From positions 796,315 through 860,314 of the forward strand of contig NZ_QCXS01000003.1 of the NCBI RefSeq assembly GCF_003260015.1: a DNA stretch of 64,000 bases, written 5' to 3'. This DNA is from Nakamurella deserti. GTDB taxonomy: Bacteria > Actinomycetota > Actinomycetes > Mycobacteriales > Nakamurellaceae. The notes below the pieces were generated by a model. That model did not search any database and was not told the DNA's origin. It saw only the letters and a list, made by a program, of their open reading frames with translations. Positions 1 to 64,000 of this stretch are shown in pieces. Position 1 is the first letter of the stretch. Every line of letters starts with the position of its first letter. Position numbers and translations under genes: made by a program.

Positions 1-1
1 C

Positions 2-457
2 GGCCGGGCCGTCGTCGCCCACCACGTGTTCCGGGTGGCCGGCGAGCACCGCAGCGGGCAGCGGCTGCTCACCGGCACCGAGGTGCCACTGCACGCCACC
101 GCCCTGGGCAAGGTGCTGCTGGCCTTCGAGCCTGCGGCCGCCCGCAGCATCGTCGGGCGCGAGCTGTCCAGCCTGACCTACCGCACGGTCACCGACCGGG
201 TGGCGCTCTACCGCGACCTGGCCGGCGTCCGGGATCTCGGCTGGGCGGCCGCGGTGGACGAGGCCGGTCCCGACGTCGCCGACATCGCCGCACCCGTACG
301 GGACCGTGGCGGCTACGTTGTGGCGGTGGTCGGCATCGAGGGCGCCAAGGACCGGATCTGCGACGAGCGCGGCCGGCCCCGTCCCACGCTGGTCTCCCAC
401 GTCGTGCGCGCCGGTCGCGACATCTCCCGCGAGCTGGGCCACGGACGCGGCCTGTGA
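2..457 (+). CDS. IclR-family transcriptional regulator, C-terminal part (5' end outside window)
   Basis: The frame is open from base 2 to the TGA at 455-457, so the N-terminal winged-helix domain lies upstream of the window. What remains is the IclR effector-binding domain: an LHATALGKVLLA segment, a central DEAGPDVADIAAPVRD stretch, and a final GGYVVAVVGIEG strand. IclR proteins bind small metabolites in this domain and control neighbouring catabolic operons. The stop overlaps the GTG start of glycerol kinase (GTGA), so the two are translationally coupled. By analogy with the IclR-type GylR of Streptomyces, which controls glycerol genes, this is probably a glycerol-responsive regulator. The regulator role is clear; the glycerol ligand is inferred from context only. 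Confidence 0.85.
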   Translation, partial: GRAVVAHHVFRVAGEHRSGQRLLTGTEVPLHATALGKVLLAFEPAAARSIVGRELSSLTYRTVTDRVALYRDLAGVRDLGWAAAVDEAGPDVADIAAPVRDRGGYVVAVVGIEGAKDRICDERGRPRPTLVSHVVRAGRDISRELGHGRGL

Positions 458-1968
458 AGCGACGCTACGTCGCCGCGCTCGACCAGGGCACGACGTCCAG
501 CCGCTGCATCGTGTTCGACCACGACGGCCGGATGATCGCCATCGCCCAGCGGGAACACCGCCAGTACTACCCGCGCCCGGGCTGGGTGGAGCACGACGCG
601 GTCGAGATCTGGACGACCGTGCAGCGGGTGATCCGGCAGGCCGTCGCCGACGCCGGCATCGCCGCGTCCGACATCGCCGCCCTGGGGGTGACCAACCAGC
701 GCGAGACCATGGTGGTCTGGGACCGGGCCACCGGCGTCCCCGTGCACCGGGCGATCGTCTGGCAGGACACCCGGACGGCCGGGCTGCTGGCCGAGCTCGA
801 CCACACCGACGCCGCCGAGCAGATCCGCGCCCGGGCGGGACTGCCGTTGGTCACCTACTTCAGTGGGGCGAAGCTGCGGTGGCTGCTGGACTCCGACGCG
901 GACCTGGCCGACCGCGCCGCCCGCGGCGAACTGCTGTTCGGCACCATGGACACCTGGATCACCTGGAACCTCACCGGCGGCACGGCCGGTGGCCGGCACG
1001 TCACCGACGTCACCAACGCCAGCCGCACGATGCTGATGAACCTCGAGACGCTGGACTGGGACGACGCGCTGCTGGAGATCTTCCGGGTGCCCCGGTCGAT
1101 GCTGCCCGAGATCCGGTCCACCGTCGGCGTGGTCGGCACCACCGTCGACCCGGTGGCCGACATCCCGATCGGTGCCCTGATCGGCGACCAGCAGGCGTCG
1201 CTGTTCGGTCAGGGGGCGTTCGACGCAGGTGAGGCCAAGTGCACCTTCGGCACCGGCGGCTTCCTGCTGCTCAACACCGGCACCGAGATCACCCACTCCC
1301 GCCACGGTCTCATCACCACGGTGGCGCACCGCATCGACGGCGAGCCCGCGGTGTACGCGCTCGAGGGCTCGATGGCCATGACCGGCGGGTTGGTGCAGTG
1401 GTGCCGTGACAGCCTGCGCCTGATCAAGACGCCGTCGGAGATCGAGACGCTGGCCGCACAGGTCCCCGACAACGGCGGATGCTATGTGGTGCCGGCCTTC
1501 TCGGGCCTGTTCGCGCCGCACTGGGACGCCGGGGCGCAGGGCCTCATCATCGGGCTGACCTCGTTCGTGACCCGCTCGCACATCGCCCGGGCGGTGCTCG
1601 AGGCGACCGCCTGGCAGACCTACGACGTGGTCGACGCGATGAACGGGGACGCCGGCCTGCGTGCCTCCCGGTTGGTCGTCGACGGCGGCATGACCGCCGA
1701 CAACCTGCTGATGCAGATGGTCGCCGACGTCCTGGACATCCCGGTGGTGCGGCCGATGATGGCCGAGACGGTGGCCCTGGGCGCGGCCTACGCGGCGGGG
1801 CTGGCCGTCGGGTACTGGCCCGACCGGGCGGCGCTGCGGCGGCACTGGCACGTGGCCGCCGAATGGCTGCCCGGGATGGACGCGCAACGCCGTGACCGCG
1901 AACTGGCCTCGTGGCGGCGGGCGGTGGAGTTGGCCATCGCCTGGGGCCGCCCCGCGGCGGGCCGCTGA
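454..1968 (+). CDS. glpK: Glycerol kinase
   Basis: A 504-aa FGGY-family carbohydrate kinase, the usual GlpK length. It phosphorylates glycerol with ATP to sn-glycerol 3-phosphate in the cytoplasm. The N-terminus carries the phosphate-binding DQGTTSSR motif (about residues 10-17). Glycerol-kinase signatures follow: GVTNQRET, VWQDTRT, the GDQQASLFGQ region and FGTGGFLLLNTG. The C-terminal half has FSGLFAPHWD and the adenosine-motif-like VVDGGMTADNLLMQ. The GTG start overlaps the stop of the upstream IclR gene, indicating one transcript. No glpF (facilitator) or glpD (dehydrogenase) lies within the next genes, so the rest of the glycerol pathway must be upstream of the window or elsewhere. The MKRRYVAALDQGT opening fits GlpK homologues well. 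Confidence 0.96.
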   Translation: MKRRYVAALDQGTTSSRCIVFDHDGRMIAIAQREHRQYYPRPGWVEHDAVEIWTTVQRVIRQAVADAGIAASDIAALGVTNQRETMVVWDRATGVPVHRAIVWQDTRTAGLLAELDHTDAAEQIRARAGLPLVTYFSGAKLRWLLDSDADLADRAARGELLFGTMDTWITWNLTGGTAGGRHVTDVTNASRTMLMNLETLDWDDALLEIFRVPRSMLPEIRSTVGVVGTTVDPVADIPIGALIGDQQASLFGQGAFDAGEAKCTFGTGGFLLLNTGTEITHSRHGLITTVAHRIDGEPAVYALEGSMAMTGGLVQWCRDSLRLIKTPSEIETLAAQVPDNGGCYVVPAFSGLFAPHWDAGAQGLIIGLTSFVTRSHIARAVLEATAWQTYDVVDAMNGDAGLRASRLVVDGGMTADNLLMQMVADVLDIPVVRPMMAETVALGAAYAAGLAVGYWPDRAALRRHWHVAAEWLPGMDAQRRDRELASWRRAVELAIAWGRPAAGR

Positions 1969-2106
1969 GCGGCGCTCACCGGGTGTGTCCGCCGGCGTGG
2001 CGAACGGGGGTCGCAGCCCGGCCTGACCGCGCCGGTACGGGATCCGGCACACCCTGGGTCACCTCGGCCGCGCACGGAATCACCCGGTGAATCCAGGTCC
2101 GCCCTG

Positions 2107-2135
2107 TTGTCACGGTGCTACCCAACGTACATAGT
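2107..2135 (+). promoter_or_regulatory. Candidate housekeeping promoter for the secreted protein gene
   Basis: TTGTCA (2107-2112) lies 17 nt before CATAGT (2130-2135), which overlaps TACATA (2128-2133). This fits a vegetative -35/-10 pair, about 40 nt upstream of the ATG at 2174, in a locally less GC-rich stretch. Assigned by eye; no transcription start is known. Confidence 0.4.
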
Positions 2136-2173
2136 TGATGGCAATCGGTAACCATAACCACGAGGCGGTCTGT

Positions 2174-2893
2174 ATGCGGTGGAAGTCCGGTCGACGCGGC
2201 GCGGCGCCGACGGCGGCGGTGCTGGCGGTCGCGGTGCTCGCGTCCCTCACGACGGCGGTGGGCGGTTCGCCGGCGGCCGCGGCGGCGCCGGCCCCGGTGA
2301 TCGAGATCGGCGATCCGGCCAGCGAGGTGCTCGCCAGCATCCAGATCATCGACGCCACCCGGCGGTCCGTGGAGGACGGCGGTGACACCGGACCGGCCAC
2401 CGGCCTGCAGCCCCCGGGCACCGACGAGCCGCTGTACGTGCCGGCCGACCTCGTCACCGACACCAGCTGGACCACCGAGGCGGCCGCCGTCCCGGACCGG
2501 ACCACCGATCCCCGCACCAACCTCGTGACGCCTCGGACGTCGGTGATGTACGAGTCGGCGATCAGCGCCGGCCTCGTCCGGCTCAGCGCGGTGGAGTGCG
2601 TCTCCGGGCGTGCGGCCAATCCCAACTCCGACCACCCGGGCGGCCGCGGCTGCGACTTCATGTACGACCCGAACTCGGCCGCCGGCGTGTCCGCGGGGTG
2701 GCGGGCGGCCAACTGGCTGGTGGCCAACCAGGCCGCTCTCGGCGTCAAGTACGTGATCTGGCAGGGCATGATCTGGAACGCCCGGTCCCGGCCCGGTCCG
2801 TGGACGGTCTACACCTCCAGCGCCTACGGGTGCCCGAACCCGGCCAACCTGACCGGCTGTCACTACGACCACGTGCACGTGTCCATGTACTGA
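2174..2893 (+). CDS. Secreted ARB_07466-like (M15/VanY-like) cell-wall protein
   Basis: A 239-aa exported protein. It has a basic N-terminus (MRWKSGRR), a hydrophobic core at about residues 12-29, and a likely signal-peptidase site in the AAAAAP stretch near residue 38. The C-terminal ~100 residues match the ARB_07466-like domain related to metal-dependent D,D-carboxypeptidases/endopeptidases: a NSDHPGGRGCDF motif and a final HYDHVHVS motif that would supply metal ligands. A role in cell-wall peptide cleavage or binding is inferred from the fold. A longer reading from 2135 is possible, but ATG 2174 has a GAGG ribosome site 8 nt upstream and begins directly with the signal peptide. The gene stands alone after glpK, with its own candidate promoter. 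Confidence 0.75.
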   Translation: MRWKSGRRGAAPTAAVLAVAVLASLTTAVGGSPAAAAAPAPVIEIGDPASEVLASIQIIDATRRSVEDGGDTGPATGLQPPGTDEPLYVPADLVTDTSWTTEAAAVPDRTTDPRTNLVTPRTSVMYESAISAGLVRLSAVECVSGRAANPNSDHPGGRGCDFMYDPNSAAGVSAGWRAANWLVANQAALGVKYVIWQGMIWNARSRPGPWTVYTSSAYGCPNPANLTGCHYDHVHVSMY

Positions 2894-2897
2894 CCCG

Positions 2898-2987
2898 CAG
2901 TCGACCACAGTCGACCGCAGTCGACCGCAGACAACCCAAGTCGCCCTAAGACGACCGCGGACGACCGCGGTCGACCGCGGTCATCGC
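2898..2987. repeat. Degenerate 10-bp tandem repeat array (CAGTCGACCG type)
   Basis: About nine consecutive 10-bp units begin just after the stop at 2893. The first units are CAGTCGACCA, then CAGTCGACCG twice; the later ones read AAGACGACCG, CGGACGACCG and CGGTCGACCG. Each contains a palindromic or near-palindromic TCGACC core, so the array can fold into alternative short hairpins. It lies between the secreted protein gene and the sigma-factor gene. Function unknown; it may act as a terminator-like spacer. Confidence 0.8.
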
Positions 2988-3057
2988 TGCCGGCGCCGGG
3001 CCGACCGACTGAACCGGACGGCCCCGCCGACCGTGTGTGCAGGCATGGAGGTCCGAC

Positions 3058-3567
3058 GTGCCCGACGATGAACTGCAGTTGATGCGGGTGCTGCACGACG
3101 AGCACAGCGCGGCGTTGTGGGCGCACGTCGTCCGGCTGACCGGGGACCGGGCGTTCGCCGAGGACGTCGTCCAGGAGACGCTGCTGCGCGCGTGGCGGCA
3201 CCCGCGGGTGCTGGACCAGTCCGGGAACTCCGCGCGGGCCTGGCTGTTCACGGTGGCCAAGAACCTCGTCATCGACGACTGGCGCAAGGGCCGCCGCCGC
3301 CTCGAGGCCACCACCTCCGAGCTGCCCGAGCGCGCCACCGTCGACGACATCGACGCCCGGCTGCAGGCCTGGGAGGTCGACGAGGCGATGCGCCGGCTGT
3401 CCGTCCCACACCGCGAGGTGCTGACGGAGTGCTTCTTCCGTGGGCACTCCGTGCAGGAGGCGGCCACCAACCTGGGCATCCCGCCCGGGACGGTCAAGTC
3501 CCGCTGTCACTACGCGCTGCGGGCGCTGCGGCTCATCCTCGACGAGATGGGGGTCACCGGTGTCTGA
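3058..3567 (+). CDS. ECF-family RNA polymerase sigma factor (SigL-like)
   Basis: A 169-aa extracytoplasmic-function sigma factor. Region 2 includes LWAHVVRLTGDRAFAEDVVQ with the DVVQETLLRAW motif and a following ARAWLFTVAKN block. Region 4 is a helix-turn-helix reading SVQEAATNLGIPPGTVKSR. The GTG at 3058 is chosen over the upstream in-frame codon at 3037 because GGAGGT (3047-3052) sits 5 nt before it and the protein then starts at the family's usual place (MPDDELQLMRVLHDEH). The anti-sigma gene starts inside its last codons (8-nt overlap), the standard arrangement for partner-controlled ECF factors. The pairing resembles mycobacterial SigL-RslA; the inducing signal is unknown. Confidence 0.93.
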   Translation: MPDDELQLMRVLHDEHSAALWAHVVRLTGDRAFAEDVVQETLLRAWRHPRVLDQSGNSARAWLFTVAKNLVIDDWRKGRRRLEATTSELPERATVDDIDARLQAWEVDEAMRRLSVPHREVLTECFFRGHSVQEAATNLGIPPGTVKSRCHYALRALRLILDEMGVTGV

Positions 3568-4201
3568 CGACCCGTTCCGCACCTGGGACGGCCCCTACGT
3601 GCTGGGGGCGCTGTCCAAGGACGACCGCGCGGACTTCGAGGAACACCTGCGGGAGTGCACCGCCTGCCGGGAGGCGGTGGGTGAGCTGGCCGGTATCCCC
3701 GGGCTGCTGACGCGAGCGCGACCGCCGCTGGACGACCCCGCCGACGAGCCGGCGCCGGACCTGCTGCCCGCGCTGCTGTCCGTGGCCCGTCGGGACCGCC
3801 GGCGCCGTCGGCTGGTGGGCGCCTCCGGATGGCTGGCCGCGGCCGCGTGCGCCGCCGGCCTGGCCCTGGTCACGCTCCCCCCCGAACCCGCCGACGCGGT
3901 CGTGTTGTCGCCGATGCAGCAGGTCGGCGACACGACGGTCGCCGGCGAGGCCGGCGTGCAAGCGGTGCGCTGGGGAGCCCGGATCGAGGTCCGGTGCCGC
4001 TACGCCGAGGACGAGGACAGCGACGAGAGCTACGCGCTGCGGGTCTTCGACCGCTCCGGCGGTTCCCAGATCGTCGGCACCTGGAAGGTGGTCCCCGGCC
4101 GGACCACGACGATGGACGCCTCGACGGCCATCGCGGGCGACGACATCGGCAAGCTGGAGGTCCTGTCCGGCGAGGACGTGGTGCTGCGGCTCCCCCGCTG
4201 A
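3560..4201 (+). CDS. Zinc-finger anti-sigma factor (RslA-like), membrane-anchored
   Basis: A 213-aa protein starting at the GTG inside the sigma gene's 3' end. The N-terminal ~45 residues form a zinc anti-sigma (ZAS) domain: WDGPYVLGALSKDD followed by the H-x3-C-x2-C motif HLRECTAC. One transmembrane helix (WLAAAACAAGLALVTL, about residues 93-110) leads to an extracytoplasmic domain of about 100 residues with no recognised family. Family knowledge says the ZAS domain sequesters the sigma factor at the membrane and releases it on redox or envelope stress. A longer frame extends upstream to 3440, but that part is the sigma gene read in another frame. Confidence 0.9.
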   Translation: MSDDPFRTWDGPYVLGALSKDDRADFEEHLRECTACREAVGELAGIPGLLTRARPPLDDPADEPAPDLLPALLSVARRDRRRRRLVGASGWLAAAACAAGLALVTLPPEPADAVVLSPMQQVGDTTVAGEAGVQAVRWGARIEVRCRYAEDEDSDESYALRVFDRSGGSQIVGTWKVVPGRTTTMDASTAIAGDDIGKLEVLSGEDVVLRLPR

Positions 4202-4316
4202 ACCGGCTGGGTCCGGGTGCGGGCCGGCCGACGCCCGAGCCTCCGCGCACCTGGATACCGGGCACCGGTCGCCGCGCCGTGTGGGTGAGGCCGGTCGACG
4301 CCCGCAGCCGGCGGGT

Positions 4317-5144
4317 TCAGAGCGGCGGCACCGCCGCCGGGTCGGGCCGCCACCGCCAGCGCTCGGCCACGCCGGGATCGTTGGCCGCCAGCACCGCGCC
4401 GAGCACGGCGTCGGGATCGCAGCCGTACAGGCCCGACCCCCACGCCTGGTTGGCCTCGAGCACCACGAGGCGGCCGTCGGCGAGCCGGGCGACGTCCAGC
4501 ACCGCCGCCGGCGGGACCGCGTCGCCGCTCAGGCCCCCCAGCAGGTCGGCGACGTGCGCAGCCGCCTCGACGTGGAACGAGGCCCGGTGGGTGTGCAGCA
4601 GCGGTCCCCAGGGCTCGTCCTGCACCCGGTACGCCGAGGCCGTGAGCACCTCGCGGCCCCGGGTGAACACGGGGTACTCGGAGTCGATGTCCAGCCAGTC
4701 GCGGGTGGCCAGCAGCTCGACCGGCAGGTTCCCGGCCGCGGCCATCACGGCGTCGAACTCCGCGACACCGGGATACCGACGAGCCGGCACCAGCCGGCTC
4801 TTGGCGTCGGCCAGTTTGACGAAGACCGGGCCGGTGGTGAGCATCCCCCGGGCGCCGGCGGGCCCGACGCGGTGCCAGGCGCGGCCGGTGACGGCCGGCC
4901 CTAGACCGGCGAACCACTCCGGCGTCGGTCCGGACAGCCGCAGCGGGACGCCGCGGTCCAGCGCCTGCGCGAGCAGTCCACCCGGCGCCCGGAACGCCGA
5001 TCCGGGCGCCGCCGCCGCCGCCACCTCCGCAGGGGTCGGGCCCGGTTCGACGACGGTCAGCCCGCGGCGGGTCGCGGCCGCCCGCAGCCCGGTCCGGCTG
5101 TGTTCGTCCCGCGCGTACAGCACCAGTGTTCGAGGCTCGCCCAT
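4317..5144 (-). CDS. ATP-grasp domain protein (DUF4343-like)
   Basis: A 275-aa protein starting MGEPRTLVLYARDEH. The C-terminal two thirds have ATP-grasp features: a lysine-bearing strand GPVFVKLADAKSR, an acidic Mg-binding strand ending VVLEANQAWGSGLYGCDP, and VQDEPWG before the central sheet. ATP-grasp enzymes join a carboxylate (through an acyl-phosphate) to an amine or thiol. The substrate is not known. It is a single gene, convergent with the anti-sigma gene and about 26 nt downstream of the CobW-like gene on the same strand, so it could be the last gene of that zinc-related transcript. Membership of the family is probable; the function is open. Confidence 0.7.
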   Translation of the reverse strand: MGEPRTLVLYARDEHSRTGLRAAATRRGLTVVEPGPTPAEVAAAAAPGSAFRAPGGLLAQALDRGVPLRLSGPTPEWFAGLGPAVTGRAWHRVGPAGARGMLTTGPVFVKLADAKSRLVPARRYPGVAEFDAVMAAAGNLPVELLATRDWLDIDSEYPVFTRGREVLTASAYRVQDEPWGPLLHTHRASFHVEAAAHVADLLGGLSGDAVPPAAVLDVARLADGRLVVLEANQAWGSGLYGCDPDAVLGAVLAANDPGVAERWRWRPDPAAVPPL

Positions 5145-5170
5145 GCGTCGAGTGTGGACCGCGCGACGGG

Positions 5171-6244
5171 TCAGCCGACCCGGTCGTCCCCGCCCAGCCA
5201 GTCGCCCAGCCCGTCGTCGGCGCCGCGCCACCGGGCGGGGCCGGCGACCCATTCGGCGTCGGTGAGCACCAGGTCGGCGAAGGTCTCCTGGACACGGCGC
5301 CGGTCGTCGTCGACGCCGGTGAACACCATCCGGGTGCTCGGCGGGACGCTGTCCCAGCCGCCGCCGTGACCGATGCTCACCTGACCGCCGGCACCGTCCC
5401 AGACGCACACGGTGTCGCGGCGGGTCGGGAGCACGAACCGCCCACGGGAGCGCAGCCGGCCCGATCCGAGGTCGGCGATCCGGTCGAGGAAGCGGCCCGG
5501 ATGCAGCGGACGGTCCGACACCAGGTCCAGACTCCACACGCCGTGGGCGTCGGCGACCTGCGGCGGCTGCACGCGCCTCGGGTCCAGCCGGGCCTCGGCG
5601 AGCGCGGCGCGGTGGCGCATCCGGAACAACTCGACGCCGACCGTCTCGTACAGCGACGAACGGCTGCTGCCGCGGCCGCGGAGATGGTCGACCAGGGTGA
5701 GCCCGGCCGGGTCCTCGCCGACGGTGAGCAGCAGGTCGGCGTGCGCGATCTGCGCCCCCAGGGCCTCCCCGACGCTGCGCCGGTCGTCGGCGCCGGCACC
5801 CAGCGAACGGTCGGACAACAGGTCGTCGCCCATGATGTCGTCGGTGACGGTGTCGACGTCGACCACGGCGAGGACGCCGGCCAACCGGACACCGAGCCGA
5901 CGCGCGATGTCCGGAGCGGCGAGCGGACGGCTGGCCGGGGTGGCCTCGGCGGTGGCGGGTGACAGCAGCACGATCCGGTCCCACCGCCGGTGGCCGACCA
6001 TCCGGGCCAGCGTCGGCATCGCGCCGTCACGCACCGCGCAGCCCATGCAGGCGTGGTCCATCAGGACGGTCTCGTCCTCGACGATCCCGGCGCTGTCGCT
6101 GATCACGCGGCGGAGCTCCCCCTCGTCGGGGTGCAGGTCGATGCGCAGCACCGCGGTGCGGGGCAGCTCGGTGAGGGCCGAGGCGGCGGTCATCTCACGC
6201 AGGATCGGGTCGACGGTGGACACGACGACGACGGGCACGGGCAC
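5171..6244 (-). CDS. CobW/COG0523-like protein without a P-loop (Mrf-like), in the zinc-free ribosomal locus
   Basis: A 357-aa protein with the COG0523 layout. The N-terminal strand VPVPVVVVSTVDP stands where a GxxGxGKT Walker A loop would normally be, so GTP binding is probably lost. Next comes a CxxC-like metal motif (ACMGCAVRDG), then a CobW C-terminal domain (SDRPLHPGRFLDRIADL, RSRGRFVLPTRRD). Mycobacteria carry a similar P-loop-less protein beside alternative ribosomal genes (Mrf, which recruits a hibernation factor to zinc-free ribosomes). Same role inferred here. GTG 6244 is chosen because AGAGAGG lies 6 nt upstream; in-frame GTGs at 6280 (overlapping the rpsN stop) and 6289 are alternatives. 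Confidence 0.8.
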   Translation of the reverse strand: MPVPVVVVSTVDPILREMTAASALTELPRTAVLRIDLHPDEGELRRVISDSAGIVEDETVLMDHACMGCAVRDGAMPTLARMVGHRRWDRIVLLSPATAEATPASRPLAAPDIARRLGVRLAGVLAVVDVDTVTDDIMGDDLLSDRSLGAGADDRRSVGEALGAQIAHADLLLTVGEDPAGLTLVDHLRGRGSSRSSLYETVGVELFRMRHRAALAEARLDPRRVQPPQVADAHGVWSLDLVSDRPLHPGRFLDRIADLGSGRLRSRGRFVLPTRRDTVCVWDGAGGQVSIGHGGGWDSVPPSTRMVFTGVDDDRRRVQETFADLVLTDAEWVAGPARWRGADDGLGDWLGGDDRVG

Positions 6245-6276
6245 GGGACGGCCTCTCTGGGCGGGGCGGGGACGGG

Positions 6277-6582
6277 TCACCAGCTGCACTTCCGGACGCC
6301 GGGGAGCTCACCGCGGTGGGCCGTGCCCCGGAAAGTGATACGCGACAGAGCCAACCGGTGGAGATGGCCGCGGGGGCGGCCGTCGGAGGCGTCGCGGTTC
6401 CGCAGCCGGGCCGGGCTCGCGTCCGGCGAGAACCGTTGCTGCGCAACCCGGGCCGCGGCACTGGTTGCCGGGGCCGTACCCGGTGCGGCGATCAGGACCT
6501 GGAGGGTGCTCCGGCGGTCGGGGTCCGCGGCAACCATCAGCCGGCGCCGGTCGTTGCGGACGATCCTGGAGTTCCCGTCCAT
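6277..6582 (-). CDS. rpsN: Ribosomal protein S14, zinc-independent paralogue
   Basis: A 101-aa S14 of the long, cysteine-motif-free type. Recognisable segments are IVRNDRRR near the start, and RLRNRDASDGRPRGHL, HRGELPGVRKCSW at the end. The zinc-binding S14 is about 61 aa with two CxxC pairs; here only one isolated Cys remains. Such C-minus paralogues replace zinc-containing S14 in the 30S subunit when zinc is scarce. Its ATG overlaps the rpmB stop by one base (TGATG), showing translational coupling in the leftward rpmE-rpmF-rpmJ-rpmB-rpsN-cobW operon. Confidence 0.95.
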   Translation of the reverse strand: MDGNSRIVRNDRRRLMVAADPDRRSTLQVLIAAPGTAPATSAAARVAQQRFSPDASPARLRNRDASDGRPRGHLHRLALSRITFRGTAHRGELPGVRKCSW

Positions 6583-6818
6583 CAGATCCGCTCACCGCAG
6601 GCCCGGATGCGGGCGCCGGCGGCCTCGATCCCGTTGCGGTCCACGCGCTTCACGCACGGGCACTCAGCCGCAACCCCGGCGGTGCGACCGAGACCGGGAA
6701 CGACATGGCGGTGGCGCTGGACGTCGGGCTCCCCGCGGCGGGAGGTGCCGACGTGGCTGTGCGACACGGAGTGGCCGTCGCCGGGTCCGGCGCCGGTCAG
6801 CTGGCAGCGGTCGGACAT
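6582..6818 (-). CDS. rpmB: Ribosomal protein L28, zinc-independent paralogue
   Basis: A 78-aa L28 starting MSDRCQLTGAGPG, then SVSHSHVGTSRR and a C-terminal VKRVDRNGIEAAGARIRA. The paired CxxC motifs of zinc-binding L28 are missing (only an isolated Cys near the start and CPC). The start at 6818 matches the family's MS-x-x-C-Q-x-T-G opening; the frame extends nine codons further up without a reason to use them. The stop overlaps the next start as TGATG. Compared with other C-minus L28 proteins the central part (DVQRHRHVVPGLGRTAG) looks rather divergent. Confidence 0.92.
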   Translation of the reverse strand: MSDRCQLTGAGPGDGHSVSHSHVGTSRRGEPDVQRHRHVVPGLGRTAGVAAECPCVKRVDRNGIEAAGARIRACGERI

Positions 6819-6851
6819 GGAACTGATCGTCGGGTTCGGGCGCAACGGTCG

Positions 6852-6974
6852 TCAGCCCTGACGGGCTTTCCACTCCGGGTTCCGCCGGTCGACCACGTGG
6901 ACCTTCCCGTGGCGGCGGGCCACGAGTGAGCCGTCCTTCTTCTCCAGTGCGCGCAGTGATGCCCGGACCTTCAT
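6852..6974 (-). CDS. rpmJ: Ribosomal protein L36, zinc-independent paralogue
   Basis: A 40-aa protein opening MKVRASLRALEKKDGS and ending NPEWKARQG. This is the alternative L36 (YkgO type), whose standard form has a CxxC-x12-CxxxxH zinc site; here there is no cysteine. A GAGGAGAGG ribosome site lies about 6 nt before the ATG. It sits 25 nt after the rpmF frame and 33 nt before rpmB in the same leftward operon. Confidence 0.92.
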   Translation of the reverse strand: MKVRASLRALEKKDGSLVARRHGKVHVVDRRNPEWKARQG

Positions 6975-6999
6975 CGGCGTCCTCTCCTCGACGGTGACC

Positions 7000-7169
7000 T
7001 CACGGCTCGAGCCGTTCGGGGTGGCGCTGGTGGTAGCGGACGAGCCGGCCGGGGATCCTCACCCGGCGGCCCGCGATCTCGACCGTGTTCAGGGCCGGCA
7101 GCTGCGCCTGCGACTGCGCACGGCGGGACCGGGTGCCGGACCGTGACGTCTTCCGTGGGGGACCGCCAT
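7000..7169 (-). pseudogene. rpmF: Ribosomal protein L32, zinc-independent paralogue, with a one-base frameshift
   Basis: The ATG at 7167-7169 overlaps the rpmE stop (TGATG) and begins M-A-V-P, the universal L32 start. This frame then leaves the family and stops at 7089. In the adjacent frame a perfect L32 body follows: RKTSRSGTRSRRAQSQ, then the end RLVRYHQRHPERLEP, stopping at 7000-7002. One extra C in the run of five (7157-7161, G on the plus strand) would join the parts into a 56-aa L32. No alternative start was found in the second frame. Either the gene is broken, or the base is missing from the assembly, or frameshifting occurs. Confidence 0.85.
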
Positions 7170-7420
7170 CACCGGCTCCGGGTGCCGTACCGGCGGCGGA
7201 ACTTCTCGATCTGCCCTTCGGTGTCCAGAACGCGAGCCTGTCCCGTCCAGAACGGGTGGGACGCGCTGGTGACGTCCACGACGACCAGCGGATAGGTGCG
7301 CCCGTCCGACCACGTGACGGTGGCGTCGCTGGTCACGGTCGAGCGCGTCAGGAACGCGTCGCCGGTGCTCGCGTCCCGGAACACCACCGGGTGGTAGTCG
7401 GGGTGGATACCGCTTCTCAT
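7169..7420 (-). CDS. rpmE2: Ribosomal protein L31 type B (zinc-independent)
   Basis: An 83-aa type-B L31: [16 protein letters not shown] at the start, then [30 protein letters not shown] and a final EKFRRRYG. It has none of the zinc-binding cysteines of type-A L31. A GAGGAAAG ribosome site precedes the ATG. It is the first gene of the leftward zinc-starvation operon and shares the palindromic site at 7453-7487 with divergent rpmG. Type-B L31 replacing L31 under Zur control is well established in bacteria. Confidence 0.95.
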
Positions 7421-7452
7421 CGTCTTTCCTCGTGCCGGGAACTCCTCCGAAC

Positions 7453-7487
7453 GCTACACTAATGATTGTCGTTCTCATTAGTGTAGC
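7453..7487. promoter_or_regulatory. Zur-like operator: 13-bp perfect palindrome between divergent ribosomal operons
   Basis: GCTACACTAATGA (7453-7465) and TCATTAGTGTAGC (7475-7487) are perfect inverted repeats around a 9-nt centre. The inner part, ATGATTGTCGTTCTCAT, resembles actinobacterial Zur boxes (TGA-x9-TCA with A/T-rich halves). It is an AT-rich island in very GC-rich DNA, 33 nt from the rpmE2 start and 18 nt from the rpmG start, so one bound repressor could control both directions. Assignment to Zur rests on this form and on the zinc-free paralogues on both sides. Confidence 0.8.
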
Positions 7488-7505
7488 GCCGACCAGGAAG
7501 GTCCG

Positions 7506-7670
7506 ATGGACAGCACCGACACCCGGCCGTTCGTGAAACGGCGCTCGACCGCCGGCACCGGCCACCGCTGCGTGACCCGCACGAACCGCCGCGACGATCC
7601 CGAGCGGCTGACTCTGCTCCGGTACGAACGCTGCGTCCGGCGGCGCGTCGAGTTGCGCGAGGAGCGGTGA
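7506..7670 (+). CDS. rpmG: Ribosomal protein L33, zinc-independent paralogue
   Basis: A 54-aa L33: [31 protein letters not shown] and a final RRVELREER. The two isolated Cys do not form the CxxC pairs of zinc-binding L33. AGGAAGG precedes the ATG. It is the first gene of the rightward arm from the Zur-like palindrome. Its stop overlaps a GTG (7667) that would start rpsR. Confidence 0.92.
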
Positions 7671-7908
7671 GCGCGAGCGCGGCACCCGCCGCGGGGACGA
7701 CCGCCGACCGGCCGCGAAGGCGACACCACTCGGCACGGTCGACGACAAGGATGTGACTCTGTTGCGGCGCTTCATCTCCGACCGCGGCAAGATCCGCAGC
7801 CGCCGCGTCACCGGGCTCAGCCCGTCCGACCAGCGGCAGGTCGCGACCGCGATCCGCAACGCCCGCGAGATGGCCCTGCTGCCCTACCCCGGCGGCGCGG
7901 GGCGCTGA
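7667..7908 (+). pseudogene. rpsR: Ribosomal protein S18, zinc-independent paralogue, with a one-base frameshift
   Basis: The GTG at 7667 overlaps the rpmG stop (GTGA). Its frame reads [15 protein letters not shown], then departs from the family and stops about 30 codons in. The next frame has the S18 body: [33 protein letters not shown] and [13 protein letters not shown], stopping at 7906-7908. One missing base near 7705-7725 explains both parts; restored, the protein is 80 aa. The only in-frame start for the body is GTG 7753, which would give 51 aa lacking the N-terminus. Like L32 in the same locus, it is either truly broken or an assembly error. Confidence 0.82.
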
Positions 7909-7978
7909 GACGTGCGGCGAGGAGGCGACGGCAGTGCCGCGCGTCCGACCCGCTGCCCGCGGTGCGCACCGGTCCGGT

Positions 7979-8262
7979 GCGCACCGCCCTCGGCCTCCCT
8001 CTCGACGATGTCACCGTCGGCATGACGAGCCCCGCTCCTACGGCTGATGCGGCATTCTGCCCCGACTCCCCGACTCCCCGACCCCCCGACTCCCCGACTC
8101 CCCGACGAGCCGCCCGAGCGGCGCCGTGCGCTGCCCACGGAGCGCACCACTCTCGGCCTCCCGTCGGAGCACCTGACCGCGGTCGTGGTGAGCCCTGCTC
8201 CTACGCGCTGATCCGGCACGCTGCCCCGCTGCCCGACGAGCCGCCGCAGCGGCGCCGCGCCC
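7979..8262. repeat. Diverged duplicated intergenic unit with an internal CCGACTCC array
   Basis: The 360 nt between rpsR and the GAF-ANTAR gene holds no convincing gene. It holds two related copies of a ~120-150 nt sequence. Both contain GCGCACC, CTCGGCCTCC, GAGCCC-GCTCCTAC, then CTGCCCCG, CCCGACGAGCCGCC and GCGGCGCC, in the same order, at about 7979-8125 and 8142-8262. The first copy also carries five 8-bp units (CCGACTCC type) at 8062-8101. Function unknown; a decayed duplicated gene end or terminator is possible. Confidence 0.65.
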
Positions 8263-8271
8263 CTCACCGGC

Positions 8272-9015
8272 TCACTCCGCCGGGTCGACGCCGGTGGTCA
8301 CGAACTCCTCCGCGATGTCGTGCAGTTTTCGGTTGCGGTCCTGCGACGCGTGCACCAGCAGGCCGAACGCCTGCTGTGCGGTGATCTTGTGACGCTCCAT
8401 CAGGATCCCCTCGGCCCGCCCGATCACGTCGCGATGGGTCATCGCCGCACGGAGTTGCTGGTTCTCCTCGGCTCCGATCATCGCGATCGAGGCGTGGCTG
8501 GCCAGGAGCAGCCCGATCTGTTCGTCCCGGTCGTCGAACGCCGCGGCGTCGGCGGAGTACAGGTTGAGGGCACCGAGGTCGTCGGCGTGCACGTAGAGCT
8601 GCACGGCGAGCATCGACAGGATGCCCAGGTCGGCGGCGGCACCGGCGAACGCCGGCCAGCGGGGATCGACGCGCAGGTCGTCGACCCGGACCGTCAGCTG
8701 CTCCCGGATGGCGTCCAGGCAGGGCCCTTCACCGGTGCGGTACTGCACCTCGTCGATCCGCCGGACCGTCGGATCGGTGGCCGCGGGGGTGGTGATCCGG
8801 CGACGCCGGTCGATCCGGCTGATCCCGGCGTACGTGGCACCGGGGATGTTGACCACGGCGGCGTGCACGATCGCGTCGAGCGTCCGGTCCAGGCCGGGCG
8901 CCTGCTGCAGCGACCTCGCCATGTCGCTCAGCTGCCGGGCCAGGTTGTGGTCGGGCTGGCGCCCGCCGCTGGTCATGCCACGATCGGTGGAACGGGCTGC
9001 CCGGTCGTCGATCAT
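8272..9015 (-). CDS. GAF-ANTAR domain regulator
   Basis: A 247-aa protein. The GAF domain spans roughly residues 30-175 (LDRTLDAIVHAAVVNIPGATYAGIS, TGEGPCLDAIREQ, LGALNLYSADAAAFDDRD). The C-terminal ANTAR domain (about 190-240) has the family's spaced aromatic/Ala pattern: THRDVIGRAEGILMERHKIT, then AQQAFGLLVHASQDRNRKL. ANTAR domains bind paired hairpins in nascent RNA and prevent termination; the GAF domain senses an unknown ligand. AGGAGG lies a few bases before the ATG. It is a single gene on the minus strand, pointing away from a second GAF-ANTAR gene 570 nt away. Such proteins are very common in actinomycetes. The RNA targets are unknown. Confidence 0.9.
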   Translation of the reverse strand: MIDDRAARSTDRGMTSGGRQPDHNLARQLSDMARSLQQAPGLDRTLDAIVHAAVVNIPGATYAGISRIDRRRRITTPAATDPTVRRIDEVQYRTGEGPCLDAIREQLTVRVDDLRVDPRWPAFAGAAADLGILSMLAVQLYVHADDLGALNLYSADAAAFDDRDEQIGLLLASHASIAMIGAEENQQLRAAMTHRDVIGRAEGILMERHKITAQQAFGLLVHASQDRNRKLHDIAEEFVTTGVDPAE

Positions 9016-9472
9016 CGGGTCCTCCTGGAGGCGACCGCAGGTCTCGGCACGCCGACCCTCGGCGCGGGACGGACGGCGCGCCCGGCTTCCGTCCGGAGCG
9101 CTGTCTCCCGCCGGACGCTACGCCGTCGGCACGGAATTCTCCGGTCAGCGGGCGGGTCCCACCCCGCGCCCGCGCGGGCTCCCGGTGCCGGGTCGAGGAT
9201 GGTCACCGCTCGGCCCCGGTGGGCCAGGGGTCGGCGAGAGCGGGCTGTCGGGCGTCGCCGACACCGTGTGACGAGCCTCGGCCGGACCGGGCGGGTGATT
9301 CCATCCGCACACGCCGCGCGGCTCCCGTGCGACACCGCGCGGCCGGGATGACCGAGTGGCCCACGACCCGCCCAGCGTCGCGCGTGGAGGGTCTCACCCA
9401 TCAGCCGACACACCCTGGTCGTAACGTCATCTCGTCGCCCTGGAGGCAGCGAGGATGCACTCCATACGGGTA
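9016..9472. other. Intergenic region between two divergent GAF-ANTAR genes
   Basis: About 450 nt without a supportable gene. The short open frames here have no ribosome site and no family resemblance. Only the stress-type promoter just beyond its right end was recognised. Confidence 0.6.
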
Positions 9473-9498
9473 GTTCTCAGGGCCTCTTGTGTGGGTAT
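9473..9498 (+). promoter_or_regulatory. Candidate SigB/SigF-type stress promoter
   Basis: GTTC (9473-9476) lies 16 nt before GGGTAT (9493-9498), matching the actinobacterial general-stress consensus GTTT-N14-16-GGGTAT except for one base. It is about 90 nt upstream of the ATG of the rightward GAF-ANTAR gene. Confidence 0.55.
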
Positions 9499-9587
9499 GG
9501 TGACAGTGGGTTCGGAACCAGCCCAGTGCCAGCAGCGCTGCCGGCGCCCCCCGGCGGCCCCGTTCCGACCTGCCCCAGGAGCCCGTG

Positions 9588-10415
9588 ATGATCGACGCCA
9601 CCTCCCATACCGACACGCACCCCGCCCGCGACCGCGTCCCCCCGACCCGACCCACGCCGACGCGACCCTCCCGGAGCACCGACGCCCGCGCGGCCGTCTC
9701 CCTGGAAGCGCGGACCGCGGCAGGGCTGTCGGCTCTCGCGTCCGTGGTCGCCAGTCCCGCCGAGGACGACGGTGACATGACGGTGTCGGCCCTGACGGTG
9801 GTGTCGACGTTCGTGCCCGGGGCACGGTGGGTGACGCTGACCGAACGGCGCCCCGGTCACTCCCGGATCCGCACCCTGGCCAGCAGCGACGCCTCCGGGG
9901 CCCTGGGCGACGAGCTGCAGTTGCGGCTGTCGCAGGGACCCACGGTGCAGGCGATCCGCGAGCGCACCCCGGTCCTGGTCCACGACCTCACGGCCGACAC
10001 CCGCTGGCCCGACTTCAGCCGCGCCGCGGTCGGCCAGACACCGATCCGCTCGGTGCTGAGCTTCCCCCTCCACGGCACCCATGACGCCACCTGTGCGCTC
10101 ACGCTGTACGGCGCGGAGACGCACGCCTTCACCGGTGACGCGGTGTACATCGCGTCGGTGGCCGCGGGCTCCGTCGAGACGGCACTGGCCGGCCTGGCGC
10201 AGCGGCTGCGGGCGCGCAACCTGCACCAGGCCCTGATGAGCAACCGCCGGATCGGCGTGGCGGTGGGCATCCTGATGGCGGCCCACCGGTGGACCGAGGA
10301 GCGCGCCTTTCAGGAGATGGCCACCCTCAGTCAGGCCAACAACCGCAAGGTCATCGACCTCGCCGACGAGGTCATCCTCACCGGGGCCCTGCCGGACTCA
10401 CCGCCGAAGGTCTGA
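9588..10415 (+). CDS. GAF-ANTAR domain regulator, probably stress-induced
   Basis: A 275-aa protein with a Thr/Pro/Arg-rich N-terminal ~35 residues and a GAF domain (about 40-205: VSALTVVSTFVPGARWVTLT, SQGPTVQAIRER, RSVLSFPLHG). The ANTAR domain closes it (about 215-262: SNRRIGVAVGILMAAHRWTE, AFQEMATLSQANNRKVIDLA). ATG 9588 is preferred to the adjacent GTG 9585 because CAGGAG is 6 nt before it. A SigB-like promoter about 90 nt upstream suggests stress control. Its stop is 2 nt from that of the convergent PAP2 gene. As an RNA-binding antiterminator it would act on unknown transcripts. Confidence 0.9.
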   Translation: MIDATSHTDTHPARDRVPPTRPTPTRPSRSTDARAAVSLEARTAAGLSALASVVASPAEDDGDMTVSALTVVSTFVPGARWVTLTERRPGHSRIRTLASSDASGALGDELQLRLSQGPTVQAIRERTPVLVHDLTADTRWPDFSRAAVGQTPIRSVLSFPLHGTHDATCALTLYGAETHAFTGDAVYIASVAAGSVETALAGLAQRLRARNLHQALMSNRRIGVAVGILMAAHRWTEERAFQEMATLSQANNRKVIDLADEVILTGALPDSPPKV

Positions 10416-10417
10416 CG

Positions 10418-11287
10418 TCAGGCTCGGACCCCGGCGTCCGGGCGGCGCCTCGCACCGCGGAACGGACGGCCCAGCCGCAGCGCGCGGCCGCCGAAGAGCA
10501 CCGTCACCACCAGGAACCAGCCGTATCCCAGCGCGGCGCCGGCGACCACGTCGGTCAGCCAGTGCACACCCAGTAGCGCGCGGCTCGCGGCCACCGCGAC
10601 CGCGATCAGCACCGCCATCGCCGCCAGGACGGCCCGCACGGTGCGCGGCGCGGTGCGGCCGAGGATCATTGCCACCGCGGGCCACACCGCCGCCGCGGCG
10701 CCGGCGTGGCCGGACGGGAACGACGAGCCGACCGATTCGACGAGCTGCAGCACCGCGGGCCGGTCCCGACCCACGATCGCCTTGAGTCCGTTGACGAGGA
10801 TCTTCTCGCCCCCCAGCACGGCCACCCCGAAGAGCATCACCTCGGGGCGGCGGTGCCGCAGCAGGTCCACCAGCACCGCCGCCGCCAGCGCCGGCAGCAC
10901 GACGGCGGTGTCCCCGAGGTGGGTCACCGCCGTGATCACGCCGATCGAGCCGGAGTCGGCGTGGTCGGCGCCCCAGCGGGCCACGGCGGCGTCGAACCGG
11001 GCCAGACCACCCCGGCCGTCGACCATGTCGAGCACCAGGCCGACGGCCAGGGCCGTCGCGAAGACCACGGCGAGCGCTGCGGTGACGGCCAGACCGCCGG
11101 CGGCTCGCCGGTCCAGCCGCTGCCGCAGGAACCGCTGCAGCCGTGGACGGCCGGCCAGCCGACGCACCAGGGCCCGTTCCTCCGCCGTGGTGTCCACCGG
11201 ATCGACGGGACCCCGCGAGGCCGACACCACGAGCGCGGCCAGCCCGGCGGCGCCCGCCACGAGCAACACCGCGATCGTGACGCCCAT
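10418..11287 (-). CDS. PAP2-superfamily membrane phosphatase
   Basis: A 289-aa integral membrane protein with about six hydrophobic segments. It shows the three PAP2 phosphatase signatures: KAIVGRDRP, the central FPSGHAGAA (catalytic His) and SRALLGVHWLTDVVAG (second catalytic His with Asp). These enzymes remove phosphate from lipid phosphates such as undecaprenyl pyrophosphate, phosphatidic acid or phosphatidylglycerol phosphate. The substrate here is not known. It starts MGVTIAVLLVAG at 11287, sharing one base with the stop of the upstream PAP2 gene (TGATG), so the two are co-translated. It has an extra charged N-terminal segment after the first helix (TTAEERALVRRLAG) not present in its neighbour. 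Confidence 0.9.
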   Translation of the reverse strand: MGVTIAVLLVAGAAGLAALVVSASRGPVDPVDTTAEERALVRRLAGRPRLQRFLRQRLDRRAAGGLAVTAALAVVFATALAVGLVLDMVDGRGGLARFDAAVARWGADHADSGSIGVITAVTHLGDTAVVLPALAAAVLVDLLRHRRPEVMLFGVAVLGGEKILVNGLKAIVGRDRPAVLQLVESVGSSFPSGHAGAAAAVWPAVAMILGRTAPRTVRAVLAAMAVLIAVAVAASRALLGVHWLTDVVAGAALGYGWFLVVTVLFGGRALRLGRPFRGARRRPDAGVRA

Positions 11288-12018
11288 CAGCGCACCGGCG
11301 GGCGCGGGCCGTGACCGCCGGTCGGCGATCCGAGGAACCGGCGGATGATTACGAACACCACGAGTACGCAGGCCGCGCCCAGGGCCAGGCCGGCGAGGAC
11401 GTCGGTCAGGTAGTGGGCCCCGCGGTACATCCGTGACGCCGCGACGGCCGCCGGCACCGCCACGGCGAGGACCACCGTGAGAACTCGCAGCCAGGTCCGC
11501 CGGGTGTGGGCCAGGACGACGACGGCGATGGCCGCGTAGGCGGCGGCCGCACCCGTGTGGCCGGATGGGAAGCTGCTGTCGACGGTGACCGCCTCGAGCC
11601 GCGGGACGTCCGGGCGGGGACGGGCGACGATCGTGGTGACGGCCAGGAAGACCGCCCCCTCGATCGCGGTCGAGGCCACCACGAAGGTGACCGCGAGCCA
11701 CGACCGGAGCCGGATCCCGATGACCAGAGCGGCGACAGCGGTGACGACGACCTTGGTCAGGGTCTGGCCGAGCAGGCTGCCGACACGGGTCAGACCGTCC
11801 AGCAGCGGTGTGCGGTGGTCGACCATCCACACCGAGGCCGACCGGTCGAGCCGGGCCGGCCAGCTGTCGCCGGTGCGGGAGATCAGCAACCCCAGCGCCA
11901 CCCAGACGGCGGCCAGGACCAGTCCCGCGACGACCGTCGCGGCCGCCGCCCTCAGCACCGCCGCCCGGGCCGGCCGTTCCTCCGGCGTCCGCCGCACCGC
12001 ACCCGCCACTGCACCCAT
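11287..12018 (-). CDS. PAP2-superfamily membrane phosphatase
   Basis: A 243-aa paralogue of the downstream gene. It has the PAP2 motifs VARPRPDVPRL (with the upstream basic residue replaced), SSFPSGHTGAAAAYA and SRMYRGAHYLTDVLAG. Several transmembrane helices are present and a proline/arginine tail ends at the TGATG overlap. The ATG at 12018 is chosen because AGAGGTGG is just upstream; an in-frame start at 12048 would add ten unremarkable residues. The tandem arrangement suggests a duplication followed by divergence, perhaps with different lipid substrates. Confidence 0.88.
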   Translation of the reverse strand: MGAVAGAVRRTPEERPARAAVLRAAAATVVAGLVLAAVWVALGLLISRTGDSWPARLDRSASVWMVDHRTPLLDGLTRVGSLLGQTLTKVVVTAVAALVIGIRLRSWLAVTFVVASTAIEGAVFLAVTTIVARPRPDVPRLEAVTVDSSFPSGHTGAAAAYAAIAVVVLAHTRRTWLRVLTVVLAVAVPAAVAASRMYRGAHYLTDVLAGLALGAACVLVVFVIIRRFLGSPTGGHGPRPPVR

Positions 12019-12113
12019 CGGCCACCTCTGTCCGGCTCGCCCCGTCACGTGTGATGCACGTGCCGTGCAGCAGCGATACCCAGCACGAGGTCACCGCAAC
12101 GAGCCCGAACGAC

Positions 12114-12146
12114 GACACCCGCCCCTGCGCGGCAGGAGCGGGTGTC
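12114..12146 (-). terminator. Strong hairpin downstream of tRNA-Arg
   Basis: GACACCCGCCCCTGC (12114-12128) pairs with GCAGGAGCGGGTGTC (12132-12146) with one mismatch and a 3-nt loop. It begins 8 nt beyond the tRNA 3' end in the tRNA's direction, followed by a moderately T-rich stretch. Acts as a terminator for the tRNA transcript. Confidence 0.75.
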
Positions 12147-12154
12147 GGATGCTG

Positions 12155-12227
12155 TGCGCCCGGAGGGATTCGAACCCCCAACCTTCTGATCCGTAGTCAG
12201 ATGCTCTATCCGTTGAGCTACGGGCGC
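12155..12227 (-). tRNA. tRNA-Arg (anticodon ACG)
   Basis: A 73-nt cloverleaf on the minus strand. The acceptor stem is GCGCCCG/CGGGCGC with discriminator A. The D arm holds TAGCTCAACGGATAGAGCA. The anticodon stem TCTGA/TCAGA encloses loop CTACGGA (anticodon ACG, wobble A expected to become inosine). The T arm is GTTGGGGGTTCGAATCCC-like. CCA is not encoded. It is followed by a strong hairpin. Confidence 0.97.
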
Positions 12228-12307
12228 GTGTGCACTTCTTCAGTTGTGACTCCGCCGACGAGCGACGGGGCCGGAGCCCACAAGAACCTACCAGGCTCTG
12301 CGGACCG

Positions 12308-12394
12308 CGGAAGCGAGAGGATTTGAACCTCCGGTACCTGTTAAGGCACATCTCATTAGCAGTGAGACCCATTCGGCCGCTCTGGCACGCTTCC
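12308..12394 (-). tRNA. tRNA-Ser (anticodon GCT)
   Basis: An 87-nt class II tRNA on the minus strand. The acceptor is GGAAGCG/CGCTTCC with discriminator G. The anticodon loop CTGCTAA lies in a CTCA/TGAG stem (anticodon GCT, reading AGC/AGU). It has the long variable arm expected for serine and a T loop TTCAAAT. It lies 80 nt upstream of tRNA-Arg on the same strand. Confidence 0.96.
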
Positions 12395-12472
12395 CCAGCC
12401 CCACCCGAGGGTGTTGCCTCGACGAGGGTACCCGGCGGCCACCGGCAAGAGCAAAACCGCCGCCGGCCCGCC

Positions 12473-13309
12473 TCAGGACAGGCACGCCGCCAGGTCCAGC
12501 GCGGCCAGGTCGGGAGCGTCCGCACCGGGTCCGCAACCCAGCGTCGCGAACTCCGTCCCGTTCCACGCCAGCACGTTCCAGACGGTGGTCGTCCCGTCGG
12601 TGACCTGCACCGCGGCCCCCAGCGCGTCCTCGAGCTCGACGACCTCGGCCCGCTCGGTCGCGGAGACGAAACCGTCCGACCCGGACAGGTCGGTCCAGCG
12701 TCCGTCCGCCCCGATTCCGAACGCCGACAGCACCGCCCGCCCGTCGGCCTGCGCGGCCCGGACGAGGCACCGCCCACCCGCCCCACAGGCCAGCCGGCCG
12801 TCGGGCTGTGCGGCGAAGGTCACTCCGTACGGCACCGCCTGGACCGCCACCAGCGCCCCGGCGGGGTCGACGGAGATCATCGCGGCCCGCCCACCCTGAC
12901 TGATCAACGCCGCCGAGTAGTTCCCGACGACGTCGGCGTGGGTGCCGAGCACCTGGCAGTCGTCGCACCCCACGAGCTGCACGTCGACGGTGTCCTCGGC
13001 GGCGGGGGAGGTGGGGGCTGCCGGCGAGGCCTCGACGGCCGTGCCGTCCTCGGGCTCCGGAGCCGGCGCGGCGGACCCCTCGGACGACACCGGTGCGGGG
13101 TCCGCGACCGACGACTCCACGGGCGCCGCTCCCCCGCCGCCCAGCCCGGGCACCGTCACCTGCAGCTTCGTCGGAGCCCCCGCAGCGGCCGCACCGGTGC
13201 CCATCACCGACGCCAGCGCGCCGGGCGTGGTCGACGCACCGTCCGCACCGCCGCAGCCGCCGAGCAGCACCAGACCGATCACCACACCCACCACCCGAGC
13301 CGCACGCAT
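12473..13309 (-). CDS. Putative lipoprotein of unknown function
   Basis: A 278-aa protein with a lipoprotein signal: [16 protein letters not shown] followed by the lipobox LLGGC (lipid-modified Cys about residue 19). A low-complexity Ala/Pro/Glu/Gly-rich linker (residues ~25-105) joins it to a C-terminal domain of about 170 residues that includes a GCDDCQVLG motif, CGAGGRC and a terminal LGCGPGAD...LAACLS. The Cys pairs suggest disulfides in an extracytoplasmic domain. I do not recognise the family. It lies alone between tRNA-Ser and the divergently transcribed aminotransferase gene. Confidence 0.75.
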
Positions 13310-13420
13310 GCTGCGACCCTACGGAGCCGGCCGACCCGCGCCGCCGGGCCGCGCCGGGCCGGGGCCGACCCCACCGGCGCCACTAGGCTCGCGAGGTCCG
13401 CACCAGAAAGGCTTTCCGCG

Positions 13421-14476
13421 ATGACCGCCCAGCTCCGTGCCGCGCTCGACGCGCTGCCCGCCTACACCCCTGGCCGCACCGTTCCCGGGGCGGTCAAACT
13501 GGCGTCGAACGAGATGCCCTTCCCCCCGCTGGACTCCGTCGTGCGGGCCATCGCCGACGCCGCTGCCGGTATCAACCGCTACCCCGACAACGGGGCCGGC
13601 GCGCTCACCGCCAGGCTCGCCACCCGCTTCGACGTCGATCCCGCCCGGATCGCCGTCGGGTGCGGATCGGTCGCCCTGTGCCAGCAGCTCGTCGAGGCGA
13701 CCTGCGTGGCCGGTGACGAGGTGCTCTACCCGTGGCGGTCGTTCGAGGCGTACCCGATCATCACCGCCGTCGTCGGCGCCACCTCCGTCCAGGTGCCGCT
13801 CACCGACGAGGCGCTGGACCTCGACGCCCTGGCCGCCGCCGTCACCGACCGGACCCGGCTGATCTTCGTCTGCAGCCCCAACAACCCCACGGGGACGGTG
13901 GTCGGTCGCGCGGCGCTGGACGCCTTCCTGGACGCGGTGCCCGACCGGGTGCTCGTCGTCCTCGACGAGGCCTACCGCGAGTTCGTGGACGACCCGGCGG
14001 CGGTCGACGGCATCGAGTACGCCCGCGGGCGCGACAACGTGGTGGTGCTGCGCACCCTGTCCAAGGCCTACGGGTTGGCGGGTCTGCGCGTCGGCTTCGC
14101 CGTCGGCGCCCCGGAGGTCGCGGCCACCCTGCGCAAGATCGGCATCCCGTTCGCGGTCAACGCGCTCGCCCAGGCCGCTGCGGTCGCGTCGCTGGACGCC
14201 GAGGACGAGCTGCTGGCCCGGTGCCGGCAGATCGTCGACGAGCGCGTCCGCGTCCGCGATGCGCTGCTGACCGCGGGCTTCGACGTCCCGGCGACCCAGG
14301 CCAACTTCGTGTGGCTGCCCGTCCGGCACCGCGCAGGCGAGTTCGCCGCGCACTGCGAGCGGGCGAAGGTCATCGTCCGGCCGTTCACCCACCCGGAGAA
14401 CGGCGGCGTGCGCGTCTCCATCGGCACCGCCGACCAGAACGACGCCTTCCTGGCCGCGGCGCTGAGCTTCGGCTGA
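13421..14476 (+). CDS. pat: Histidinol-phosphate/aromatic aminotransferase (HisC/Pat family)
   Basis: A 351-aa fold-type I PLP aminotransferase with typical features: [12 protein letters not shown] near the N-terminus, CSPNNPTGT, and LDEAYREF. The Schiff-base lysine is K215 in [15 protein letters not shown], and the C-terminal RVSIGT carries the substrate-binding Arg. The [19 protein letters not shown] opening and [13 protein letters not shown] resemble the actinobacterial Pat (HisC2) proteins that prefer aromatic amino acids, rather than HisC inside a his operon. No other histidine gene lies nearby, which supports the aromatic role. AGAAAGG precedes the ATG. Confidence 0.9.
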
Positions 14477-14485
14477 CGCCGGCGG

Positions 14486-15271
14486 CTACTCCAGACTGAC
14501 GATGCGCCAGATCGCGTAGACGCCGAGCAGCACGATGGCGCCCCGCAGCACCGGCGCCGGCAGCTTGCGGCCCACCCCGGCGCCGATGAAGCCGCCGATC
14601 AGCGAGCCGACGGCGATCATCCCGGCGGCCACCCAGTTGATCCGGTCGAACGCGACGATCGTGTAGATGGCCGCTGACACCACGTTGACCAGCAGCGACA
14701 GCAGGTTCTTCGCGGCGTTGATCTCCTGCAGCGAGTTGTGCACCAGCGCGCCCATGATGCCGACCAGCAGGATGCCCTGCGCGGCGGCGAAATAGCCGCC
14801 GTAGACCCCCGCGATGAACGTCCACACCACCAGCAGGGTCAACCGGCCGGTGGTGATCACCGACAGCTCACGCCCGGCGAGCACCGCTCGCCGCCGCACC
14901 CAGGCCTGGATGCGTGGCTGCACCACGACGAGCACCAGGGCCAGCCCGAGCAGTACCGGGACGATGGTCTCGAACGCGTCGGCCGGCAGCACCAGCAGCA
15001 GGCAGGCGCCCAGCACCGAGCCGATCAGTGAGGCGGGGATCTGCCAGCGCAGCCGTGGCCACTGCCCGCGCAGTTCCCGGCGGTAGCCCCACGTCCCGGA
15101 GACACTGCCCGCCACGAGACCGACGGCGTTGCTCATCGTCGCGGTGACCGGCGGGACGCCGAAGGCCAGCAGCGTGGGGAAGGTGATGAGCGTGCCGGAG
15201 CCGACCACCGCGTTGATGGTGCCCGCACCGATCCCGGCCAGCAGGACCAGCATCGCCTCCACGAACGTCAC
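14486..15271 (-). CDS. TauE/SafE-family (DUF81) membrane transporter
   Basis: A 261-aa protein with about eight hydrophobic segments. It has the TauE/SafE half-repeats: GIGAGTINAVVGSGTLITFP at the N-terminus and a related AGVYGGYFAAAQGILL in the middle. SALIGSVLGA-type and GGFIGAGVGRKLP loops follow each half. The family is associated with export of sulfite or organosulfonates, but the substrate of this member is unknown. The start is a GTG (MTFVEAMLVL). It is convergent with the aminotransferase gene, 9 nt away, and has no clear operon partner. Confidence 0.85.
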   Translation of the reverse strand: MTFVEAMLVLLAGIGAGTINAVVGSGTLITFPTLLAFGVPPVTATMSNAVGLVAGSVSGTWGYRRELRGQWPRLRWQIPASLIGSVLGACLLLVLPADAFETIVPVLLGLALVLVVVQPRIQAWVRRRAVLAGRELSVITTGRLTLLVVWTFIAGVYGGYFAAAQGILLVGIMGALVHNSLQEINAAKNLLSLLVNVVSAAIYTIVAFDRINWVAAGMIAVGSLIGGFIGAGVGRKLPAPVLRGAIVLLGVYAIWRIVSLE

Positions 15272-15553
15272 CAGGGCACCCTACGGGCCGTCGGCCGGTG
15301 GTCCGCCCGCCGCCGGCCCGCCCGTCCGGAACCGACGAGGGACATGACCCGGGCACGCAGAGTCAATTCCCGCCGCCACCGCCGGGCGATCGGTGTGTGC
15401 ATCACACTTATGGGCGTATCACCACCCCACAGAGCAACGATGACGCGCTCCGACGCCGTCCGAGCCCCGGTACGGATGTCGCTTCGCACTCCGACGGGAC
15501 CACGGCGACAACTGAATGGAGTAATCTCAACGCGGATCCGAGGGGAGGTGGCC

Positions 15554-17617
15554 ATGGCGCGAACGTCCGCCGGGCCTCCGGCTGCGTCCGAGACCCCCGC
15601 CGGGACCGGACCGCGCCGGGTGGGCCGCCTGGGGCAGTGGTGGCTGAACCGGTCGGTACCGGTGAAGGGGATCCTGGCCCTGTCGGTGCCGATCCTCGCG
15701 CTGGTGGGAGTGTCCTCGTCGGCTTTCGTCCTGCAGCTGGAGGAACGCAGCGAACGCCAGGCCGCGGTCGCCGCGAACCGGATCGTCATGTCGTCGGTCG
15801 GGGTGCTGCAGTCCGCCACCGACATGGAGACCCGGGTTCGCGGCTACGCCGCCACCGCGGACCGCTCCTTTGTGACGGGCTTCGACGAGGACGCCACCGC
15901 GCTCGACGACTTCGTGGACCGGCTGGACAGCGCGGTGGTCACCGACGAGGAGCGGACCGCGGCCGCCAGCGTCCGGGGGACCGTCCTCACCCACGTCGCC
16001 CAGCTGTACGTCGTGATGGGAGAGGTGAGCGCCGGCGCCGACCGCGGGCAGCTGCTGAACCCGCTGGCCAAGAGCCGGGCCATCATGGACGACCTGCGGG
16101 CGGAGGTCGGGTCGATCAGGAGCGGGCCGGAAGCGACCGTGGCCACCAAGCGGGCTCAGGTCAACGCCCTGGAGATCACCATCCTGCGGCTACAGATCAC
16201 CGGCCTCGTGGTCGGCCTGCTCACCGGCGCGGCCGGCATCGCCCTGTTCAGCTTCGGCATCTCGCGCCGCGTCAAGGGCGCCGCGGCCAACGCCCAGCGG
16301 CTCGGCGAGGGCCGGCGGCTGCTGCCGATGCGCGCGGCCACCGACGAGATCGGGCGTCTGAAGGCCTCGATCGCCGACGCGGACCGGCTGCTGCACAGCC
16401 GACTCGAGGAGCTGGCCACCGCCCGCGACCAGGCCCTCACCGCCACGCACACCAAGAACTCGTTCCTGTCACGCACCAGCCACGAGCTGCGGACCCCGCT
16501 GAACGCCATCCTGGGTTTCGCCCAACTGCTGGAGATGTCGGACCTCGACGAGGAGGACCGCGAGAGCGCTGAGCACATCCACCAGGCCGGCCGGCATCTG
16601 CTGGCACTGATCAACGAGCTCATCGACATCTCCCGCGTCGAATCGGGAGACCTGCAGGTCTCGATGGAGCCGATCTCGGTGGCCCGGGTGACCCGTGAGG
16701 TCGTCGCTCTCGTCGGGCCGCTCGCCGCGGCCCGCCAGATCACCATCTACAACCGCATCACCGACCCGGCCGTCGCCGTGTCCGCGGACTACCAGCGCCT
16801 CAAGCAGGTGCTGGTCAACCTGGTCTCCAACGCGATCAAGTACAACCGGCACGCCGGCGAGATCACGCTCGACCACCGGCGCACCGCCGACGGTGTCATC
16901 GAGCTGCGGGTGACCGACACCGGGCAGGGCCTGAGCGAGGCCGACCAGGAACGCATCTGGATGCCGTTCGAGCGGCTGGACGCCGACCGCGGGCCCATCG
17001 AGGGCACCGGCATCGGACTGCCGCTGGCCCGGGCGCTCGCCGAGGCCATGCACGGCACCCTGACCGTCCGCAGCACCGTCGGCCAGGGCTCCACCTTCAC
17101 CGTCGGGCTGCCGGTCGCCGACGACATCGTCGCCGCCGACGCCCGCAGCCCGCAGTCGCAGTCCGTTCCGCCCGCCCAGGCCGGCACGCTCGGCCGATCC
17201 CTGACCGTGCTGTCCATCGAGGACAACATGGCCAACAGTCAGGTCCTGGACCGCATCTTCCGCACCTGGACCGATGTCTCGTTGATCGCCACCGACAACG
17301 CCGAGAGCGGACTCGAACTGGCCGTCGACCACCGGCCGGACCTCATCCTGCTCGATCTGCATCTGCCCGGCATGAGCGGTGAGGAGGCGTTCCAGCGGTT
17401 GCGCGCCGACCCGGGCACCACCTCCATCCCGATCGTCGTGCTGTCCGCCGACGCCACCCCGGGCACCGTCCGGCGGCTGCTGGCCCGGGGCGCGTCCGCC
17501 TACCTCACCAAGCCGCTGGACCTCCCGTCGCTGTACCAGGTCCTGGAGGACGTCACCCACCGCAGCGCCGACGGGCCGGCCGTCGCCGTACCGGCCGTCC
17601 GGTCGGGACGACCGTGA
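15554..17617 (+). CDS. Hybrid sensor histidine kinase (CHASE3-HAMP-HisKA-HATPase-REC)
   Basis: A 687-aa membrane sensor. One transmembrane helix (about 37-58) and a second (about 210-235, ITGLVVGLLTGAAGIALFSF) flank a ~150-residue extracytoplasmic helical domain of CHASE3 type. A HAMP-like segment follows, then HisKA with the phospho-acceptor in SRTSHELRTPLN (H310). The HATPase domain has N-box LVSNAIKYN, DTGQGLS and GTGIGLPLA. A receiver domain at the C-terminus has phospho-acceptor D601 in LLDLHLPG and Lys in YLTKPLD. The start at ATG 15554 follows GGGGAGGTGG; the longer frame from 15344 has no such site. The receiver gene downstream overlaps its stop. The signal is unknown. Confidence 0.92.
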   Translation: MARTSAGPPAASETPAGTGPRRVGRLGQWWLNRSVPVKGILALSVPILALVGVSSSAFVLQLEERSERQAAVAANRIVMSSVGVLQSATDMETRVRGYAATADRSFVTGFDEDATALDDFVDRLDSAVVTDEERTAAASVRGTVLTHVAQLYVVMGEVSAGADRGQLLNPLAKSRAIMDDLRAEVGSIRSGPEATVATKRAQVNALEITILRLQITGLVVGLLTGAAGIALFSFGISRRVKGAAANAQRLGEGRRLLPMRAATDEIGRLKASIADADRLLHSRLEELATARDQALTATHTKNSFLSRTSHELRTPLNAILGFAQLLEMSDLDEEDRESAEHIHQAGRHLLALINELIDISRVESGDLQVSMEPISVARVTREVVALVGPLAAARQITIYNRITDPAVAVSADYQRLKQVLVNLVSNAIKYNRHAGEITLDHRRTADGVIELRVTDTGQGLSEADQERIWMPFERLDADRGPIEGTGIGLPLARALAEAMHGTLTVRSTVGQGSTFTVGLPVADDIVAADARSPQSQSVPPAQAGTLGRSLTVLSIEDNMANSQVLDRIFRTWTDVSLIATDNAESGLELAVDHRPDLILLDLHLPGMSGEEAFQRLRADPGTTSIPIVVLSADATPGTVRRLLARGASAYLTKPLDLPSLYQVLEDVTHRSADGPAVAVPAVRSGRP

Positions 17618-17994
17618 CCGTTCCGCACCAGCGCGCCGTGCTGTACGTCGAGGACAACCCGGTCAACGTCCGGCTGGTGCAGAAGATCCTCCGGCTGCGA
17701 CCGCACATCACCCTGACCGTGGTCGGCACCGGCGAGGAGGGGCTCGCCGCCGCCCGCGCCGAGCGACCCGACCTGGTGCTGCTGGACTGGCGGCTGCCGG
17801 GCATCCAGGGCGCCGACGTGCTGCGCGAGCTGACCACCGACCCCGCCACCGCCGGCCTCGCGGTCGTGGTGTTCAGCGGCGACTCGGGACGCGACCAGGT
17901 CACCAGCATCCTGCGGTCCGGGGCGGCGGCGTTCCTGCCCAAGCCCTTCGCCATCGACGACCTGCTGGCCGTGGTCGACCGGCACTGCGGCTGA
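17614..17994 (+). CDS. Single-domain response regulator
   Basis: A 126-aa stand-alone receiver: acidic pocket YVEDNPVN, phospho-acceptor D58 in LLDWRLPG, and K110 in FLPKPF. No output domain follows. Its GTG start overlaps the kinase stop (GTGA), so it is made with the hybrid kinase. It could act as a phosphate sink, shuttle phosphate to a phosphotransfer protein, or bind a target directly. Confidence 0.92.
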   Translation: MTVPHQRAVLYVEDNPVNVRLVQKILRLRPHITLTVVGTGEEGLAAARAERPDLVLLDWRLPGIQGADVLRELTTDPATAGLAVVVFSGDSGRDQVTSILRSGAAAFLPKPFAIDDLLAVVDRHCG

Positions 17995-18332
17995 CCGGGC
18001 GGTCCCCGGTGGCGGTCCCCGGGCCGACCGGGCCGATGCGATCGATCCGCCAGGACTGACCGGGCTCCGTCCGGGGCGAGGGATCCGTCACCGCGGCGAC
18101 GGTGCCCCGAGCCCACCTGGACACGCCGGCGCCACCCCCACGGTCCGCGACGACGACCCCGACCTTCACCGCCGCGTAAAGAACGGGAAACGCACGGGCT
18201 CTACGGTGACGTCGTCGGCGGCCGGACGAAACCCTCGCAGCGGCCGACGGATACGACCCAGGGGATCCGGAAGACCATGCACGACACACGCTGTCACCGC
18301 CACGGGGACGCCGCACGGTCGCGGCGCACACC
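17995..18332. other. Intergenic region with no recognised feature
   Basis: About 340 nt between the receiver gene and the small CxxC-protein gene. No frame with a ribosome site, no family match and no strong hairpin seen. Confidence 0.5.
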
Positions 18333-18650
18333 GTGACCACCCGGCAGGCGGTCTGGCCGCCCGAGCTCATCGAACGACGCCGCGCCGCCGCCCGGCTGGA
18401 GGCCCGCATCCGTGAGGTCGGCCGATCGGTGGCCACCGGCCCCGGGGACGAGCTGCGCCGCCTGCGCGCCGAGCGGGCCGCCCTGCCGTGCCCGCACTGG
18501 GAGGTCGGCCGGGCCGACGACGGCGCGGACGACTGGGTGTGCGCCGACTGCCACGACCGCATCGTGCCGGCCTGGGTGCCGCTGGAGGACCAGGAGAACC
18601 AGTTGCGACGGGCCGGCAACCGCCTGTCGAGGTGGCCGGCGGCGGGCTGA
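18333..18650 (+). CDS. Small hypothetical protein with a Cys/His cluster
   Basis: A 105-aa frame starting at GTG 18333 with actinobacterial codon usage (GC at almost every third position). The N-terminal half is a charged helix (ELIERRRAAARLEARIREVG...DELRRLRAERAAL). The second half has CPHWEVGR, then WVCADCHDRIVP, a possible four-ligand zinc site (C-x-H...C-x2-C-H). A short charged helix ends it. It precedes the radical SAM gene by 77 nt in the same direction. I do not recognise the family. Confidence 0.55.
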   Translation: MTTRQAVWPPELIERRRAAARLEARIREVGRSVATGPGDELRRLRAERAALPCPHWEVGRADDGADDWVCADCHDRIVPAWVPLEDQENQLRRAGNRLSRWPAAG

Positions 18651-18727
18651 CCCTGCCGGGGCGCACTCCCGGTGTCACCGGCCACACCGGGAAGCCCACC
18701 GGTGCCGCCGGCGTTGGAACCGGTGAC

Positions 18728-19828
18728 ATGGACATCGCTGACAGTCTCGTATCCGCCCCCACGAGGGCCTGGATCCCCAAGCACGTGCAGATCACCCGTG
18801 CGGCCCAGGACCAGCCGCACACCGCCGAGATCATCCGCCGCTGCGAGGCCGCCGGAGTGGACGACATCCTGCTCCTGCCGGGTGACCGGCTGACCGGGCT
18901 TCGCGGCGACAGCGAACGCGAGACCTACGCGCGGGCGAAGTCGACGCTCGCCGTCGTCGTGGCTCCCCCGAGCGCCCTGAAGCCGCAGCCCATCCCGCCG
19001 AGCGCCGACTGGCGGATCGACCTGGCCCGGGGATGCCCCGCGCACTGCCAGTACTGCTACCTGGCCGGCTCGTTGACCGGGCCGCCGGTGACGCGGGTGT
19101 ACGCCAACCTCGACCAGGTGCTGGCCGGCGTCGGCACCCACGCCGGCCGTGGCACCGTCACCAGCGGCACCGTCGAGCGCGGCCACGAGGGCACCACCTT
19201 CGAGATGTCGTGCTACACCGATCCGCTCGGCATCGAACGGGTCACCGGTTCGCTGGCCGCGGCGATCGCCCGCGTCGGCTCCGGGGAGTTCGGCGACGAC
19301 GTGCAGCTGCGGTTCACCACCAAGTTCGACGACGTCGGCGAGTTGCTCACGCTGGACCACCGGGGCCGCACCCGGGTGCGCTTCTCGGTCAACTCCACCG
19401 AGGTCGCACACCGGTTCGAGGGCGGCACCGCCCGGATGCCCGCGCGGCTCACCGCGATGGGCGCCATGGCCCGCGCCGGGTACCCGGTCGGACTGACCAT
19501 CGCCCCGATCATGCCGATCGGCGACTGGCGGGCCGGCTACGGCGCGCTGCTCGACGACGTCGCCGCCACGCTCGCCGGCGTCGGTGACGTCGACCTGACC
19601 GCCGAGATCATCACCCACCGGTTCACGCCGGCCAGCAAGGAGGTGCTCCTCGGCTGGTATCCGAACACCCGGCTGGAGATGGACGAGGAGAGCCGCACCG
19701 AGAAGCGTTCCAAGTTCGGCGGGGTCAAGTTCGTCTACCCGAAGGCGACGATGACCGAGATGCGCACCTGGTTCACCACCGAGCTGGAGCGCCGGCTGCC
19801 GGGCGCCCGGTTGCTCTACTGGACCTGA
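18728..19828 (+). CDS. Spore-photoproduct-lyase-family radical SAM enzyme
   Basis: A 366-aa protein with the radical-SAM cluster motif C-x3-C-x2-C as CPAHCQYC (C103, C107, C110) in LARGCPAHCQYCYLAGS. It also has the family's TFEMSCYTDPLGIE and FTTKFDDVGELL blocks, and ends TELERRLPGARLLYWT. Spore photoproduct lyase repairs the 5-thyminyl-5,6-dihydrothymine dimer using SAM-derived radicals. This actinobacterial branch (opening like MDIADSLVSAPTRAW) occurs in non-endospore formers, so its lesion or substrate is not certain. ATG 18728 is used because the upstream in-frame extension has no family similarity. Probably a DNA photodamage function. Confidence 0.85.
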   Translation: MDIADSLVSAPTRAWIPKHVQITRAAQDQPHTAEIIRRCEAAGVDDILLLPGDRLTGLRGDSERETYARAKSTLAVVVAPPSALKPQPIPPSADWRIDLARGCPAHCQYCYLAGSLTGPPVTRVYANLDQVLAGVGTHAGRGTVTSGTVERGHEGTTFEMSCYTDPLGIERVTGSLAAAIARVGSGEFGDDVQLRFTTKFDDVGELLTLDHRGRTRVRFSVNSTEVAHRFEGGTARMPARLTAMGAMARAGYPVGLTIAPIMPIGDWRAGYGALLDDVAATLAGVGDVDLTAEIITHRFTPASKEVLLGWYPNTRLEMDEESRTEKRSKFGGVKFVYPKATMTEMRTWFTTELERRLPGARLLYWT

Positions 19829-19880
19829 TCCGGACGGGCCCGCGGCCCGGCCCGGCCCGCCGGTGACCTACCGTGGCGGC

Positions 19881-20795
19881 ATGACCGTGGTGTGCCTGCC
19901 CGACGACAATGCCGTCCGCCTGCTCGGCGACCTCCCTGACGGGGTGGAGGTGGTGGTGTGGGACGGCACCGGCGACACACCGGCGAAGCTCGTCGAGACG
20001 ACGTTCTGGGTTCCGCAGATCGAGGACTCCGAGGACCTGCCCGGCAAGTTCGCGGCGATGCCGCACCTGCGGGTGATGCAGCTGACCGGGGCCGGCGTCG
20101 AGGACATCGTCGATCAGCTGCCCGAGGGCGTGACCCTGTGCAACGCGCGTGGGGTGCACGGCAGCTCGGTGGCCGAGTTGGCGTTGGCGCTGATCCTGGC
20201 CTCGCAGCGCCGGCTGCCGCACTTCCTCGCCGCCCAGGCCGAGGGACGCTGGGACCTCGTCGAGGGCGACGACCTCGTCGACAAGCGGGTGGTGATCCTC
20301 GGTGCCGGCGATCTGGGTGAGCAGACGGCCCGCCGGTTGCGGCCGTTCGACGCCGAGCCGGTGCTGGTCGCCTCGTCGGCCCGGGACGGCATCCACGGCA
20401 TCGACGAGCTCCCCACCCTGCTGCCCGACGCCGATGTCGTCGTGGTGACCCTGCCGTTGACTCCGGAGACGACCGGCCTGGTCGACGCCGCGTTCCTGGC
20501 CCGGATGGCCGACGGCGCACTGCTGGTCAACGTGGCCCGCGGCAAGGTAGTCGACACCGACGCGGTGCTCGCCGAACTGACCACGGGGCGGCTCCGGGCC
20601 GCGCTCGACGTGGTCGAGCCCGAGCCGTTGCCCGCCGGTCATCCGCTGTGGACGGCTCCGAACCTCATCCTGACCCCGCACGCCGCGGGCCACGTCAAGG
20701 CCGCCGGGCCCCGGGCGTTCGCGCTCGTCGCCGACCAGCTGCGCCGCTTCGTGGCCGGCGAGGAGCTGGCCAACGTCATCTCCGGCGGCTACTGA
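19881..20795 (+). CDS. D-isomer-specific 2-hydroxyacid dehydrogenase
   Basis: A 304-aa NAD(P)-dependent oxidoreductase. The Rossmann motif is VVILGAGDLGEQTARRL, and the catalytic Arg/Glu/His set lies in NVARGKVVD, DVVEPEPLP and LTPHAAG. The N-terminal catalytic half holds QLTGAGVEDI and SSVAELALALIL. The family reduces 2-keto acids to D-hydroxy acids or the reverse; the substrate here is not indicated by neighbours. ATG 19881 is preferred to the in-frame GTG 19863. Convergent with a glycosyltransferase gene. Confidence 0.92.
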   Translation: MTVVCLPDDNAVRLLGDLPDGVEVVVWDGTGDTPAKLVETTFWVPQIEDSEDLPGKFAAMPHLRVMQLTGAGVEDIVDQLPEGVTLCNARGVHGSSVAELALALILASQRRLPHFLAAQAEGRWDLVEGDDLVDKRVVILGAGDLGEQTARRLRPFDAEPVLVASSARDGIHGIDELPTLLPDADVVVVTLPLTPETTGLVDAAFLARMADGALLVNVARGKVVDTDAVLAELTTGRLRAALDVVEPEPLPAGHPLWTAPNLILTPHAAGHVKAAGPRAFALVADQLRRFVAGEELANVISGGY

Positions 20796-20810
20796 GCTCC
20801 CCTCACCGCG

Positions 20811-21818
20811 TCAGGCGTACGCGGTGAAGTGCGGCCCGAGCACGTCGATCCACGCCGCCGGATGGGTCGCGACCGCCGCCGATCCGGGACGGGCGAAGGC
20901 CGCGGTGACCGCGGCGTCCAGGGCGCCGGCGGTCCGCGACAGCGGATAGCGGTCGAGCACCCAGCGACGGTTCGCGGCCCGCAGCGGTGCCGACCCGTCG
21001 GCGTGGGCGATCAGCTCGGCGATCCGGTCCCGCAGCAACAGCGGACGCTGATCGGGGATGCGCCAGGCGCCGGGGGCCTCGAACAGCTCGTGACCGCCGC
21101 CGCCGTCGTACCCGACGACCAGACAGCCCGACGCCAGCGCCTCGGCGACCGGCAACCCGAAGCTCTCGCTGTGGCCCAGCGCGACGAACACCGTGGTGGT
21201 CGCGAGCACGTCGGCGACATCCGCCCGCGGGATGTCCACCATCTCCACGAGATCGACGCCGGCCAGCCGGGGGTCGTGGCGCAGGAGCTCACGCAGCAGC
21301 GAGGCCTCCCGGGGGCGCTTGCGTGGGAACCAGCTGACCCGGGCCCGGTCGCCCGGTCGCGGGGCGAACAGCTCGCCGTCGACGGGGTTCGGCACCAGGC
21401 TGACCGCCAGGCCGGGCAGCACCGCCGACAGCACGTCACGGCTCTCGCCGGTCACCGCCCACACACCGGGAGGGGCGGCCCACCCCGGGAAGTCGGGCCC
21501 CGGAGCGCCGGCCGCGAACGTGTAGAAGTGGTTCTGGTTGAAGATGACCGTCCGGGCACCCGGTGCCGGGTCGCGTCCCGGCACCGTGGGCGTCTCCGGC
21601 AGCACGAGCAGGTCGTCCGCGCCGATGGGCGTCGTGGCACCCGCGAGCACCGGAACGTCGGCGTCGATCCAGTCGGTGCGGTCGTCCGGGTCGGGCAGCC
21701 ACAGCCACGCCTCGTGGCCCGCCGCCCGCAGCAGCCGCACGTGCTGGGTCAGCACGTGCACGCCGCCGCTGTGCCGCCGGGTGGCGAACCCGGCGTAGAC
21801 GACGCGCCGCGGCGTCAC
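20811..21818 (-). CDS. Glycosyltransferase family 4-like protein
   Basis: A 335-aa GT-B type protein: N-terminal VVYAGFATRRHSGGVHVLTQ with a Gly-rich acceptor loop, and a C-terminal donor domain with the EX7E motif HSESFGLPVAEALASG. A following YDGGGGHELFE is typical of sugar-nucleotide enzymes acting on polysaccharide or glycolipid acceptors. The GTG at 21818 overlaps the stop of the GT2 gene (GTGA), so both are made together. The longer frame up to 21923 belongs to the GT2 coding region. Substrates unknown. Confidence 0.85.
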   Translation of the reverse strand: MTPRRVVYAGFATRRHSGGVHVLTQHVRLLRAAGHEAWLWLPDPDDRTDWIDADVPVLAGATTPIGADDLLVLPETPTVPGRDPAPGARTVIFNQNHFYTFAAGAPGPDFPGWAAPPGVWAVTGESRDVLSAVLPGLAVSLVPNPVDGELFAPRPGDRARVSWFPRKRPREASLLRELLRHDPRLAGVDLVEMVDIPRADVADVLATTTVFVALGHSESFGLPVAEALASGCLVVGYDGGGGHELFEAPGAWRIPDQRPLLLRDRIAELIAHADGSAPLRAANRRWVLDRYPLSRTAGALDAAVTAAFARPGSAAVATHPAAWIDVLGPHFTAYA

Positions 21819-22666
21819 TCGAAGTAGGGCGCGCTCAGGTACCACGACGAGCCGCTGCCGGTGTTGTGGGCGGGAAAGGCGTCCGGGCTCAGCCCGACCT
21901 CGGCCCGCCACTCCGGTCCCCACTTGCCGTCCATCCCGTCGAGGATCTCGGCCCGGTTGCCCTCGGAGGTCTGCCCGGTGCGGTTCATCGTGGCGCGACG
22001 CAGGTGCGAGACGTAGGCGCCCTCGGTCACGACGCTGCGCAGGCCCGCGACGCGGACCCGCAGGGCGAGATCGATGTCGGAGCCGTAGCCGTGGCGGGGG
22101 AACGCGACCGTGTCCAACGCCCCGAGCTCGACGACCGCGGGGGCGGCGAAGGCCACCGCGGTGCCGTCGCAGAACGGCACGTCACGCAACTCGGTCCGCG
22201 GCAGGTAGGCGTAGGCGGTCTCGGGGATGGACCGGGCCCGCTGGTGGAGCCAGAAGTCGTCGTAGCAGGCGGCCACCACGGCGATCTTCTCGTCCTCGGC
22301 GAAGGGGGCGGTCAACGCGTCGAGGAACCCCCTGGACAACCGGATGTCGTTGTTGAGCACGACGCAGACGTCGGTGCCGTCGGCGACCGCGGTGTGCAGG
22401 GCCCAGTTCGCCGATCCGATCCAGCGGAGGTTCCGGCCCGGCCGGTGGACCTCGACCCGGCTGCCGGCGACCGGGACGACGTAGTCGCCGCCGTTGTCGA
22501 CCACCACGATCCGGATGTCGGGGCGGCGGTCGCTGCCGTCACGGGCGAGGTCCCCGAGGACCGCGTCGGTCAGCTCGGGTGAGCCGAACGCGGGGATGAC
22601 GACGAGCGTCGAGGGGGGCGCCGACGGCGATGCGGCGCCGTCGGGCGCAGGGTACTGACCAGCCAT
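21815..22666 (-). CDS. Glycosyltransferase family 2-like protein
   Basis: A 283-aa GT-A protein: STLVVIPAFGSPELTDAVL, VVVDNGGDYVV and a metal-site region VCVVLNNDIRLSRGFLDAL. A downstream acidic motif, GYGSDIDLALR, is typical of GT2 enzymes that add sugars such as rhamnose to cell-surface glycans. It starts MAGQYPAPDG at 22666; the longer frame to 22906 has low-quality coding character. It is coupled to the GT4 gene. Together they probably build part of an exopolysaccharide or cell-wall glycan. Confidence 0.88.
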   Translation of the reverse strand: MAGQYPAPDGAASPSAPPSTLVVIPAFGSPELTDAVLGDLARDGSDRRPDIRIVVVDNGGDYVVPVAGSRVEVHRPGRNLRWIGSANWALHTAVADGTDVCVVLNNDIRLSRGFLDALTAPFAEDEKIAVVAACYDDFWLHQRARSIPETAYAYLPRTELRDVPFCDGTAVAFAAPAVVELGALDTVAFPRHGYGSDIDLALRVRVAGLRSVVTEGAYVSHLRRATMNRTGQTSEGNRAEILDGMDGKWGPEWRAEVGLSPDAFPAHNTGSGSSWYLSAPYFE

Positions 22667-23074
22667 CTCGGACCCATCCGTTCTGTTACAGCGGGCTTCG
22701 TGCGTTCTTCGACGACCACAGTAGGGATCGCGCCGGCGGACCGCCGACCGCTGGAGCAGTACCCACTCGGCCGAGGCGCGGGATGCGACCAAGGTCACCC
22801 GACGGTCGGAGGCCGGGCTAGCGGTGCCGGCTCCCGCGGCGGTGCCCGTCGCAGCGGATGCGCTCCGCCCGCCCGCGCTCGTCGGATTCCCGTCACCGGT
22901 CGGCATTCCGGACCCGGCGGTCGCGGGCTCAGCCGCGTGCGATCCGCGAACTCATGCTGTTCGCCGACTCCGTGCCCTGACGCCGCCGTCGTGCGCCGGT
23001 GAGCGCTTCGGTGAGGTCGCGCGGTCGTCGACGATCCCCGCGGCCCCGGGTCCCGCGGGTTCGTCGGAGAATGG
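22667..23074. other. Intergenic region with no recognised feature
   Basis: About 410 nt upstream of the GT2 gene and downstream of the small membrane protein. No supportable frame, RNA gene or repeat found. The GT promoter is presumably here but no consensus was recognised. Confidence 0.5.
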
Positions 23075-23305
23075 TCAGCGCGGCACATCGGCTCCGGAGT
23101 CACCGAGTTCGGCGCGCGTGCGTTCCAGCCGTCGACCCTGTGTCACGGTCATGGCGATCAGGCCAGCCCAGAACAGGACGCCGACCCACGACCACGCCGA
23201 GCCGGTGATCGCCACCACGACGCTCAGCACGAGGAACAGTCCGAAGACGTACGTGGACCACCGCGACTGCCGGCGATGCTCGGCCAGCCGGAAGCGCACG
23301 AGCAC
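23075..23305 (-). CDS. Small two-helix membrane protein
   Basis: A 76-aa frame with a basic N-terminus (LVRFRLAEHRRQSRW), two hydrophobic helices (TYVFGLFLVLSVVVAITG and WVGVLFWAGLIAMTVTQ) and a charged C-terminal helix (RRLERTRAELGD). Its start is a GTG without a clear ribosome site. It lies in the same reading frame as the CNNM gene just upstream, separated only by that gene's TGA and 17 codons. Coding is likely from the hydrophobic pattern; the function is unknown. Confidence 0.6.
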   Translation of the reverse strand: MLVRFRLAEHRRQSRWSTYVFGLFLVLSVVVAITGSAWSWVGVLFWAGLIAMTVTQGRRLERTRAELGDSGADVPR

Positions 23306-23356
23306 CGCCAGGTCGTCGCGCAGGGCCCGGTCGGCCTCGCGTGGCCGGCGCAGAGA

Positions 23357-24394
23357 TCAGCCGGTCCGCACCACCTCACGCGCCGGGCCGGCGGCGTCCG
23401 GGAACAGCGTCCGCAGCACGTCGGCCAGCGTGACCACACCGCGGAACGTCCCCTGCTCGGTGACCACGGCCAGGTGGTTGCGGGTACGCCGCATGGTCTC
23501 CAGGCCCTCCGACAGCGGGGTCCGCGCGTCCAGGGTGAACACCGGCCGCTGGTGCACGGCGGCCGGGGCGTCGGCGGCGTCGAGCAGGGTGTCGCGGACG
23601 TGCACCACTCCGGTCGGTCCGGCACCCGGGGTGGTCACCAGGATCCGCAGATGGCCGGAGCGGCGGGCGGCGTCCTGGACGTCGTGGACGGTCGCCCCCT
23701 CGGACACCGAGGTGGGGGTGCGGCCGGGCCGGGTGAGGTCGCCGATGACGGCGTCCTCGAGGTCCAGTGCGCCCGAGATCTGCTGGTAGTACGACACGTC
23801 CAGTGCCCCGACGGACGTCGAGTGCTCGACGAGCTGCCGCAGTGCCCGGGGGTCCTGCCCGCCGGCGGCCGACTCGACCGGCTCGACGCCGACCTTGCGC
23901 ACGCACCAGTTGGCCATCCGGTTGAGCAGCACGAGCACCGGCCGGAAGACGACCATGAAGGCGCGCATCGGCACGGCCAACAGGATCGACGACCGCTCGG
24001 GGTGCGCGATCGCCCACGACTTGGGCGCCATCTCGCCGATCACCAGGTGCAGGAACGTCACCACGACGAGCGCGAGCACGAAGGCCAGCACGTCGGCCAC
24101 CCACACCGCCAGGCCCAGCCCGGTCAGGGCCGGGGCGAGTGCGTACTGGACCGCCGGCTTGGTGACGGCCCCCAGCGCGAGCGTGCAGGCGGTGATGCCC
24201 AGCTGGGAGCCGGCCAGCACCACGGTCAACTCCGCGGAGCTGCGCAACGCGGCCCGCGCGGACCGGCTGGTGACGGCGGCGTCCTCGAGGCGGTGCCGCT
24301 TCGCCGCCAGCAGCGCGAACTCCACGGCCACGAAGAACGCGCTCAGCGCGATGATGGCGACGGTCGCCGCCACCACGATCCAGGGGTTGCTCAT
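23357..24394 (-). CDS. CNNM/CorC (hemolysin-family) membrane protein
   Basis: A 345-aa protein. A DUF21/CNNM transmembrane domain spans about residues 1-140 (NPWIVVAATVAIIALSAFF, AGSQLGITACTLALG, LHLVIGEMAPKSWAI). A CBS pair follows (about 200-335: LRILVTTPGAGPTGVVHV and HLAVVTEQGTFRGVVTLADV). CNNM proteins are linked to Mg2+ (and Co2+) efflux. It lacks the C-terminal CorC_HlyC domain of its partner. The ATG overlaps the upstream gene's stop (ATGA); the two probably form a heterodimer. Confidence 0.88.
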   Translation of the reverse strand: MSNPWIVVAATVAIIALSAFFVAVEFALLAAKRHRLEDAAVTSRSARAALRSSAELTVVLAGSQLGITACTLALGAVTKPAVQYALAPALTGLGLAVWVADVLAFVLALVVVTFLHLVIGEMAPKSWAIAHPERSSILLAVPMRAFMVVFRPVLVLLNRMANWCVRKVGVEPVESAAGGQDPRALRQLVEHSTSVGALDVSYYQQISGALDLEDAVIGDLTRPGRTPTSVSEGATVHDVQDAARRSGHLRILVTTPGAGPTGVVHVRDTLLDAADAPAAVHQRPVFTLDARTPLSEGLETMRRTRNHLAVVTEQGTFRGVVTLADVLRTLFPDAAGPAREVVRTG

Positions 24395-25812
24395 CGCTGC
24401 GCTCCGGTGGGGGTGGTGCGGGTGACGTCAGCGCGCCCCGAGCCGGGACCGGTGGGCTCCAGGGTGACCCGGACCAGCGAGGGGACCGTGCGGTCGATGG
24501 CCAGGATCTCCAACTCCAGGAGCTCCGGCGGCGGCTCGTCGTCCACCGCGTAGGCGGCCGGGTCCGGTGGCAGCGCCACCCTGATCCGGTCGCCCACCGC
24601 CGGGAACGTGCCGTGCCCGGCGATGGCCAGACCCGACACCGTCTCGTGGTCGCCGGTCGGCAGCACCCGGCCGATCAGCCGCGCCAGTTCGTCCAGCGGC
24701 AGGTCCGCCGGCAACGTCCAGGTCGGTTCGCCGCCGGAGGCGCGGTCGGGGGTGACGACCGTCTCGGGGTCGTGCTCGTCGTCGATCTCGCCGACCAGTT
24801 CCTCGGCCAGGTCCTCAGCGGCGAGGACCCCGGCGAAGCCGCCGTACTCGTCGAGCACGCAGGCCAGCTGGCTGCGGCTGGACACCAGGGCGTCGAGCGC
24901 GTCGGGCAGGCGCATCGAGGTGGGGACCAGCAGCGGCGGCCGCATCACCCCGACCGCCGGGCTGTCGTTGCCGTGTCCACCGGTCGGCGCGGTGAGCACG
25001 TCGGACAGGTGCACGACACCCAGGACGGCCTCGTCGTCGTCGAGCACGGGGTAGCGGGAGTGGCCGTGCCGCATCAGTTCGCGTACCTCGCCGAGGGTGG
25101 CGTCGGGGCGCAGCACACCGGCCCGGGCCCGCGGCACCATGGCGTGGTCGACGGTCCGCTCGGGGAACTCGAGGATGCGGGAGATCAGCGCCGACATCTC
25201 CGGCCGCAGGTCACCGCTCTCCCGCGACTCGGCGACGATGTGTTCGAGGTCGCGCTGGGTCGCGGAGTGCTCCACGTCGTGCACGGGCTCGATCCGCAGC
25301 GCCTTCAGCAACAGGTTGGACGCGTGGTCGAAGACGGTGATGAGCCAGCCGAACAGCTTCAGGTAGATCGCCGTGGAGCGGGACAGTGCGATCGCGATCG
25401 GCTCGGGCCGGGCGATGGCCAGGTTCTTGGGGAACAGCTCACCCAGCAGCATCTGGACGAAGGTGGAGAACAGCAACGCCAGCACGGTGCCGACGGTGAT
25501 GCCGACGGCGGTCGGGACGGCCACGCCGCCGAGGGCTTCGCCGATGGCCTCCCCGATGAGCGGCTCGGCGACGTACCCGACGAGCAGGCCCGTGACGGTG
25601 ATCCCGAGCTGGGCGCCGGAGAGCATGAACGACGTGCGACGGGTGACGGCCAGCGCGCGTCCGGCTCCGGCGTCACCGGCGGCGGCCGCGGCCTTGAGCC
25701 GGGAGCGGTCCACCGACATGTAGGCGAACTCCTGGGCCACGAAGTACGCGGTGGCCGCGGAGATCACCAGCACGATGATCAGGCCGAGCAGGGTGGAGAG
25801 GGGCCAGATCAC
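24391..25812 (-). CDS. CNNM/CorC (hemolysin-family) membrane protein with CorC_HlyC domain
   Basis: A 473-aa full-length member. The CNNM transmembrane domain (about 1-185) has VISAATAYFVAQEFAYMSV, SGAQLGITVTGLLVG and LLGELFPKNLAIARPE. CBS repeats follow (about 215-345: HSRYPVLDDDEAVLGVVHLS, LACVLDEYGGFAGVLAAEDL). A C-terminal FAD-binding-like CorC_HlyC domain starts about residue 360. GTG start at 25812. The pair of genes is a common actinobacterial arrangement of a Mg2+/divalent-cation exporter; the exact ion is inferred from the family only. Confidence 0.9.
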   Translation of the reverse strand: MIWPLSTLLGLIIVLVISAATAYFVAQEFAYMSVDRSRLKAAAAAGDAGAGRALAVTRRTSFMLSGAQLGITVTGLLVGYVAEPLIGEAIGEALGGVAVPTAVGITVGTVLALLFSTFVQMLLGELFPKNLAIARPEPIAIALSRSTAIYLKLFGWLITVFDHASNLLLKALRIEPVHDVEHSATQRDLEHIVAESRESGDLRPEMSALISRILEFPERTVDHAMVPRARAGVLRPDATLGEVRELMRHGHSRYPVLDDDEAVLGVVHLSDVLTAPTGGHGNDSPAVGVMRPPLLVPTSMRLPDALDALVSSRSQLACVLDEYGGFAGVLAAEDLAEELVGEIDDEHDPETVVTPDRASGGEPTWTLPADLPLDELARLIGRVLPTGDHETVSGLAIAGHGTFPAVGDRIRVALPPDPAAYAVDDEPPPELLELEILAIDRTVPSLVRVTLEPTGPGSGRADVTRTTPTGAQR

Positions 25813-26034
25813 GCCGGGAGCCCGGTGGCGGTGCGGTGGTGCTTCGGTCGGCGGTCACGTCGATCGGGTGTCATCGGGGCTTTCGTGTCGGTGTGGTCTA
25901 CCGACAGCTGAACTACCCGCGCCGCAGCGGAGTTCCCGCCGGGCCGTGTGATCTTTACCGAACGTTTACCGAGCCCGTACCCGAACAGGAGCCCGGGCGC
26001 GGACCGGGCGACCGCGGACCGTACGGGGAGTTGG

Positions 26035-26119
26035 CGGAGGCGGAGGGATTTGAACCCCCGAGGGTGTTAGCCCTGGCCGCTTTCAAGGCGGCTTCCTTCG
26101 GCCGCTCGGACACGCCTCC
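26035..26119 (-). tRNA. tRNA-Ser (anticodon TGA)
   Basis: An 85-nt class II tRNA: acceptor GGAGGCG/CGCCTCC with discriminator G. The anticodon stem is GCCGC/GCGGC and the loop CTTGAAA (anticodon TGA). It has a long variable arm and T loop TTCAAAT. CCA not encoded. It stands between the CNNM and MMPL genes. Confidence 0.96.
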
Positions 26120-26179
26120 GCGGGAAAGTGTACGGTCCCCGCGTCCGACCCCCGAACGGTCCGACGCGGGCGACGGCGG

Positions 26180-26209
26180 CCGGCGACCGCCCCGTGGGGC
26201 GGTCGCCGG
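26180..26209 (-). terminator. Terminator hairpin after the MMPL gene
   Basis: CCGGCGACCGCCCC (26180-26193) is a perfect inverted repeat of GGGGCGGTCGCCGG (26196-26209), 5 nt past the MMPL stop at 26214 in the gene's direction. No T-run follows, as is usual in these GC-rich genomes. Confidence 0.8.
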
Positions 26210-26213
26210 CGAC

Positions 26214-28472
26214 TCACACCCGGACGGTCTCCGGCTCGCCGGCCGGCTCCGCGGCGTCGAGCTGCTTCAACAGCTGCTCCCCCTCGATGTCGACGTTGGG
26301 CAGCGACTTCTGCAGCCACGACGGCAGGTACCAGGCGACCCGGCCCAGCAACGTCATCAGTGCCGGCACCAGGGTCATCCGGACGACGAACGCGTCGAAC
26401 AGCACGCCGATGCCGAGCGCGAAGCCGATCGAGGCGATGATCGAGTCGGGCGCCAGGATGAAGCCGGCGAACACGCTGGTCATGATGATCGCCGCGGCGA
26501 TGACCACCCGGGAGCCGTGGGCGTAGCCGCTGCGGACCGCCGCCTTCGGGTCCTCGCCGTGCACGAACGACTCGCGCATGCCGGCCACCAGGAACACCTC
26601 GTAGTCCATGGCCAGGCCGAACAGCACACCGATCAGCAGGATCGGCAGGAACGACACGATGTTGGACGGCGTCTCGACGATGCCGAACCAGCCCCACTGG
26701 AAGATGGCGACGACCGCACCGAAGGAGGCGCCGACGGACAGCAGGAAGCCCAGCGCCGCCTTGACCGGCACCACGATCGACCGGAAGACCAGCATCAGCA
26801 GCACCAGCGCCAGGCCCACCACGATGACCAGGTAGACGGGAAGCGCCGACGCGAGCTTCTCGGAGACGTCGATGCCCAGGGCGGTCTGCCCGGTGACCTG
26901 GATGGTCGCGCCGGTGCTCGCGGCGATGCCGTCGGCGGAATCGCGGATCGCGTGCACCAGGTCCTCGGTCTCGGTGGCGCCGGGCGCGGACTTCGGCACC
27001 ACGTTGATCGCGGCGAACGTGCCGTCGGCCGCCTGGGCGAACGGCGTCACCGCGAGGGTGTCTCCGGTGCCCTGGACGGCCTGCACGGTGGCACCGATCG
27101 CCGGCTGCAGCTGCGCCGCGTCGGACGCGCCGACGGTGACGATGATGGTGCCGTTGACGCCGGCGCCGAAGCCCTCGGCGAGCAGGTCGTAGGCCTGCCG
27201 GGCCGTGGAGTCCAGCGGCTTGGAGCCGTCGTCGGGCAACCCGAGGTGCAGCTGGGTGGTGGGGATGGCCGCCGCCCCGAGCCCGAGGATGCCCACGATC
27301 AGCACCAGCGCCGGGTACCTGGTGACGAACCGGCCCCAGCGGTTGGCCCGGTCCGGGTCGGCCTGCTCGCGGCGCTCGACGGCGTGCCGCCCGAGGTTCA
27401 TCAGCTCACGCTGCTTGCGGCCGAGCACCTTCGGCCCGGCGAAGGCCAGCAGCGCGGGCAGCATGGTGACGGCGATGAGCACCGCGATCAGCACGGTGAG
27501 CGACGCGGCGACGCCCATCACGGTCAGGAAGGGGATCCCGACGACGCTGAGCGCGGCCAGCGCGATGATGACGGTCAGGCCGGCGAAGACCACCGCGGAA
27601 CCCGCGGTGCCGTTGGCGCGGGCGATGGACTCGTGCACCTCCATGCCGGCGGCGAGCTGCTTGCGGTGCCGGCTGACGATGAACAACGCGTAGTCGATGC
27701 CCACGGCCAGTCCCAGCATCAGGGCCAGGATCGGGGCGGTGGACGACATGTCGACGACGTTGGCGACGATCAGCACCCCGGACACACCGATGCCGATACC
27801 GATCAGCGCGGTGAGCATGGGCAACCCGGCGGCCACGATCGAGCCGAACATGATCAGCAGCACGATCAGCGCGACGATCACGCCGATGCCCTCGGTGGAG
27901 CCGATGGCGGGCGCCTGCGGCACCGCGGCCCCGGACAGCTCGACCCGCACCCCGGTGCCGGCGGCGCTGTCACGCAGCGCGGTCAGTCCGTCGTGGGTCT
28001 CCTTGGGCACCTCGGTCACCTGACCCTGCATCTGCAGGGTGGCGAACCCGATGCGGCCGGCCGGCGGTGCGAGCTGCGGCTGGGCGGACGGGTTCTGCGG
28101 CGCCGCGGTGCCGCCCGGAAGCAGGATCTGGCCGGTGTACGGATCGGTGCCGGCCATCACGCCGGGAAGGTCGACCGCCGCGGTCACGATGCGCTGCACG
28201 GTCGCCTGGAGGTCCGGCTCGGCCAGGCTGCGGCCCTCGGGTGCCTCGAAGACGATGCGGCCGGTGGAGCCGCCGGCGCCCGGGATGCGCTCGGACAGCT
28301 GATCGATCGCGTTCTGCGCCGGGGTGTCGGGGATGGAGAACGAATCGCTGAACTTGCCGCCGGCGAGCCCGGCGGTACCGCCGACCACGGCCAGCAGGAC
28401 CAGCCAGACGGCCAGCACCAGGCCGCGGCGGCGGGTGGCGAAGCGCCCGAGTCGGTACAGCAGTACGGCCAT
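26214..28472 (-). CDS. MMPL-family RND-type membrane transporter
   Basis: A 752-aa transporter with two repeats, each one helix, a large extracytoplasmic loop and five helices. It starts MAVLLYRLGRFATRRRGLVL. The MMPL intramembrane signatures appear as LMLGLAVGIDYALFIVSRHR (first half) and LIGVLFGLAMDYEVFLVAGM (second half), with the GxxxDY motif in both. These proteins export lipids, or act as proton-driven drug/glycolipid exporters. The preceding TetR gene, 41 nt upstream, makes it likely that its substrate, or a toxic analogue, is the TetR ligand. GAGGAG precedes the ATG, and a terminator follows. Confidence 0.92.
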   Translation of the reverse strand: MAVLLYRLGRFATRRRGLVLAVWLVLLAVVGGTAGLAGGKFSDSFSIPDTPAQNAIDQLSERIPGAGGSTGRIVFEAPEGRSLAEPDLQATVQRIVTAAVDLPGVMAGTDPYTGQILLPGGTAAPQNPSAQPQLAPPAGRIGFATLQMQGQVTEVPKETHDGLTALRDSAAGTGVRVELSGAAVPQAPAIGSTEGIGVIVALIVLLIMFGSIVAAGLPMLTALIGIGIGVSGVLIVANVVDMSSTAPILALMLGLAVGIDYALFIVSRHRKQLAAGMEVHESIARANGTAGSAVVFAGLTVIIALAALSVVGIPFLTVMGVAASLTVLIAVLIAVTMLPALLAFAGPKVLGRKQRELMNLGRHAVERREQADPDRANRWGRFVTRYPALVLIVGILGLGAAAIPTTQLHLGLPDDGSKPLDSTARQAYDLLAEGFGAGVNGTIIVTVGASDAAQLQPAIGATVQAVQGTGDTLAVTPFAQAADGTFAAINVVPKSAPGATETEDLVHAIRDSADGIAASTGATIQVTGQTALGIDVSEKLASALPVYLVIVVGLALVLLMLVFRSIVVPVKAALGFLLSVGASFGAVVAIFQWGWFGIVETPSNIVSFLPILLIGVLFGLAMDYEVFLVAGMRESFVHGEDPKAAVRSGYAHGSRVVIAAAIIMTSVFAGFILAPDSIIASIGFALGIGVLFDAFVVRMTLVPALMTLLGRVAWYLPSWLQKSLPNVDIEGEQLLKQLDAAEPAGEPETVRV

Positions 28473-28513
28473 GTCAGGTGCTCCTCAGCAGGGGACGATC
28501 GGGCAGGTCGGAA

Positions 28514-29125
28514 TCAGGGACGGTGACGCAGGGCGTCGAGCGCGACCGGATCCAGGATCAGGAACACGCGCTCGAGGGAGGCCGTGAAGCCGGGCGTGCC
28601 GCCGGGGCGGCCGTCGGCCAGCCACCGGTCGGTGACGACCCGGCACGCCGTGAGGGCGAACAGGCTCAGCGACTCCGCGACCACGTCGTCGGCGTCGATG
28701 CCCAGCCGCCCGGCGATGCCGGCGGCGAGGATGGTGGCCATCTTCTGGTCGACCACGGCCGCTTCGGCGCGCAGTTCGGGATGGGCGCCGACCACCGCGG
28801 CGAAGTCGGCCGCCCGGCCGTCCATGTCGGCGGTGACCAGCTGCAGCAGCCGGCGGATGAGCGCCGGGATGGGCTCGTCCGGCTCGGCGGCCAGCAGCTC
28901 GCCGACGGCGAACTCGGCCTGCATCAGGTTCCACGACAGCACGCACTCGGCGCGGCTGGAGAAGTAGTTGGAGAACGTCCGGCGCGAGATGCCGACGGCT
29001 TCGGCGAGGTCGGCGACGGTGAAGCCGTCGTAGCCGCGGTCGAGGGTCAGCCGGTAGGCGGTGTCGACGAGGGCGCGCCGGGTGTCGTCCTTCTTGCGCT
29101 CCCGCAGGCCCGAACCGGCCGTCAT
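28514..29125 (-). CDS. TetR-family repressor
   Basis: A 203-aa regulator. The N-terminal helix-turn-helix contains RALVDTAYRLTLDRGYDGF, TVADLAEAVGISRRTFSNYF, a close TetR match. The C-terminal ligand-binding region is helical and diverse. ATG 29125 (MTAGSGLRERKKDD) is chosen as it places the HTH near residue 30; the longer frame begins inside the operator region. It is first in the TetR-MMPL operon and a tandem palindromic operator lies 30-60 nt upstream, so it probably represses its own operon and perhaps the divergent metallopeptidase. Confidence 0.92.
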   Translation of the reverse strand: MTAGSGLRERKKDDTRRALVDTAYRLTLDRGYDGFTVADLAEAVGISRRTFSNYFSSRAECVLSWNLMQAEFAVGELLAAEPDEPIPALIRRLLQLVTADMDGRAADFAAVVGAHPELRAEAAVVDQKMATILAAGIAGRLGIDADDVVAESLSLFALTACRVVTDRWLADGRPGGTPGFTASLERVFLILDPVALDALRHRP

Positions 29126-29154
29126 GCTCTCCACGGCTCCAGCCTGCCTCGATC

Positions 29155-29186
29155 TTGCGCACTGAGCAACTTTGCGCAGTGAGCAA
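29155..29186. promoter_or_regulatory. Tandem TetR operator
   Basis: TTGCGCACTGAGCAA (29155-29169) and TTGCGCAGTGAGCAA (29172-29186) are two near-identical 15-bp imperfect palindromes (TTGC-CA-TG-GCAA) with centres 17 bp apart. They lie between the TetR start and the divergent YpfJ gene. Typical of cooperative TetR binding. Confidence 0.8.
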
Positions 29187-29313
29187 TTCCTGTGACTCCG
29201 GTGACGTCGGACCGCCTTCGCTGCGAGGACCCGGCCGGGGGTATGACTCAGCTGCACGGCACGGCCCGCGGCGACCCCAGGTCGCCGAACGGCCGCGATC
29301 TCGAGGAGTTGCC

Positions 29314-30354
29314 ATGAAGTTCAACGACCGGGCGCGCCTGGACACCTCCCAGGTGCAGGACCGCCGCAGTGGCGGTGGCGGCGGATTCGGCCGGGGCGGC
29401 GGTGGCGGCTTCGGCGGCGGGTTCGGCGGCGGGTTCGGCGGCGGCGGCGGATTCGGCCGCGGCGGCGGCGGCCTGGGCAAGGCGGGCGGCGGACTCGGCC
29501 TGCTGGTCGTCATCGGCGTCGTGCTCTGGCAGATGTTCAGCGGTGGCGGCGGCTCCACCAACGGCGGCGGCACCGGCGGCGCGGCGAGCGGCGGCGGCAA
29601 CATCCTGTCGAACATGCTGGGCGGCGGGTCGGGCGCTCCGGTGGAGGCCGACAACAGCTCGCTGGAGGCCAACTGCCGCACCGGCGCCGATGCCAACGCC
29701 AACTCCGACTGCGCGCTGGTGGCCATCATCAACTCGGTCCAGGGCTTCTGGACCGCGGAGCTCCAGGCGTCGGGCACCAGCTACACCGAGGCGGACACCA
29801 TCTGGTTCCGTGACGACGTCACCACCGGCTGCGGAGCGGCGACCTCCGGCGTCGGGCCGTTCTACTGCCCGGCGGATCAGCAGGTGTACGTCGACCTGAC
29901 CTTCTTCCAGACGCTCAAGACCCAGTTCAAGGCCAACGACGAGCTGTTCACCCAGGCCTACGTGCTGGCGCACGAGTACGGCCACCATGTGCAGAACATC
30001 CTGGGGACGTCGTCCCGGGTGGGCCAGGAGGCCGGTCCGGCGTCGGGTTCGGTGCGTCTGGAGCTGCAGGCCGACTGCTACGCCGGCGCCTGGGCCAACC
30101 ACGCGACCACCGTCCCGGACGCCAGCGGCGAGGTACTGGTCACCGAGATCACCGACGCCGACATCGCCGCGGCCCTGGACGCGGCCGGCAAGATCGGCGA
30201 CGACTACATCCAGTCCGAGCTCGGCAACGGCACGGTCGACGAGTCCTCGTTCACCCACGGCTCGTCCGCCCAGCGGGAGAAGTGGTTCACCACCGGCTTC
30301 CGCACCGGCGACCCCGCCGCCTGCAACACCTTCGACACCGACGACCTGGGCTGA
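29314..30354 (+). CDS. YpfJ-family neutral zinc metallopeptidase
   Basis: A 346-aa membrane-anchored protein. After MKFNDRARLDTSQVQDRR comes a striking Gly/Phe-rich low-complexity stretch (about 24-62). A transmembrane helix follows (LGLLVVIGVVLWQMF), then a Gly/Ser linker. The extracytoplasmic domain has the zinc motif HEYGHH (H220, E221, H224) in LAHEYGHHVQNILG, and a later ELQADCYAGAWANH supplies the third-ligand region. This is the YpfJ/zinc-binding metalloprotease family; substrates are unknown. GAGGAG precedes the ATG. Divergent from TetR and sharing the operator region. Confidence 0.9.
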   Translation: MKFNDRARLDTSQVQDRRSGGGGGFGRGGGGGFGGGFGGGFGGGGGFGRGGGGLGKAGGGLGLLVVIGVVLWQMFSGGGGSTNGGGTGGAASGGGNILSNMLGGGSGAPVEADNSSLEANCRTGADANANSDCALVAIINSVQGFWTAELQASGTSYTEADTIWFRDDVTTGCGAATSGVGPFYCPADQQVYVDLTFFQTLKTQFKANDELFTQAYVLAHEYGHHVQNILGTSSRVGQEAGPASGSVRLELQADCYAGAWANHATTVPDASGEVLVTEITDADIAAALDAAGKIGDDYIQSELGNGTVDESSFTHGSSAQREKWFTTGFRTGDPAACNTFDTDDLG

Positions 30355-30494
30355 CCCGGCCGGTCACCCGCGGCCGGGCCCGCTCAGCGGGTGCGGGCCG
30401 GTGAGGCGCGTGCGGCCCGGTCAGGTGCCGGTCGGACAGGGCCGGCACGGGTCGAACAGGCACGAACCCGTGAGGTCGTCCACGGTCGGGCCGC

Positions 30495-31016
30495 TCAGGC
30501 GGGGTCGAGGAGCTTCTCGAAGCAGAACGACTCCGGCATCACCGTCGCGTACGGCTCGTACAGCGGGATCGGGGTGTAGCCCAGCCGCCGGTACAGCGCG
30601 ACCGCCTCCGGTTGGTTGTGGCCGGTGTGCAGCACCACGCGGGCGGCGCCGGCCTCCCGGGCGGCCCGCTCGACGCGGTCCATCAGCAGTCGGGCGACGC
30701 CGCGGCCGCGCTGGTCACCGCGGACGATGACCCGCTTGACCTCGTGGTCGCCGTCGTGGGTGCGCAGCGCGGCGTGCCCGACGGCCTCCCCGGCGGCGTC
30801 GCGTACCAGCGCGGTGACCAGCACATCGGACGGGTCCACGACCAGCGAGCCCCGGATCGCGTCGGCCCGGTCGAACCCGAACTGCGGGTAGCGCTCGGCG
30901 AGCTCGGCGTCCATCACGGCCCGGAGCGCGACCGCGTCCGGGTCGTCCCAGACGACGTCGGTCACCGTGTATCCGTGCGGCTGCACTGTCGTCCCCGTCC
31001 TGTCGTGTCCGCCCAT
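30495..31016 (-). CDS. GNAT-family N-acetyltransferase
   Basis: A 173-aa acyl-CoA-dependent acetyltransferase: acetyl-CoA-binding RVIVRGDQRGRGVARLLMDR (the R/Q-x-x-G-x-G/A motif), followed by VVLHTGHNQPEAVALYRRLGY. The substrate is unknown. The start at 31016 (MGGHDRTG) is tentative; a GTG a few codons later (QPHGYTVTDVV) would also fit. It is next to, but 43 nt from, the SDR gene on the same strand, so it may be the last gene of the ABC transporter operon. Confidence 0.85.
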   Translation of the reverse strand: MGGHDRTGTTVQPHGYTVTDVVWDDPDAVALRAVMDAELAERYPQFGFDRADAIRGSLVVDPSDVLVTALVRDAAGEAVGHAALRTHDGDHEVKRVIVRGDQRGRGVARLLMDRVERAAREAGAARVVLHTGHNQPEAVALYRRLGYTPIPLYEPYATVMPESFCFEKLLDPA

Positions 31017-31059
31017 GGTGCCCGACGCGACACGGCGGGAACGTCCGATCGGGAGCCGC

Positions 31060-31749
31060 TCAGCGCAGTTCGGCGCGGGGTCGCACCGCGACGTGGGTGA
31101 TCTGCGCGTCGGCCGACGCGTCGACGACGAGCCGGACGGCCGCGGCGACACTCGACGGGTCGATCAGCTCCGCGGCCCGCAGCGGCCGGCCGCTACGCGC
31201 CGCGTCCTTCTCGGCCATCGGCGTCAGCGTCGGCCCGGGAGCGACGGTGGCGACCCGGACGCGGTACGGCTCCTCCTCGCCGCGGAGGGCGTCGGCCAGC
31301 GCGGTCAGGGCGAATTTGCTGGCCGAGTAGACGGCGTGGTGCGGGTGCGCGGTGGTGCCGGCCCCGGAGTTGAGGAACACCACCTGTCCCTGGGCCGCCC
31401 GCAGCAGTGGCAGCGCCGCCCGGGTCAGCAGCGCCGGTGACAGCACGTTGATCTCCAGGTGCCGCCGCCAGACGTCGGCGTCGGCGTCGGCGACCGACCA
31501 GCGCTCGGCGATGGCCGCCGCGTGGACCAGCACGTCGAGCCGGTCGAGCCCGGCCAGCAGGCCCGGGAAGGCCTCGACGTCGGTGAGGTCGGCAGCGATC
31601 ACCCGGACCGGCGAGGCGAATCCGTCCCCGTCCAGCTGGGCGGCCGTGCGGCAGACCGCGATCACGTCACTGTCCCGGGCCAGGTCGGCGACGACGGCCC
31701 GGCCCATCCCACCGGCCGCGCCGGCCACCAGGACCGCGCGCCGGGTCAT
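31060..31749 (-). CDS. Short-chain dehydrogenase/reductase
   Basis: A 229-aa SDR: NAD(P) motif VLVAGAAGGMGRAVVADL (GxxxGxG), DLTDVEAFP, NSGAG with the catalytic Ser nearby, and YSASKFAL with the Tyr/Lys pair. Its ATG overlaps the stop of the FAD protein gene (ATGA), so it belongs to the ABC-importer/CMD operon. There it might reduce or oxidise a carbonyl or alcohol intermediate. Confidence 0.9.
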   Translation of the reverse strand: MTRRAVLVAGAAGGMGRAVVADLARDSDVIAVCRTAAQLDGDGFASPVRVIAADLTDVEAFPGLLAGLDRLDVLVHAAAIAERWSVADADADVWRRHLEINVLSPALLTRAALPLLRAAQGQVVFLNSGAGTTAHPHHAVYSASKFALTALADALRGEEEPYRVRVATVAPGPTLTPMAEKDAARSGRPLRAAELIDPSSVAAAVRLVVDASADAQITHVAVRPRAELR

Positions 31750-33758
31750 GCGCTGTACCGGGTCTCGCCGCGGGCGGCGAGGTCCGCCGCCAGCGTCAGC
31801 ACGCTGCGGGCGACGCTGTCGACCTCCCGCAGGAACGGCGCGTTGGTGCCGGGCAGCGGACTCGCCCCGGTTGGTGGCCCCACCCCGTCGGCGGGGATGC
31901 CGAGCAGGTAGCGGGTCGGGGACGTGCTCCCGTCCGCGGCGACGAGCCGGCTGCCCGGCACCGTGTCGAAACGATCGGTGCGGTGGCCGGTCTCGTCGTC
32001 ACCGACGGTGTAGCCGCGCACCAGTCCCTGCTCCCGCAGCGACCGCATCAGCGGATCCTCGGTCCGCGACACCGCGGGCAGGTGCATCCAGGCGTCGACG
32101 AGGCCGCGGGCGGTCTCCCGCGCCCCGGGGATGCGGGTGGACGTCGCGACCAGCTCATCGTCCTCCACGGCGAGCTCCAGGCCGGGCCCGAGCAGCGTGA
32201 TGACGCCGGCGTCGATCAGCGCCAGCAGCTGCTCGCTGCGGAACGCCGGCGGTCCGCTGCCGAGCATCCCGCCGAGCGCCATGAACTGGCGGAACCGGCC
32301 GTAGGACCGGGGCGTGAGGCCGCCGTGCGCGGCCAGCGTCGCGCTGATCCCACGGGCGGACCCGATCGACCAGGCGGCCAGCTTGAACGGACTGCGGTCA
32401 CCCAGCGCGCCCTCGTCGAGGTCGTGCACCAGGTAGCCGCGGACCCACTCGCGGTACTCCTCGACCGATTCGAACGGACCGCGGGCCGGGTCGACGAGGT
32501 CGTCGAGTTCCAGCCGGTCGGCGGGGTCGGGGACGGCCGCGGCCACCGTCGCCGCCCACTCGCGGGACCGGACGTCGTCGGTGGCGTCCAGTGCCGCCCA
32601 GAGGGTCTCGGGAGCGACGGCGAAGGCGGCGGGTCGTACCCGGGCCAGCGCCCGGTAGTAGGCGTCGACGGCGTCCTTGAGGACCAGCGGGTACACGGTG
32701 GCGGTGAAGTCGACCGGTCGCGGCAGCGCGAGCACGTCGGCGCCGCGCAGATAGCGCAGCTCCGAACGGGGCGGCAGCGCCCCGTAGCGGGGCTTGGACC
32801 GGAACGGCACGCCCCGCCCGGAGCCGACCAACAGCCGCGGCTCCCGGCCGCTGGGGACGTACCGCAGCCGCAGCGAGCCGGGGATCTGCTCGAACCGGCC
32901 ACCGCGTTCCAGGGTGAGCAGAGCGAGCGCGTCGAAGAAGCCCATGCCGAGACCGCGCACGATCACCGGTTCCCCCGGCGCGAGCCGCGAGAAGTCCTGA
33001 TCGGCGGGCGATCCCGGCGGCACCCAGGGGAGCCCGGCGGCCGCGAGGTCGGCCACCAGGGCGGCGTCGGCGGCGGTCGGGCCGGTGGCGAGCCAGCCGG
33101 TGCTGAGGACGAGCGCATCGACCTCCAGGTCGGCGCCGCCGGCCAGGCTCAGCCGGTGCGCGGGCCCGACCGGGGTCACCGCGGTGACCGTGTCGCGGAC
33201 GATCCGCACCCGCATCCCGGCGGGCAGCGTGGCCAGCACCCGCTCGAAGCACCACGCCGCGTAGGCCCCGAAGAGCCGGCGGCTGGGGTGCGACCACGGC
33301 AGCACCGTGGGCAGCTCCGCCGTCAGCTGCGGGTCGGCGAGGATCCACGCGGGCACCGGGGCGTCGGCAAAGGTCGCCCGCCCGTCGGCGCCCAGCGGTT
33401 GCAGGTCCAGGTCGGCGCCCAGCGTGAGCCGGCACCACTGGTAGAGCGTGGGCCCGAACCGGCGCGGGCCGGTGCAGAGCACGCTCTCGTCGGTGAACAG
33501 CGTGACCTCGCCGGCGAAGGTGTTCATCGACAGCTCGTGCGGCTGGTCGCGCCGCCACACCACGCCGGATCCGAGCTCGCTCGGCTCGATGACGACGACG
33601 TCGAGATCCCCGCCCGGCAACAGCGCGTCGAACGAGCTCGCCAGCCGCTCCAGCAGTGCGGTGGCCCGCGGTCCGGCGCCGACGACGCCGACCCGGGGCG
33701 TGGGCCGCCCGAACCGGCGCGGCCGCTCGACGCCGACCCGGGAGAGCACGTCAGGCAT
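31746..33758 (-). CDS. FAD/NAD(P)-binding protein (GAGPRATALLERL type)
   Basis: A 670-aa flavoprotein. The N-terminal dinucleotide motif is VGVVGAGPRATALLERLA, followed by VVIEPSELGSGVVWRRDQ. This FAD_NAD_bd_9-like group often lies beside transporters and monooxygenase-like genes. LVLSTGWLATGPT and IVRGLGMGFFDALALLTLERGG are further signatures of a second nucleotide-binding part. Its ATG lies 8 nt inside the end of the upstream CMD gene. With the SDR, two AhpD-like proteins and the importer it forms one operon; I infer oxidative processing of an imported compound. Confidence 0.8.
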   Translation of the reverse strand: MPDVLSRVGVERPRRFGRPTPRVGVVGAGPRATALLERLASSFDALLPGGDLDVVVIEPSELGSGVVWRRDQPHELSMNTFAGEVTLFTDESVLCTGPRRFGPTLYQWCRLTLGADLDLQPLGADGRATFADAPVPAWILADPQLTAELPTVLPWSHPSRRLFGAYAAWCFERVLATLPAGMRVRIVRDTVTAVTPVGPAHRLSLAGGADLEVDALVLSTGWLATGPTAADAALVADLAAAGLPWVPPGSPADQDFSRLAPGEPVIVRGLGMGFFDALALLTLERGGRFEQIPGSLRLRYVPSGREPRLLVGSGRGVPFRSKPRYGALPPRSELRYLRGADVLALPRPVDFTATVYPLVLKDAVDAYYRALARVRPAAFAVAPETLWAALDATDDVRSREWAATVAAAVPDPADRLELDDLVDPARGPFESVEEYREWVRGYLVHDLDEGALGDRSPFKLAAWSIGSARGISATLAAHGGLTPRSYGRFRQFMALGGMLGSGPPAFRSEQLLALIDAGVITLLGPGLELAVEDDELVATSTRIPGARETARGLVDAWMHLPAVSRTEDPLMRSLREQGLVRGYTVGDDETGHRTDRFDTVPGSRLVAADGSTSPTRYLLGIPADGVGPPTGASPLPGTNAPFLREVDSVARSVLTLAADLAARGETRYSA

Positions 33759-34368
33759 CGCCGAACGGCTCCCCCAGCGACAGCATCAGCCGGTTGGCCC
33801 AGCCGAAGAACGCCGCCGAGTGCAGCACGTCGCTGATCCCGAGCAGGTCCAGGCCCGTGTCGGCCAGCGCCCGCAGGTGGTCGGCGGTGAGGGCCGACGG
33901 CGTCGCGGTGACGGCGGCCGCGGCGGCGATCACCGCGCGCCAGCGGTCGCTCTGCGGGGCGTCGACGCCGTCGTCGAGCAACCGCTGCACGTCAGCGGGA
34001 GCCTTCGCGTAGTGCGCGGCGAACCGGGCGTGCACCGACGCGCAGAAGATGCAGCCGTTCACCCGGGAGGTGGCGGCCGCGGCGAGCTCCCGCTCGGCGC
34101 GCGGCAGTCCGCCGGCCCGGTTGTGGAAGATGTCGAAGTCGGCCTTCGTCCGGGCGTGCAGGATGCCGGGGTCGCGGACCAGCAGCCGGAAGTAGTCGCT
34201 GTTGACCCGCGACCGCTCGACCAGGCCGTGCCAGTGCGCGTCGGTCAGGTCGTCGGCGGCCAGCGGCTCCAGCCAGGGCTCCCAGCCCAGCTCGGCGCGG
34301 GTGAACCGCTCCGGGCGCGGGGCGGCGGCGGTCTCGACGGTTCCGGCGGAGGGCAGGGTCTCGGTCAT
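33751..34368 (-). CDS. AhpD-like CMD-domain protein (Avi_7169-type)
   Basis: A 205-aa alkylhydroperoxidase/carboxymuconolactone-decarboxylase-fold protein. It has the redox motif SRVNGCIFCASVHARFAAHY (CxxC with downstream His, as in AhpD). It opens MTETLPSAGTV and has ERFTRAELGWEPWLEPL, the pattern I associate with the TIGR04030-type family found with dipeptide-like ABC transporters. ATG 34368 overlaps the stop of the second CMD gene (ATGA). Probably a peroxidase or thiol-redox partner for the flavoprotein reaction. Confidence 0.82.
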   Translation of the reverse strand: MTETLPSAGTVETAAAPRPERFTRAELGWEPWLEPLAADDLTDAHWHGLVERSRVNSDYFRLLVRDPGILHARTKADFDIFHNRAGGLPRAERELAAAATSRVNGCIFCASVHARFAAHYAKAPADVQRLLDDGVDAPQSDRWRAVIAAAAAVTATPSALTADHLRALADTGLDLLGISDVLHSAAFFGWANRLMLSLGEPFGDA

Positions 34369-34973
34369 ACCAGTTCCTTCAGGGTGCGCAGTCCGGTGAC
34401 GAGCCGCAGCTGGAAGGCCAGGAAGCCCACCAGCTGGGTGACGGTGACGATCTCGGTCGGCGCCCAACCCGCCCGCTGCAGCGCGGCGAGGTCGTCGGCA
34501 CCGGCCTCCCGGGGGCGGAACACCAGCAGGTGGGCCTGGTCGAGCGCGGCGGCGAGGCGCTCGCCGAGCAGCGGCCGGTCGTCGCCGGGAACGGTGAAGC
34601 GGAGCCCGTCGGTGTTCTCGGCCGCCAGCACGGTGGAGGCCGGGTAGGCGCCGTACGGGCCGGTCGTGCGGGCGGCCCGGGCCAGCCGGTCGATGCGGTG
34701 GGCCAGGGTGGCGTCGGTGGCGGCCAGCAGCGTCCGGTAGTGCGCGGCGGCGGGGTCGCTGTCCGGGTCGACGGCGTGCAGCACGGCCACGAACGCCGCG
34801 ACCGCCTGCCGTTCGGCCGCGCTCGGACCGGCCGGTGCGGCGGTGAACAGCTCGTCGTAGCCGGCCTGCGCGTGCGAGCGGGTGTCCGGCCGGGCGCGGC
34901 GGACGCCGTCCAGGGGGCTGCCGGCGGTGATGCCGGCCAACGTGTCGATGACGTCGTCGGAGGAGGTGGTCAC
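34365..34973 (-). CDS. CMD-domain protein without a CxxC pair (Avi_7170-type)
   Basis: A 202-aa protein with the CMD fold pattern (AERQAVAAFVAVLHAVDPD, HYRTLLAATDATLAHRID, QRAGWAPTEIVTVTQLVGFLAF) but no active-site cysteines. It is the usual partner of the AhpD-like protein downstream in TIGR04029/TIGR04030-type cassettes. GTG 34973 (MTTSSDDVIDTLAG) has AGAAGGA upstream. Loss of the cysteines suggests a structural or binding role rather than peroxidase chemistry. Confidence 0.75.
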   Translation of the reverse strand: MTTSSDDVIDTLAGITAGSPLDGVRRARPDTRSHAQAGYDELFTAAPAGPSAAERQAVAAFVAVLHAVDPDSDPAAAHYRTLLAATDATLAHRIDRLARAARTTGPYGAYPASTVLAAENTDGLRFTVPGDDRPLLGERLAAALDQAHLLVFRPREAGADDLAALQRAGWAPTEIVTVTQLVGFLAFQLRLVTGLRTLKELV

Positions 34974-35016
34974 GGGTTCCTTCTCTGGTCGGGTGGCGGG
35001 TGGGCGCATGCCCGGT

Positions 35017-36696
35017 TCAGGCGGTGCGGCCGCCGCCGGGGATCGCCCGGATGAGCTCGCGGGTGTAGTCGTGCTGCGGGTCGGTGAAGACCTCGGTGAC
35101 CGCACCGCTCTCGACCTGCCGCCCGCCACTCATCACGGTGACGGTGTCGGCGATGGTGGACACCACGGCGAGGTCGTGGGAGACGAAGACGTAGGTCAGG
35201 CCCAGATCGCGCTGGAGATCGCCGAGCAGGCGCAGGATCTGCGCCTGCACGGTGACATCGAGCGCGGAGACGGGCTCGTCCAGGACGACGACGTCGGGCT
35301 CCAGGACGAGTGCGCGGGCGATGGCGACCCGCTGCCGTTGCCCGCCCGAGAGCTCGCGCGGGGTGCGGTCGGTGACGTCGGCGGGGAGCCCGACCCGGTC
35401 GAGCAGGGCGGCGACGCGACGGCTGCGGGCCGCCGCGGCGCCGCGGCCGGTACCGGCGCCGTCCGCGCCGAGCACCTCGGGGAAGTTCAGCAGCGGCTCG
35501 CCGACGATCCAGCCGATGCTGCGACGGGGATCCAGCGAGGCGAACGGGTTCTGCGAGACCAGCTGCAGGGTGCGACGGAACCGCCGCAGCGCGGCCCGGT
35601 CCAGAGCGCCGACGTCGGTGCCGCCGACGAGGATGTCACCCGACGTGGGCTTGCGGAAGCCGACCAGCGCCCGCACGGTGGTGGTCTTGCCCGACCCCGA
35701 CTCCCCCACGATCGCGTGCGTGGTCCCGCGCGGGACGGCGAAGCTCAGGTCGTCCACGGCCCGGAAGGTCCGTCCCCGGCCGACCTCGAAGTCCTGCACC
35801 AGGTGCCGCACCTCGGCGGCGATGGGCCGGTCGGCCGGCGGTACCGACACCGGGGTCGCCGCGGCGGCGGTCGACACGCTGACGGCCTGCCGCAGGTGCA
35901 GCGATGGCGCGTCGGCGAGCAACCGTGCGGTGTACCCACTCTCGGGGTGGGCGAGGACGTCGGCGGTGCGGCCCTGCTCCTGCACGCGGCCGTGCCGCAT
36001 CACCACGATCCGGTCCGAGCGGTCGGCGGCCACCCCGAGATCGTGGGTGACCAGCAGGACGGCGGTGCCGTCCTCGCGGCGCAGGTCGTCCAGCAGGTCC
36101 AGCACTCGTCGTTGGACGGTGACGTCGAGGGCGCTGGTGGCCTCGTCGGCGATGATCAGCTGCGGCCGGAGGGCGATGGCGGCGGCGATGAGCACCCGCT
36201 GCCGCATCCCGCCGGAGAGTTCGTGCGGGTACTGCCCGTAGCGCAGCCGGGGATCGGAGAGCCCCACGCGGGCCAGCAGTTCCAGCACCCGTTCCGTGCG
36301 CTGCTTCGTCGGCATCCGGCCGTGCAGCTGGAAGGCCTCGCCGACCTGCGCGCCGATGGTGCGCACCGGGTTGAGTGAGCTGCCGGGATCCTGCGGGATG
36401 AGCCCGACCTTGGCGCCGCGGACGCCGCGCAGTCGCCGCTGCGACCAGCCGGCGATGTCGGTGCCCTGGAGTTCGATCCGGCCGCCGTCGAGCCGGCCGT
36501 TGTCGGCGAGCAGTCCGATGACCGCCTGTGCGGTGGTCGACTTCCCGGATCCGGATTCGCCGACCAGCGCGGTGACCTCGCCGGGGGCGATCTCCCAGCT
36601 GACGTCGTGCACGGCCCGGTGCCAGCGTGAGTCGCTGTGCCGGTAGGAGATCGACACGTCGGTCAACCGCAGCACGGGTGTCCCCGGTGCCGTCAT
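35017..36696 (-). CDS. Dipeptide-type ABC importer ATPase, two nucleotide-binding domains fused
   Basis: A 559-aa protein carrying two ABC ATPase domains in tandem. The first (about 1-260) has VGESGSGKSTT, signature LSGGMRQRV and LIIADEATSALD. The second (about 300-555) has VGESGSGKTTT, signature LSGGQRQRV and VVLDEPVSALD. This is a DppD-DppF fusion that powers the two permeases upstream. Its ATG overlaps the permease stop (ATGA). The fusion is common in actinomycetes. Confidence 0.95.
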   Translation of the reverse strand: MTAPGTPVLRLTDVSISYRHSDSRWHRAVHDVSWEIAPGEVTALVGESGSGKSTTAQAVIGLLADNGRLDGGRIELQGTDIAGWSQRRLRGVRGAKVGLIPQDPGSSLNPVRTIGAQVGEAFQLHGRMPTKQRTERVLELLARVGLSDPRLRYGQYPHELSGGMRQRVLIAAAIALRPQLIIADEATSALDVTVQRRVLDLLDDLRREDGTAVLLVTHDLGVAADRSDRIVVMRHGRVQEQGRTADVLAHPESGYTARLLADAPSLHLRQAVSVSTAAAATPVSVPPADRPIAAEVRHLVQDFEVGRGRTFRAVDDLSFAVPRGTTHAIVGESGSGKTTTVRALVGFRKPTSGDILVGGTDVGALDRAALRRFRRTLQLVSQNPFASLDPRRSIGWIVGEPLLNFPEVLGADGAGTGRGAAAARSRRVAALLDRVGLPADVTDRTPRELSGGQRQRVAIARALVLEPDVVVLDEPVSALDVTVQAQILRLLGDLQRDLGLTYVFVSHDLAVVSTIADTVTVMSGGRQVESGAVTEVFTDPQHDYTRELIRAIPGGGRTA

Positions 36697-37622
36697 CGTG
36701 CGCTCCCGTTGATCGACCGGCTGATCCGGTTGGTGGCCAGCACCACGACGACCACGACGGCGCCGGGCACGGTGGTCAGCCACCACGAGGTGGCCAGGTA
36801 GTTGCGGCCCTCGGCGATCAGCAGGCCCCACTCCGGGGTGGGCGGCGGGGCGCCGTAGCCGAGGAAGCCCAGCGTCGAGATGGCCATGATGGCCGAACCG
36901 AACTGCACGGCGGCCAGCGCGATGATCGGGCTCACCGAGTTGGGCAGGATGTGCCGGCGCAGCACGCTGCCGAAGGTGCCGCCGCTGCCGAAGGCCGCCT
37001 CCACGTAGTCGGTCCGGCGCACCCGCAGCACCTCCGAGCGGGTCAGCCGCGCGAACGCGGCGACGGCGGCGACACCGACGGCGATGGCGGCGTTGACGGT
37101 GCCGAAACCCAGCACGATGACGATGCTCAGCGACAGCAGCAGGCTGGGGATGGCCAGCAGCACGTCGACCACCCGCATCAGCAGCGCGTCGAGGAAGCCG
37201 CCGACCGACCCGGCGAGCAACCCGATGAGGGTGCCCACGACCAGGCCGACGCCGACGGCCACGAGCGCACCGGTGACCGACTGGACGGAGCCGTACACCA
37301 GGCGCGCGAACAGGTCCCGGCCGAGCTGGTCGGTGCCGAGCAGGTGGGCGCCGCCCGGGGCCTGCAGCTTCTCCCGGGCCACCCCGGAGGTGGCGCTGAA
37401 GTCGGTGAACCAGCCCGGCGCGACGGTCCACAGCAGCACGACGAGGACGACGAGCCAGGCCAGGACCAGCGTGGGACTCCAACGGCGCCAGTCGGCCAGG
37501 CGGGCACCGCGCCGGCGCCGCGGGGCCGGTGCGGTCGGGGTCACCGGTGCGGCGTCGGAGTCCAGCACCAGCGGTGCGCCGGCGCCGCCCGGGCCGGAGG
37601 TCAGAAAGGCCATGTCAGACAC
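36693..37622 (-). CDS. Dipeptide/nickel-type ABC importer permease (DppC-like)
   Basis: A 309-aa inner-membrane permease: an N-terminal segment (PRRRRGARLADWRRW) leads to the first helix TLVLAWLVVLVVLLWTV. LLGTDQLGRDLFARLVYGS is the DppC hallmark. The cytoplasmic EAA-like loop YVEAAFGSGGTFGSVLRRHI contacts the ATPase. GTG 37622 lies in the last bases of the upstream permease gene (8-nt overlap). Confidence 0.94.
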   Translation of the reverse strand: MSDMAFLTSGPGGAGAPLVLDSDAAPVTPTAPAPRRRRGARLADWRRWSPTLVLAWLVVLVVLLWTVAPGWFTDFSATSGVAREKLQAPGGAHLLGTDQLGRDLFARLVYGSVQSVTGALVAVGVGLVVGTLIGLLAGSVGGFLDALLMRVVDVLLAIPSLLLSLSIVIVLGFGTVNAAIAVGVAAVAAFARLTRSEVLRVRRTDYVEAAFGSGGTFGSVLRRHILPNSVSPIIALAAVQFGSAIMAISTLGFLGYGAPPPTPEWGLLIAEGRNYLATSWWLTTVPGAVVVVVVLATNRISRSINGSAR

Positions 37623-38553
37623 TCACTTTCGACTTCAGCCGCGGGTCGAGCACCGGGTACAGCAGGTCGACGACCAGGTTGACCAGCACGAACACCACCG
37701 CGGACAGCATCACCACGGCCTGCAGCACCGGGGCGTCCTGGCTGCGGACCGCGCTCTCGGTCATCTGGCCGATGCCGTTGAGCCCGAAGACGATCTCGGT
37801 GATGGCCGCCCCGCCGATGAGTTCGCCGAGCAGGATGCCGGCGATGGTCAGGGTGGGCAGCACGGCGTTGCGGCCGATGTGCCGGGTCAGCACCCAGGCG
37901 TCGCCGGCACCGCGGGCCCGGGCGACGGTGACGAACGGCTGGGTGCGCACGTCGTCGATGCTGCGCAGCAGCACCTGCGCCAGCGGCGCCGAGATCGGCA
38001 CCGCCAGCGTCAGCACCGGCAGGATCAGGCCCTCCCAGAAGCCCGGGTTGATGACCGGGATGAGCTTGAGCCGGAACGAGAACAGCTGGATCAGCATGAT
38101 GCCGAGCCAGAACACCGGCACCGAGATGAACAGCGCCGGCAGCGATTCCAGCAACGACCGCAGCCAGCGGAACGGCGACAGGTTGGCCAGCACGGCGATC
38201 CCGACGGCCAGCACCACGGCCAGCGCCAGCCCCAGGACGGCCAGCCGCAACGTGGGCGGGATGTTGGTCGCCAACTGCTGCGACACCGGCACGTCGGCCT
38301 GGATGGAGTAGCCCCAGTCGAGCGTGACGAAGTTGCCCAGCGCGTGCAGGTATTGGGTGACCAGCGAGGTGTCGGCGCCGTAGGAGACCCGGATGTCGGC
38401 GATCTGCTCCGGGCTGAGCCCCAGTTCCGGGTTCTGGAACTTGATCAGCAGGGCGTCACCGGGGAGGGCCTGCAGCAGCACGAAGGCCGCGGTGAAGGTC
38501 GCCCACAGCACGAGCAGGGCCTGACCGGCCCGTCCGAGCAGATAGCGCGTCAT
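37615..38553 (-). CDS. Dipeptide/nickel-type ABC importer permease (DppB-like)
   Basis: A 312-aa DppB-type permease: MTRYLLGRAGQALLVLWATF opening, then ALPGDALLIKFQNPELGL, and a cytoplasmic loop FVTVARARGAGDAWVLTRHI. Six hydrophobic segments. ATG 38553 is chosen over the upstream TTG because GAGGA is close. A hairpin terminator-like element and a triple repeat separate it from the substrate-binding protein gene. Confidence 0.94.
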   Translation of the reverse strand: MTRYLLGRAGQALLVLWATFTAAFVLLQALPGDALLIKFQNPELGLSPEQIADIRVSYGADTSLVTQYLHALGNFVTLDWGYSIQADVPVSQQLATNIPPTLRLAVLGLALAVVLAVGIAVLANLSPFRWLRSLLESLPALFISVPVFWLGIMLIQLFSFRLKLIPVINPGFWEGLILPVLTLAVPISAPLAQVLLRSIDDVRTQPFVTVARARGAGDAWVLTRHIGRNAVLPTLTIAGILLGELIGGAAITEIVFGLNGIGQMTESAVRSQDAPVLQAVVMLSAVVFVLVNLVVDLLYPVLDPRLKSKVSV

Positions 38554-38588
38554 GAGGATCCTCAACGGTGTCAGCGGTGTGGTGCGGT

Positions 38589-38619
38589 GTCCCGGGGCCG
38601 GGCGGGCCGGCCCCGGGAC
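38589..38619 (-). terminator. Attenuating hairpin between substrate-binding protein and permease genes
   Basis: A 13-bp perfect stem: GTCCCGGGGCCGG (38589-38601) and CCGGCCCCGGGAC (38607-38619), loop 5 nt. Within the operon it would reduce read-through to the permeases, giving more binding protein than permease. Confidence 0.75.
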
Positions 38620-38625
38620 GGTGGA

Positions 38626-38691
38626 TCAGCGCTCGGAGAGCCAGGTGTCAGCGCTCGGAGAGCCAGGTGTCAGCGCTCGGAGAGCCAGGTG
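38626..38691. repeat. Three exact tandem 22-bp copies at the 3' end of the binding-protein gene
   Basis: Copies at 38626-38647, 38648-38669 and 38670-38691 are identical. The last encodes the protein's C-terminal residues DTWLSER and its stop codon on the minus strand; the other two lie beyond the stop and repeat the same coding text with their own stops. Confidence 0.95.
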
Positions 38692-40382
38692 TCGTAGAAG
38701 CTGGGCCGGCCGACGGCCTCGAACTCCAGGCCGTTGACGTAGGTGCCGGCGGCGAAGATCTGCGGCTCCTCGAAGATCGGGATCAGCAGCGCCTGGTCGA
38801 GCACGTGGTTCTGGATGTCGCCGATGATCTCGAGGCGCTTCGCCGGATCGACCTCCGCGGTCTGGGCCTCGAGCAGCCCGTTCAGCTCGGTGTCGGTGTA
38901 GCTCTGCACGAGGGTGCTGCTGCCGCCGACCTGCAGCAGCCAGTCGCGGTTCTTCGGGTAGAAGCCGCTCTTGATGACGTCGGGGTCGGCGCGGCCGACC
39001 ATCGCCACCAGCAGCGGGGTCTTGGCCGGGTCGAGGTTGTCCGCGGCGACGCTGCCGGCGTCACCGGGCAGCACCTCGAGCTTCACGCCGACCTTGGCCC
39101 ACTGCTCCGAGACCAGCTGCAGCACCTGCTTGTTCTGCGGCTGCACGTAGGTGTGGTAGATGCTCAGCACCAACGGCTTCCCGTCCTTGACCCGGATGCC
39201 GTCGGCTCCCGGGACCCAGCCGGCCTCGTCCAGCAGCGCCTTGGCGCCGTCCGGATCGAAGGTCAGCTTGTCGGCCAGGTCGACGTAGCCGGGGGCGTCC
39301 TTGGCGAGCACCGAGGTGGCCTGCGGGTAGTTGTCGCTGAGCAGCGTGCTGACGACCTCGGCGCTGTCGGTGGCCTTGAGCAGCGCCTGCCGGACGCGCA
39401 GGTCGGCGACCAACGGGTTGTCCGGCCGGATCGCGATGCTGTCGTTCACCCCGCGGGTGGAGGCCCGCAGCAGTGCGAGTCCGGCCCCGGTGATCTGCGG
39501 CTCGTCGTAGGCCTCGACCTGGCGGATGGCGTCGGCCTGGCCGGCCAGCAGCGAGCCGATCCGGACGCTGTCCTCGGCGGCCACGATGAGCGTGATGCCG
39601 TCCAGGTAGGCCCGGCCCTGGTGGGCGGCGCTCGGCGGCGCCCAGTTGTAGTCCTCGCGGACCTTCAGGTCGATCTGCTTGCCCAGGGTCTCACCGGTGA
39701 CCGTGAAGGGGCCGGAGCCGATGATGTTCGTCGCGGAACCGAGCTCCTCGTACGGCCGGGCCAGCGTGGCGGCCGAGACGAGGCCCGCGCCGATCGTCGC
39801 GGTGCCCTGCAGGAACCCCGGCGACGGCTTCTTGAAGAAGAACGTCACCGTGGAGGCGTCCTGGACCTCGCTGTGGTCGTAGTTGTTGAACACCTCCGAC
39901 ACGGGCTGCTTCAGGTCCGGGTTGCCCAGGCCGAAGGTGTCGTAGTTGTCGGCGACGGCCTGCGCGTCCAGCGCGGTGCCGTCGGAGAACGTGACGCCGG
40001 GCCGGATGACGAAGGTGTACTGGGTGAGATCGTCGTTGACGGTCCAGGACTCGGCGATCCACGGCTCGATCTCGAGGGTCTCGGGGTTCTGGTACGTCAG
40101 CTTGTCGGTGATCTGGTTGAGGATGCCGCCGTTGGGATAGAAGCCGCCGGACGGCGGATACAGGTTGGTGTGGGCGGCGCTGTCGAGATAGGTGAGGGTG
40201 CCGCCGGTGACCGGGGTGCCCGGCGCCGAGGCCGAGCCGGCCGCGGTGGTGGCCGGCGACGTGCCGTCGGAGCCACCGCACGCCGCCACCAGGGCGACGG
40301 CCGCGGCGGCGGCCAACGCCCCGAGGCGGCGGCCGAGCCGCGGTGCCCGCGAGCGGGGAGTATTCGACACGTCGGACGTCAC
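38670..40382 (-). CDS. Substrate-binding lipoprotein of a dipeptide-type ABC importer (KPN_01854-like)
   Basis: A 570-aa SBP_bac_5-type protein. After a charged N-terminus comes a signal (LGALAAAAAVALVAAC) with lipobox AAC at about residue 35. Then GGTLTYLDSAAHTNLYPPSG and LEIEPWIAESWTVNDDLTQY, the usual SBP_bac_5 features. It binds the imported compound outside the membrane. The gene context (FAD protein plus two CMD proteins) matches the TIGR04028-type cassette as I recall it. GTG 40382 follows AAAGGAA. The substrate is unknown and peptides are not implied by context. Confidence 0.92.
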   Translation of the reverse strand: MTSDVSNTPRSRAPRLGRRLGALAAAAAVALVAACGGSDGTSPATTAAGSASAPGTPVTGGTLTYLDSAAHTNLYPPSGGFYPNGGILNQITDKLTYQNPETLEIEPWIAESWTVNDDLTQYTFVIRPGVTFSDGTALDAQAVADNYDTFGLGNPDLKQPVSEVFNNYDHSEVQDASTVTFFFKKPSPGFLQGTATIGAGLVSAATLARPYEELGSATNIIGSGPFTVTGETLGKQIDLKVREDYNWAPPSAAHQGRAYLDGITLIVAAEDSVRIGSLLAGQADAIRQVEAYDEPQITGAGLALLRASTRGVNDSIAIRPDNPLVADLRVRQALLKATDSAEVVSTLLSDNYPQATSVLAKDAPGYVDLADKLTFDPDGAKALLDEAGWVPGADGIRVKDGKPLVLSIYHTYVQPQNKQVLQLVSEQWAKVGVKLEVLPGDAGSVAADNLDPAKTPLLVAMVGRADPDVIKSGFYPKNRDWLLQVGGSSTLVQSYTDTELNGLLEAQTAEVDPAKRLEIIGDIQNHVLDQALLIPIFEEPQIFAAGTYVNGLEFEAVGRPSFYDTWLSER

Positions 40383-40476
40383 AACGGGTTCCTTTCTGGG
40401 CCGGAACGGCGCGAGTGCCGGGTTCCGGGGGATGCGGGGAGCGGGCGGCCACCGTGCGACGGCGCCGGGAGCGAGC

Positions 40477-40530
40477 GTCCGGGGAGGACCGGACGTCGTG
40501 GTACGGGGAGGGGACACCGCGGGCGGTGTC
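40477..40530 (-). promoter_or_regulatory. Two hairpins after the leader ORF (candidate attenuator)
   Basis: In transcript order, GACACCGC/GCGGTGTC (40513-40530, 8-bp stem) lies just past the leader stop. GTCCGG/CCGGAC (40477-40494, 6-nt loop) lies further on, before the binding-protein start at 40382. The pair could switch with ribosome position on the leader, either for transcription attenuation or for access to the start. Confidence 0.5.
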
Positions 40531-40537
40531 GGCCTGG

Positions 40538-40648
40538 TCAGGCGGTAACAGGACCCCGACACAGCATCGAGCTGGTCCGGCCGAGATCGACGTGCCGGCG
40601 CCGGTACGCGCAGAGACCACGCACGGGGAGCGCGGGGTGCTGGTGCAT
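40538..40648 (-). CDS. Putative Cys-containing leader peptide upstream of the importer operon
   Basis: A 36-aa frame, starting at ATG 40648 and ending 155 nt before the binding-protein start. Its centre, YRRRHVDLGRTSSMLCRG, closely resembles the short actinobacterial leader peptides with an RRHVDL-x-R-x-x-S-x-x-C core found upstream of sulfonate, thiosulfate and other sulfur-acquisition genes. It also has a Cys at position 13. Slow translation at Cys codons when cysteine is scarce is the expected control. The ribosome site is weak. Resemblance is from memory; not verified by search. Confidence 0.7.
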   Translation of the reverse strand: MHQHPALPVRGLCAYRRRHVDLGRTSSMLCRGPVTA

Positions 40649-40865
40649 GGATCCGGCCTGTTCTGTGCTGGGCCGTGTCGGCCGCGCTTGCGGTTCCGCG
40701 GGATGCGGTCGCCTGGTCGTCATCCGGAGCACCCCGCCGCGTCGGAGGGTTGCTGTCCAGCGAGCCGGAGCTGCGTGCTGGAACTCTTGACCGGTACCGA
40801 AGTTACTGCCGTTCACCGACGATCCACAAGTTGTGTGGTGCCGTTCACAACCTCGGGGCGGCAGG
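40649..40865. other. Intergenic region upstream of the leader peptide
   Basis: About 220 nt between the leader ORF and the end of the EamA gene. It has locally lower GC around 40795-40850 and presumably holds the importer operon's promoter. No consensus was recognised. Confidence 0.4.
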
Positions 40866-41747
40866 TCAGCCGGTGGCGAGTTCCCCACCGGACTTGCGGG
40901 CGCTGAGGACGATGGCCGCGCAGACCAGCGCCATGCCGGTGATCTCCGCGGCGTGCGGGATCTGCGCCAGGAACACCGCGCCGGTGACAGCGGCGGTCAC
41001 CGGGAGCAGCGCCAGCAGGATGGCGAACCGGGCGGCGGTGACCTTGCGCAGCACGACCTGTTCGATCGCGTACGGGATCACCGAGCTGAGCACCGCGATG
41101 CCGACCAGGGCGAGCAGCGCCGGGCCGTGGGAGACGATGCCGCCGACCTGCCAGACGCAGAACGGCGCGAACACCAGCGCGCCGGCGGTCATCCCGACAC
41201 TCAGGGAGGTGATGCCGTCGCGGGTGGAGGCGATGCGGCGGCCGAGGATGATGTAGAACGCCCAGAACAGGCCGGACCCGAAGATGGCCACCAGCCCGAT
41301 CACCACCGAGGTGGTCCAGCCGCCCTCCAGGCTGACGCCGGCCAGCAGCACGACTCCGGCCAGCGCCAGGGCGATCCCGAGCCGGTCACGCCAGCCGGTG
41401 CCGGTGATCGCGGCCACCGCGACCGGTCCGAGGAACTCGATGGCCACCGCGGTACCCAGCGGCAGGTGCTCGATGGCGACGTAGAAGCAGAGGTTCATCG
41501 CGGCGAGCACCACTCCGAACCCGGCCGAGGCGAGCAGCTCCCGGCGGCTCCAGCCCTGCTTCCAGGGGCGCCGCCAGGCCAGCAGGATGATCGCGCTGAC
41601 CACGATCCGCAGCCACCCCACGACCGCCGACGGCGCCAGCACGAACAGGCCGACGGCCAGCGCGGCGCCGTAGTACTGGGTGAACCCGGAGACCAGGAAC
41701 AGCGCCGGTGCCGGGGTGACGGCGATCAGGTTGCGGGGCGACGGCAC
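40866..41747 (-). CDS. EamA/DMT-family transporter (RhtA-like)
   Basis: A 293-aa protein with ten hydrophobic segments forming two EamA halves. RhtA-like landmarks are NLCFYVAIEHLPLGTAVAIEF in the first half and SVIPYAIEQVVLRKVTAARF in the second. The family exports amino acids and related metabolites. GTG start at 41747. It lies 27 nt downstream of the acetyltransferase gene on the same strand, so they may share a transcript. Substrate unknown. Confidence 0.9.
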   Translation of the reverse strand: MPSPRNLIAVTPAPALFLVSGFTQYYGAALAVGLFVLAPSAVVGWLRIVVSAIILLAWRRPWKQGWSRRELLASAGFGVVLAAMNLCFYVAIEHLPLGTAVAIEFLGPVAVAAITGTGWRDRLGIALALAGVVLLAGVSLEGGWTTSVVIGLVAIFGSGLFWAFYIILGRRIASTRDGITSLSVGMTAGALVFAPFCVWQVGGIVSHGPALLALVGIAVLSSVIPYAIEQVVLRKVTAARFAILLALLPVTAAVTGAVFLAQIPHAAEITGMALVCAAIVLSARKSGGELATG

Positions 41748-41774
41748 GTCCCGACAGTAGTGGCGCGCGCGGGG

Positions 41775-42431
41775 TCAGATCCCCAGCTGCGGGCGGCACT
41801 CCGCGAGCCCGCGCACCCGCACCGTCCAGTCCGGCCGGACCAGGGTGTCCGGGGTGACGAGCAGCAGGTGGCTCTCCACCGACTCGCCCGGGCGGCGCTG
41901 CTGGAACCGGCTGCCGTTGCCGACGTAGCCGAGCTTCTCCGAGACCCGAAGCGACCGTGCGTTGTCGGCGAACGCGGCCGACTCGGCCCGCCGGGCACCG
42001 AGGTGGTCGAAGGCGAACAGCAGGATGGCCGCGCGCATCTCGGTGCCCAGTCCGCTCCCCTGCCGGTCGCGCCGCAGCCAGGAGCCGGTGGTGACGGAAC
42101 GGACGACGGCGAAGTCGTCGGCCCGGACGTCCTGCAGGCCGATGGCCACCCCGTCCAGCAGCACGGCGAACTGCAGGTCCCACCGCTGGGCGGTGGTCGC
42201 CGCCCGGCGCCCCCACAGGTGCCGCAGCGAGCCGGGCACCAGCTCGTCCGGTGGCGCCGTCGACCACGGGACGTCGAACGGCAGCTCGGCCGGATCGTGG
42301 ATGCCGGCGAGCTCGGCGTCCATCAGGTCCGGGAGGTGCTCGTCGCGGACCGGCGTGAGCACCAGCCGGGGGCTTCGCACCTCGAGCCCGAACAGCGGCC
42401 AGTACCGGACGAGTCGTTCCCGGGAACCCAT
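41775..42431 (-). CDS. GNAT-family N-acetyltransferase (RimJ/RimL-like)
   Basis: A 218-aa acetyltransferase of the RimL type: LEVRSPRLVLTPVRDEHLPD at the start, SWLRRDRQGSGLGTEMRAAI for acetyl-CoA, then DNARSLRVSEKLGYVGNG. Probably acetylates a small molecule or protein N-terminus. Overlaps nothing and precedes the EamA gene, which could export the product. Confidence 0.88.
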   Translation of the reverse strand: MGSRERLVRYWPLFGLEVRSPRLVLTPVRDEHLPDLMDAELAGIHDPAELPFDVPWSTAPPDELVPGSLRHLWGRRAATTAQRWDLQFAVLLDGVAIGLQDVRADDFAVVRSVTTGSWLRRDRQGSGLGTEMRAAILLFAFDHLGARRAESAAFADNARSLRVSEKLGYVGNGSRFQQRRPGESVESHLLLVTPDTLVRPDWTVRVRGLAECRPQLGI

Positions 42432-42471
42432 GCCCGCAGTCTGTCCGGTCGGGTCTCCCGGACGCGACCCG

Positions 42472-43371
42472 TTATCCCTTGACCGCGCCGGCGCCCGCCC
42501 CCCGGACGAAGTACCGCTGGAAGGAGAAGAACACCAGCGCCACCGGGATGGTCATCAGCAGGGCCGCGGCCATCTTGAGCGGGAACAGGTTGCCGGAGCC
42601 GTAGGCGCCGCTGGACAGCGACGCGACGCCGGAGGTCAGGGTGTTCAGCGCCGGGTCGCGCCGGGACACGATGAAGTGTGCGAGCTCGTTCCACGACGCC
42701 TGGAACGACAGGATGGTGATGGTGATGACCGCGGGCCGCGCCATCGGCAGCACCACCGACCAGAACAGCCGGAAGGTGCCGGCGCCGTCGATGCGCGCCG
42801 CCTCCTCCACCTCGGCGGGGATGCCGAGGAAGAACTGCCGCATGATAAAAACCCCTGCGGCGTCGGCGATCAGCGGGATGATCATGCCGGCGTAGGTGTT
42901 GTACATGTGCAGCTCGACGAGGACCAGGTACTTCGGGATCAGCAGCACCACACCGGGGACGGCGATGACGCTGACGATGACCCCGCCGAGGGCCTTACGG
43001 CCGAAGAAGTGCAGCCGCGCCAGCGCGTAGCCGGCCAGCGAGTCGAAGAACACCCGGCCGGCGGTCACGCACACCGACACGATGACCGAGTTGAGGAACC
43101 AGCGCGGGAAGTCCTGTCCGGCCAGCGTCCGGTAGGCGTCGAGCTGCCACACCATCGGGATCGGGTTCAGCGGGCTGGCGGTGGCCTCGGCGTCGGACTT
43201 GAACGACGTCCCGATCTGGATGAGGAACGGGAAGATGTACAGCAGTGCGAAGAAGATCAGCACCAGGTAGACGATCAGCGCGGTGGAGCGACCGCGGCTG
43301 TTCTTCGCCGGAATCAGCTCGATCGGGCCGGCGGCGCCCTTCGACGGACGCTCGGAGGTGCGGGTGGCCAT
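42472..43371 (-). CDS. Sugar ABC importer permease (MalG-like)
   Basis: A 299-aa CUT1-type permease: six helices starting IVYLVLIFFALLYIFPFL, GTSFKSDAEA, and the MalG-type EAA loop PAEVEEAARIDGAGTFRLFW. Its ATG shares one base with the stop of the MalF-like gene (TGATG). No ATPase gene is in the cluster, as is common in actinomycetes where a shared MsiK ATPase serves several importers. Confidence 0.93.
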   Translation of the reverse strand: MATRTSERPSKGAAGPIELIPAKNSRGRSTALIVYLVLIFFALLYIFPFLIQIGTSFKSDAEATASPLNPIPMVWQLDAYRTLAGQDFPRWFLNSVIVSVCVTAGRVFFDSLAGYALARLHFFGRKALGGVIVSVIAVPGVVLLIPKYLVLVELHMYNTYAGMIIPLIADAAGVFIMRQFFLGIPAEVEEAARIDGAGTFRLFWSVVLPMARPAVITITILSFQASWNELAHFIVSRRDPALNTLTSGVASLSSGAYGSGNLFPLKMAAALLMTIPVALVFFSFQRYFVRGAGAGAVKG

Positions 43372-44531
43372 CAGACGTCGCTTCCGGTGAGGGCGGCTTC
43401 CCGGCGGCGGCGCCACCAGGGCTTGCGGCTGGAGTCCCTGTCGCGCATGACGAACCGCTGGATCAGCGTCATCACGATGATGATGACGAACAGGATGAAC
43501 GCGATCGCGGTTCCCTGGCCCCACTTCCCGTCCTGGAACGAGGTCTGGAAGCTGAGGTAGGCCGGGGTCAGGGTGGTCTTGGAGGGCTTGCCCTGACTCA
43601 TCAGGTACACCTGGTCGAACACCTGCCAGGTGCCGATGAGCCCCAGCGTGATGACCAGGAACATCGTGGGCTTCAGCGCCGGCAGGGTCACGTTGCGGAA
43701 CCGCTGCCAGCGGTTGGCCCCGTCGACCATCGCCGCCTCCTCGACGTCGGCCGGGATGTCCTGCAGGGCCGCGAGGAAGATCAGCATGAAGGTGCCGGCG
43801 GTGGTCCAGATGGCCAGCGTGATCAGCGCGCACATCGCCACCGACGGGCCGGCGATCCACTGGAACCAGCTGATGCCGAGGAAGTCGTGGTCGGCGAGCC
43901 ACGCGGGCGGGTTCGCGGTGTCGACCAGGCCGAGGCCGCTCAGGATCAGGTGCCCGACACCGCGGGGGTCGGCGAACCAGTTGGGGCCGTTGATCCCGAA
44001 CCAGGCGAGCACGCTGTTGACCGCGCCGGACGCGGTGAACAGGAACAGGAACACCACCGAGATGGCCACCGTCGACGTCACCGACGGGAAGTAGAACGCG
44101 GTCCGGAAGAAGCCTTTCCCGCGCAGCCGCTGTCGGTTGATGGCCATCGCCAGGATCAGCGCGAGGACGGTCTGCAGCGGCACCACCAGCAGCACGTAGT
44201 ACATGTTGTTGCGCAGCGCGGTGGCGAGGTCGCGCTGCTGCAGGTTGGGGGACCCGAGCAGCGTGTCGTAGTTCTTTGCGCCGATGAAGTTGGCGCCCAG
44301 CGGCGAGCCCTTCCCGGACCAGTCGGTCAGCGACACCCACAACGCGAGCAGCACCGGGCCGATCAGGAACAGCAGGATGAGCACGAACGCGGGAGCCGCG
44401 AACAGCAGGCCGGCCCGGTTCTCGGAGCCGCGGATGCCGCTCCGTCGGCGTTTCGGCGGGGTCACGTCGCCGTCGGCGGTCGCGACGGCGGCCGGGACCT
44501 GCGCCGGGCCCATGCCCTGGGTGATCGACAT
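43371..44531 (-). CDS. Sugar ABC importer permease (MalF-like)
   Basis: A 386-aa CUT1 permease. After a cytoplasmic stretch (MSITQGMGPAQVPAAVAT...GIRGSENR) come helices starting GLLFAAPAFVLILLFLIGPVLL. The EAA loop is IPADVEEAAMVDGANRWQRF. ATG 44531 has GGAG 6 nt upstream; the in-frame GTG 44543 is less likely. It is paired with the MalG-like permease and preceded by a strong hairpin after the binding-protein gene. Confidence 0.93.
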   Translation of the reverse strand: MSITQGMGPAQVPAAVATADGDVTPPKRRRSGIRGSENRAGLLFAAPAFVLILLFLIGPVLLALWVSLTDWSGKGSPLGANFIGAKNYDTLLGSPNLQQRDLATALRNNMYYVLLVVPLQTVLALILAMAINRQRLRGKGFFRTAFYFPSVTSTVAISVVFLFLFTASGAVNSVLAWFGINGPNWFADPRGVGHLILSGLGLVDTANPPAWLADHDFLGISWFQWIAGPSVAMCALITLAIWTTAGTFMLIFLAALQDIPADVEEAAMVDGANRWQRFRNVTLPALKPTMFLVITLGLIGTWQVFDQVYLMSQGKPSKTTLTPAYLSFQTSFQDGKWGQGTAIAFILFVIIIVMTLIQRFVMRDRDSSRKPWWRRRREAALTGSDV

Positions 44532-44591
44532 CGATCGCTCCACTCGGAGTCGGGAGGTGGGGTCGTGCGGAAGGTGGGTCCTGCGGGGAGG

Positions 44592-44626
44592 TGCGGCGGC
44601 CGTCCGGGCGTCGGACGGCCGCCGCA
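44592..44626 (-). terminator. Attenuating hairpin between sugar-binding protein and permease genes
   Basis: TGCGGCGGCCGTCCG (44592-44606) and CGGACGGCCGCCGCA (44612-44626) form a perfect 15-bp stem with a 5-nt loop, between the binding-protein stop (44648) and the first permease start (44531). Same layout as in the dipeptide-type importer operon. Confidence 0.8.
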
Positions 44627-44647
44627 GGTTCCGCGGGTGCGGTCGGC

Positions 44648-45967
44648 TCAGCCGCCGACGGCTGCGGTCAGGTTCTCCTGCACCGAATCCAGGATCGCCT
44701 GCGGGTCGGCGTTGGCCAGGTCCTGCAGCTGGGAGTTGAAATCGGCCAGGACGTCGGTGATGCCGGGGAGGTTGACCACCCCGCGGGCGTAGTCGACACC
44801 CTTGACGAACGGCTCGTTGGCGGCGAACTCCGACAGGTAGTCGGCCTGCGCGGACTCCACCGACGGGATGACGCCGAACGCGGTGGCGAAGGCCATCTGC
44901 TGGTCGGTGCTCGTCATGTACTCGACGAACGACTTGGCCTGCTCCGGGAACTGGGTCGTGGCCGAGATCCCCCAGCAGTTGGTGAACACCAGGGTGCCCT
45001 TGGTGCCGGTCGGGCCGGCGGGCAGCTCGGCGACGGTGTACTTCAGGTCCGGGTAGTCGCTCTTGAGCGCCCCCAGCAACCAGTTGCCCTCGATGGTCAT
45101 GGCCGCGGCGCCCTTGCCGAACGCCTCACCGGCCCATCCGGAGTCGAGCTCCGCCGGGGTCTTGAGCACGCCGTCGGTGATCATCTTCTTGACGAAGCCG
45201 AGGGCCTCGGCGTTCTTCGGGTCGTTCGCGGTGATCGTCGTGCCGTCCTCGGCGACCAGGTAGCTGCCGTTCTGCACGAGGAAGGCGTCGACGCGGTCCC
45301 GCTCGGGGGCGACCGACAGACCGGCGGCGCCACCGGTGTTCAGCTTCGCGGCGACCGTGGCGAGCTGGTCCCAGGTGGTGGGGATGTCGGCGTCGGTGAG
45401 ACCGGCGGCCGCCCACAGGTCGGTGTTGATGAACAGCGCCAGGGTGGACATGTCCTTCGGGGCGCAGTAGAAGGTGCCGTCGTAGGTGAAGGCGTCCTTG
45501 AGCACCGGGTAGAAGTCGTCGGCGTTGCTCAGCTCGTCCCCGTAGGGCAGCAGGTTGCCGGCCTTGGCGTAGTTGGCGACCTGATCGGCGCCGACGTAGA
45601 AGACGTCCGGCGCGGTGCCGGACGAGAACCCCTGCGCCAGCTGCTGGGTCAGGTCCTGGGCGGCGGTGACCTCGACGGTCGAGTCGTTCTCCGACCCCCA
45701 GGCGTCGGCGGCCTCGGTGAGGGCGTCGGTCTCGGCGGTGCCGGAGCTGCCGAACAGCAGCTGCAGCTGCGCGCCGCCGGCGGCGGGCGCCTCGCTGCCG
45801 CCACCACCTTCGCTGCCGGTGGCCGAGCCGGCCGCCGAGGAGGTGGCGGCGGCGGCGGGCGAGGAGGTGCCGCCGGTGGCGGTGTCACTGCTGCACGCCG
45901 CGGCGGCCAGCAGGGTGAGTGCGCCGACGGCGCCGATGACGGCGGTACGGGTGCGATGGACGGACAT
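44648..45967 (-). CDS. Sugar-binding lipoprotein of an ABC importer
   Basis: A 439-aa extracellular solute-binding protein (SBP_bac_1): signal and lipobox MSVHRTRTAVIGAVGALTLL then AAAAC (lipid Cys about residue 25), a Ser/Gly/Ala linker, and a binding domain with SSGTAPDVFYVGADQVANYA and TIEGNWLLGALKSDYP. The sugar is not known; the neighbouring debranching-type hydrolase suggests an alpha-glucoside or malto-oligosaccharide. Follows the LacI gene by 136 nt, which contain a near-palindrome (GGAGCGCTTC, 46038-46047) that could bind a LacI-type regulator. Confidence 0.92.
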   Translation of the reverse strand: MSVHRTRTAVIGAVGALTLLAAAACSSDTATGGTSSPAAAATSSAAGSATGSEGGGGSEAPAAGGAQLQLLFGSSGTAETDALTEAADAWGSENDSTVEVTAAQDLTQQLAQGFSSGTAPDVFYVGADQVANYAKAGNLLPYGDELSNADDFYPVLKDAFTYDGTFYCAPKDMSTLALFINTDLWAAAGLTDADIPTTWDQLATVAAKLNTGGAAGLSVAPERDRVDAFLVQNGSYLVAEDGTTITANDPKNAEALGFVKKMITDGVLKTPAELDSGWAGEAFGKGAAAMTIEGNWLLGALKSDYPDLKYTVAELPAGPTGTKGTLVFTNCWGISATTQFPEQAKSFVEYMTSTDQQMAFATAFGVIPSVESAQADYLSEFAANEPFVKGVDYARGVVNLPGITDVLADFNSQLQDLANADPQAILDSVQENLTAAVGG

Positions 45968-46103
45968 CGTTGTCGTTCCTCTTCTCTGGGACTTCGGTGG
46001 GGGTTCCGGGTGTGGTTCCCGGTACGGGTTCCCGGGTGGAGCGCTTCGGTCGGGACGGGAGGACGCGGGACGGTCGGCGGTGACCTGCCCGTGCGGGAAG
46101 GGG

Positions 46104-47165
46104 TCAGGAGGGCGGGGTGCGGCGGGTCCGGACGACCAGATCGGGCGCGAGCAGCAGGCGCGTGGGCGGGTCGACGGTGGTCGGGCGGTCGATGCGGTCC
46201 ATCAGCAGCCGCAGGGACTGCTCGGCGGCCGCGGTCAGCGGCTGGGCCACCGACGAGATGCCGGCGCCCTCGGCGAGGGCGGTGTCGTCGAAGCCGACCA
46301 CCTCGACCGCGGGAGCCCCGGGAGTGGCCTGCCGCAGCTGGACCGCGGCCAGCGCGCCCAGCGCCACCAGGTCGGACACGCAGACCAGCGCGGTCGCGTC
46401 GGTGCGCCGCAGCAGGTCGTGGGCGGCCAGCCGGGCGTCGTCGACGGCGTTGCGGCAGTGTCCGACCGGCAGGTCGGGCAGTCCCGCCGCCTGCATGGCG
46501 GCGCGGTACCCGGCGAGCCGGTCGTTGCCGACGCGGGAGTCCGTCGGCCAGCCGAGAAAGGCGATGCGCCGGTGGCCCTGCGCCAGGAGGTGCCCGGTGG
46601 CCTTCCGGGTGCCCTGCGCGCCGTCGACGTCGACCCAGGGGTGCGTGCCGGCGCCATCCCAGTCGCGGCCGAACGACACGCACGGGATGCCGCGTTCCAT
46701 CAGGTGCGCCGCCCGGCGGTCGCCTTCGTGGGTGTGGCTCAGCACGAAGCCGTCGAGGTCCCAGCGCTGCATGAGGTCGTCGTAGGAGGCGAGCTCCTGA
46801 TCGTCGTCCCGGGCGGTGTAGAGCAGCACGCGGTAGTCCCGATCTGCGGCGCACGCGGTCAGCGCGTGCAGGAAGCGGTCGAAGACGCCGTCGGTGGAAC
46901 CACTCTCGACCCGGACGCCGATGAGGCCGGAGCGCTTGGTCCGCAGCTGCCGGGCGGCGTGGTTGGGCCGGTAGTCCAGCTCGCGGATGACGTCGCGCAC
47001 CTTGGCCGCCGTCTCCGGCCGGACGATGCCGGGAGTGTTGAGCACGTTGGAGACCGTCTGGACCGACACCCCGGCCAGCGCCGCGACCTGGCTCATGGTG
47101 GGCCGCCGGGAGGCGGCGTCGTCGGCCCCGGGGTCGGTGGGTACGGCGGACCGGGCGTTCACCAT
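46104..47165 (-). CDS. LacI-family transcriptional regulator
   Basis: A 353-aa LacI repressor. The N-terminal DNA-binding part reads PTMSQVAALAGVSVQTVSNV, then LNTPGIVRPETAAKVRDVI with the hinge helix LDYRPNHAARQLR. The periplasmic-binding-like effector domain includes VLSHTHEGDR, HRRIAFLGWPTDSR and VVGFDDTALAEGAG. It is first in the operon with the sugar importer and divergent from the glucosidase gene. The intergenic region holds two palindromes of the LacI type, so it probably controls both sides. Confidence 0.94.
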   Translation of the reverse strand: MVNARSAVPTDPGADDAASRRPTMSQVAALAGVSVQTVSNVLNTPGIVRPETAAKVRDVIRELDYRPNHAARQLRTKRSGLIGVRVESGSTDGVFDRFLHALTACAADRDYRVLLYTARDDDQELASYDDLMQRWDLDGFVLSHTHEGDRRAAHLMERGIPCVSFGRDWDGAGTHPWVDVDGAQGTRKATGHLLAQGHRRIAFLGWPTDSRVGNDRLAGYRAAMQAAGLPDLPVGHCRNAVDDARLAAHDLLRRTDATALVCVSDLVALGALAAVQLRQATPGAPAVEVVGFDDTALAEGAGISSVAQPLTAAAEQSLRLLMDRIDRPTTVDPPTRLLLAPDLVVRTRRTPPS

Positions 47166-47223
47166 CGACCTCCCGATCGTCCGCGCCGGGCGGCAGTGCC
47201 CGGCTGATCTCGACTACCCGAAC

Positions 47224-47270
47224 TTTGATCGTTCCAATCCGACTGGACAGATCCGGTTCGAACGTTCAAA
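47224..47270. promoter_or_regulatory. Two LacI-type operators
   Basis: TTCGAACGTTCAAA (47257-47270) is a 14-bp palindrome with a central CG and one mismatched pair. TTTGATCGTTCCAA (47224-47237) is a weaker version with two mismatched pairs. Both have the central CpG of LacI-family sites and lie between the LacI gene and the glucosidase gene in an AT-richer stretch. Confidence 0.7.
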
Positions 47271-47369
47271 TTGATACCTGCAGTGTGTGCCGCGTCACCC
47301 GGCCTGTCAACCGACCGGGCCTCGACTGGCAGGCTGACCCGACGTCCCACCCACCCCCGGAGGTCCACC

Positions 47370-49457
47370 GTGTCGCTGGAGACACCCCGCACCGATGCCG
47401 GTCCGGCGCTTTCCGGCGCACCCCGGCAACCGCTGCTGCACGACCTCGTGACCTCGGTCGCCGCGCCCGTGGTGGCACTGTCGGACCCCGGCGGGGACAT
47501 CCGCCCGGCCGGAGCGCAGGGCGTCTACGCCGCCGACCTGCGGTGGATCTCCCGCTGCGAGCTGACCGTCGACGGCGCCGTCGGCGAACCGATCGCCACC
47601 GCCACCCCCGGCGCCGACTCCGCCGAGTTCGTCGTGCTGGTCCGGCATCTCGGGAACCCCGGGGCCGATCCGACGGTGTGGATCCGACGGACCCGCACCG
47701 TCACGCCCGCCGGGTGCGCCGAGCGGCTGCACCTGGTCAACCAGTCCGACGCCGGGATCCGGCCGACCGTGTCGCTGCTGGTCGCCGCCGATCTGGCCCC
47801 CATCGAGACGGTCAAGATGGGCGGCCGCCCGGACGCGGTCGCCGTCGACGTCACCGGGGACCGGGTCACCCTCACCGCGGGCGGCGCGGTCGCGGTGCTG
47901 ACCGCGGCCGACGCCCGGATCGACCCCACCGGCACCGGCCTGCGGTTGTCCTGGACCCCCGACGTCCCCGCCCGCTCGTCGGTGACGGTCGGCTGGGAAC
48001 TCACGGTCGACGACCCGGAGGCCGCCGTGGTGGCGGCCCGCCGCCGGGTGGTCCGCGCCCCGGTCGTCACCGCCGACGACCGCCGGCTGGCCCCGCTGGT
48101 GGCCCGTTCGCTCGCCGACCTGCAGGGGTTGCAGATGGCCGCCGCCGGGCGCCCGGACGAGACCTTCCTGGCCGCCGGATCGCCCTGGTACCTGACCCTC
48201 TTCGGCCGCGACTCGCTGTGGGCCGCGCGGATGCTGCTGCCCACCGGCACCGACCTGGCGCTGGGCACCCTGCGCACGCTCGCCGCCCTCCAGGGCACGG
48301 CCGTCGACCCGGCCACCGCCGAGGAGCCCGGCAAGATCCCGCACGAGGTCCGGCGCTCGGTGTTCGCCCACGGCGACACCGTGCTGCCGGCGCTCTACTA
48401 CGGCACCATCGACGCCACCCCGCTCTGGATCTGCCTGCTCGCCGACGCCTGGCGGTGGGGGCTGCCGGCGGCCGAGGTCGAGAGCCTGCTGCCGGCGCTC
48501 GACCGCGCGCTGGGCTGGCTCGAGCACCACGGGGACTCCGACGGTGACGGCTTCCTCGAGTACATCGACCGCAGCGGGCACGGGCTGGCCAACCAGGGCT
48601 GGAAGGACTCCGGCGACGCGGTGCGGTTCCGGGACGGCCGTGTCGCCGACGGCCCGATCGCGCTGGCCGAGGTCCAGGGATACGCCTACGAGGCCGCGGT
48701 CAAGGCGGCCGACCTGCTCGACGCCTTCGGCCGCCCGGGGGCCACCCGGTGGCGTTCCTGGGCGGCGGCGCTCGCCGACCGGTTCCGCGAGACGTTCTGG
48801 CTGTCCGACGATCTCGGGCGCTACCCGGCCATCGCCCTGGACGGCGACAAGGTCGCGGTCGACGCCCCGGCGTCGAACATGGGACATCTGCTGGCCACCG
48901 GCATCCTGTCGGCGGCCGAGGCCGCCGATGTGGCGGCCCGTCTCGTGGATCCGAGCATGTCCAGCGGCTTCGGGCTGCGCACGATGAGCGACCGGACCGA
49001 CGGCTACTCGCCCCTGAGCTACCACTGCGGCTCCGTCTGGCCGCACGACACCGCCATCGCCGTCCACGGTCTCGTGTCGGCCGGTCTCACCGCCGCCGCG
49101 GCGGCGCTGGCCGACGGGCTGCTCGCCGCGGGGGCGGCGTTCGAGAACCGGTTCCCGGAGCTGTACGCGGGCTTCGGCGCAACCGAGATCGCCGTGCCGG
49201 TGCCCTATCCGGCGTCCTGCCGCCCACAGGCCTGGTCGGCGGCCGCCGCGGTGATGGTGGTACAGGGCTTCCTGGGCGTCCGGCCGGACGTACCCGCCGG
49301 CGTCGTCGAACTGGCGCCGGCGCCCGGCCTCGGCGCGATCCGGGTGCAGCGGCTGCGGATCGCCGGGGAGGACATCGACATCTCCGTCGACGCGGACGGC
49401 CGGTGCACGTGGAGCACGCCACCCGCCGGGATCACCGTCCGCGTGGCCGGCGGCTGA
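47370..49457 (+). CDS. Glycogen-debranching-type amylo-alpha-1,6-glucosidase
   Basis: A 695-aa two-domain hydrolase. The N-terminal ~220 residues are a GDE_N_bis-type beta domain (AQGVYAADLRWISRCELTVD, RTRTVTPAGCAERLHLVNQS). The C-terminal part is an alpha/alpha six-hairpin glycosidase with YLTLFGRDSLWAARMLLPTG, LANQGWKDSGDAVRF and YHCGSVWPHDTAIAVHG, motifs that surround the acidic active site. It would cleave alpha-1,6 or other alpha-glucosidic bonds in the cytoplasm. GTG 47370 follows GGAGG. Divergent from the LacI/sugar-importer operon. The exact substrate is unknown. Confidence 0.88.
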   Translation: MSLETPRTDAGPALSGAPRQPLLHDLVTSVAAPVVALSDPGGDIRPAGAQGVYAADLRWISRCELTVDGAVGEPIATATPGADSAEFVVLVRHLGNPGADPTVWIRRTRTVTPAGCAERLHLVNQSDAGIRPTVSLLVAADLAPIETVKMGGRPDAVAVDVTGDRVTLTAGGAVAVLTAADARIDPTGTGLRLSWTPDVPARSSVTVGWELTVDDPEAAVVAARRRVVRAPVVTADDRRLAPLVARSLADLQGLQMAAAGRPDETFLAAGSPWYLTLFGRDSLWAARMLLPTGTDLALGTLRTLAALQGTAVDPATAEEPGKIPHEVRRSVFAHGDTVLPALYYGTIDATPLWICLLADAWRWGLPAAEVESLLPALDRALGWLEHHGDSDGDGFLEYIDRSGHGLANQGWKDSGDAVRFRDGRVADGPIALAEVQGYAYEAAVKAADLLDAFGRPGATRWRSWAAALADRFRETFWLSDDLGRYPAIALDGDKVAVDAPASNMGHLLATGILSAAEAADVAARLVDPSMSSGFGLRTMSDRTDGYSPLSYHCGSVWPHDTAIAVHGLVSAGLTAAAAALADGLLAAGAAFENRFPELYAGFGATEIAVPVPYPASCRPQAWSAAAAVMVVQGFLGVRPDVPAGVVELAPAPGLGAIRVQRLRIAGEDIDISVDADGRCTWSTPPAGITVRVAGG

Positions 49458-49460
49458 GCC

Positions 49461-49976
49461 TCAGGGGTGGTCGTCGGGCCGCGGCAGGGTGCCGTGCTCG
49501 ATGACCTTCTCGTAGACGGTCTCCAGGCTCCGGGCGAGCTCGGCCACCGCAGCCGGCGTCAGCCCCTCGAAGAACATCCGCCGGACGAGCGCGATGTGCT
49601 GCGGTGAGGCGTCCCGCAGGGTGTCCCGGCCCGTCGCGGTCAGCGCGACGTCGGTGGCCCGCCCGTCGTCGGCCGCCCGGCCGCTGGTCACCAGGCCGCG
49701 CCCGGCCAGCGTGCGCACGTGGTGGGAGGTGCGACTGCGCTCCCAGCCGATGCGGGTGGCCAGGGCCGCCATCCGCATCCGGCCGTCCGGCGCGCTGGTC
49801 AGCGCGACGAGCACGTCGTAGTCGGAGAGTGAGATGCCGCTGTCGGCGCGCAACTGTCGGTTCATCTCGTAGCGCAGCCGCAGCTGCAGCTTCATCCACG
49901 CGTACCAGGCCCGTACCTGCTCGGGCGTGAGCAGAGCGAACGGCGACTCGGGCGGTACTGCACGGTCCGGTGCCAT
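49461..49976 (-). CDS. MarR-family transcriptional regulator
   Basis: A 171-aa winged-helix regulator: LQLRLRYEMNRQLRADSGIS, SDYDVLVALTSAPDGRMRM, and wing region ATRIGWERSRTSHHVRTLAG, RGLVTSGRAADDGRATDV. ATG 49976 follows GAGGAGAG. Divergent from the SnoaL-like gene with inverted repeats between them, so it probably represses both genes and responds to a small organic ligand. Confidence 0.92.
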   Translation of the reverse strand: MAPDRAVPPESPFALLTPEQVRAWYAWMKLQLRLRYEMNRQLRADSGISLSDYDVLVALTSAPDGRMRMAALATRIGWERSRTSHHVRTLAGRGLVTSGRAADDGRATDVALTATGRDTLRDASPQHIALVRRMFFEGLTPAAVAELARSLETVYEKVIEHGTLPRPDDHP

Positions 49977-50026
49977 GGGCTCTCCTCTCGGACCTCCGAG
50001 TATGACCGGACCCACCGTCCAGCTTG

Positions 50027-50055
50027 GGTGAAACCTCACCTACTCTGGCTTCACC
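50027..50055. promoter_or_regulatory. Candidate MarR operator
   Basis: GGTGAA (50027-50032) and TTCACC (50050-50055) are inverted repeats, and GGTGA-AACC-TCACC (50027-50040) is a second overlapping one. They lie between the divergent MarR and SnoaL genes. Confidence 0.55.
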
Positions 50056-50074
50056 ACCGAACCAGGGAGTGACG

Positions 50075-50431
50075 ATGCCCACCACCGCAGCACTGCTGAC
50101 CGCCAGCCTCCACGAGGTCTTCGGCAACCGCGACGCCGCCTCCCGCCGGGCGGCGATCGAGCGGGTCTACGCCGAGGACGTCCGTTTCGTCGAACCCGAG
50201 GGCACCGTGGTCGGCCGTGACGCCCTGGAGGGGCGCGCCGCCACCCTCATCGGGCAGGCCCCACCCGGTTTCACCTTCCGCGAGGACGGGCCCGCGTACG
50301 TCGACGGTGACTTCGGCCTGCTCGGCTGGGCCCTCGGACCCGTCGACGGCGAGCCGGTGGTCCGCGGTGTGGACATCCTCACCGTCACCGACGGCCTCGT
50401 CACCGAGATCCGGACCGTCCTCGCCTCCTGA
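50075..50431 (+). CDS. SnoaL/NTF2-like fold protein
   Basis: A 118-aa protein of the nuclear-transport-factor-2 fold. It has RRAAIERVYAEDVRFVEPEG, GRDALEGRAATLI and YVDGDFGLLGWALGPVDGEP, ending DILTVTDGLVTEIRTVLAS. Such small alpha+beta proteins serve as isomerases, hydrolases or binding proteins; the function here is unknown. ATG 50075 follows AGGGAG. It lies 21 nt before the quinone oxidoreductase gene and could form an operon with it. Confidence 0.88.
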   Translation: MPTTAALLTASLHEVFGNRDAASRRAAIERVYAEDVRFVEPEGTVVGRDALEGRAATLIGQAPPGFTFREDGPAYVDGDFGLLGWALGPVDGEPVVRGVDILTVTDGLVTEIRTVLAS

Positions 50432-50452
50432 CCCGATGGTTGACTGGGCCGC

Positions 50453-51433
50453 ATGCACGCCATCGCGATCGACGGAGACCGACTGACCTGGACCCCCGCA
50501 CCCGACCCCGCACCGGGGCCGGACGAGGTCGTCATCAGGGTGGCTGCGGCCGGCATCAACCGTGCGGACCTGCTGCAGCGCAAGGGGCAGTATCCGCCGC
50601 CGCCGGGAGCGAGCGAGGTCCTGGGCATGGAGTGCAGCGGCGTGATCGACGCCGTCGGCGCCGACGTCGGGCGCTGGCGGGTCGGTGACGAGGTCTGCGC
50701 GCTGCTCGCCGGCGGCGGCTACGCCGAGCGGGTCGCGGTGCCCGCCGTCCAGGTGCTGCCGGTCCCCGGCGGGGTCGACCTGATCGACGCCGCCGGACTG
50801 CCCGAGGTGGCCTGCACGGTGTGGTCGACGGTGGTGATGGCCGGCCGTGCGCAGCGCGGCGAGACGCTGCTGGTGCACGGCGGTACCGGCGGGATCGGCA
50901 CCTTCGCCATCCAGCTCGGGGTGGCCCTCGGGCTGCGGGTGATGGTCACCGCCGGCTCGGCCGCCGGCCGGCAGCGGTGCCTGGACCTCGGGGCGGAGCG
51001 GGTTGTGGACTACCACGACGAGGACTTCGTCGAGGTCGCGCGCGAGCTCACCGACGGCCGCGGGGTCGACGTCGTCCTGGACGTGATCGGCGCGAAGTAC
51101 TTGCAGCGCAACGTGTCCGCGCTGGCCACCCTGGGACGGCTGACGATCATCGGCATGCAGGGCGGCGCGAAGGCCGAGCTGGACCTCGGCGCTCTGCTGA
51201 CGAAGCGGGCCACCGTGCTCGGCACGACGCTGCGCTCCCGGCCGGTGACCGGTCGCGGCTCCAAGGCCGACATCGTCGCCGAGGTCGAGCACCAGGTGTG
51301 GCCGCTGGTGGCGTCCGGGGCGATCCGGCCGGTGATCGGCGCCCGGATGCCGATCACCGAGGCGGCCGCCGCCCACGCGGCGCTGGATTCCGGGTCCGCT
51401 CCCGGGGGCAAGGTCCTGCTGACCGTCCCCTGA
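50453..51433 (+). CDS. NAD(P)H:quinone oxidoreductase, zinc-independent MDR family
   Basis: A 326-aa medium-chain dehydrogenase/reductase: MHAIAIDGDRLTWTPAP, GINRADLLQRKGQYPPPPG, LVHGGTGGIGTFAIQLGVAL (NADP site), TAGSAAGRQRCLDLGAERVV. The RADLLQRKGQYPPPPG block is typical of quinone oxidoreductase/PIG3-type enzymes, which reduce quinones or enones with NADPH. It is in the same direction as the SnoaL gene and probably under MarR control. Confidence 0.92.
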   Translation: MHAIAIDGDRLTWTPAPDPAPGPDEVVIRVAAAGINRADLLQRKGQYPPPPGASEVLGMECSGVIDAVGADVGRWRVGDEVCALLAGGGYAERVAVPAVQVLPVPGGVDLIDAAGLPEVACTVWSTVVMAGRAQRGETLLVHGGTGGIGTFAIQLGVALGLRVMVTAGSAAGRQRCLDLGAERVVDYHDEDFVEVARELTDGRGVDVVLDVIGAKYLQRNVSALATLGRLTIIGMQGGAKAELDLGALLTKRATVLGTTLRSRPVTGRGSKADIVAEVEHQVWPLVASGAIRPVIGARMPITEAAAAHAALDSGSAPGGKVLLTVP

Positions 51434-51494
51434 CGCCGTGGCGTCGGGGACAATGGACCGCGGCATGCGCGACGAGAGAGACGTAGGGACAGAC

Positions 51495-52034
51495 GTGAGC
51501 GAACCCCAGGGGCAGCGCATCGTGGTGATCGGCCCGGACGGCCAGCCGGAGAGCGGCGACGCGTCGGTGACCGGCAACGTGCAGCACTTCGGCGGCGGCG
51601 AGTCGCTCAGCCCGGCCGACGCCATCGGCGAACCGGCCAAGGTGATGCGCATCGGCACGATGATCAAGCAGCTGCTCGAGGAGGTCCGCTCGGCGCCGCT
51701 GGACGAGGCCAGCCGGGAGCGGTTGAAGCGCACCCACGCCGCGTCGCTGCTGGAGCTCAAGTCCGGTCTGACGCCGGACCTCTCGGAGGAGCTGGACCGG
51801 CTGGCCCTGCCGTTCAGTGACGACACCACGCCGTCGGACGCCGAACTGCGCATCGCCCAGGCGCAGCTGGTCGGGTGGCTGGAGGGCGTCTTCCACGGGC
51901 TGCAGACCGCGCTGATGGCCCAGCAGATGGCCGCCAAGATGCAGATCGAGCAGATGCGCCGGGGCCTGCCCCCGGGGCAGGGCGGCGGCGGCGAGCAGCA
52001 CGGTCCCGGTCAGGGCACCGGCCAGTACCTCTGA
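51495..52034 (+). CDS. bpa: Bacterial proteasome activator Bpa/PafE
   Basis: A 179-aa protein of the Bpa/PafE (DUF2587) family, specific to actinobacteria. It has EPAKVMRIGTMIKQLLEEVR, APLDEASRERLKRTHAASL, SDAELRIAQAQLVGWLEGVF and HGLQTALMAQQMAAKMQIEQ. A Gly/Gln-rich tail ends in GQYL, the proteasome-gate-opening C-terminal motif. Bpa forms a dodecameric ring that stimulates the 20S proteasome without ATP or pupylation. Start is uncertain: GTG 51495 has AGGGA 5 nt upstream; ATGs at 51453 and 51465 are in frame. Confidence 0.92.
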   Translation: MSEPQGQRIVVIGPDGQPESGDASVTGNVQHFGGGESLSPADAIGEPAKVMRIGTMIKQLLEEVRSAPLDEASRERLKRTHAASLLELKSGLTPDLSEELDRLALPFSDDTTPSDAELRIAQAQLVGWLEGVFHGLQTALMAQQMAAKMQIEQMRRGLPPGQGGGGEQHGPGQGTGQYL

Positions 52035-52058
52035 CCCCGGGTCCTCGAGCCCCGAACC

Positions 52059-52113
52059 GCCGCTTTCGGCGTGATGATCGCCGGATCCCGGTGATACTCA
52101 CGCCGAAAGCGGC
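52059..52113. repeat. Long perfect inverted repeat between convergent genes
   Basis: GCCGCTTTCGGCGTGA (52059-52074) and TCACGCCGAAAGCGGC (52098-52113) are 16-bp perfect inverted repeats. The 23-nt loop contains a further near-palindrome (ATCGCCGG-ATC-CCGGTGAT). It could be a bidirectional terminator or a mobile REP-like palindrome. Confidence 0.8.
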
Positions 52114-52142
52114 CGTGGGCTCGGGTCAGGTCCGAGCCGGGC

Positions 52143-53570
52143 TCAGGAGTCGAAGCCCAACCCGAACCGGTCGAGGGTGCGCAGCCACATGTTGCGCTTG
52201 CCCTCGTTGGCGTCGGCCCGCTCGACCGACCACTTCGTCATGTTGATGACTCCCGACCGCAGCGGCTCCGGCGGGAACGGCACCGGCTTGCCGCGGACGG
52301 TCTCCAGCTCGGTGATGTCGGTCTTCCTGCCGTCCAACAGGTCCAGCATCACCTGCGCGCCGAAACGGGTGGCGCCGACGCCGAGACCGGTGAAACCGGT
52401 GGCGTGCGCGACCTTCCCGCCGTGGCCGGTCCCGTAGAACGGGAAGAACCGCGAACAGGTGTCGATGACGCCGCCCCAGGTGTGGCTGAACTTCACGTCC
52501 TCCAGCTGCGGGAAGGTCTCGAAGAAGTGCTCGGACAGCCGCTGGAACGTCTCCGGCCGCTGATCGAAGCTGTCGTCGATCTTGCCGCCGTAGTGGTAGA
52601 CGACGTCGTAACCGCCCCAGAGGATGGAGTTGTCCTCACCGAGCCGGTAGTAGTGGAACAGGTTCCCGGAGTCGCCCACGCCCTGACGGTTCTTCCAGCC
52701 GATGGACGCCAGCTGGTCGTCGGTCAGCGGCTCGGTGGCGATCGCGTAGTCGTAGACCGGCACCACATACGGCCGCACCCGCTTCAGCAACGAGGGGAAC
52801 GCGTTGGTGCCCAACGCGACCTTGTTCGCCCGCACCGTGCCGGTCGGCGTGGTCAGCACCATCGTCGCGCCCTCACGCACCATCGAATTCACCCAGGAGT
52901 TCTCGTAGATCCGCACGCCCAGCTCCTCGCACGCGTCGGCGAGACCCCAGCACAGCCGGGCCGGGTCGACCATCACGGTCTTGTCCTTCGACCAGACCGC
53001 CCCGAGGAACGTCGGCGACTTGAGCTCGGCCCGGACCGCGTCCTGGTCGAGGAGAACGGCGTCGTCACCGAAGTCGAGCATCCGCTGGTAGTCGACCCAG
53101 ATGTCGGCCAGCTGGTACTCCATGGTCGCGACCCGCAGCTCGCCGGACTTCTCGAGCTTGCAGTCGATGCCGAACTTCTCGATCGTCTCGACGATGCCGG
53201 CCAGGTTCTGCCGGCCGAGTCTCTCCAGCCGTGGCATGTCCCGGGGGTACCAGTCCATCCCGTTGGCCTGACCGTGGGTGAGCGACGCCGAGCAGAACCC
53301 CCCGTTGCGGCCGGACGCCGCCCAGCCGATGGTCTTCCCCTCCAGCAGCACCACGTCCCGCTCGGGGTTGCGCTGCTTGGCGATGAGAGCGGTCCAGAGG
53401 CCGGAGTAGCCGGCCCCCACCACAACCAAGTCAGCGGTGTCGCCTCCCGTCAACGTGTCCCGTGGATCGGGGGCGTCCACGTCGTCGAGCCAGTAACACG
53501 AGGGCTCGGCGTCGGAGAGCGCGTTGACTGCCAGCCGGCGGTGGGCCGAGCTGTAGCGGCGGGAGTTCAT
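52143..53570 (-). CDS. FAD-dependent amine oxidoreductase (PuuB-like)
   Basis: A 475-aa DAO-family flavoprotein: FAD motif DLVVVGAGYSGLWTALIAKQ, EGKTIGWAASGRNGGFCSAS, then HVRPYVVPVYDYAIATEPL-type and HTWGGVIDTCSRFFP regions. The family oxidises amines, including gamma-glutamylputrescine (PuuB) and polyamines, giving aldehydes and H2O2. It follows the aminobutyraldehyde dehydrogenase gene by 11 nt at the end of the PotDABC operon, so polyamine oxidation is very likely. Its exact substrate is inferred. Confidence 0.88.
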   Translation of the reverse strand: MNSRRYSSAHRRLAVNALSDAEPSCYWLDDVDAPDPRDTLTGGDTADLVVVGAGYSGLWTALIAKQRNPERDVVLLEGKTIGWAASGRNGGFCSASLTHGQANGMDWYPRDMPRLERLGRQNLAGIVETIEKFGIDCKLEKSGELRVATMEYQLADIWVDYQRMLDFGDDAVLLDQDAVRAELKSPTFLGAVWSKDKTVMVDPARLCWGLADACEELGVRIYENSWVNSMVREGATMVLTTPTGTVRANKVALGTNAFPSLLKRVRPYVVPVYDYAIATEPLTDDQLASIGWKNRQGVGDSGNLFHYYRLGEDNSILWGGYDVVYHYGGKIDDSFDQRPETFQRLSEHFFETFPQLEDVKFSHTWGGVIDTCSRFFPFYGTGHGGKVAHATGFTGLGVGATRFGAQVMLDLLDGRKTDITELETVRGKPVPFPPEPLRSGVINMTKWSVERADANEGKRNMWLRTLDRFGLGFDS

Positions 53571-53581
53571 CGGATCGCTTT

Positions 53582-55117
53582 CTACATCGTGGGGGGAACC
53601 TGCAGGTCGGGTGACCTGTCAGTGAAAACGGTACGGTGCCAGGCTTTCCGGGCGTGGGCGGTCAGGTCCATCGCGACGTGCTTGACCACCGTGTAGTCGT
53701 TGAGTGAGTACATGCTCATGTCCTTGCCGAAGCCCGAGGCACCGACACCGCCGTGCGGCATCTCGGAGAAGATGGGGATGTGGTCGTTGATCCAGACGGT
53801 CCCGGCACGCAGCTCCCGCGACGCCCGCAACGCCCGGTGGACGCTGCCGGTCCAGGCCGACGCCGCGAGCCCGAACGGGCTGTCGTTGGCCAGCCGCAGC
53901 GCCTCGTCGTCGTCGGTGAATCCGGTGACGGTGAGCACCGGGCCGAAGACCTCGTCCCGGACGATCTCGCTGCGCTGACCGACCCCCACCACGAGCGCGG
54001 GACGGCACCAGAAGCCGCCGGCGACATCTCCGTCGGGGAGCCGGCCGGGGGCGATGACCTGTGCTCCCCCGGCCGCGGCCCGGGACACCATGCCGGCGAC
54101 CTTGTCCCGGTGGGCGGCGCTGGACAGCGGCCCGAGATCGGTGTCGGGGTCGCGCGGATCGCCCAGCCGGATGCCGGCGAACAGGTCGGCGACCCCGGCG
54201 ACGAACGCGTCCAGCAGCGAGACGTGCACGTAGGCCCGGGTCGCCGCGGTGCAGTCCTGCCCGGTGTTGATGACGCTCGCGGCCACCGCGCCGTGCACGG
54301 CCGCCTCGAGATCGGCGTCGGCGAACACCACGAACGGCGCCTTGCCGCCGAGCTCGAGGTGCACCCGGGCGCCGCGCTCCGCGCAGCGGGCCATCACCCG
54401 GCGACCGACCCCGGTGGAGCCGGTGAAGCTGACCATGTCGACGTCCGGGTGTCCGACGAGCGCGTCGCCGGCGACCGCTCCGGTGCCGGTCACGACGTTG
54501 ACGACGCCGTCCGGGATCCCGGCGCGCTGGGCGGCCCGGGCCATCAGCACCGCGGTGAGCGGGGTGATCTCGGCGGGCTTGAGGACGATGGTGTTGCCGG
54601 CGGCGATGGCCGGCAGGATCTTCCAGCCGGCCATCTGCAGCGGGTAGTTCCACGGCGCGATGGAGCCGACGACGCCGACCGCCTCCCGGCGGATGCTGCT
54701 GGTGTGGTCGGGCGAGTACTCGGTCGACGCCGAACCCTCCAGCACCCGGGCGGCACCGGCGAAGAACGCGGCGTTGTCGACGGTGCCGGCGACGTCGAAG
54801 TCGGTGGCGAACCGCAGCGGCTTGCCGGTCTGCGCGGTCTCCGCGTCGGCGAGTTCACCGGCCATCGCGCCGAGCTCGGCGGCCAGCGCGTGCACTGCGG
54901 TGGCGCGCTCCCCCGGGGTCGCCCGCGACCATCCGGGAAACGCCCGCCGGGCGGCCGCGACGGCGTCGTCGACCTCGGCCGGGCCGGCGAGGGCGTACCC
55001 GGTGTGCGCGCGGCCGGTGGCCGGATCGAGCACGGTGAAGGGGTCGCCGGAGCCGTCGCGGAGGACGCCGTCGATGACGTTCAGCAGGCCGCGGGTCTTC
55101 GTCGGGGAAGAGGACAC
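53582..55117 (-). CDS. Gamma-aminobutyraldehyde dehydrogenase
   Basis: A 511-aa aldehyde dehydrogenase. It has NAD-binding APWNYPLQMAGWKILPAIAA, LELGGKAPFVVFADADLE and the catalytic Cys in NTGQDCTAATR (C289). The end motif HGGVGASGFGKDMSMYSLND is typical of PuuC/PatD-type aminobutyraldehyde dehydrogenases. It converts 4-aminobutanal to GABA. It sits between the PotC permease and the oxidase in one operon (7- and 11-nt gaps). It receives aldehyde from both the oxidase and the transaminase encoded across the divergent region. Confidence 0.92.
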   Translation of the reverse strand: MSSSPTKTRGLLNVIDGVLRDGSGDPFTVLDPATGRAHTGYALAGPAEVDDAVAAARRAFPGWSRATPGERATAVHALAAELGAMAGELADAETAQTGKPLRFATDFDVAGTVDNAAFFAGAARVLEGSASTEYSPDHTSSIRREAVGVVGSIAPWNYPLQMAGWKILPAIAAGNTIVLKPAEITPLTAVLMARAAQRAGIPDGVVNVVTGTGAVAGDALVGHPDVDMVSFTGSTGVGRRVMARCAERGARVHLELGGKAPFVVFADADLEAAVHGAVAASVINTGQDCTAATRAYVHVSLLDAFVAGVADLFAGIRLGDPRDPDTDLGPLSSAAHRDKVAGMVSRAAAGGAQVIAPGRLPDGDVAGGFWCRPALVVGVGQRSEIVRDEVFGPVLTVTGFTDDDEALRLANDSPFGLAASAWTGSVHRALRASRELRAGTVWINDHIPIFSEMPHGGVGASGFGKDMSMYSLNDYTVVKHVAMDLTAHARKAWHRTVFTDRSPDLQVPPTM

Positions 55118-55124
55118 GTCGCGA

Positions 55125-55997
55125 TCACCTCGCCCGCCGCGCGCTCACGAAACGGCCGATGACCACGGCCGCCAGGGCGATCAGCAGCATCGCGGTGCCG
55201 ATCACGTTGATCTGTGGCGGCAGCGCCTTCTTGGCCGCGCCCCACACGAACATCGGGAAGGTGACCTCGGACCCGGAGTTGAAGTTGGTGATGATGAAGT
55301 CGTCGAACGACAACGAGAACGACAGCATCGCGGCGGCCACCACACCGGGGAGGATCAGCGGCAGTGTGATGCGGCGGAAGGTCTCCCAGCGGCCGGCGTA
55401 GAGGTCCTGTGCGGCCTGCTCCAGCCGCGGGTCCAGGCCGACGAGCCGCGCCTTCACCGTCACGATGACGAACGACAGGCAGAACATGGTGTGCGCGATC
55501 CAGATCGTGGTCTGCCCCAGCGGGAAGCCCATGTTGACGAAGAGCACCAGCAGTGACGACCCGACCACGACCTCCGGCGTCGCCATCGGCACGAAGATCA
55601 GGATGTTGGCGAGGCCCCGACCACGGAAGCGGTGTCGCACCAGGGCGAACGCCGCGAGGGTGCCCAGGATGGTGGCCGCGACGGTGGAGAGCAGCGCGAT
55701 CTTGATGCTCAGCACGAGCGAGTCGCAGAGGCCCGCGACGTCGCAGACGTTGGTCCAGGCGTCGAGGGAGAACTGCGACCAGGTGTAGTTGAACGACCCG
55801 GCCGGCTTGTTGAACGAGAACACCACGACGACGAAGATCGGCGTGAACAGGTACAGCAGGCCCAGCGAGCCGAAGAAGACCACCGCGTGGTCGCGCAGCC
55901 AGCGGCCGAGCCGGGGCGGGGCGGGGGCCGGGGTGGCCTTCGCCGGCGGACGCGGGACGTCCGGCCGGGAGGTCCGCTGGTCCGAGCGGGTGGTCAT
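55125..55997 (-). CDS. potC: Polyamine ABC importer permease (PotC-like)
   Basis: A 290-aa permease: N-terminal Pro-rich cytoplasmic tail, then HAVVFFGSLGLLYLFTPIFV. The PotC/CysW-type EAA loop is LEQAAQDLYAGRWETFRRIT; ends GRFVSARRAR. ATG 55997 overlaps the PotB stop (ATGA). Imports polyamines (putrescine or spermidine) together with PotB, PotA and PotD. Confidence 0.92.
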   Translation of the reverse strand: MTTRSDQRTSRPDVPRPPAKATPAPAPPRLGRWLRDHAVVFFGSLGLLYLFTPIFVVVVFSFNKPAGSFNYTWSQFSLDAWTNVCDVAGLCDSLVLSIKIALLSTVAATILGTLAAFALVRHRFRGRGLANILIFVPMATPEVVVGSSLLVLFVNMGFPLGQTTIWIAHTMFCLSFVIVTVKARLVGLDPRLEQAAQDLYAGRWETFRRITLPLILPGVVAAAMLSFSLSFDDFIITNFNSGSEVTFPMFVWGAAKKALPPQINVIGTAMLLIALAAVVIGRFVSARRAR

Positions 55998-56920
55998 ACG
56001 AGCTCCTCGGTGCCGGACCGGCGGACGTAGTAGACGACGAGCGCGACGATCGCCACCATCAGCGAGATCGACAGCGCGGCGGCGTGCGAGTAGTCGCGGA
56101 TGCGCAGGAACAGAGCATCGATCGCGTTGCCCGCCATCGCCTGTCGGGTCGAGCCGAGGAACGTCGCGTTGATGTAGTCGCCGGCGGCCGGGATGAACGT
56201 GAGCAGCGTCCCGGAGATCACGCCGGGAAGCGAGAGCGGCCAGGTGATCCTCCAGAAGCTCTGCCAGGAGCTCGAGTACAGGTCGCCGGCCGCCTGCAGC
56301 AGGTTGCGGTCCTGCTTCTCCAGCGACGCATAGAGCGGCAGCACCATGAACGGCAGGAAGTTGTACGTCAGGCCGAGGATGACCGCCAACGGCGTGGCCA
56401 GCACCCGGTCGCCGGTGGTCAGCCCGACGAGATCGGTGAGGCCCAGGACGCCGGTCGAACGGAGGAAGTCCACCACCACGCCGTTGTCGGACAGGATGGT
56501 CGTCCAGGCCAGCGTCCGGATCAGGAAGCTGGTGAAGAACGGGGCGATGACCAGGACCAGCAACACCGAGCGCCACCGCCCGGCCTTGAAGGCGATCGTG
56601 TAGGCCAGCGGGTAGGCGATCAGGATCGTGAGGACCGTGGCCAGGGCGGCGAACCCGAACGACCGGAGGAACTGCGGCCAGTACTGGACCCAGACCTCCC
56701 AGTAGTGGTTGAAGCTCCAGGTGAACGAGTAGCCCTGCTCGAGACTGCCACTCTGCAGCGAGGTGTTGAACAGGGTGAGGATCGGCACCAGGAAGAACAC
56801 GACCAGCGCGAGACCGGCCGGGAGCAGCAGGAAGTAGGGCGTCAGCTTCCGGCCGCGCCCCGGCTCCGGCGGTGGCGTCGCTCCTCCGCCGGTCGGGACG
56901 ACATGGGCGAGGGCCGTCAC
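55994..56920 (-). CDS. potB: Polyamine ABC importer permease (PotB-like)
   Basis: A 308-aa permease: LTPYFLLLPAGLALVVFFLV, SYAIAFKAGRW-like and LIRTLAWTTILSDNGVV segments, with EAA loop NLLQAAGDLYSSSWQSFWRI. GTG 56920 follows AGGGAG. Its partner PotC overlaps it. PotA lies 49 nt upstream. Confidence 0.92.
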   Translation of the reverse strand: MTALAHVVPTGGGATPPPEPGRGRKLTPYFLLLPAGLALVVFFLVPILTLFNTSLQSGSLEQGYSFTWSFNHYWEVWVQYWPQFLRSFGFAALATVLTILIAYPLAYTIAFKAGRWRSVLLVLVIAPFFTSFLIRTLAWTTILSDNGVVVDFLRSTGVLGLTDLVGLTTGDRVLATPLAVILGLTYNFLPFMVLPLYASLEKQDRNLLQAAGDLYSSSWQSFWRITWPLSLPGVISGTLLTFIPAAGDYINATFLGSTRQAMAGNAIDALFLRIRDYSHAAALSISLMVAIVALVVYYVRRSGTEELV

Positions 56921-56969
56921 CGCGAGCTCCCTGTCGCCGTCGCGCCGGTGCCGGCGCCGGTGCCGGTGC

Positions 56970-58106
56970 TCACGAGGCGATCTCCGCGGCGAGGGCGACC
57001 TCGGCCGCGTTCTCGGCCAGAGCGAAGGTGTGGGCCGGATCCCAGTACAGCGACACCCGGTCCCCGACCCGGCGCAGCGTGGTCGAGGTGTTCTGCGAGA
57101 AGACGGTGATCTCCTCGTCGGCCGGGGTGCGGACGAGGTACTGGGTGGACACCCCGATGAAGGACGCGTCGACGATGACGCCGTCGATGACGTTGGTCAT
57201 CGACGGGGCCTGCCCCTCGTCGGCGATCTGGATCTTCTCGGGACGGACCCCCACCTGCACCGCCGGGCCCTCGGCGTGGGCCCGCGACGCCGGCATCGCG
57301 AGCCGGAAACCCTCGCTGTTCACCGTGATCACGTCACCCTCGCGGGCGAGGATGGTGGCGGGCAACAGGTTCGACTGACCGAGGAAGCCGGACACGAAGG
57401 CGGTGGCCGGGTTCTCGTAGAGGTCGACCGGTGCCCCCATCTGCTCCACCCGGCCCTTGTTCAGCACCGCGATGGTGTCGGCCATCGTCATGGCCTCCTC
57501 CTGGTCGTGGGTGACGTGGATGAAGGTGATGCCCACCTCGGTCTGGATGCGCTTCAGTTCCAGCTGCATCTGCCGGCGCAGCTTGAGATCCAGCGCCCCC
57601 AGCGGCTCGTCGAGCAGCAGCACCTTCGGCCGGTTGACCAGGGCCCGCACGACCGCGACCCGCTGCTGCTGGCCGCCGGAGAGCTGGGTCGGCTTGCGCT
57701 GGGCGAGGTGCCCCAGGTCGACCAGCTCCAGCATCTCGCGCACCTTGGCGTCGATGCCGTCGACCTTGCGGCGACGCAGACCGAAGGCGATGTTCTCGTA
57801 GATGGTGAGATGCGGGAACAGCGCATAGCTCTGGAAGACGGTGTTGACCGGCCGCTGGTGGGCCCGGAGCCGCGCGACGTCGTGGCCGCCGATCTCGATC
57901 GAACCGGCGGTCGGCTCCTCGAGCCCCGCGACCATCCGCAGCGTGGTCGTCTTCCCGCAGCCGGAAGGTCCCAGCAGCGCGAAGAACGACCCCTCCGGCA
58001 CGTCGAGGTCGATACCGTCCACCGCGGCGAAGCTCCCGTAATGCTTCTGCAGGCCACGGATGCGCAGGGCGCCGGAGCCCGCGAAGAGGTCGGGCGTGGT
58101 GGTCAT
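56970..58106 (-). CDS. potA: Polyamine ABC importer ATPase (PotA-like)
   Basis: A 378-aa ATPase: Walker [18 protein letters not shown], signature [15 protein letters not shown], and Walker [12 protein letters not shown], with the H-loop [12 protein letters not shown]-terminal TOBE-type regulatory domain follows (about 280-370: [16 protein letters not shown]). Its ATG overlaps the stop of the PotD gene (ATGA). Confidence 0.95.
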
Positions 58107-59305
58107 CCGCCGGTCAGCTTCGCGAAGGCCTCATTGCACCGGTTCTCCTCTTCCTCACTGAGTTCGCGGAAGACCTTGGCGCGGCCGAGCGTGGCGGCGT
58201 CCGGGAAGACCAGCGGGTCCTCCAGGAGCTCGGGCGCCAGCGTCGCCATCTCCTTGTCCACCCCGACGACCGGTGAGATGTAGGAGATGAATTCGGCGGC
58301 CTTCGCGGCGATGTCGGGCTTGTAGTACCAGTCGATCAGCAGCTCGGCGTTCTTCTTGTGCGGGGTCCGCACCGGGATGACGAAGTTGTCGCTCCAGAGC
58401 GTGCAGCCGGCCTCCGGGACCACGAACTCGAGGTCCGGCGAGTCCTCCTGCAGGCTGATCACGTCGCCGGTCCAGCCGACGCAGGCGACGACGTTCCCGG
58501 CGGACAGGTCGGCGCCGTAGTCGTTGCCGGTGAAGCGGCGGATCTGCCCGGAGTCGACCGCGGTCTGCAGCTTCGCGATCGCCTTGTCGAACTGTTCCAT
58601 CGTGAAGTTCTCGAGGTCGTAGCCCATGTCGAGCATCGTCAGGCCGACGGTGTCACGCATCTCGGTGAGACAGGTGACCTTCCCGGCCAGGGCCGGGTCG
58701 GTGAGCATCTGGTCCATCGAGACCACGGACGAGCCACCGAAGGCGGCGGGATTGCAGGCGATGCCGGCCAGTCCCGACTGAAAGGTGATCGAGTGCTTGC
58801 GGCCCGGGTCGTAGGAGATCTCCTGCAACGAGGGTGCGAGGTTGGCCTTGGCGTTCGGCATGTTGGCGTAGTCGAAGTCCTGCAGGAACCCGAGCCGGGC
58901 CAGCTTGGCGACCATCCAGTCGGTCACCACGAACAGGTCGGCGGCGATGGCCTGCCCGCCGCTGAGCTGCGGCTGGATCTTGGCGAAGTACTCGTCGTTG
59001 TCGTTGACGTCCTCGGTGTAGGCCACCGCGATCCCGGTGGCGGCGGTGAACGCCTCCAACGTCGGGTGTTTGGTGGGGTCGGCCTCGTCGATGTCGATGT
59101 AGAAGGGCCAGTTGGACCAGGCCACCTTCTTGTCGGTGTCGGAGGAGTCCGTGGCCGGCTGGCTGGTGGCCGGCGCCGCGGCCGGGGTGCTGCACGCCGC
59201 GAGGAACGCGGCGGCGCCGCCCATCCCCATCGCCGACATGAAGCCGCGGCGGGAAAGGCCCGGCCTGCGCGGTGCGGTCATCCCCTGGAACCTCGATGCG
59301 GCCAC
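58103..59305 (-). CDS. potD: Polyamine-binding lipoprotein (PotD-like)
   Basis: A 400-aa binding protein with a twin-arginine/lipoprotein signal: SRRGFMSAMGMGGAAAFLAAC, with RR at the Tat position and the lipobox Cys at about residue 38. The mature part has VAWSNWPFYIDIDEADPTKH and VACVGWTGDVISLQEDSPDL, like PotD/PotF. GTG 59305 is chosen because AAGGAG is 5 nt upstream. It binds putrescine or spermidine outside the membrane and is first in the leftward operon. Confidence 0.92.
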   Translation of the reverse strand: MAASRFQGMTAPRRPGLSRRGFMSAMGMGGAAAFLAACSTPAAAPATSQPATDSSDTDKKVAWSNWPFYIDIDEADPTKHPTLEAFTAATGIAVAYTEDVNDNDEYFAKIQPQLSGGQAIAADLFVVTDWMVAKLARLGFLQDFDYANMPNAKANLAPSLQEISYDPGRKHSITFQSGLAGIACNPAAFGGSSVVSMDQMLTDPALAGKVTCLTEMRDTVGLTMLDMGYDLENFTMEQFDKAIAKLQTAVDSGQIRRFTGNDYGADLSAGNVVACVGWTGDVISLQEDSPDLEFVVPEAGCTLWSDNFVIPVRTPHKKNAELLIDWYYKPDIAAKAAEFISYISPVVGVDKEMATLAPELLEDPLVFPDAATLGRAKVFRELSEEEENRCNEAFAKLTGG

Positions 59306-59592
59306 AGTTGCTCCTTCTCACGAACGGACGGTGCAGTCGATCGCTGCAACCCTGTCGATTCTCCCGGTGCATCACGATGCCTCGGCACCCACAGGGCCGA
59401 CGGGGCGATCCGGGGAATGGTGACATCCCCCGTCCGCGCGGGCAACCATCTCCGTCGACCGTCGGCGACCGACGCGCCCGTGCTCCCGCGACTCCGTCGA
59501 CCATCGCACCAGGCTACGATTTCCGCTGCGTGAACGGTGCGTGACAACGGATTCTGTTGCAGATCCCGAGACAGTGGTGTGAAGATGTCGTT

Positions 59593-60126
59593 ATGACGAC
59601 CAATTCACCGTCGACGGTCGACGTCGGTCCCGGTTCGGGTCGCCCACTGGCCGAGCGCGCCCGGAAGGGGGACGCGGCGGCGTCATTGGACCCGACCTCG
59701 CTGGCCATCATCGAACAGCTGCAGCAGGACGGCCGGCGCCCGTACGCCACCATCGCGGCCGCGGTCGGGCTTTCCGAGGCCGCGGTGCGGCAGCGGGTGC
59801 AGCGCCTGGTGTCGTCCGGCGTCGTGCAGATCGTGGCGGTCACCGACCCGATGCAGGTCGGGTTCCACCGGCAGGCGATGGTCGGGATCCGGACCGAGGG
59901 CAGCATCTCCGCCGTCACCGAGGTCCTCACGGCGATGCCGGAGGTGGACTACGTCGTGGCGACCGCCGGATCGTTCGACATCCTCGCCGAGGTCGTCTGC
60001 GCCGACGACGACCACCTGCTGCACCTGGTGAGCGACCGCATCCGGCTCGTCCCGGGCGTTCGCAGCACCGAGACCTTCGTCTACCTGAAGCTTTCCAAGC
60101 AGACCTACACCTGGGGAACCCGATGA
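59593..60126 (+). CDS. Lrp/AsnC-family regulator
   Basis: A 177-aa regulator: helix-turn-helix DPTSLAIIEQLQQDGRRPYA, TIAAAVGLSEAAVRQRVQRL, then an effector (RAM) domain with VDYVVATAGSFDILAEVVCA. ATG 59593 is used; the longer frame from 59557 adds an unlikely start. Its stop overlaps the start of the transaminase gene (ATGA). It is divergent from PotD, and probably regulates both polyamine operons from the intergenic region. Confidence 0.92.
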   Translation: MTTNSPSTVDVGPGSGRPLAERARKGDAAASLDPTSLAIIEQLQQDGRRPYATIAAAVGLSEAAVRQRVQRLVSSGVVQIVAVTDPMQVGFHRQAMVGIRTEGSISAVTEVLTAMPEVDYVVATAGSFDILAEVVCADDDHLLHLVSDRIRLVPGVRSTETFVYLKLSKQTYTWGTR

Positions 60127-61487
60127 CCAGCACGCCGACCGCCCGCGCCCACGACCACCTGTGGATGCACTTCACCCGGATGGGGTCCTACGGGCACGCC
60201 GACGTGCCCGTCATCGAGCGGGGCGAGGGTGCCTACATCTTCGACGACCACGGGAAGCGGTACCTCGACGGGTTGTCCGGGCTGTTCACCGTGCAGGTCG
60301 GGCACGGCCGGCGGCAGCTGGCCGAAGCCGCGGCGAAGCAGGCGGAGAAGCTGGCCTTCTTCCCGATCTGGTCGTACGCCCACCCGACGGCGATCGAGCT
60401 CGCCGACCGGCTGGCCGCCGCCGCCCCGGGTGACCTCGACAAGGTCTTCTTCTCCAGCGGGGGCGGCGAGGCCGTCGAGACCGCGTGGAAGGTGGCCAAG
60501 CAGTACTACAAGCTGGTCGGCAAGCCCGGGAAGTACAAGGTGATCTCACGCGAGATCGCCTACCACGGCACCACCGCCGGCGCACTGTCGATCACCGGGG
60601 TGCCTCCGTTCAAGCAGGCGTTCGAGCCGCTGGTGCCGGGCACCTTCCGAGTGCCGAACACCAACTTCTACCGGGCACCCGAACACCTCGCGGGCGACGA
60701 GAAGGCGTTCGGCCTGTACGCGGCCAACCGCATCGAGGAGGCCATCCTGGCCGAGGGGCCGGACACGGTCGCGGCGGTCTTCCTGGAGCCGGTGCAGAAC
60801 GCCGGGGGGTGTTTCCCGCCGCCGCCCGGATACTTCCAGCGGGTCCGCGAGATCTGCGACCGCTACGACGTCCTCCTGGTCTCCGACGAGGTGATCTGCG
60901 CCTACGGACGGCTGGGCACCATGTTCGGGGCCCAGAAGTTCGACTACGTGCCCGACATCATCACCACCGCCAAGGGCCTGACCTCCGGCTATTCGCCGCT
61001 GGGCGCGACGCTGATCTCGGACCGGATCTTCGCGCCGTTCGCCGCGGCCGACGTCAGCTTCGCCCACGGCTACACCTTCGGCGGTCACCCGGTGTCGTGC
61101 GCGGTGGCGCTGGCGAACCTCGACCTGATGGAGTCCGAGGACCTCTTCGGCAACGTGCTCCGCCACGAGAACGACTTCCGCCGGACCCTGGAGAAGCTCG
61201 AGGACCTGCCGATCGTCGGCAACGTCCGCGGCGACGGCTACTTCTACGGCATCGAGCTGGTGAAGGACAAGATCACCAAAGAGACGTTCACACCGGCCGA
61301 GAGCGAGCGCATCCTGCGCGGGTTCCTGTCGCACGCGCTCTTCGACGCCGGGTTGTACTGCCGCGCCGACGACCGCGGCGACCCCGTCGTGCAGCTCGCT
61401 CCGCCGCTGATCTCCGACCAGGCGATCTTCGACGAGATGGAGCAGATCCTGCGGGGCGTACTGAGCGAGGCCTGGACGTTGCTGTAG
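60123..61487 (+). CDS. Putrescine-type class III aminotransferase (SpuC-like)
   Basis: A 454-aa class III PLP enzyme: LDGLSGLFTVQVGHGRRQLA, FFSSGGGEAVETAWKVAKQY, EPVQNAGGCFPPPPGYFQ, LVSDEVICAYGRLG and the lysine K284 in TTAKGLTSGYSPLG. SpuC-type enzymes transfer the amino group of putrescine to pyruvate, yielding 4-aminobutanal. Its ATG overlaps the Lrp stop and its TAG shares a base with the next GTG. It feeds the aminobutyraldehyde dehydrogenase in the opposite operon. Confidence 0.92.
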   Translation: MTSTPTARAHDHLWMHFTRMGSYGHADVPVIERGEGAYIFDDHGKRYLDGLSGLFTVQVGHGRRQLAEAAAKQAEKLAFFPIWSYAHPTAIELADRLAAAAPGDLDKVFFSSGGGEAVETAWKVAKQYYKLVGKPGKYKVISREIAYHGTTAGALSITGVPPFKQAFEPLVPGTFRVPNTNFYRAPEHLAGDEKAFGLYAANRIEEAILAEGPDTVAAVFLEPVQNAGGCFPPPPGYFQRVREICDRYDVLLVSDEVICAYGRLGTMFGAQKFDYVPDIITTAKGLTSGYSPLGATLISDRIFAPFAAADVSFAHGYTFGGHPVSCAVALANLDLMESEDLFGNVLRHENDFRRTLEKLEDLPIVGNVRGDGYFYGIELVKDKITKETFTPAESERILRGFLSHALFDAGLYCRADDRGDPVVQLAPPLISDQAIFDEMEQILRGVLSEAWTLL

Positions 61488-62836
61488 TGGTGGCGCCGCT
61501 GTGGTGGGAGGGGGTGTCGCGGACGCCGCGGGACCCGTTGCCGGGCGACCGCAGCCATGACGTGGCCATCGTCGGCGCCGGCTTCACCGGACTGTGGACG
61601 GCCTGGTACCTGCGCCGCGCCGACCCGTCGCTGCGGATCGTGGTGCTGGAACGGGAATACGCCGGATTCGGCGCCTCCGGGCGCAACGGCGGCTGGGCGT
61701 CGGACCTGTTCCCGGTGTCCGACGCCGGCCTGGCCCACCGCTACGGACGGGACGCGGCCCGGGCGATGCGCGGCGCGGTCCGGTCCTCGATCGACGAGAT
61801 CGAGGCGTTCGCCCGCGGCGCGGCGCCGGGAGCGCACGTCACGCGCGGCGGCGAGCTGTCGTTCGCGCGGACACCGGCGCAGCGGGTCCGGGCGCAGGCC
61901 GCGGTCCGCGAATCGGAGCAGTGGGGCGAGGACGTCCGGTGGCTGGACCCGGCCGGGCTGGCCTCGGTCTGTGGCGTCACCGGGGCGCTGGGGGCGACGT
62001 TCACCCCGCACTGCGCCGCGGTCGATCCGGGGGCGCTGGTCCGTGGTCTCGCGGATGCGGTCGTCGGGGCGGGCGTCACGCTGCACGAGTCGACGGCGGT
62101 GACCTCGATCGCACCGGGCAGGGTGGTGACCGACCGGGGAACCGTGACCGCCGACGTGGTGGTGCGGGCCACCGAGGCGTACACCGCGGGACTTCCGGGC
62201 GCGACCCGCGCGCTGGCTCCGGTGTATTCGCTGATCACGGCCACCGAAACGCTGACCGACGCGCAGTCGGCGGCGGTCGGGCTGCTGGACCGGCCGACGT
62301 TCGGTGATCACGGCAACCTGGTGATCTACGGGCAACGCACCCACGACGGGCGCATCGTCTTCGGCGGACGCGGGGCGCCGTACCACTTCGGGTCGCGGAT
62401 CCGGCCGGAGTTCGACGCGGACGCGACGGTGTTCGCGTCGTTGCGGCGGACGCTGGTGGAGCTGTTCCCGGCGCTGCGGGGCATCCGCTTCACGCACGCA
62501 TGGGGTGGGCCGCTGGGGATCCCGCGGGACTGGCACGCCTCGGTCGGCTTCGACCGGGCGAGCGGGACCGCCTGGGCCGGCGGCTACGTGGGCGACGGCG
62601 TGAGCACCAGCAACCTGGCCGGCCGGACGCTGGCCGACCTGATCACCGGCACGGGGTCGGAGCTGGTCACGCTGCCGTGGGTGAACCACCGGTCGCGCCG
62701 GTGGGAGCCGGAGCCGCTGCGATGGGCGGGCATCAACGGGGGGCTACGGCTGGCGGCGCTGGTGGACCGGCGCGAAGCGGCGACCGGCCGACCGTCGCGG
62801 CTCGGCACCGTGCTGGGGGCGTTGACCGGGGACTGA
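61487..62836 (+). CDS. FAD-dependent amine oxidoreductase, second copy
   Basis: A 449-aa DAO-family flavoprotein: HDVAIVGAGFTGLWTAWYLR, EREYAGFGASGRNGGWASDL, RFTHAWGGPLGIPRDWH and WAGGYVGDGVSTSNLAGRTL. It resembles the other oxidase of the locus but is not a recent copy. GTG 61487 overlaps the transaminase TAG by one base; GTG 61490 is an alternative. Probably oxidises another amine in the same polyamine pathway. Confidence 0.88.
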   Translation: MVAPLWWEGVSRTPRDPLPGDRSHDVAIVGAGFTGLWTAWYLRRADPSLRIVVLEREYAGFGASGRNGGWASDLFPVSDAGLAHRYGRDAARAMRGAVRSSIDEIEAFARGAAPGAHVTRGGELSFARTPAQRVRAQAAVRESEQWGEDVRWLDPAGLASVCGVTGALGATFTPHCAAVDPGALVRGLADAVVGAGVTLHESTAVTSIAPGRVVTDRGTVTADVVVRATEAYTAGLPGATRALAPVYSLITATETLTDAQSAAVGLLDRPTFGDHGNLVIYGQRTHDGRIVFGGRGAPYHFGSRIRPEFDADATVFASLRRTLVELFPALRGIRFTHAWGGPLGIPRDWHASVGFDRASGTAWAGGYVGDGVSTSNLAGRTLADLITGTGSELVTLPWVNHRSRRWEPEPLRWAGINGGLRLAALVDRREAATGRPSRLGTVLGALTGD

Positions 62837-62917
62837 GCCGGTCCGCGCCCCGGGCCGGGCGCGCAAGGGCCGATAGGCTCGGTGCGCTGCACGAACCGAT
62901 GAGAGGACCGCCCGACC

Positions 62918-64000
62918 ATGCCCCGACCGCTGGACGACGACGACTCGGACGGCGCCCGCGGGGGTCGCCTGCGCCGCTGGGGACGGTCCCTGATCGGCCG
63001 TGGCCGCGAGGAACAGGCCGCCGAGGAGGCGGCCGACGCCGCCGCCGCCGAGGCCGCGCGCGAGCAGGCCGAGCGGGACGCCGCCGCCGAAGCTGCGGCG
63101 GCCGCCGCGGCGGCGCAGGCCGCCGAACGTGAGCAGGCCGAACGCGCGGCCGCGGCACGGGAGGCCGCCGACGCCGAGGAGCGGCGCCGGGCCGAAGCGG
63201 CCGCTGCCGCGGAAGCGGAAGCCGCGGCGGTCGCCGAGCGCGACGCCGCCGCCCGGGCCGAGGAAGCGGCCGCTGCGCTCGAGGAAGCCATGCAGGCCGC
63301 CGCCGACCGGGAGGAGCTCGCGCGCGCCGAACGCGCGGAGACCGAACGCGCACAAGCCGAACGCGCACGCGAGCAGGCCGCCCACCGCGCCGCGCAGGAG
63401 GCGGCCGAGGCCGCCGACCGGGAACAGCTCGCGCGCGCCGAGCACGCGGAAACCGAACGCGCACAAGCCGAACGCGAACGCGAGCAGGCCGCCCACCGCG
63501 GCGCGCAGGAGGCGGCCGAGGCCGCCGACCGGGAACAGCTCGCGCGCGCCGAACACGGGGAAACCGAACGCGCACAAGCCGAACGCGAACGCGAGCAGGC
63601 CGCCCACCGCGCCGCGCAGGAAGCGGCCGAGGCCGCCGACCGGGAACAGCTCGCGCGCGCCGAACACGCGGAAACCGAACGCGCACAAGCCGAACGCGCA
63701 CGCGAGCAGGCCGCCCACCGCGCCGCGCAGGAAGCGGCCGAGGCCGCCGACCGGGAACAGCTCGCGCGCGCCGAACATGCGGAAACCGAACGCGCACAAG
63801 CCGAACGCGCACGCGAGCAGGCCGCCCACCGCGCCGCGCAGGAAGCGGCCGAGGCCGAGGAGGCCGCCGCAACGCATCGCCGCGCCGACGAGCAGGCAGC
63901 GCGCGAGGCCGCCGACCGCCGGGCCGCCGAGCAGGCGGCAGCGGTGGAAGCCGGCCGCGCGGCCGACGAACGCGCCCACGCCGCGCGGGCCGAGCGCGAG
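62918..64000 (+). CDS. Ala/Glu/Arg-rich coiled-coil repeat protein (3' end outside window)
   Basis: The frame is open from ATG 62918 to the end of the window (361 codons, no stop). After MPRPLDDDDSDGARGGRLRR and a basic stretch ending LIGRGREEQ, the rest is almost only Ala, Glu, Arg, Gln and Asp, a long continuous coiled coil. Five 37-residue repeats (111 bp each, 63299-63853) begin AADRE and contain ERAQAER. GAGAGGA precedes the ATG. Resembles low-complexity TolA- or DivIVA-like scaffold proteins, but no family is certain. Starts 82 nt after the second oxidase and is probably separately transcribed. Confidence 0.85.
   Translation, partial: MPRPLDDDDSDGARGGRLRRWGRSLIGRGREEQAAEEAADAAAAEAAREQAERDAAAEAAAAAAAAQAAEREQAERAAAAREAADAEERRRAEAAAAAEAEAAAVAERDAAARAEEAAAALEEAMQAAADREELARAERAETERAQAERAREQAAHRAAQEAAEAADREQLARAEHAETERAQAEREREQAAHRGAQEAAEAADREQLARAEHGETERAQAEREREQAAHRAAQEAAEAADREQLARAEHAETERAQAERAREQAAHRAAQEAAEAADREQLARAEHAETERAQAERAREQAAHRAAQEAAEAEEAAATHRRADEQAAREAADRRAAEQAAAVEAGRAADERAHAARAERE
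63299..63853. repeat. Five tandem 111-bp repeats within the coiled-coil gene
   Basis: Copies at 63299-63409, 63410-63520, 63521-63631, 63632-63742 and 63743-63853. The first is diverged (GAGGAGCTC for GAACAGCTC); the last four are nearly identical at nucleotide level. The period is an exact 37 codons, so gain or loss of a copy keeps the frame. Confidence 0.95.

Follow-up and report, generated by a model that had tools for sequence, protein, structure and literature searches.

In Nakamurella deserti, a Zur-repressed zinc-sparing island of a known actinobacterial type is probably being lost piecemeal, with its genes for ribosomal protein L31 and a protein resembling Mrf maintained. The best reading is of an island whose kind is already known, unusually complete in content and partly decayed; the set seems to be disappearing rather than fully functional, because several of its genes look broken or worn down. 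The island occupies positions 5171-7908 of the window, the stretch of 64,000 nucleotides that was analysed (Table 1). At low zinc, Zur would leave the palindrome between the two transcripts and both would be made; the zinc-free (C-) paralogues would then replace zinc-binding (C+) ribosomal proteins, and the Mrf-like protein would act on the altered ribosomes. L31 and the Mrf-like protein would be kept by selection; S18 would retain a conserved core without a start codon, L32 would be frame-disrupted, and L28, L33, S14 and, less so, L36 would have lost constraint. On this reading the island would respond to zinc, and some of its proteins would still be made and enter ribosomes.

Table 1. Features of the island, in window positions, with match scores and model cut-offs.
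Feature	Position	Strand	State	Support
Mrf-like protein with CobW_C domain and CxxC, lacking Walker A	5171-6289	-	Normal constraint	
S14 (C-)	6277-6582	-	Open, strongly diverged	PF00253, 58.9 bits > 27
L28 (C-)	6582-6818	-	Open, inner stretch frame-shifted then restored	PF00830, 39.6 bits > 27
L36 (C-, type B-like)	6852-6974	-	Open, moderately diverged	PF00444, 42.2 bits > 26.1
L32 (C-) homologue	7000-7169	-	ATG at 7169 one frame off the body	Profile of relatives
L31 type B (C-)	7169-7420	-	Intact, normal constraint	NF002462, 130.6 bits > 86
Zur-box palindrome	7456-7484 (core 7461-7479, AATGA-N9-TCATT)		Between divergent transcripts	Top match of 15-site profile in own genome
L33 (C-)	7506-7670	+	Open, strongly diverged	TIGR01023, 38.7 bits > 23.95
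S18 (C-) homologue	7669-7908	+	Conserved core, no in-frame start codon before 7753	PF01084, 67.6 bits > 21 (from 7753 on)

The original prediction placed all seven zinc-free ribosomal proteins in this locus. Homologues of all seven are present, within 1.7 kb, but the reading frames of L32 and S18 are not intact and have no usable start. Pfam or NCBIfam models match L28, L31, L33, L36, S14, S18 and a CobW_C domain; second models for L36 (NF002021, 50.2 < 70), L28 (TIGR00009, 45.4 < 48.3) and L33 (PF00471, 20.5 < 25) stay below their cut-offs. The L32 homologue is recognised solely by a C- profile built from relatives (53 bits), with no match to Pfam L32 (PF01783) for the body frame or at its genomic place. 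The ATP-grasp gene behind the Mrf-like gene (4317-5144) was rejected as an island member because tblastn at 1e-3 matched it in none of the 98 loci under comparison.

A genome without C+ paralogues, which the original prediction named as evidence against itself, was not found: each of the seven has a C+ copy elsewhere, as read from its cysteines. The island proteins carry no cysteine in L31, the L32 body, L36 or the S18 body, one in S14, two in L33 and four in L28; CxxC pairs of the C+ type are absent from them, and the CPC of L28 falls in its frame-shifted stretch.

The genes read outward from one Zur-like palindrome, as had been claimed: L31, L32, L36, L28, S14 and the Mrf-like gene form one transcript and L33 and S18 the other. 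All ten arm bases of the palindrome pair. AATGA-N9-TCATT with at most one mismatch was found once, exactly, against 0.14 expected, and at least once in 14 of 100 shuffles. With a profile of 15 hand-picked sites, solely from other genomes, the palindrome ranks first (14.7 bits) over the 4,625,266 bases of its own genome, with a whole-genome E-value, taken alone, of 0.18, and is the only match within the window. The suggested search for further Zur boxes produced two more profile sites, upstream of a ZnuA/ABC-3 importer and of aztD. The genome also encodes a Zur-like protein (G000:C1:82402; best PDB matches 3mwm and FurB 2o03). No Zur-like site of at least 13 of 19 was found near the C- genes in 4 of 18 loci compared. 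On this sequence evidence, Zur control and a zinc-sparing origin of the island are well supported.

The expectation that few genomes place all seven together was borne out: none of 80 class-level L31B loci has them within about 6 kb, and 20 have six. A congener (G010) also has all seven in one place. Of the 17 genomes in the genus, 6 show a second copy of none of the seven (a weak additional L32 match of 23 bits occurs in G005; G009 is 88% complete, with L33 and S14 missing), and the island is therefore dispensable. Decay occurs in congeners too, with a split S14 in G002 and a truncated S18 in G014. Among titles and abstract openings in the literature, we found none on all seven in one locus or on this island; subscription papers were mostly outside reach.

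Three genes carry lesions in the assembly. The ATG of L32 overlaps the L31 stop in a different frame from the L32 body, which runs from 7161 to a stop at 7000-7002. S18 has no in-frame ATG, GTG or TTG before 7753, a position beyond VDDKD, the counterpart of the relatives' VDYKD. Within L28, the alternative frame of the inner stretch reads GLRLSARA. Only three of 377 C- genes are without an in-frame start, and two of these are the L32 and S18 of the island.

Further damage appears as substitutions at sites that never vary among the other C- orthologues. The changed fractions are 7/25 in L28 (some within the shifted stretch), 7/20 in L32 (three being the unread M-A-V start; 4/17 without those), 8/28 in L33, 6/23 in L36 and 6/29 in S14; they are 0/26 in L31, 1/18 in S18 and 4/59 in the Mrf-like protein. 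A larger comparison set agrees with this pattern: changes affect 9 of 37 conserved sites in S14 (54 others have no more than 4), 4 of 21 in L36 (10 others have no more than 2) and 9 of 22 in L33, with L32 tied with two of 38 relatives. Within the genus, pN/pS is raised for L33 (0.53 versus 0.19-0.23), L28 (0.73 versus 0.38-0.55, a figure that includes the shifted stretch), L32 (0.65 versus 0.44-0.49), S14 (0.66 versus 0.47-0.51) and L36 (0.32 versus 0.16-0.28), all on partly saturated synonymous sites (pS 0.37-0.80); L31, S18 and the Mrf-like gene lie within the genus range. The deviation of L36 is only moderate, and the profile scores of L36 (78 bits), L32 (53) and S18 (106) fall inside the relatives' range. 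Five of the seven ribosomal proteins (L33, S14, L28, L32 and, less so, L36) thus show an apparent loss of constraint, and L31, the S18 core and the Mrf-like protein look as constrained as in relatives.

The same data could describe a working seven-protein zinc-sparing set, in which the lesions of L32, S18 and L28 come from assembly errors and fast functional evolution accounts for the changed residues. Every one of the seven homologues is retained, as is a strong Zur box, the frames of L28, L33, L36 and S14 are still open, and the lesions of L32 (at a run of five C) and L28 are single-base in size; these indels could be sequencing errors, coming as they do from one assembly, and adaptive evolution, if rapid, could likewise elevate pN/pS. 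We nevertheless consider this unlikely. Across 20 kb of the ribosomal operon in the same assembly, 18 of 18 control frames (at least 65% identity; two antisense frames and one cut by the end included) are unbroken; an apparent break in one reference frame (r15, two overlapping matches) was dismissed, the S8 frame there being continuous. Indel errors would also leave the substitutions at conserved sites unexplained. Moreover, the island's C- copies score lowest among the matches listed for L28 (39.2, next 73.5), S14 (59.5, next 84.6) and L36 (40.1, next 57.6), and that of L33 is not detected, whereas the genome's own C+ copies score inside the congeners' range or at its lower limit.

A wholly dead island, in which L31 and the Mrf-like protein seem constrained because decay is recent, is a somewhat poorer account and rather improbable. 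Several damaged genes lie together, and the absence of second copies from six congeneric genomes fits it, but 0/26 invariant sites of L31 and 4/59 of the Mrf-like protein are changed against a fifth to a third in L28, L33, L36 and S14, no site in the genome outscores the Zur box, and the Mrf-like gene is intact though furthest downstream on its strand. Very improbable is recoding, a ribosomal slip at two places, the C5 run of L32 and the L33 stop, that gives low-level L32 and an L33-S18 product: both lesions lie where adjacent genes overlap, slipping by one base within the C5 run leads straight into the L32 body and the frame of S18 stays open beyond the L33 stop, but in the six relatives compared per junction the downstream gene has an ATG of its own and a continuous frame, and the L32 body has itself lost conserved residues. 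It is equally far-fetched that recoding under zinc starvation yields the full C- set of seven in graded amounts, L33, S14 and L28 being fast-changing and mutually adapted; if true, this would be a specialised zinc-free ribosome controlled by Zur and at translation.

The original prediction of a P-loop-less CobW-like protein agrees with a CobW_C domain (49.7 bits > 22) and an absent Walker A; the Walker A and CXCC that mark COG0523/CobW GTPases were not found in it. Mrf (MSMEG_6069 / Rv0106, NF047431), as described in the available parts of its reports, shares the CobW-like form without Walker A, the CxxC replacing CXCC and the C- locus (PMC2770081, PMC13418864). The island protein scores 102.1 bits against NF047431, below the cut-off of 375, and function is not transferable from so distant a relative; a role in hibernation is possible because the island protein resembles Mrf. 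Recruitment of Mpy/HPF to C- ribosomes characterises Mrf; a protein with the long-HPF C-terminal domain is encoded at G000:C3:92850, and all 17 genomes of the genus have one. Searching genome contigs with the Mrf-like protein gave two named loci (Luteimicrobium), a PDB sequence search gave one chance-level match (E 0.11), and AlphaFold2 with three sequences gave a weak model (mean pLDDT 58.5, pTM 0.48).

To our knowledge, the C- genes of Streptomyces coelicolor are not all in one locus, whereas the island gathers all seven. The accessible text on that species has Zur repressing znuABC and the C- L31, L32, L28, L33, S14 and S18 genes, adds a C- L36 (PMC6103462, PMC3087516) and places L36 and L33B under sigma-R (PMC3087516). 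Closer is the altRP locus of Mycobacterium smegmatis (MSMEG_6065-6070), for which the available portions of the sources describe five C- proteins (S18, S14, L33, L28 and L31), and which shares Zur-controlled C- ribosomal genes, a CobW-like Mrf gene, rpmE2 and C+ copies elsewhere; Zur boxes are predicted there upstream of rpmB and of the Mrf gene (PMC7174638, PMC5912738). Compared with that locus as so described, the island adds L32 and L36, has another order and one Zur site found, and carries several damaged genes. The excerpted account of M. avium and M. leprae gives reduced altRP sets with C- ribosomal genes truncated or absent (PMC5912738); loss of C- genes is common to both cases, and the island is part-way, all seven still being recognisable.

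Of the compact zinc-sparing and hibernation switch originally proposed, Zur control and zinc-sparing origin stand, and completeness does not, given the state of L32, the startless S18 and five of seven proteins less constrained. The genus offers a natural series: its C- sets run from empty to complete, occupy a single locus or several, and include broken copies. Such a series helps to ask which zinc-free swaps matter, L31 and the Mrf-like protein appearing constrained and L33, S14, L28 and L32 less so, and counts of zinc-free paralogues may exaggerate function if reading frames and constraint go unexamined.

The island carries genes for seven zinc-free (C-) ribosomal protein homologues and an Mrf-like CobW_C protein, in a genome assembled to 4.63 Mb in six contigs (99.55% complete); window GC is 68-77% in 2-kb steps. 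This GC, relatives in Luteimicrobium and a Zur of the Streptomyces/Mycobacterium type point to an actinobacterium. The seven kinds are those on the Makarova et al. list, as told in a passage of PMC3087516. None of the seven island proteins has the zinc-ribbon pairs of the zinc-binding (C+) form, and one C+ copy of each kind, with its cysteine pairs present, is found elsewhere in the genome; the original prediction, of a compact zinc-sparing and ribosome-hibernation switch, is therefore not refuted by a lack of C+ paralogues. The Mrf-like gene is followed by an R2K-clade ATP-grasp gene with no counterpart in 98 compared loci, and genes for two GAF-ANTAR proteins adjoin the island.

Features of the island and its neighbours in the window
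Feature	Position	Strand	Placement
R2K-clade ATP-grasp	4317-5144	minus	next after Mrf-like gene
CobW_C protein, 372 residues (Mrf-like)	5171-6289	minus	after S14
S14	6277-6582	minus	after L28
L28	6582-6818	minus	after L36
L36	6852-6974	minus	after L32
L32	body 7161-7000	minus	after L31, reading away from palindrome
L31 type B	7169-7420	minus	nearest palindrome on minus strand
Zur-like palindrome	7456-7484		centre
L33	7506-7670	plus	first plus-strand gene from palindrome
S18	ends 7908	plus	after L33
GAF-ANTAR proteins (two)	8272-9015; 9585-10415	opposite strands	adjoining island

Few genomes were expected to place all seven kinds together, and this is borne out. Of 393 genomes of the class, 169 match type-B L31 at E 1e-25; 80 of these, from the top of the list, were profiled over about 12 kb around each L31, or a shorter span where the contig ended (3.6 kb in L264). 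None combines all seven: six kinds are found in 20, five in 27, four in 4, three in 10, two in 10 and L31 only in 9. The same profiling finds all seven across 5.4 kb in the congener G010. Four of 17 genomes of the genus have all seven somewhere, in one region in N. deserti and G010 and in two regions in G012 and G013. Passages of two papers combined (PMC3087516, PMC6103462) give C- forms of all seven genome-wide in S. coelicolor, and mycobacteria usually have five to six kinds, 'among the highest number' in a passage of PMC5912738. The full set has precedent; its packing is unusual. Loci L034 and L190 of G013 hold two Mrf-like genes, one beside L31-L32-L28-S14-L36 and the other beside L33-S18.

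Homologues of all seven are present, as predicted, but the set is not intact, since L32 and S18 lack a usable start and an inner stretch of L28 is shifted. In the six relatives compared for each gene, the L32 frame is continuous from its ATG and S18 starts at an ATG overlapping the L33 stop; the window L32 has its ATG one frame off, and its S18 has no in-frame ATG, GTG or TTG before 7753. In a survey of 377 locus-by-family cases from 91 loci, a start near the profile start was missing in three: these two and a fragment in L252. The inner stretch of L28 reads GVAAECPC in frame and GLRLSARA one frame over, where the conserved L49 and S52, both scored as changed in the larger comparison below, are regained: two frame shifts that cancel each other. 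The survey also lists five partial or split genes in other loci, and decay of this kind is therefore not unique to the island. Within the genus it recurs: C- S14 is split over two frames in G002 (L186:8596-8897) and C- S18 is truncated in G014 (C1:3313569-3313679). Elsewhere in the class, four type-B L31 matches are interrupted by a single stop codon (G390:C6:362388, G355:C1:5056316, G424:C14:209814, G195:C47:29946) and are possibly further decayed copies.

Changes in the island proteins at conserved sites. Strict, positions at which all other C- orthologues agree; larger, sites at 95% conservation in 10 to 90 relatives per family
Protein	Strict	Larger	Relatives as high	Second-position GC (relatives)
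L33	8/28	9/22	1/73 (L256 copy with C+-like cysteines)	0.58 (0.40-0.46)
S14	6/29	9/37	0/54	somewhat raised
L28	7/25	5/20	1/57	0.60 (0.46-0.54)
L36	6/23	4/21	0/10	somewhat raised
L32	7/20 (three are start residues outside the matched frame)	2/13	2/38	somewhat raised
S18	1/18	2/30	8/43	0.56 (0.45-0.50), somewhat raised
L31	0/26	1/27	25/90	inside range
Mrf	4/59	0/9		inside range

Other complete rows in the strict test show 0 to 3 changes outside Mrf, and Mrf rows up to 11; match-shortened rows show 4 (Lalb L36), 8 (G002 S14) and 12 (G014 S18), largely gaps. The pN/pS values split the island genes in the same way as the site changes, and the raised second-position GC, normal in L31 and Mrf, is consistent with relaxed selection, the genome being GC-rich. 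Against C- profiles built from relatives, the window L28 (81 bits) scores under every other L28, and L33 (66 bits) and S14 (108 bits) under other whole copies except the C+-like L33 of L256; L32, L36 and S18 lie inside the range of relatives.

Sequencing error could be the source of the indels, and the lesion most open to it is that of S18, whose core is conserved although its start is missing. All 18 congener ribosomal-operon reference frames that match this genome at 65% identity or more are unbroken (two antisense, one cut by the stretch end), and error is no explanation for substitutions at conserved sites.

The Zur-like palindrome proposed as the island's centre has ten paired bases per arm. 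A mycobacterial-type Zur box (13 or more of 19) lies upstream of C- genes in 14 of 18 other loci scanned; L035, L040 and L189 have no such site in the scan, and that of L039 is about 5.9 kb from its L31. A profile built from 15 of the scanned sites, none from this genome, finds the palindrome as its sole match in the window (E 0.0024) and four matches at three places genome-wide. The window site ranks top (14.7 bits, E 0.18); the second place is a palindrome directly upstream of a ZnuA/ATPase/ABC-3 operon, with a match on either strand, and the third lies ten bases before a gene for the zinc chaperone AztD (L202:3631-4884, contig C2; 448.5 bits, cut-off 400). At all three places, then, the site stands before a zinc gene. 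A second AztD-like gene adjoins AztD (L202:5866-7470; weak match, 45.6 bits against the same cut-off). Of three Fur-family proteins in the genome, the one compared with the PDB (C1:82402) best matches 3mwm and M. tuberculosis FurB.

The CobW-like protein is P-loop-less as described, lacking Walker A. In a scan of 60 co-located proteins, this one among them, nearly all likewise lack Walker A; the motif shows in one, and CxxC is present in all 60. Three more, those of L298, L294 and L247, look like ordinary COG0523 proteins, their scanned stretch beginning past Walker A. Rv0106 without GTPase motifs is already published (passage in PMC2770081), and a review (passage in PMC13418864) gives the role of Mrf as Mpy recruitment controlled by zinc-dependent Clp turnover. 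A Mrf-like relative is encoded in 7 of 17 genomes of the genus and a long-HPF domain in all 17.

The island is a known kind of system, its gene list unusually full and compact, in partial decay. By analogy with relatives, the retained part would work through derepression of L31B, which would be swapped into the ribosome with release of zinc, and the Mrf-like protein would then act on the altered ribosome.
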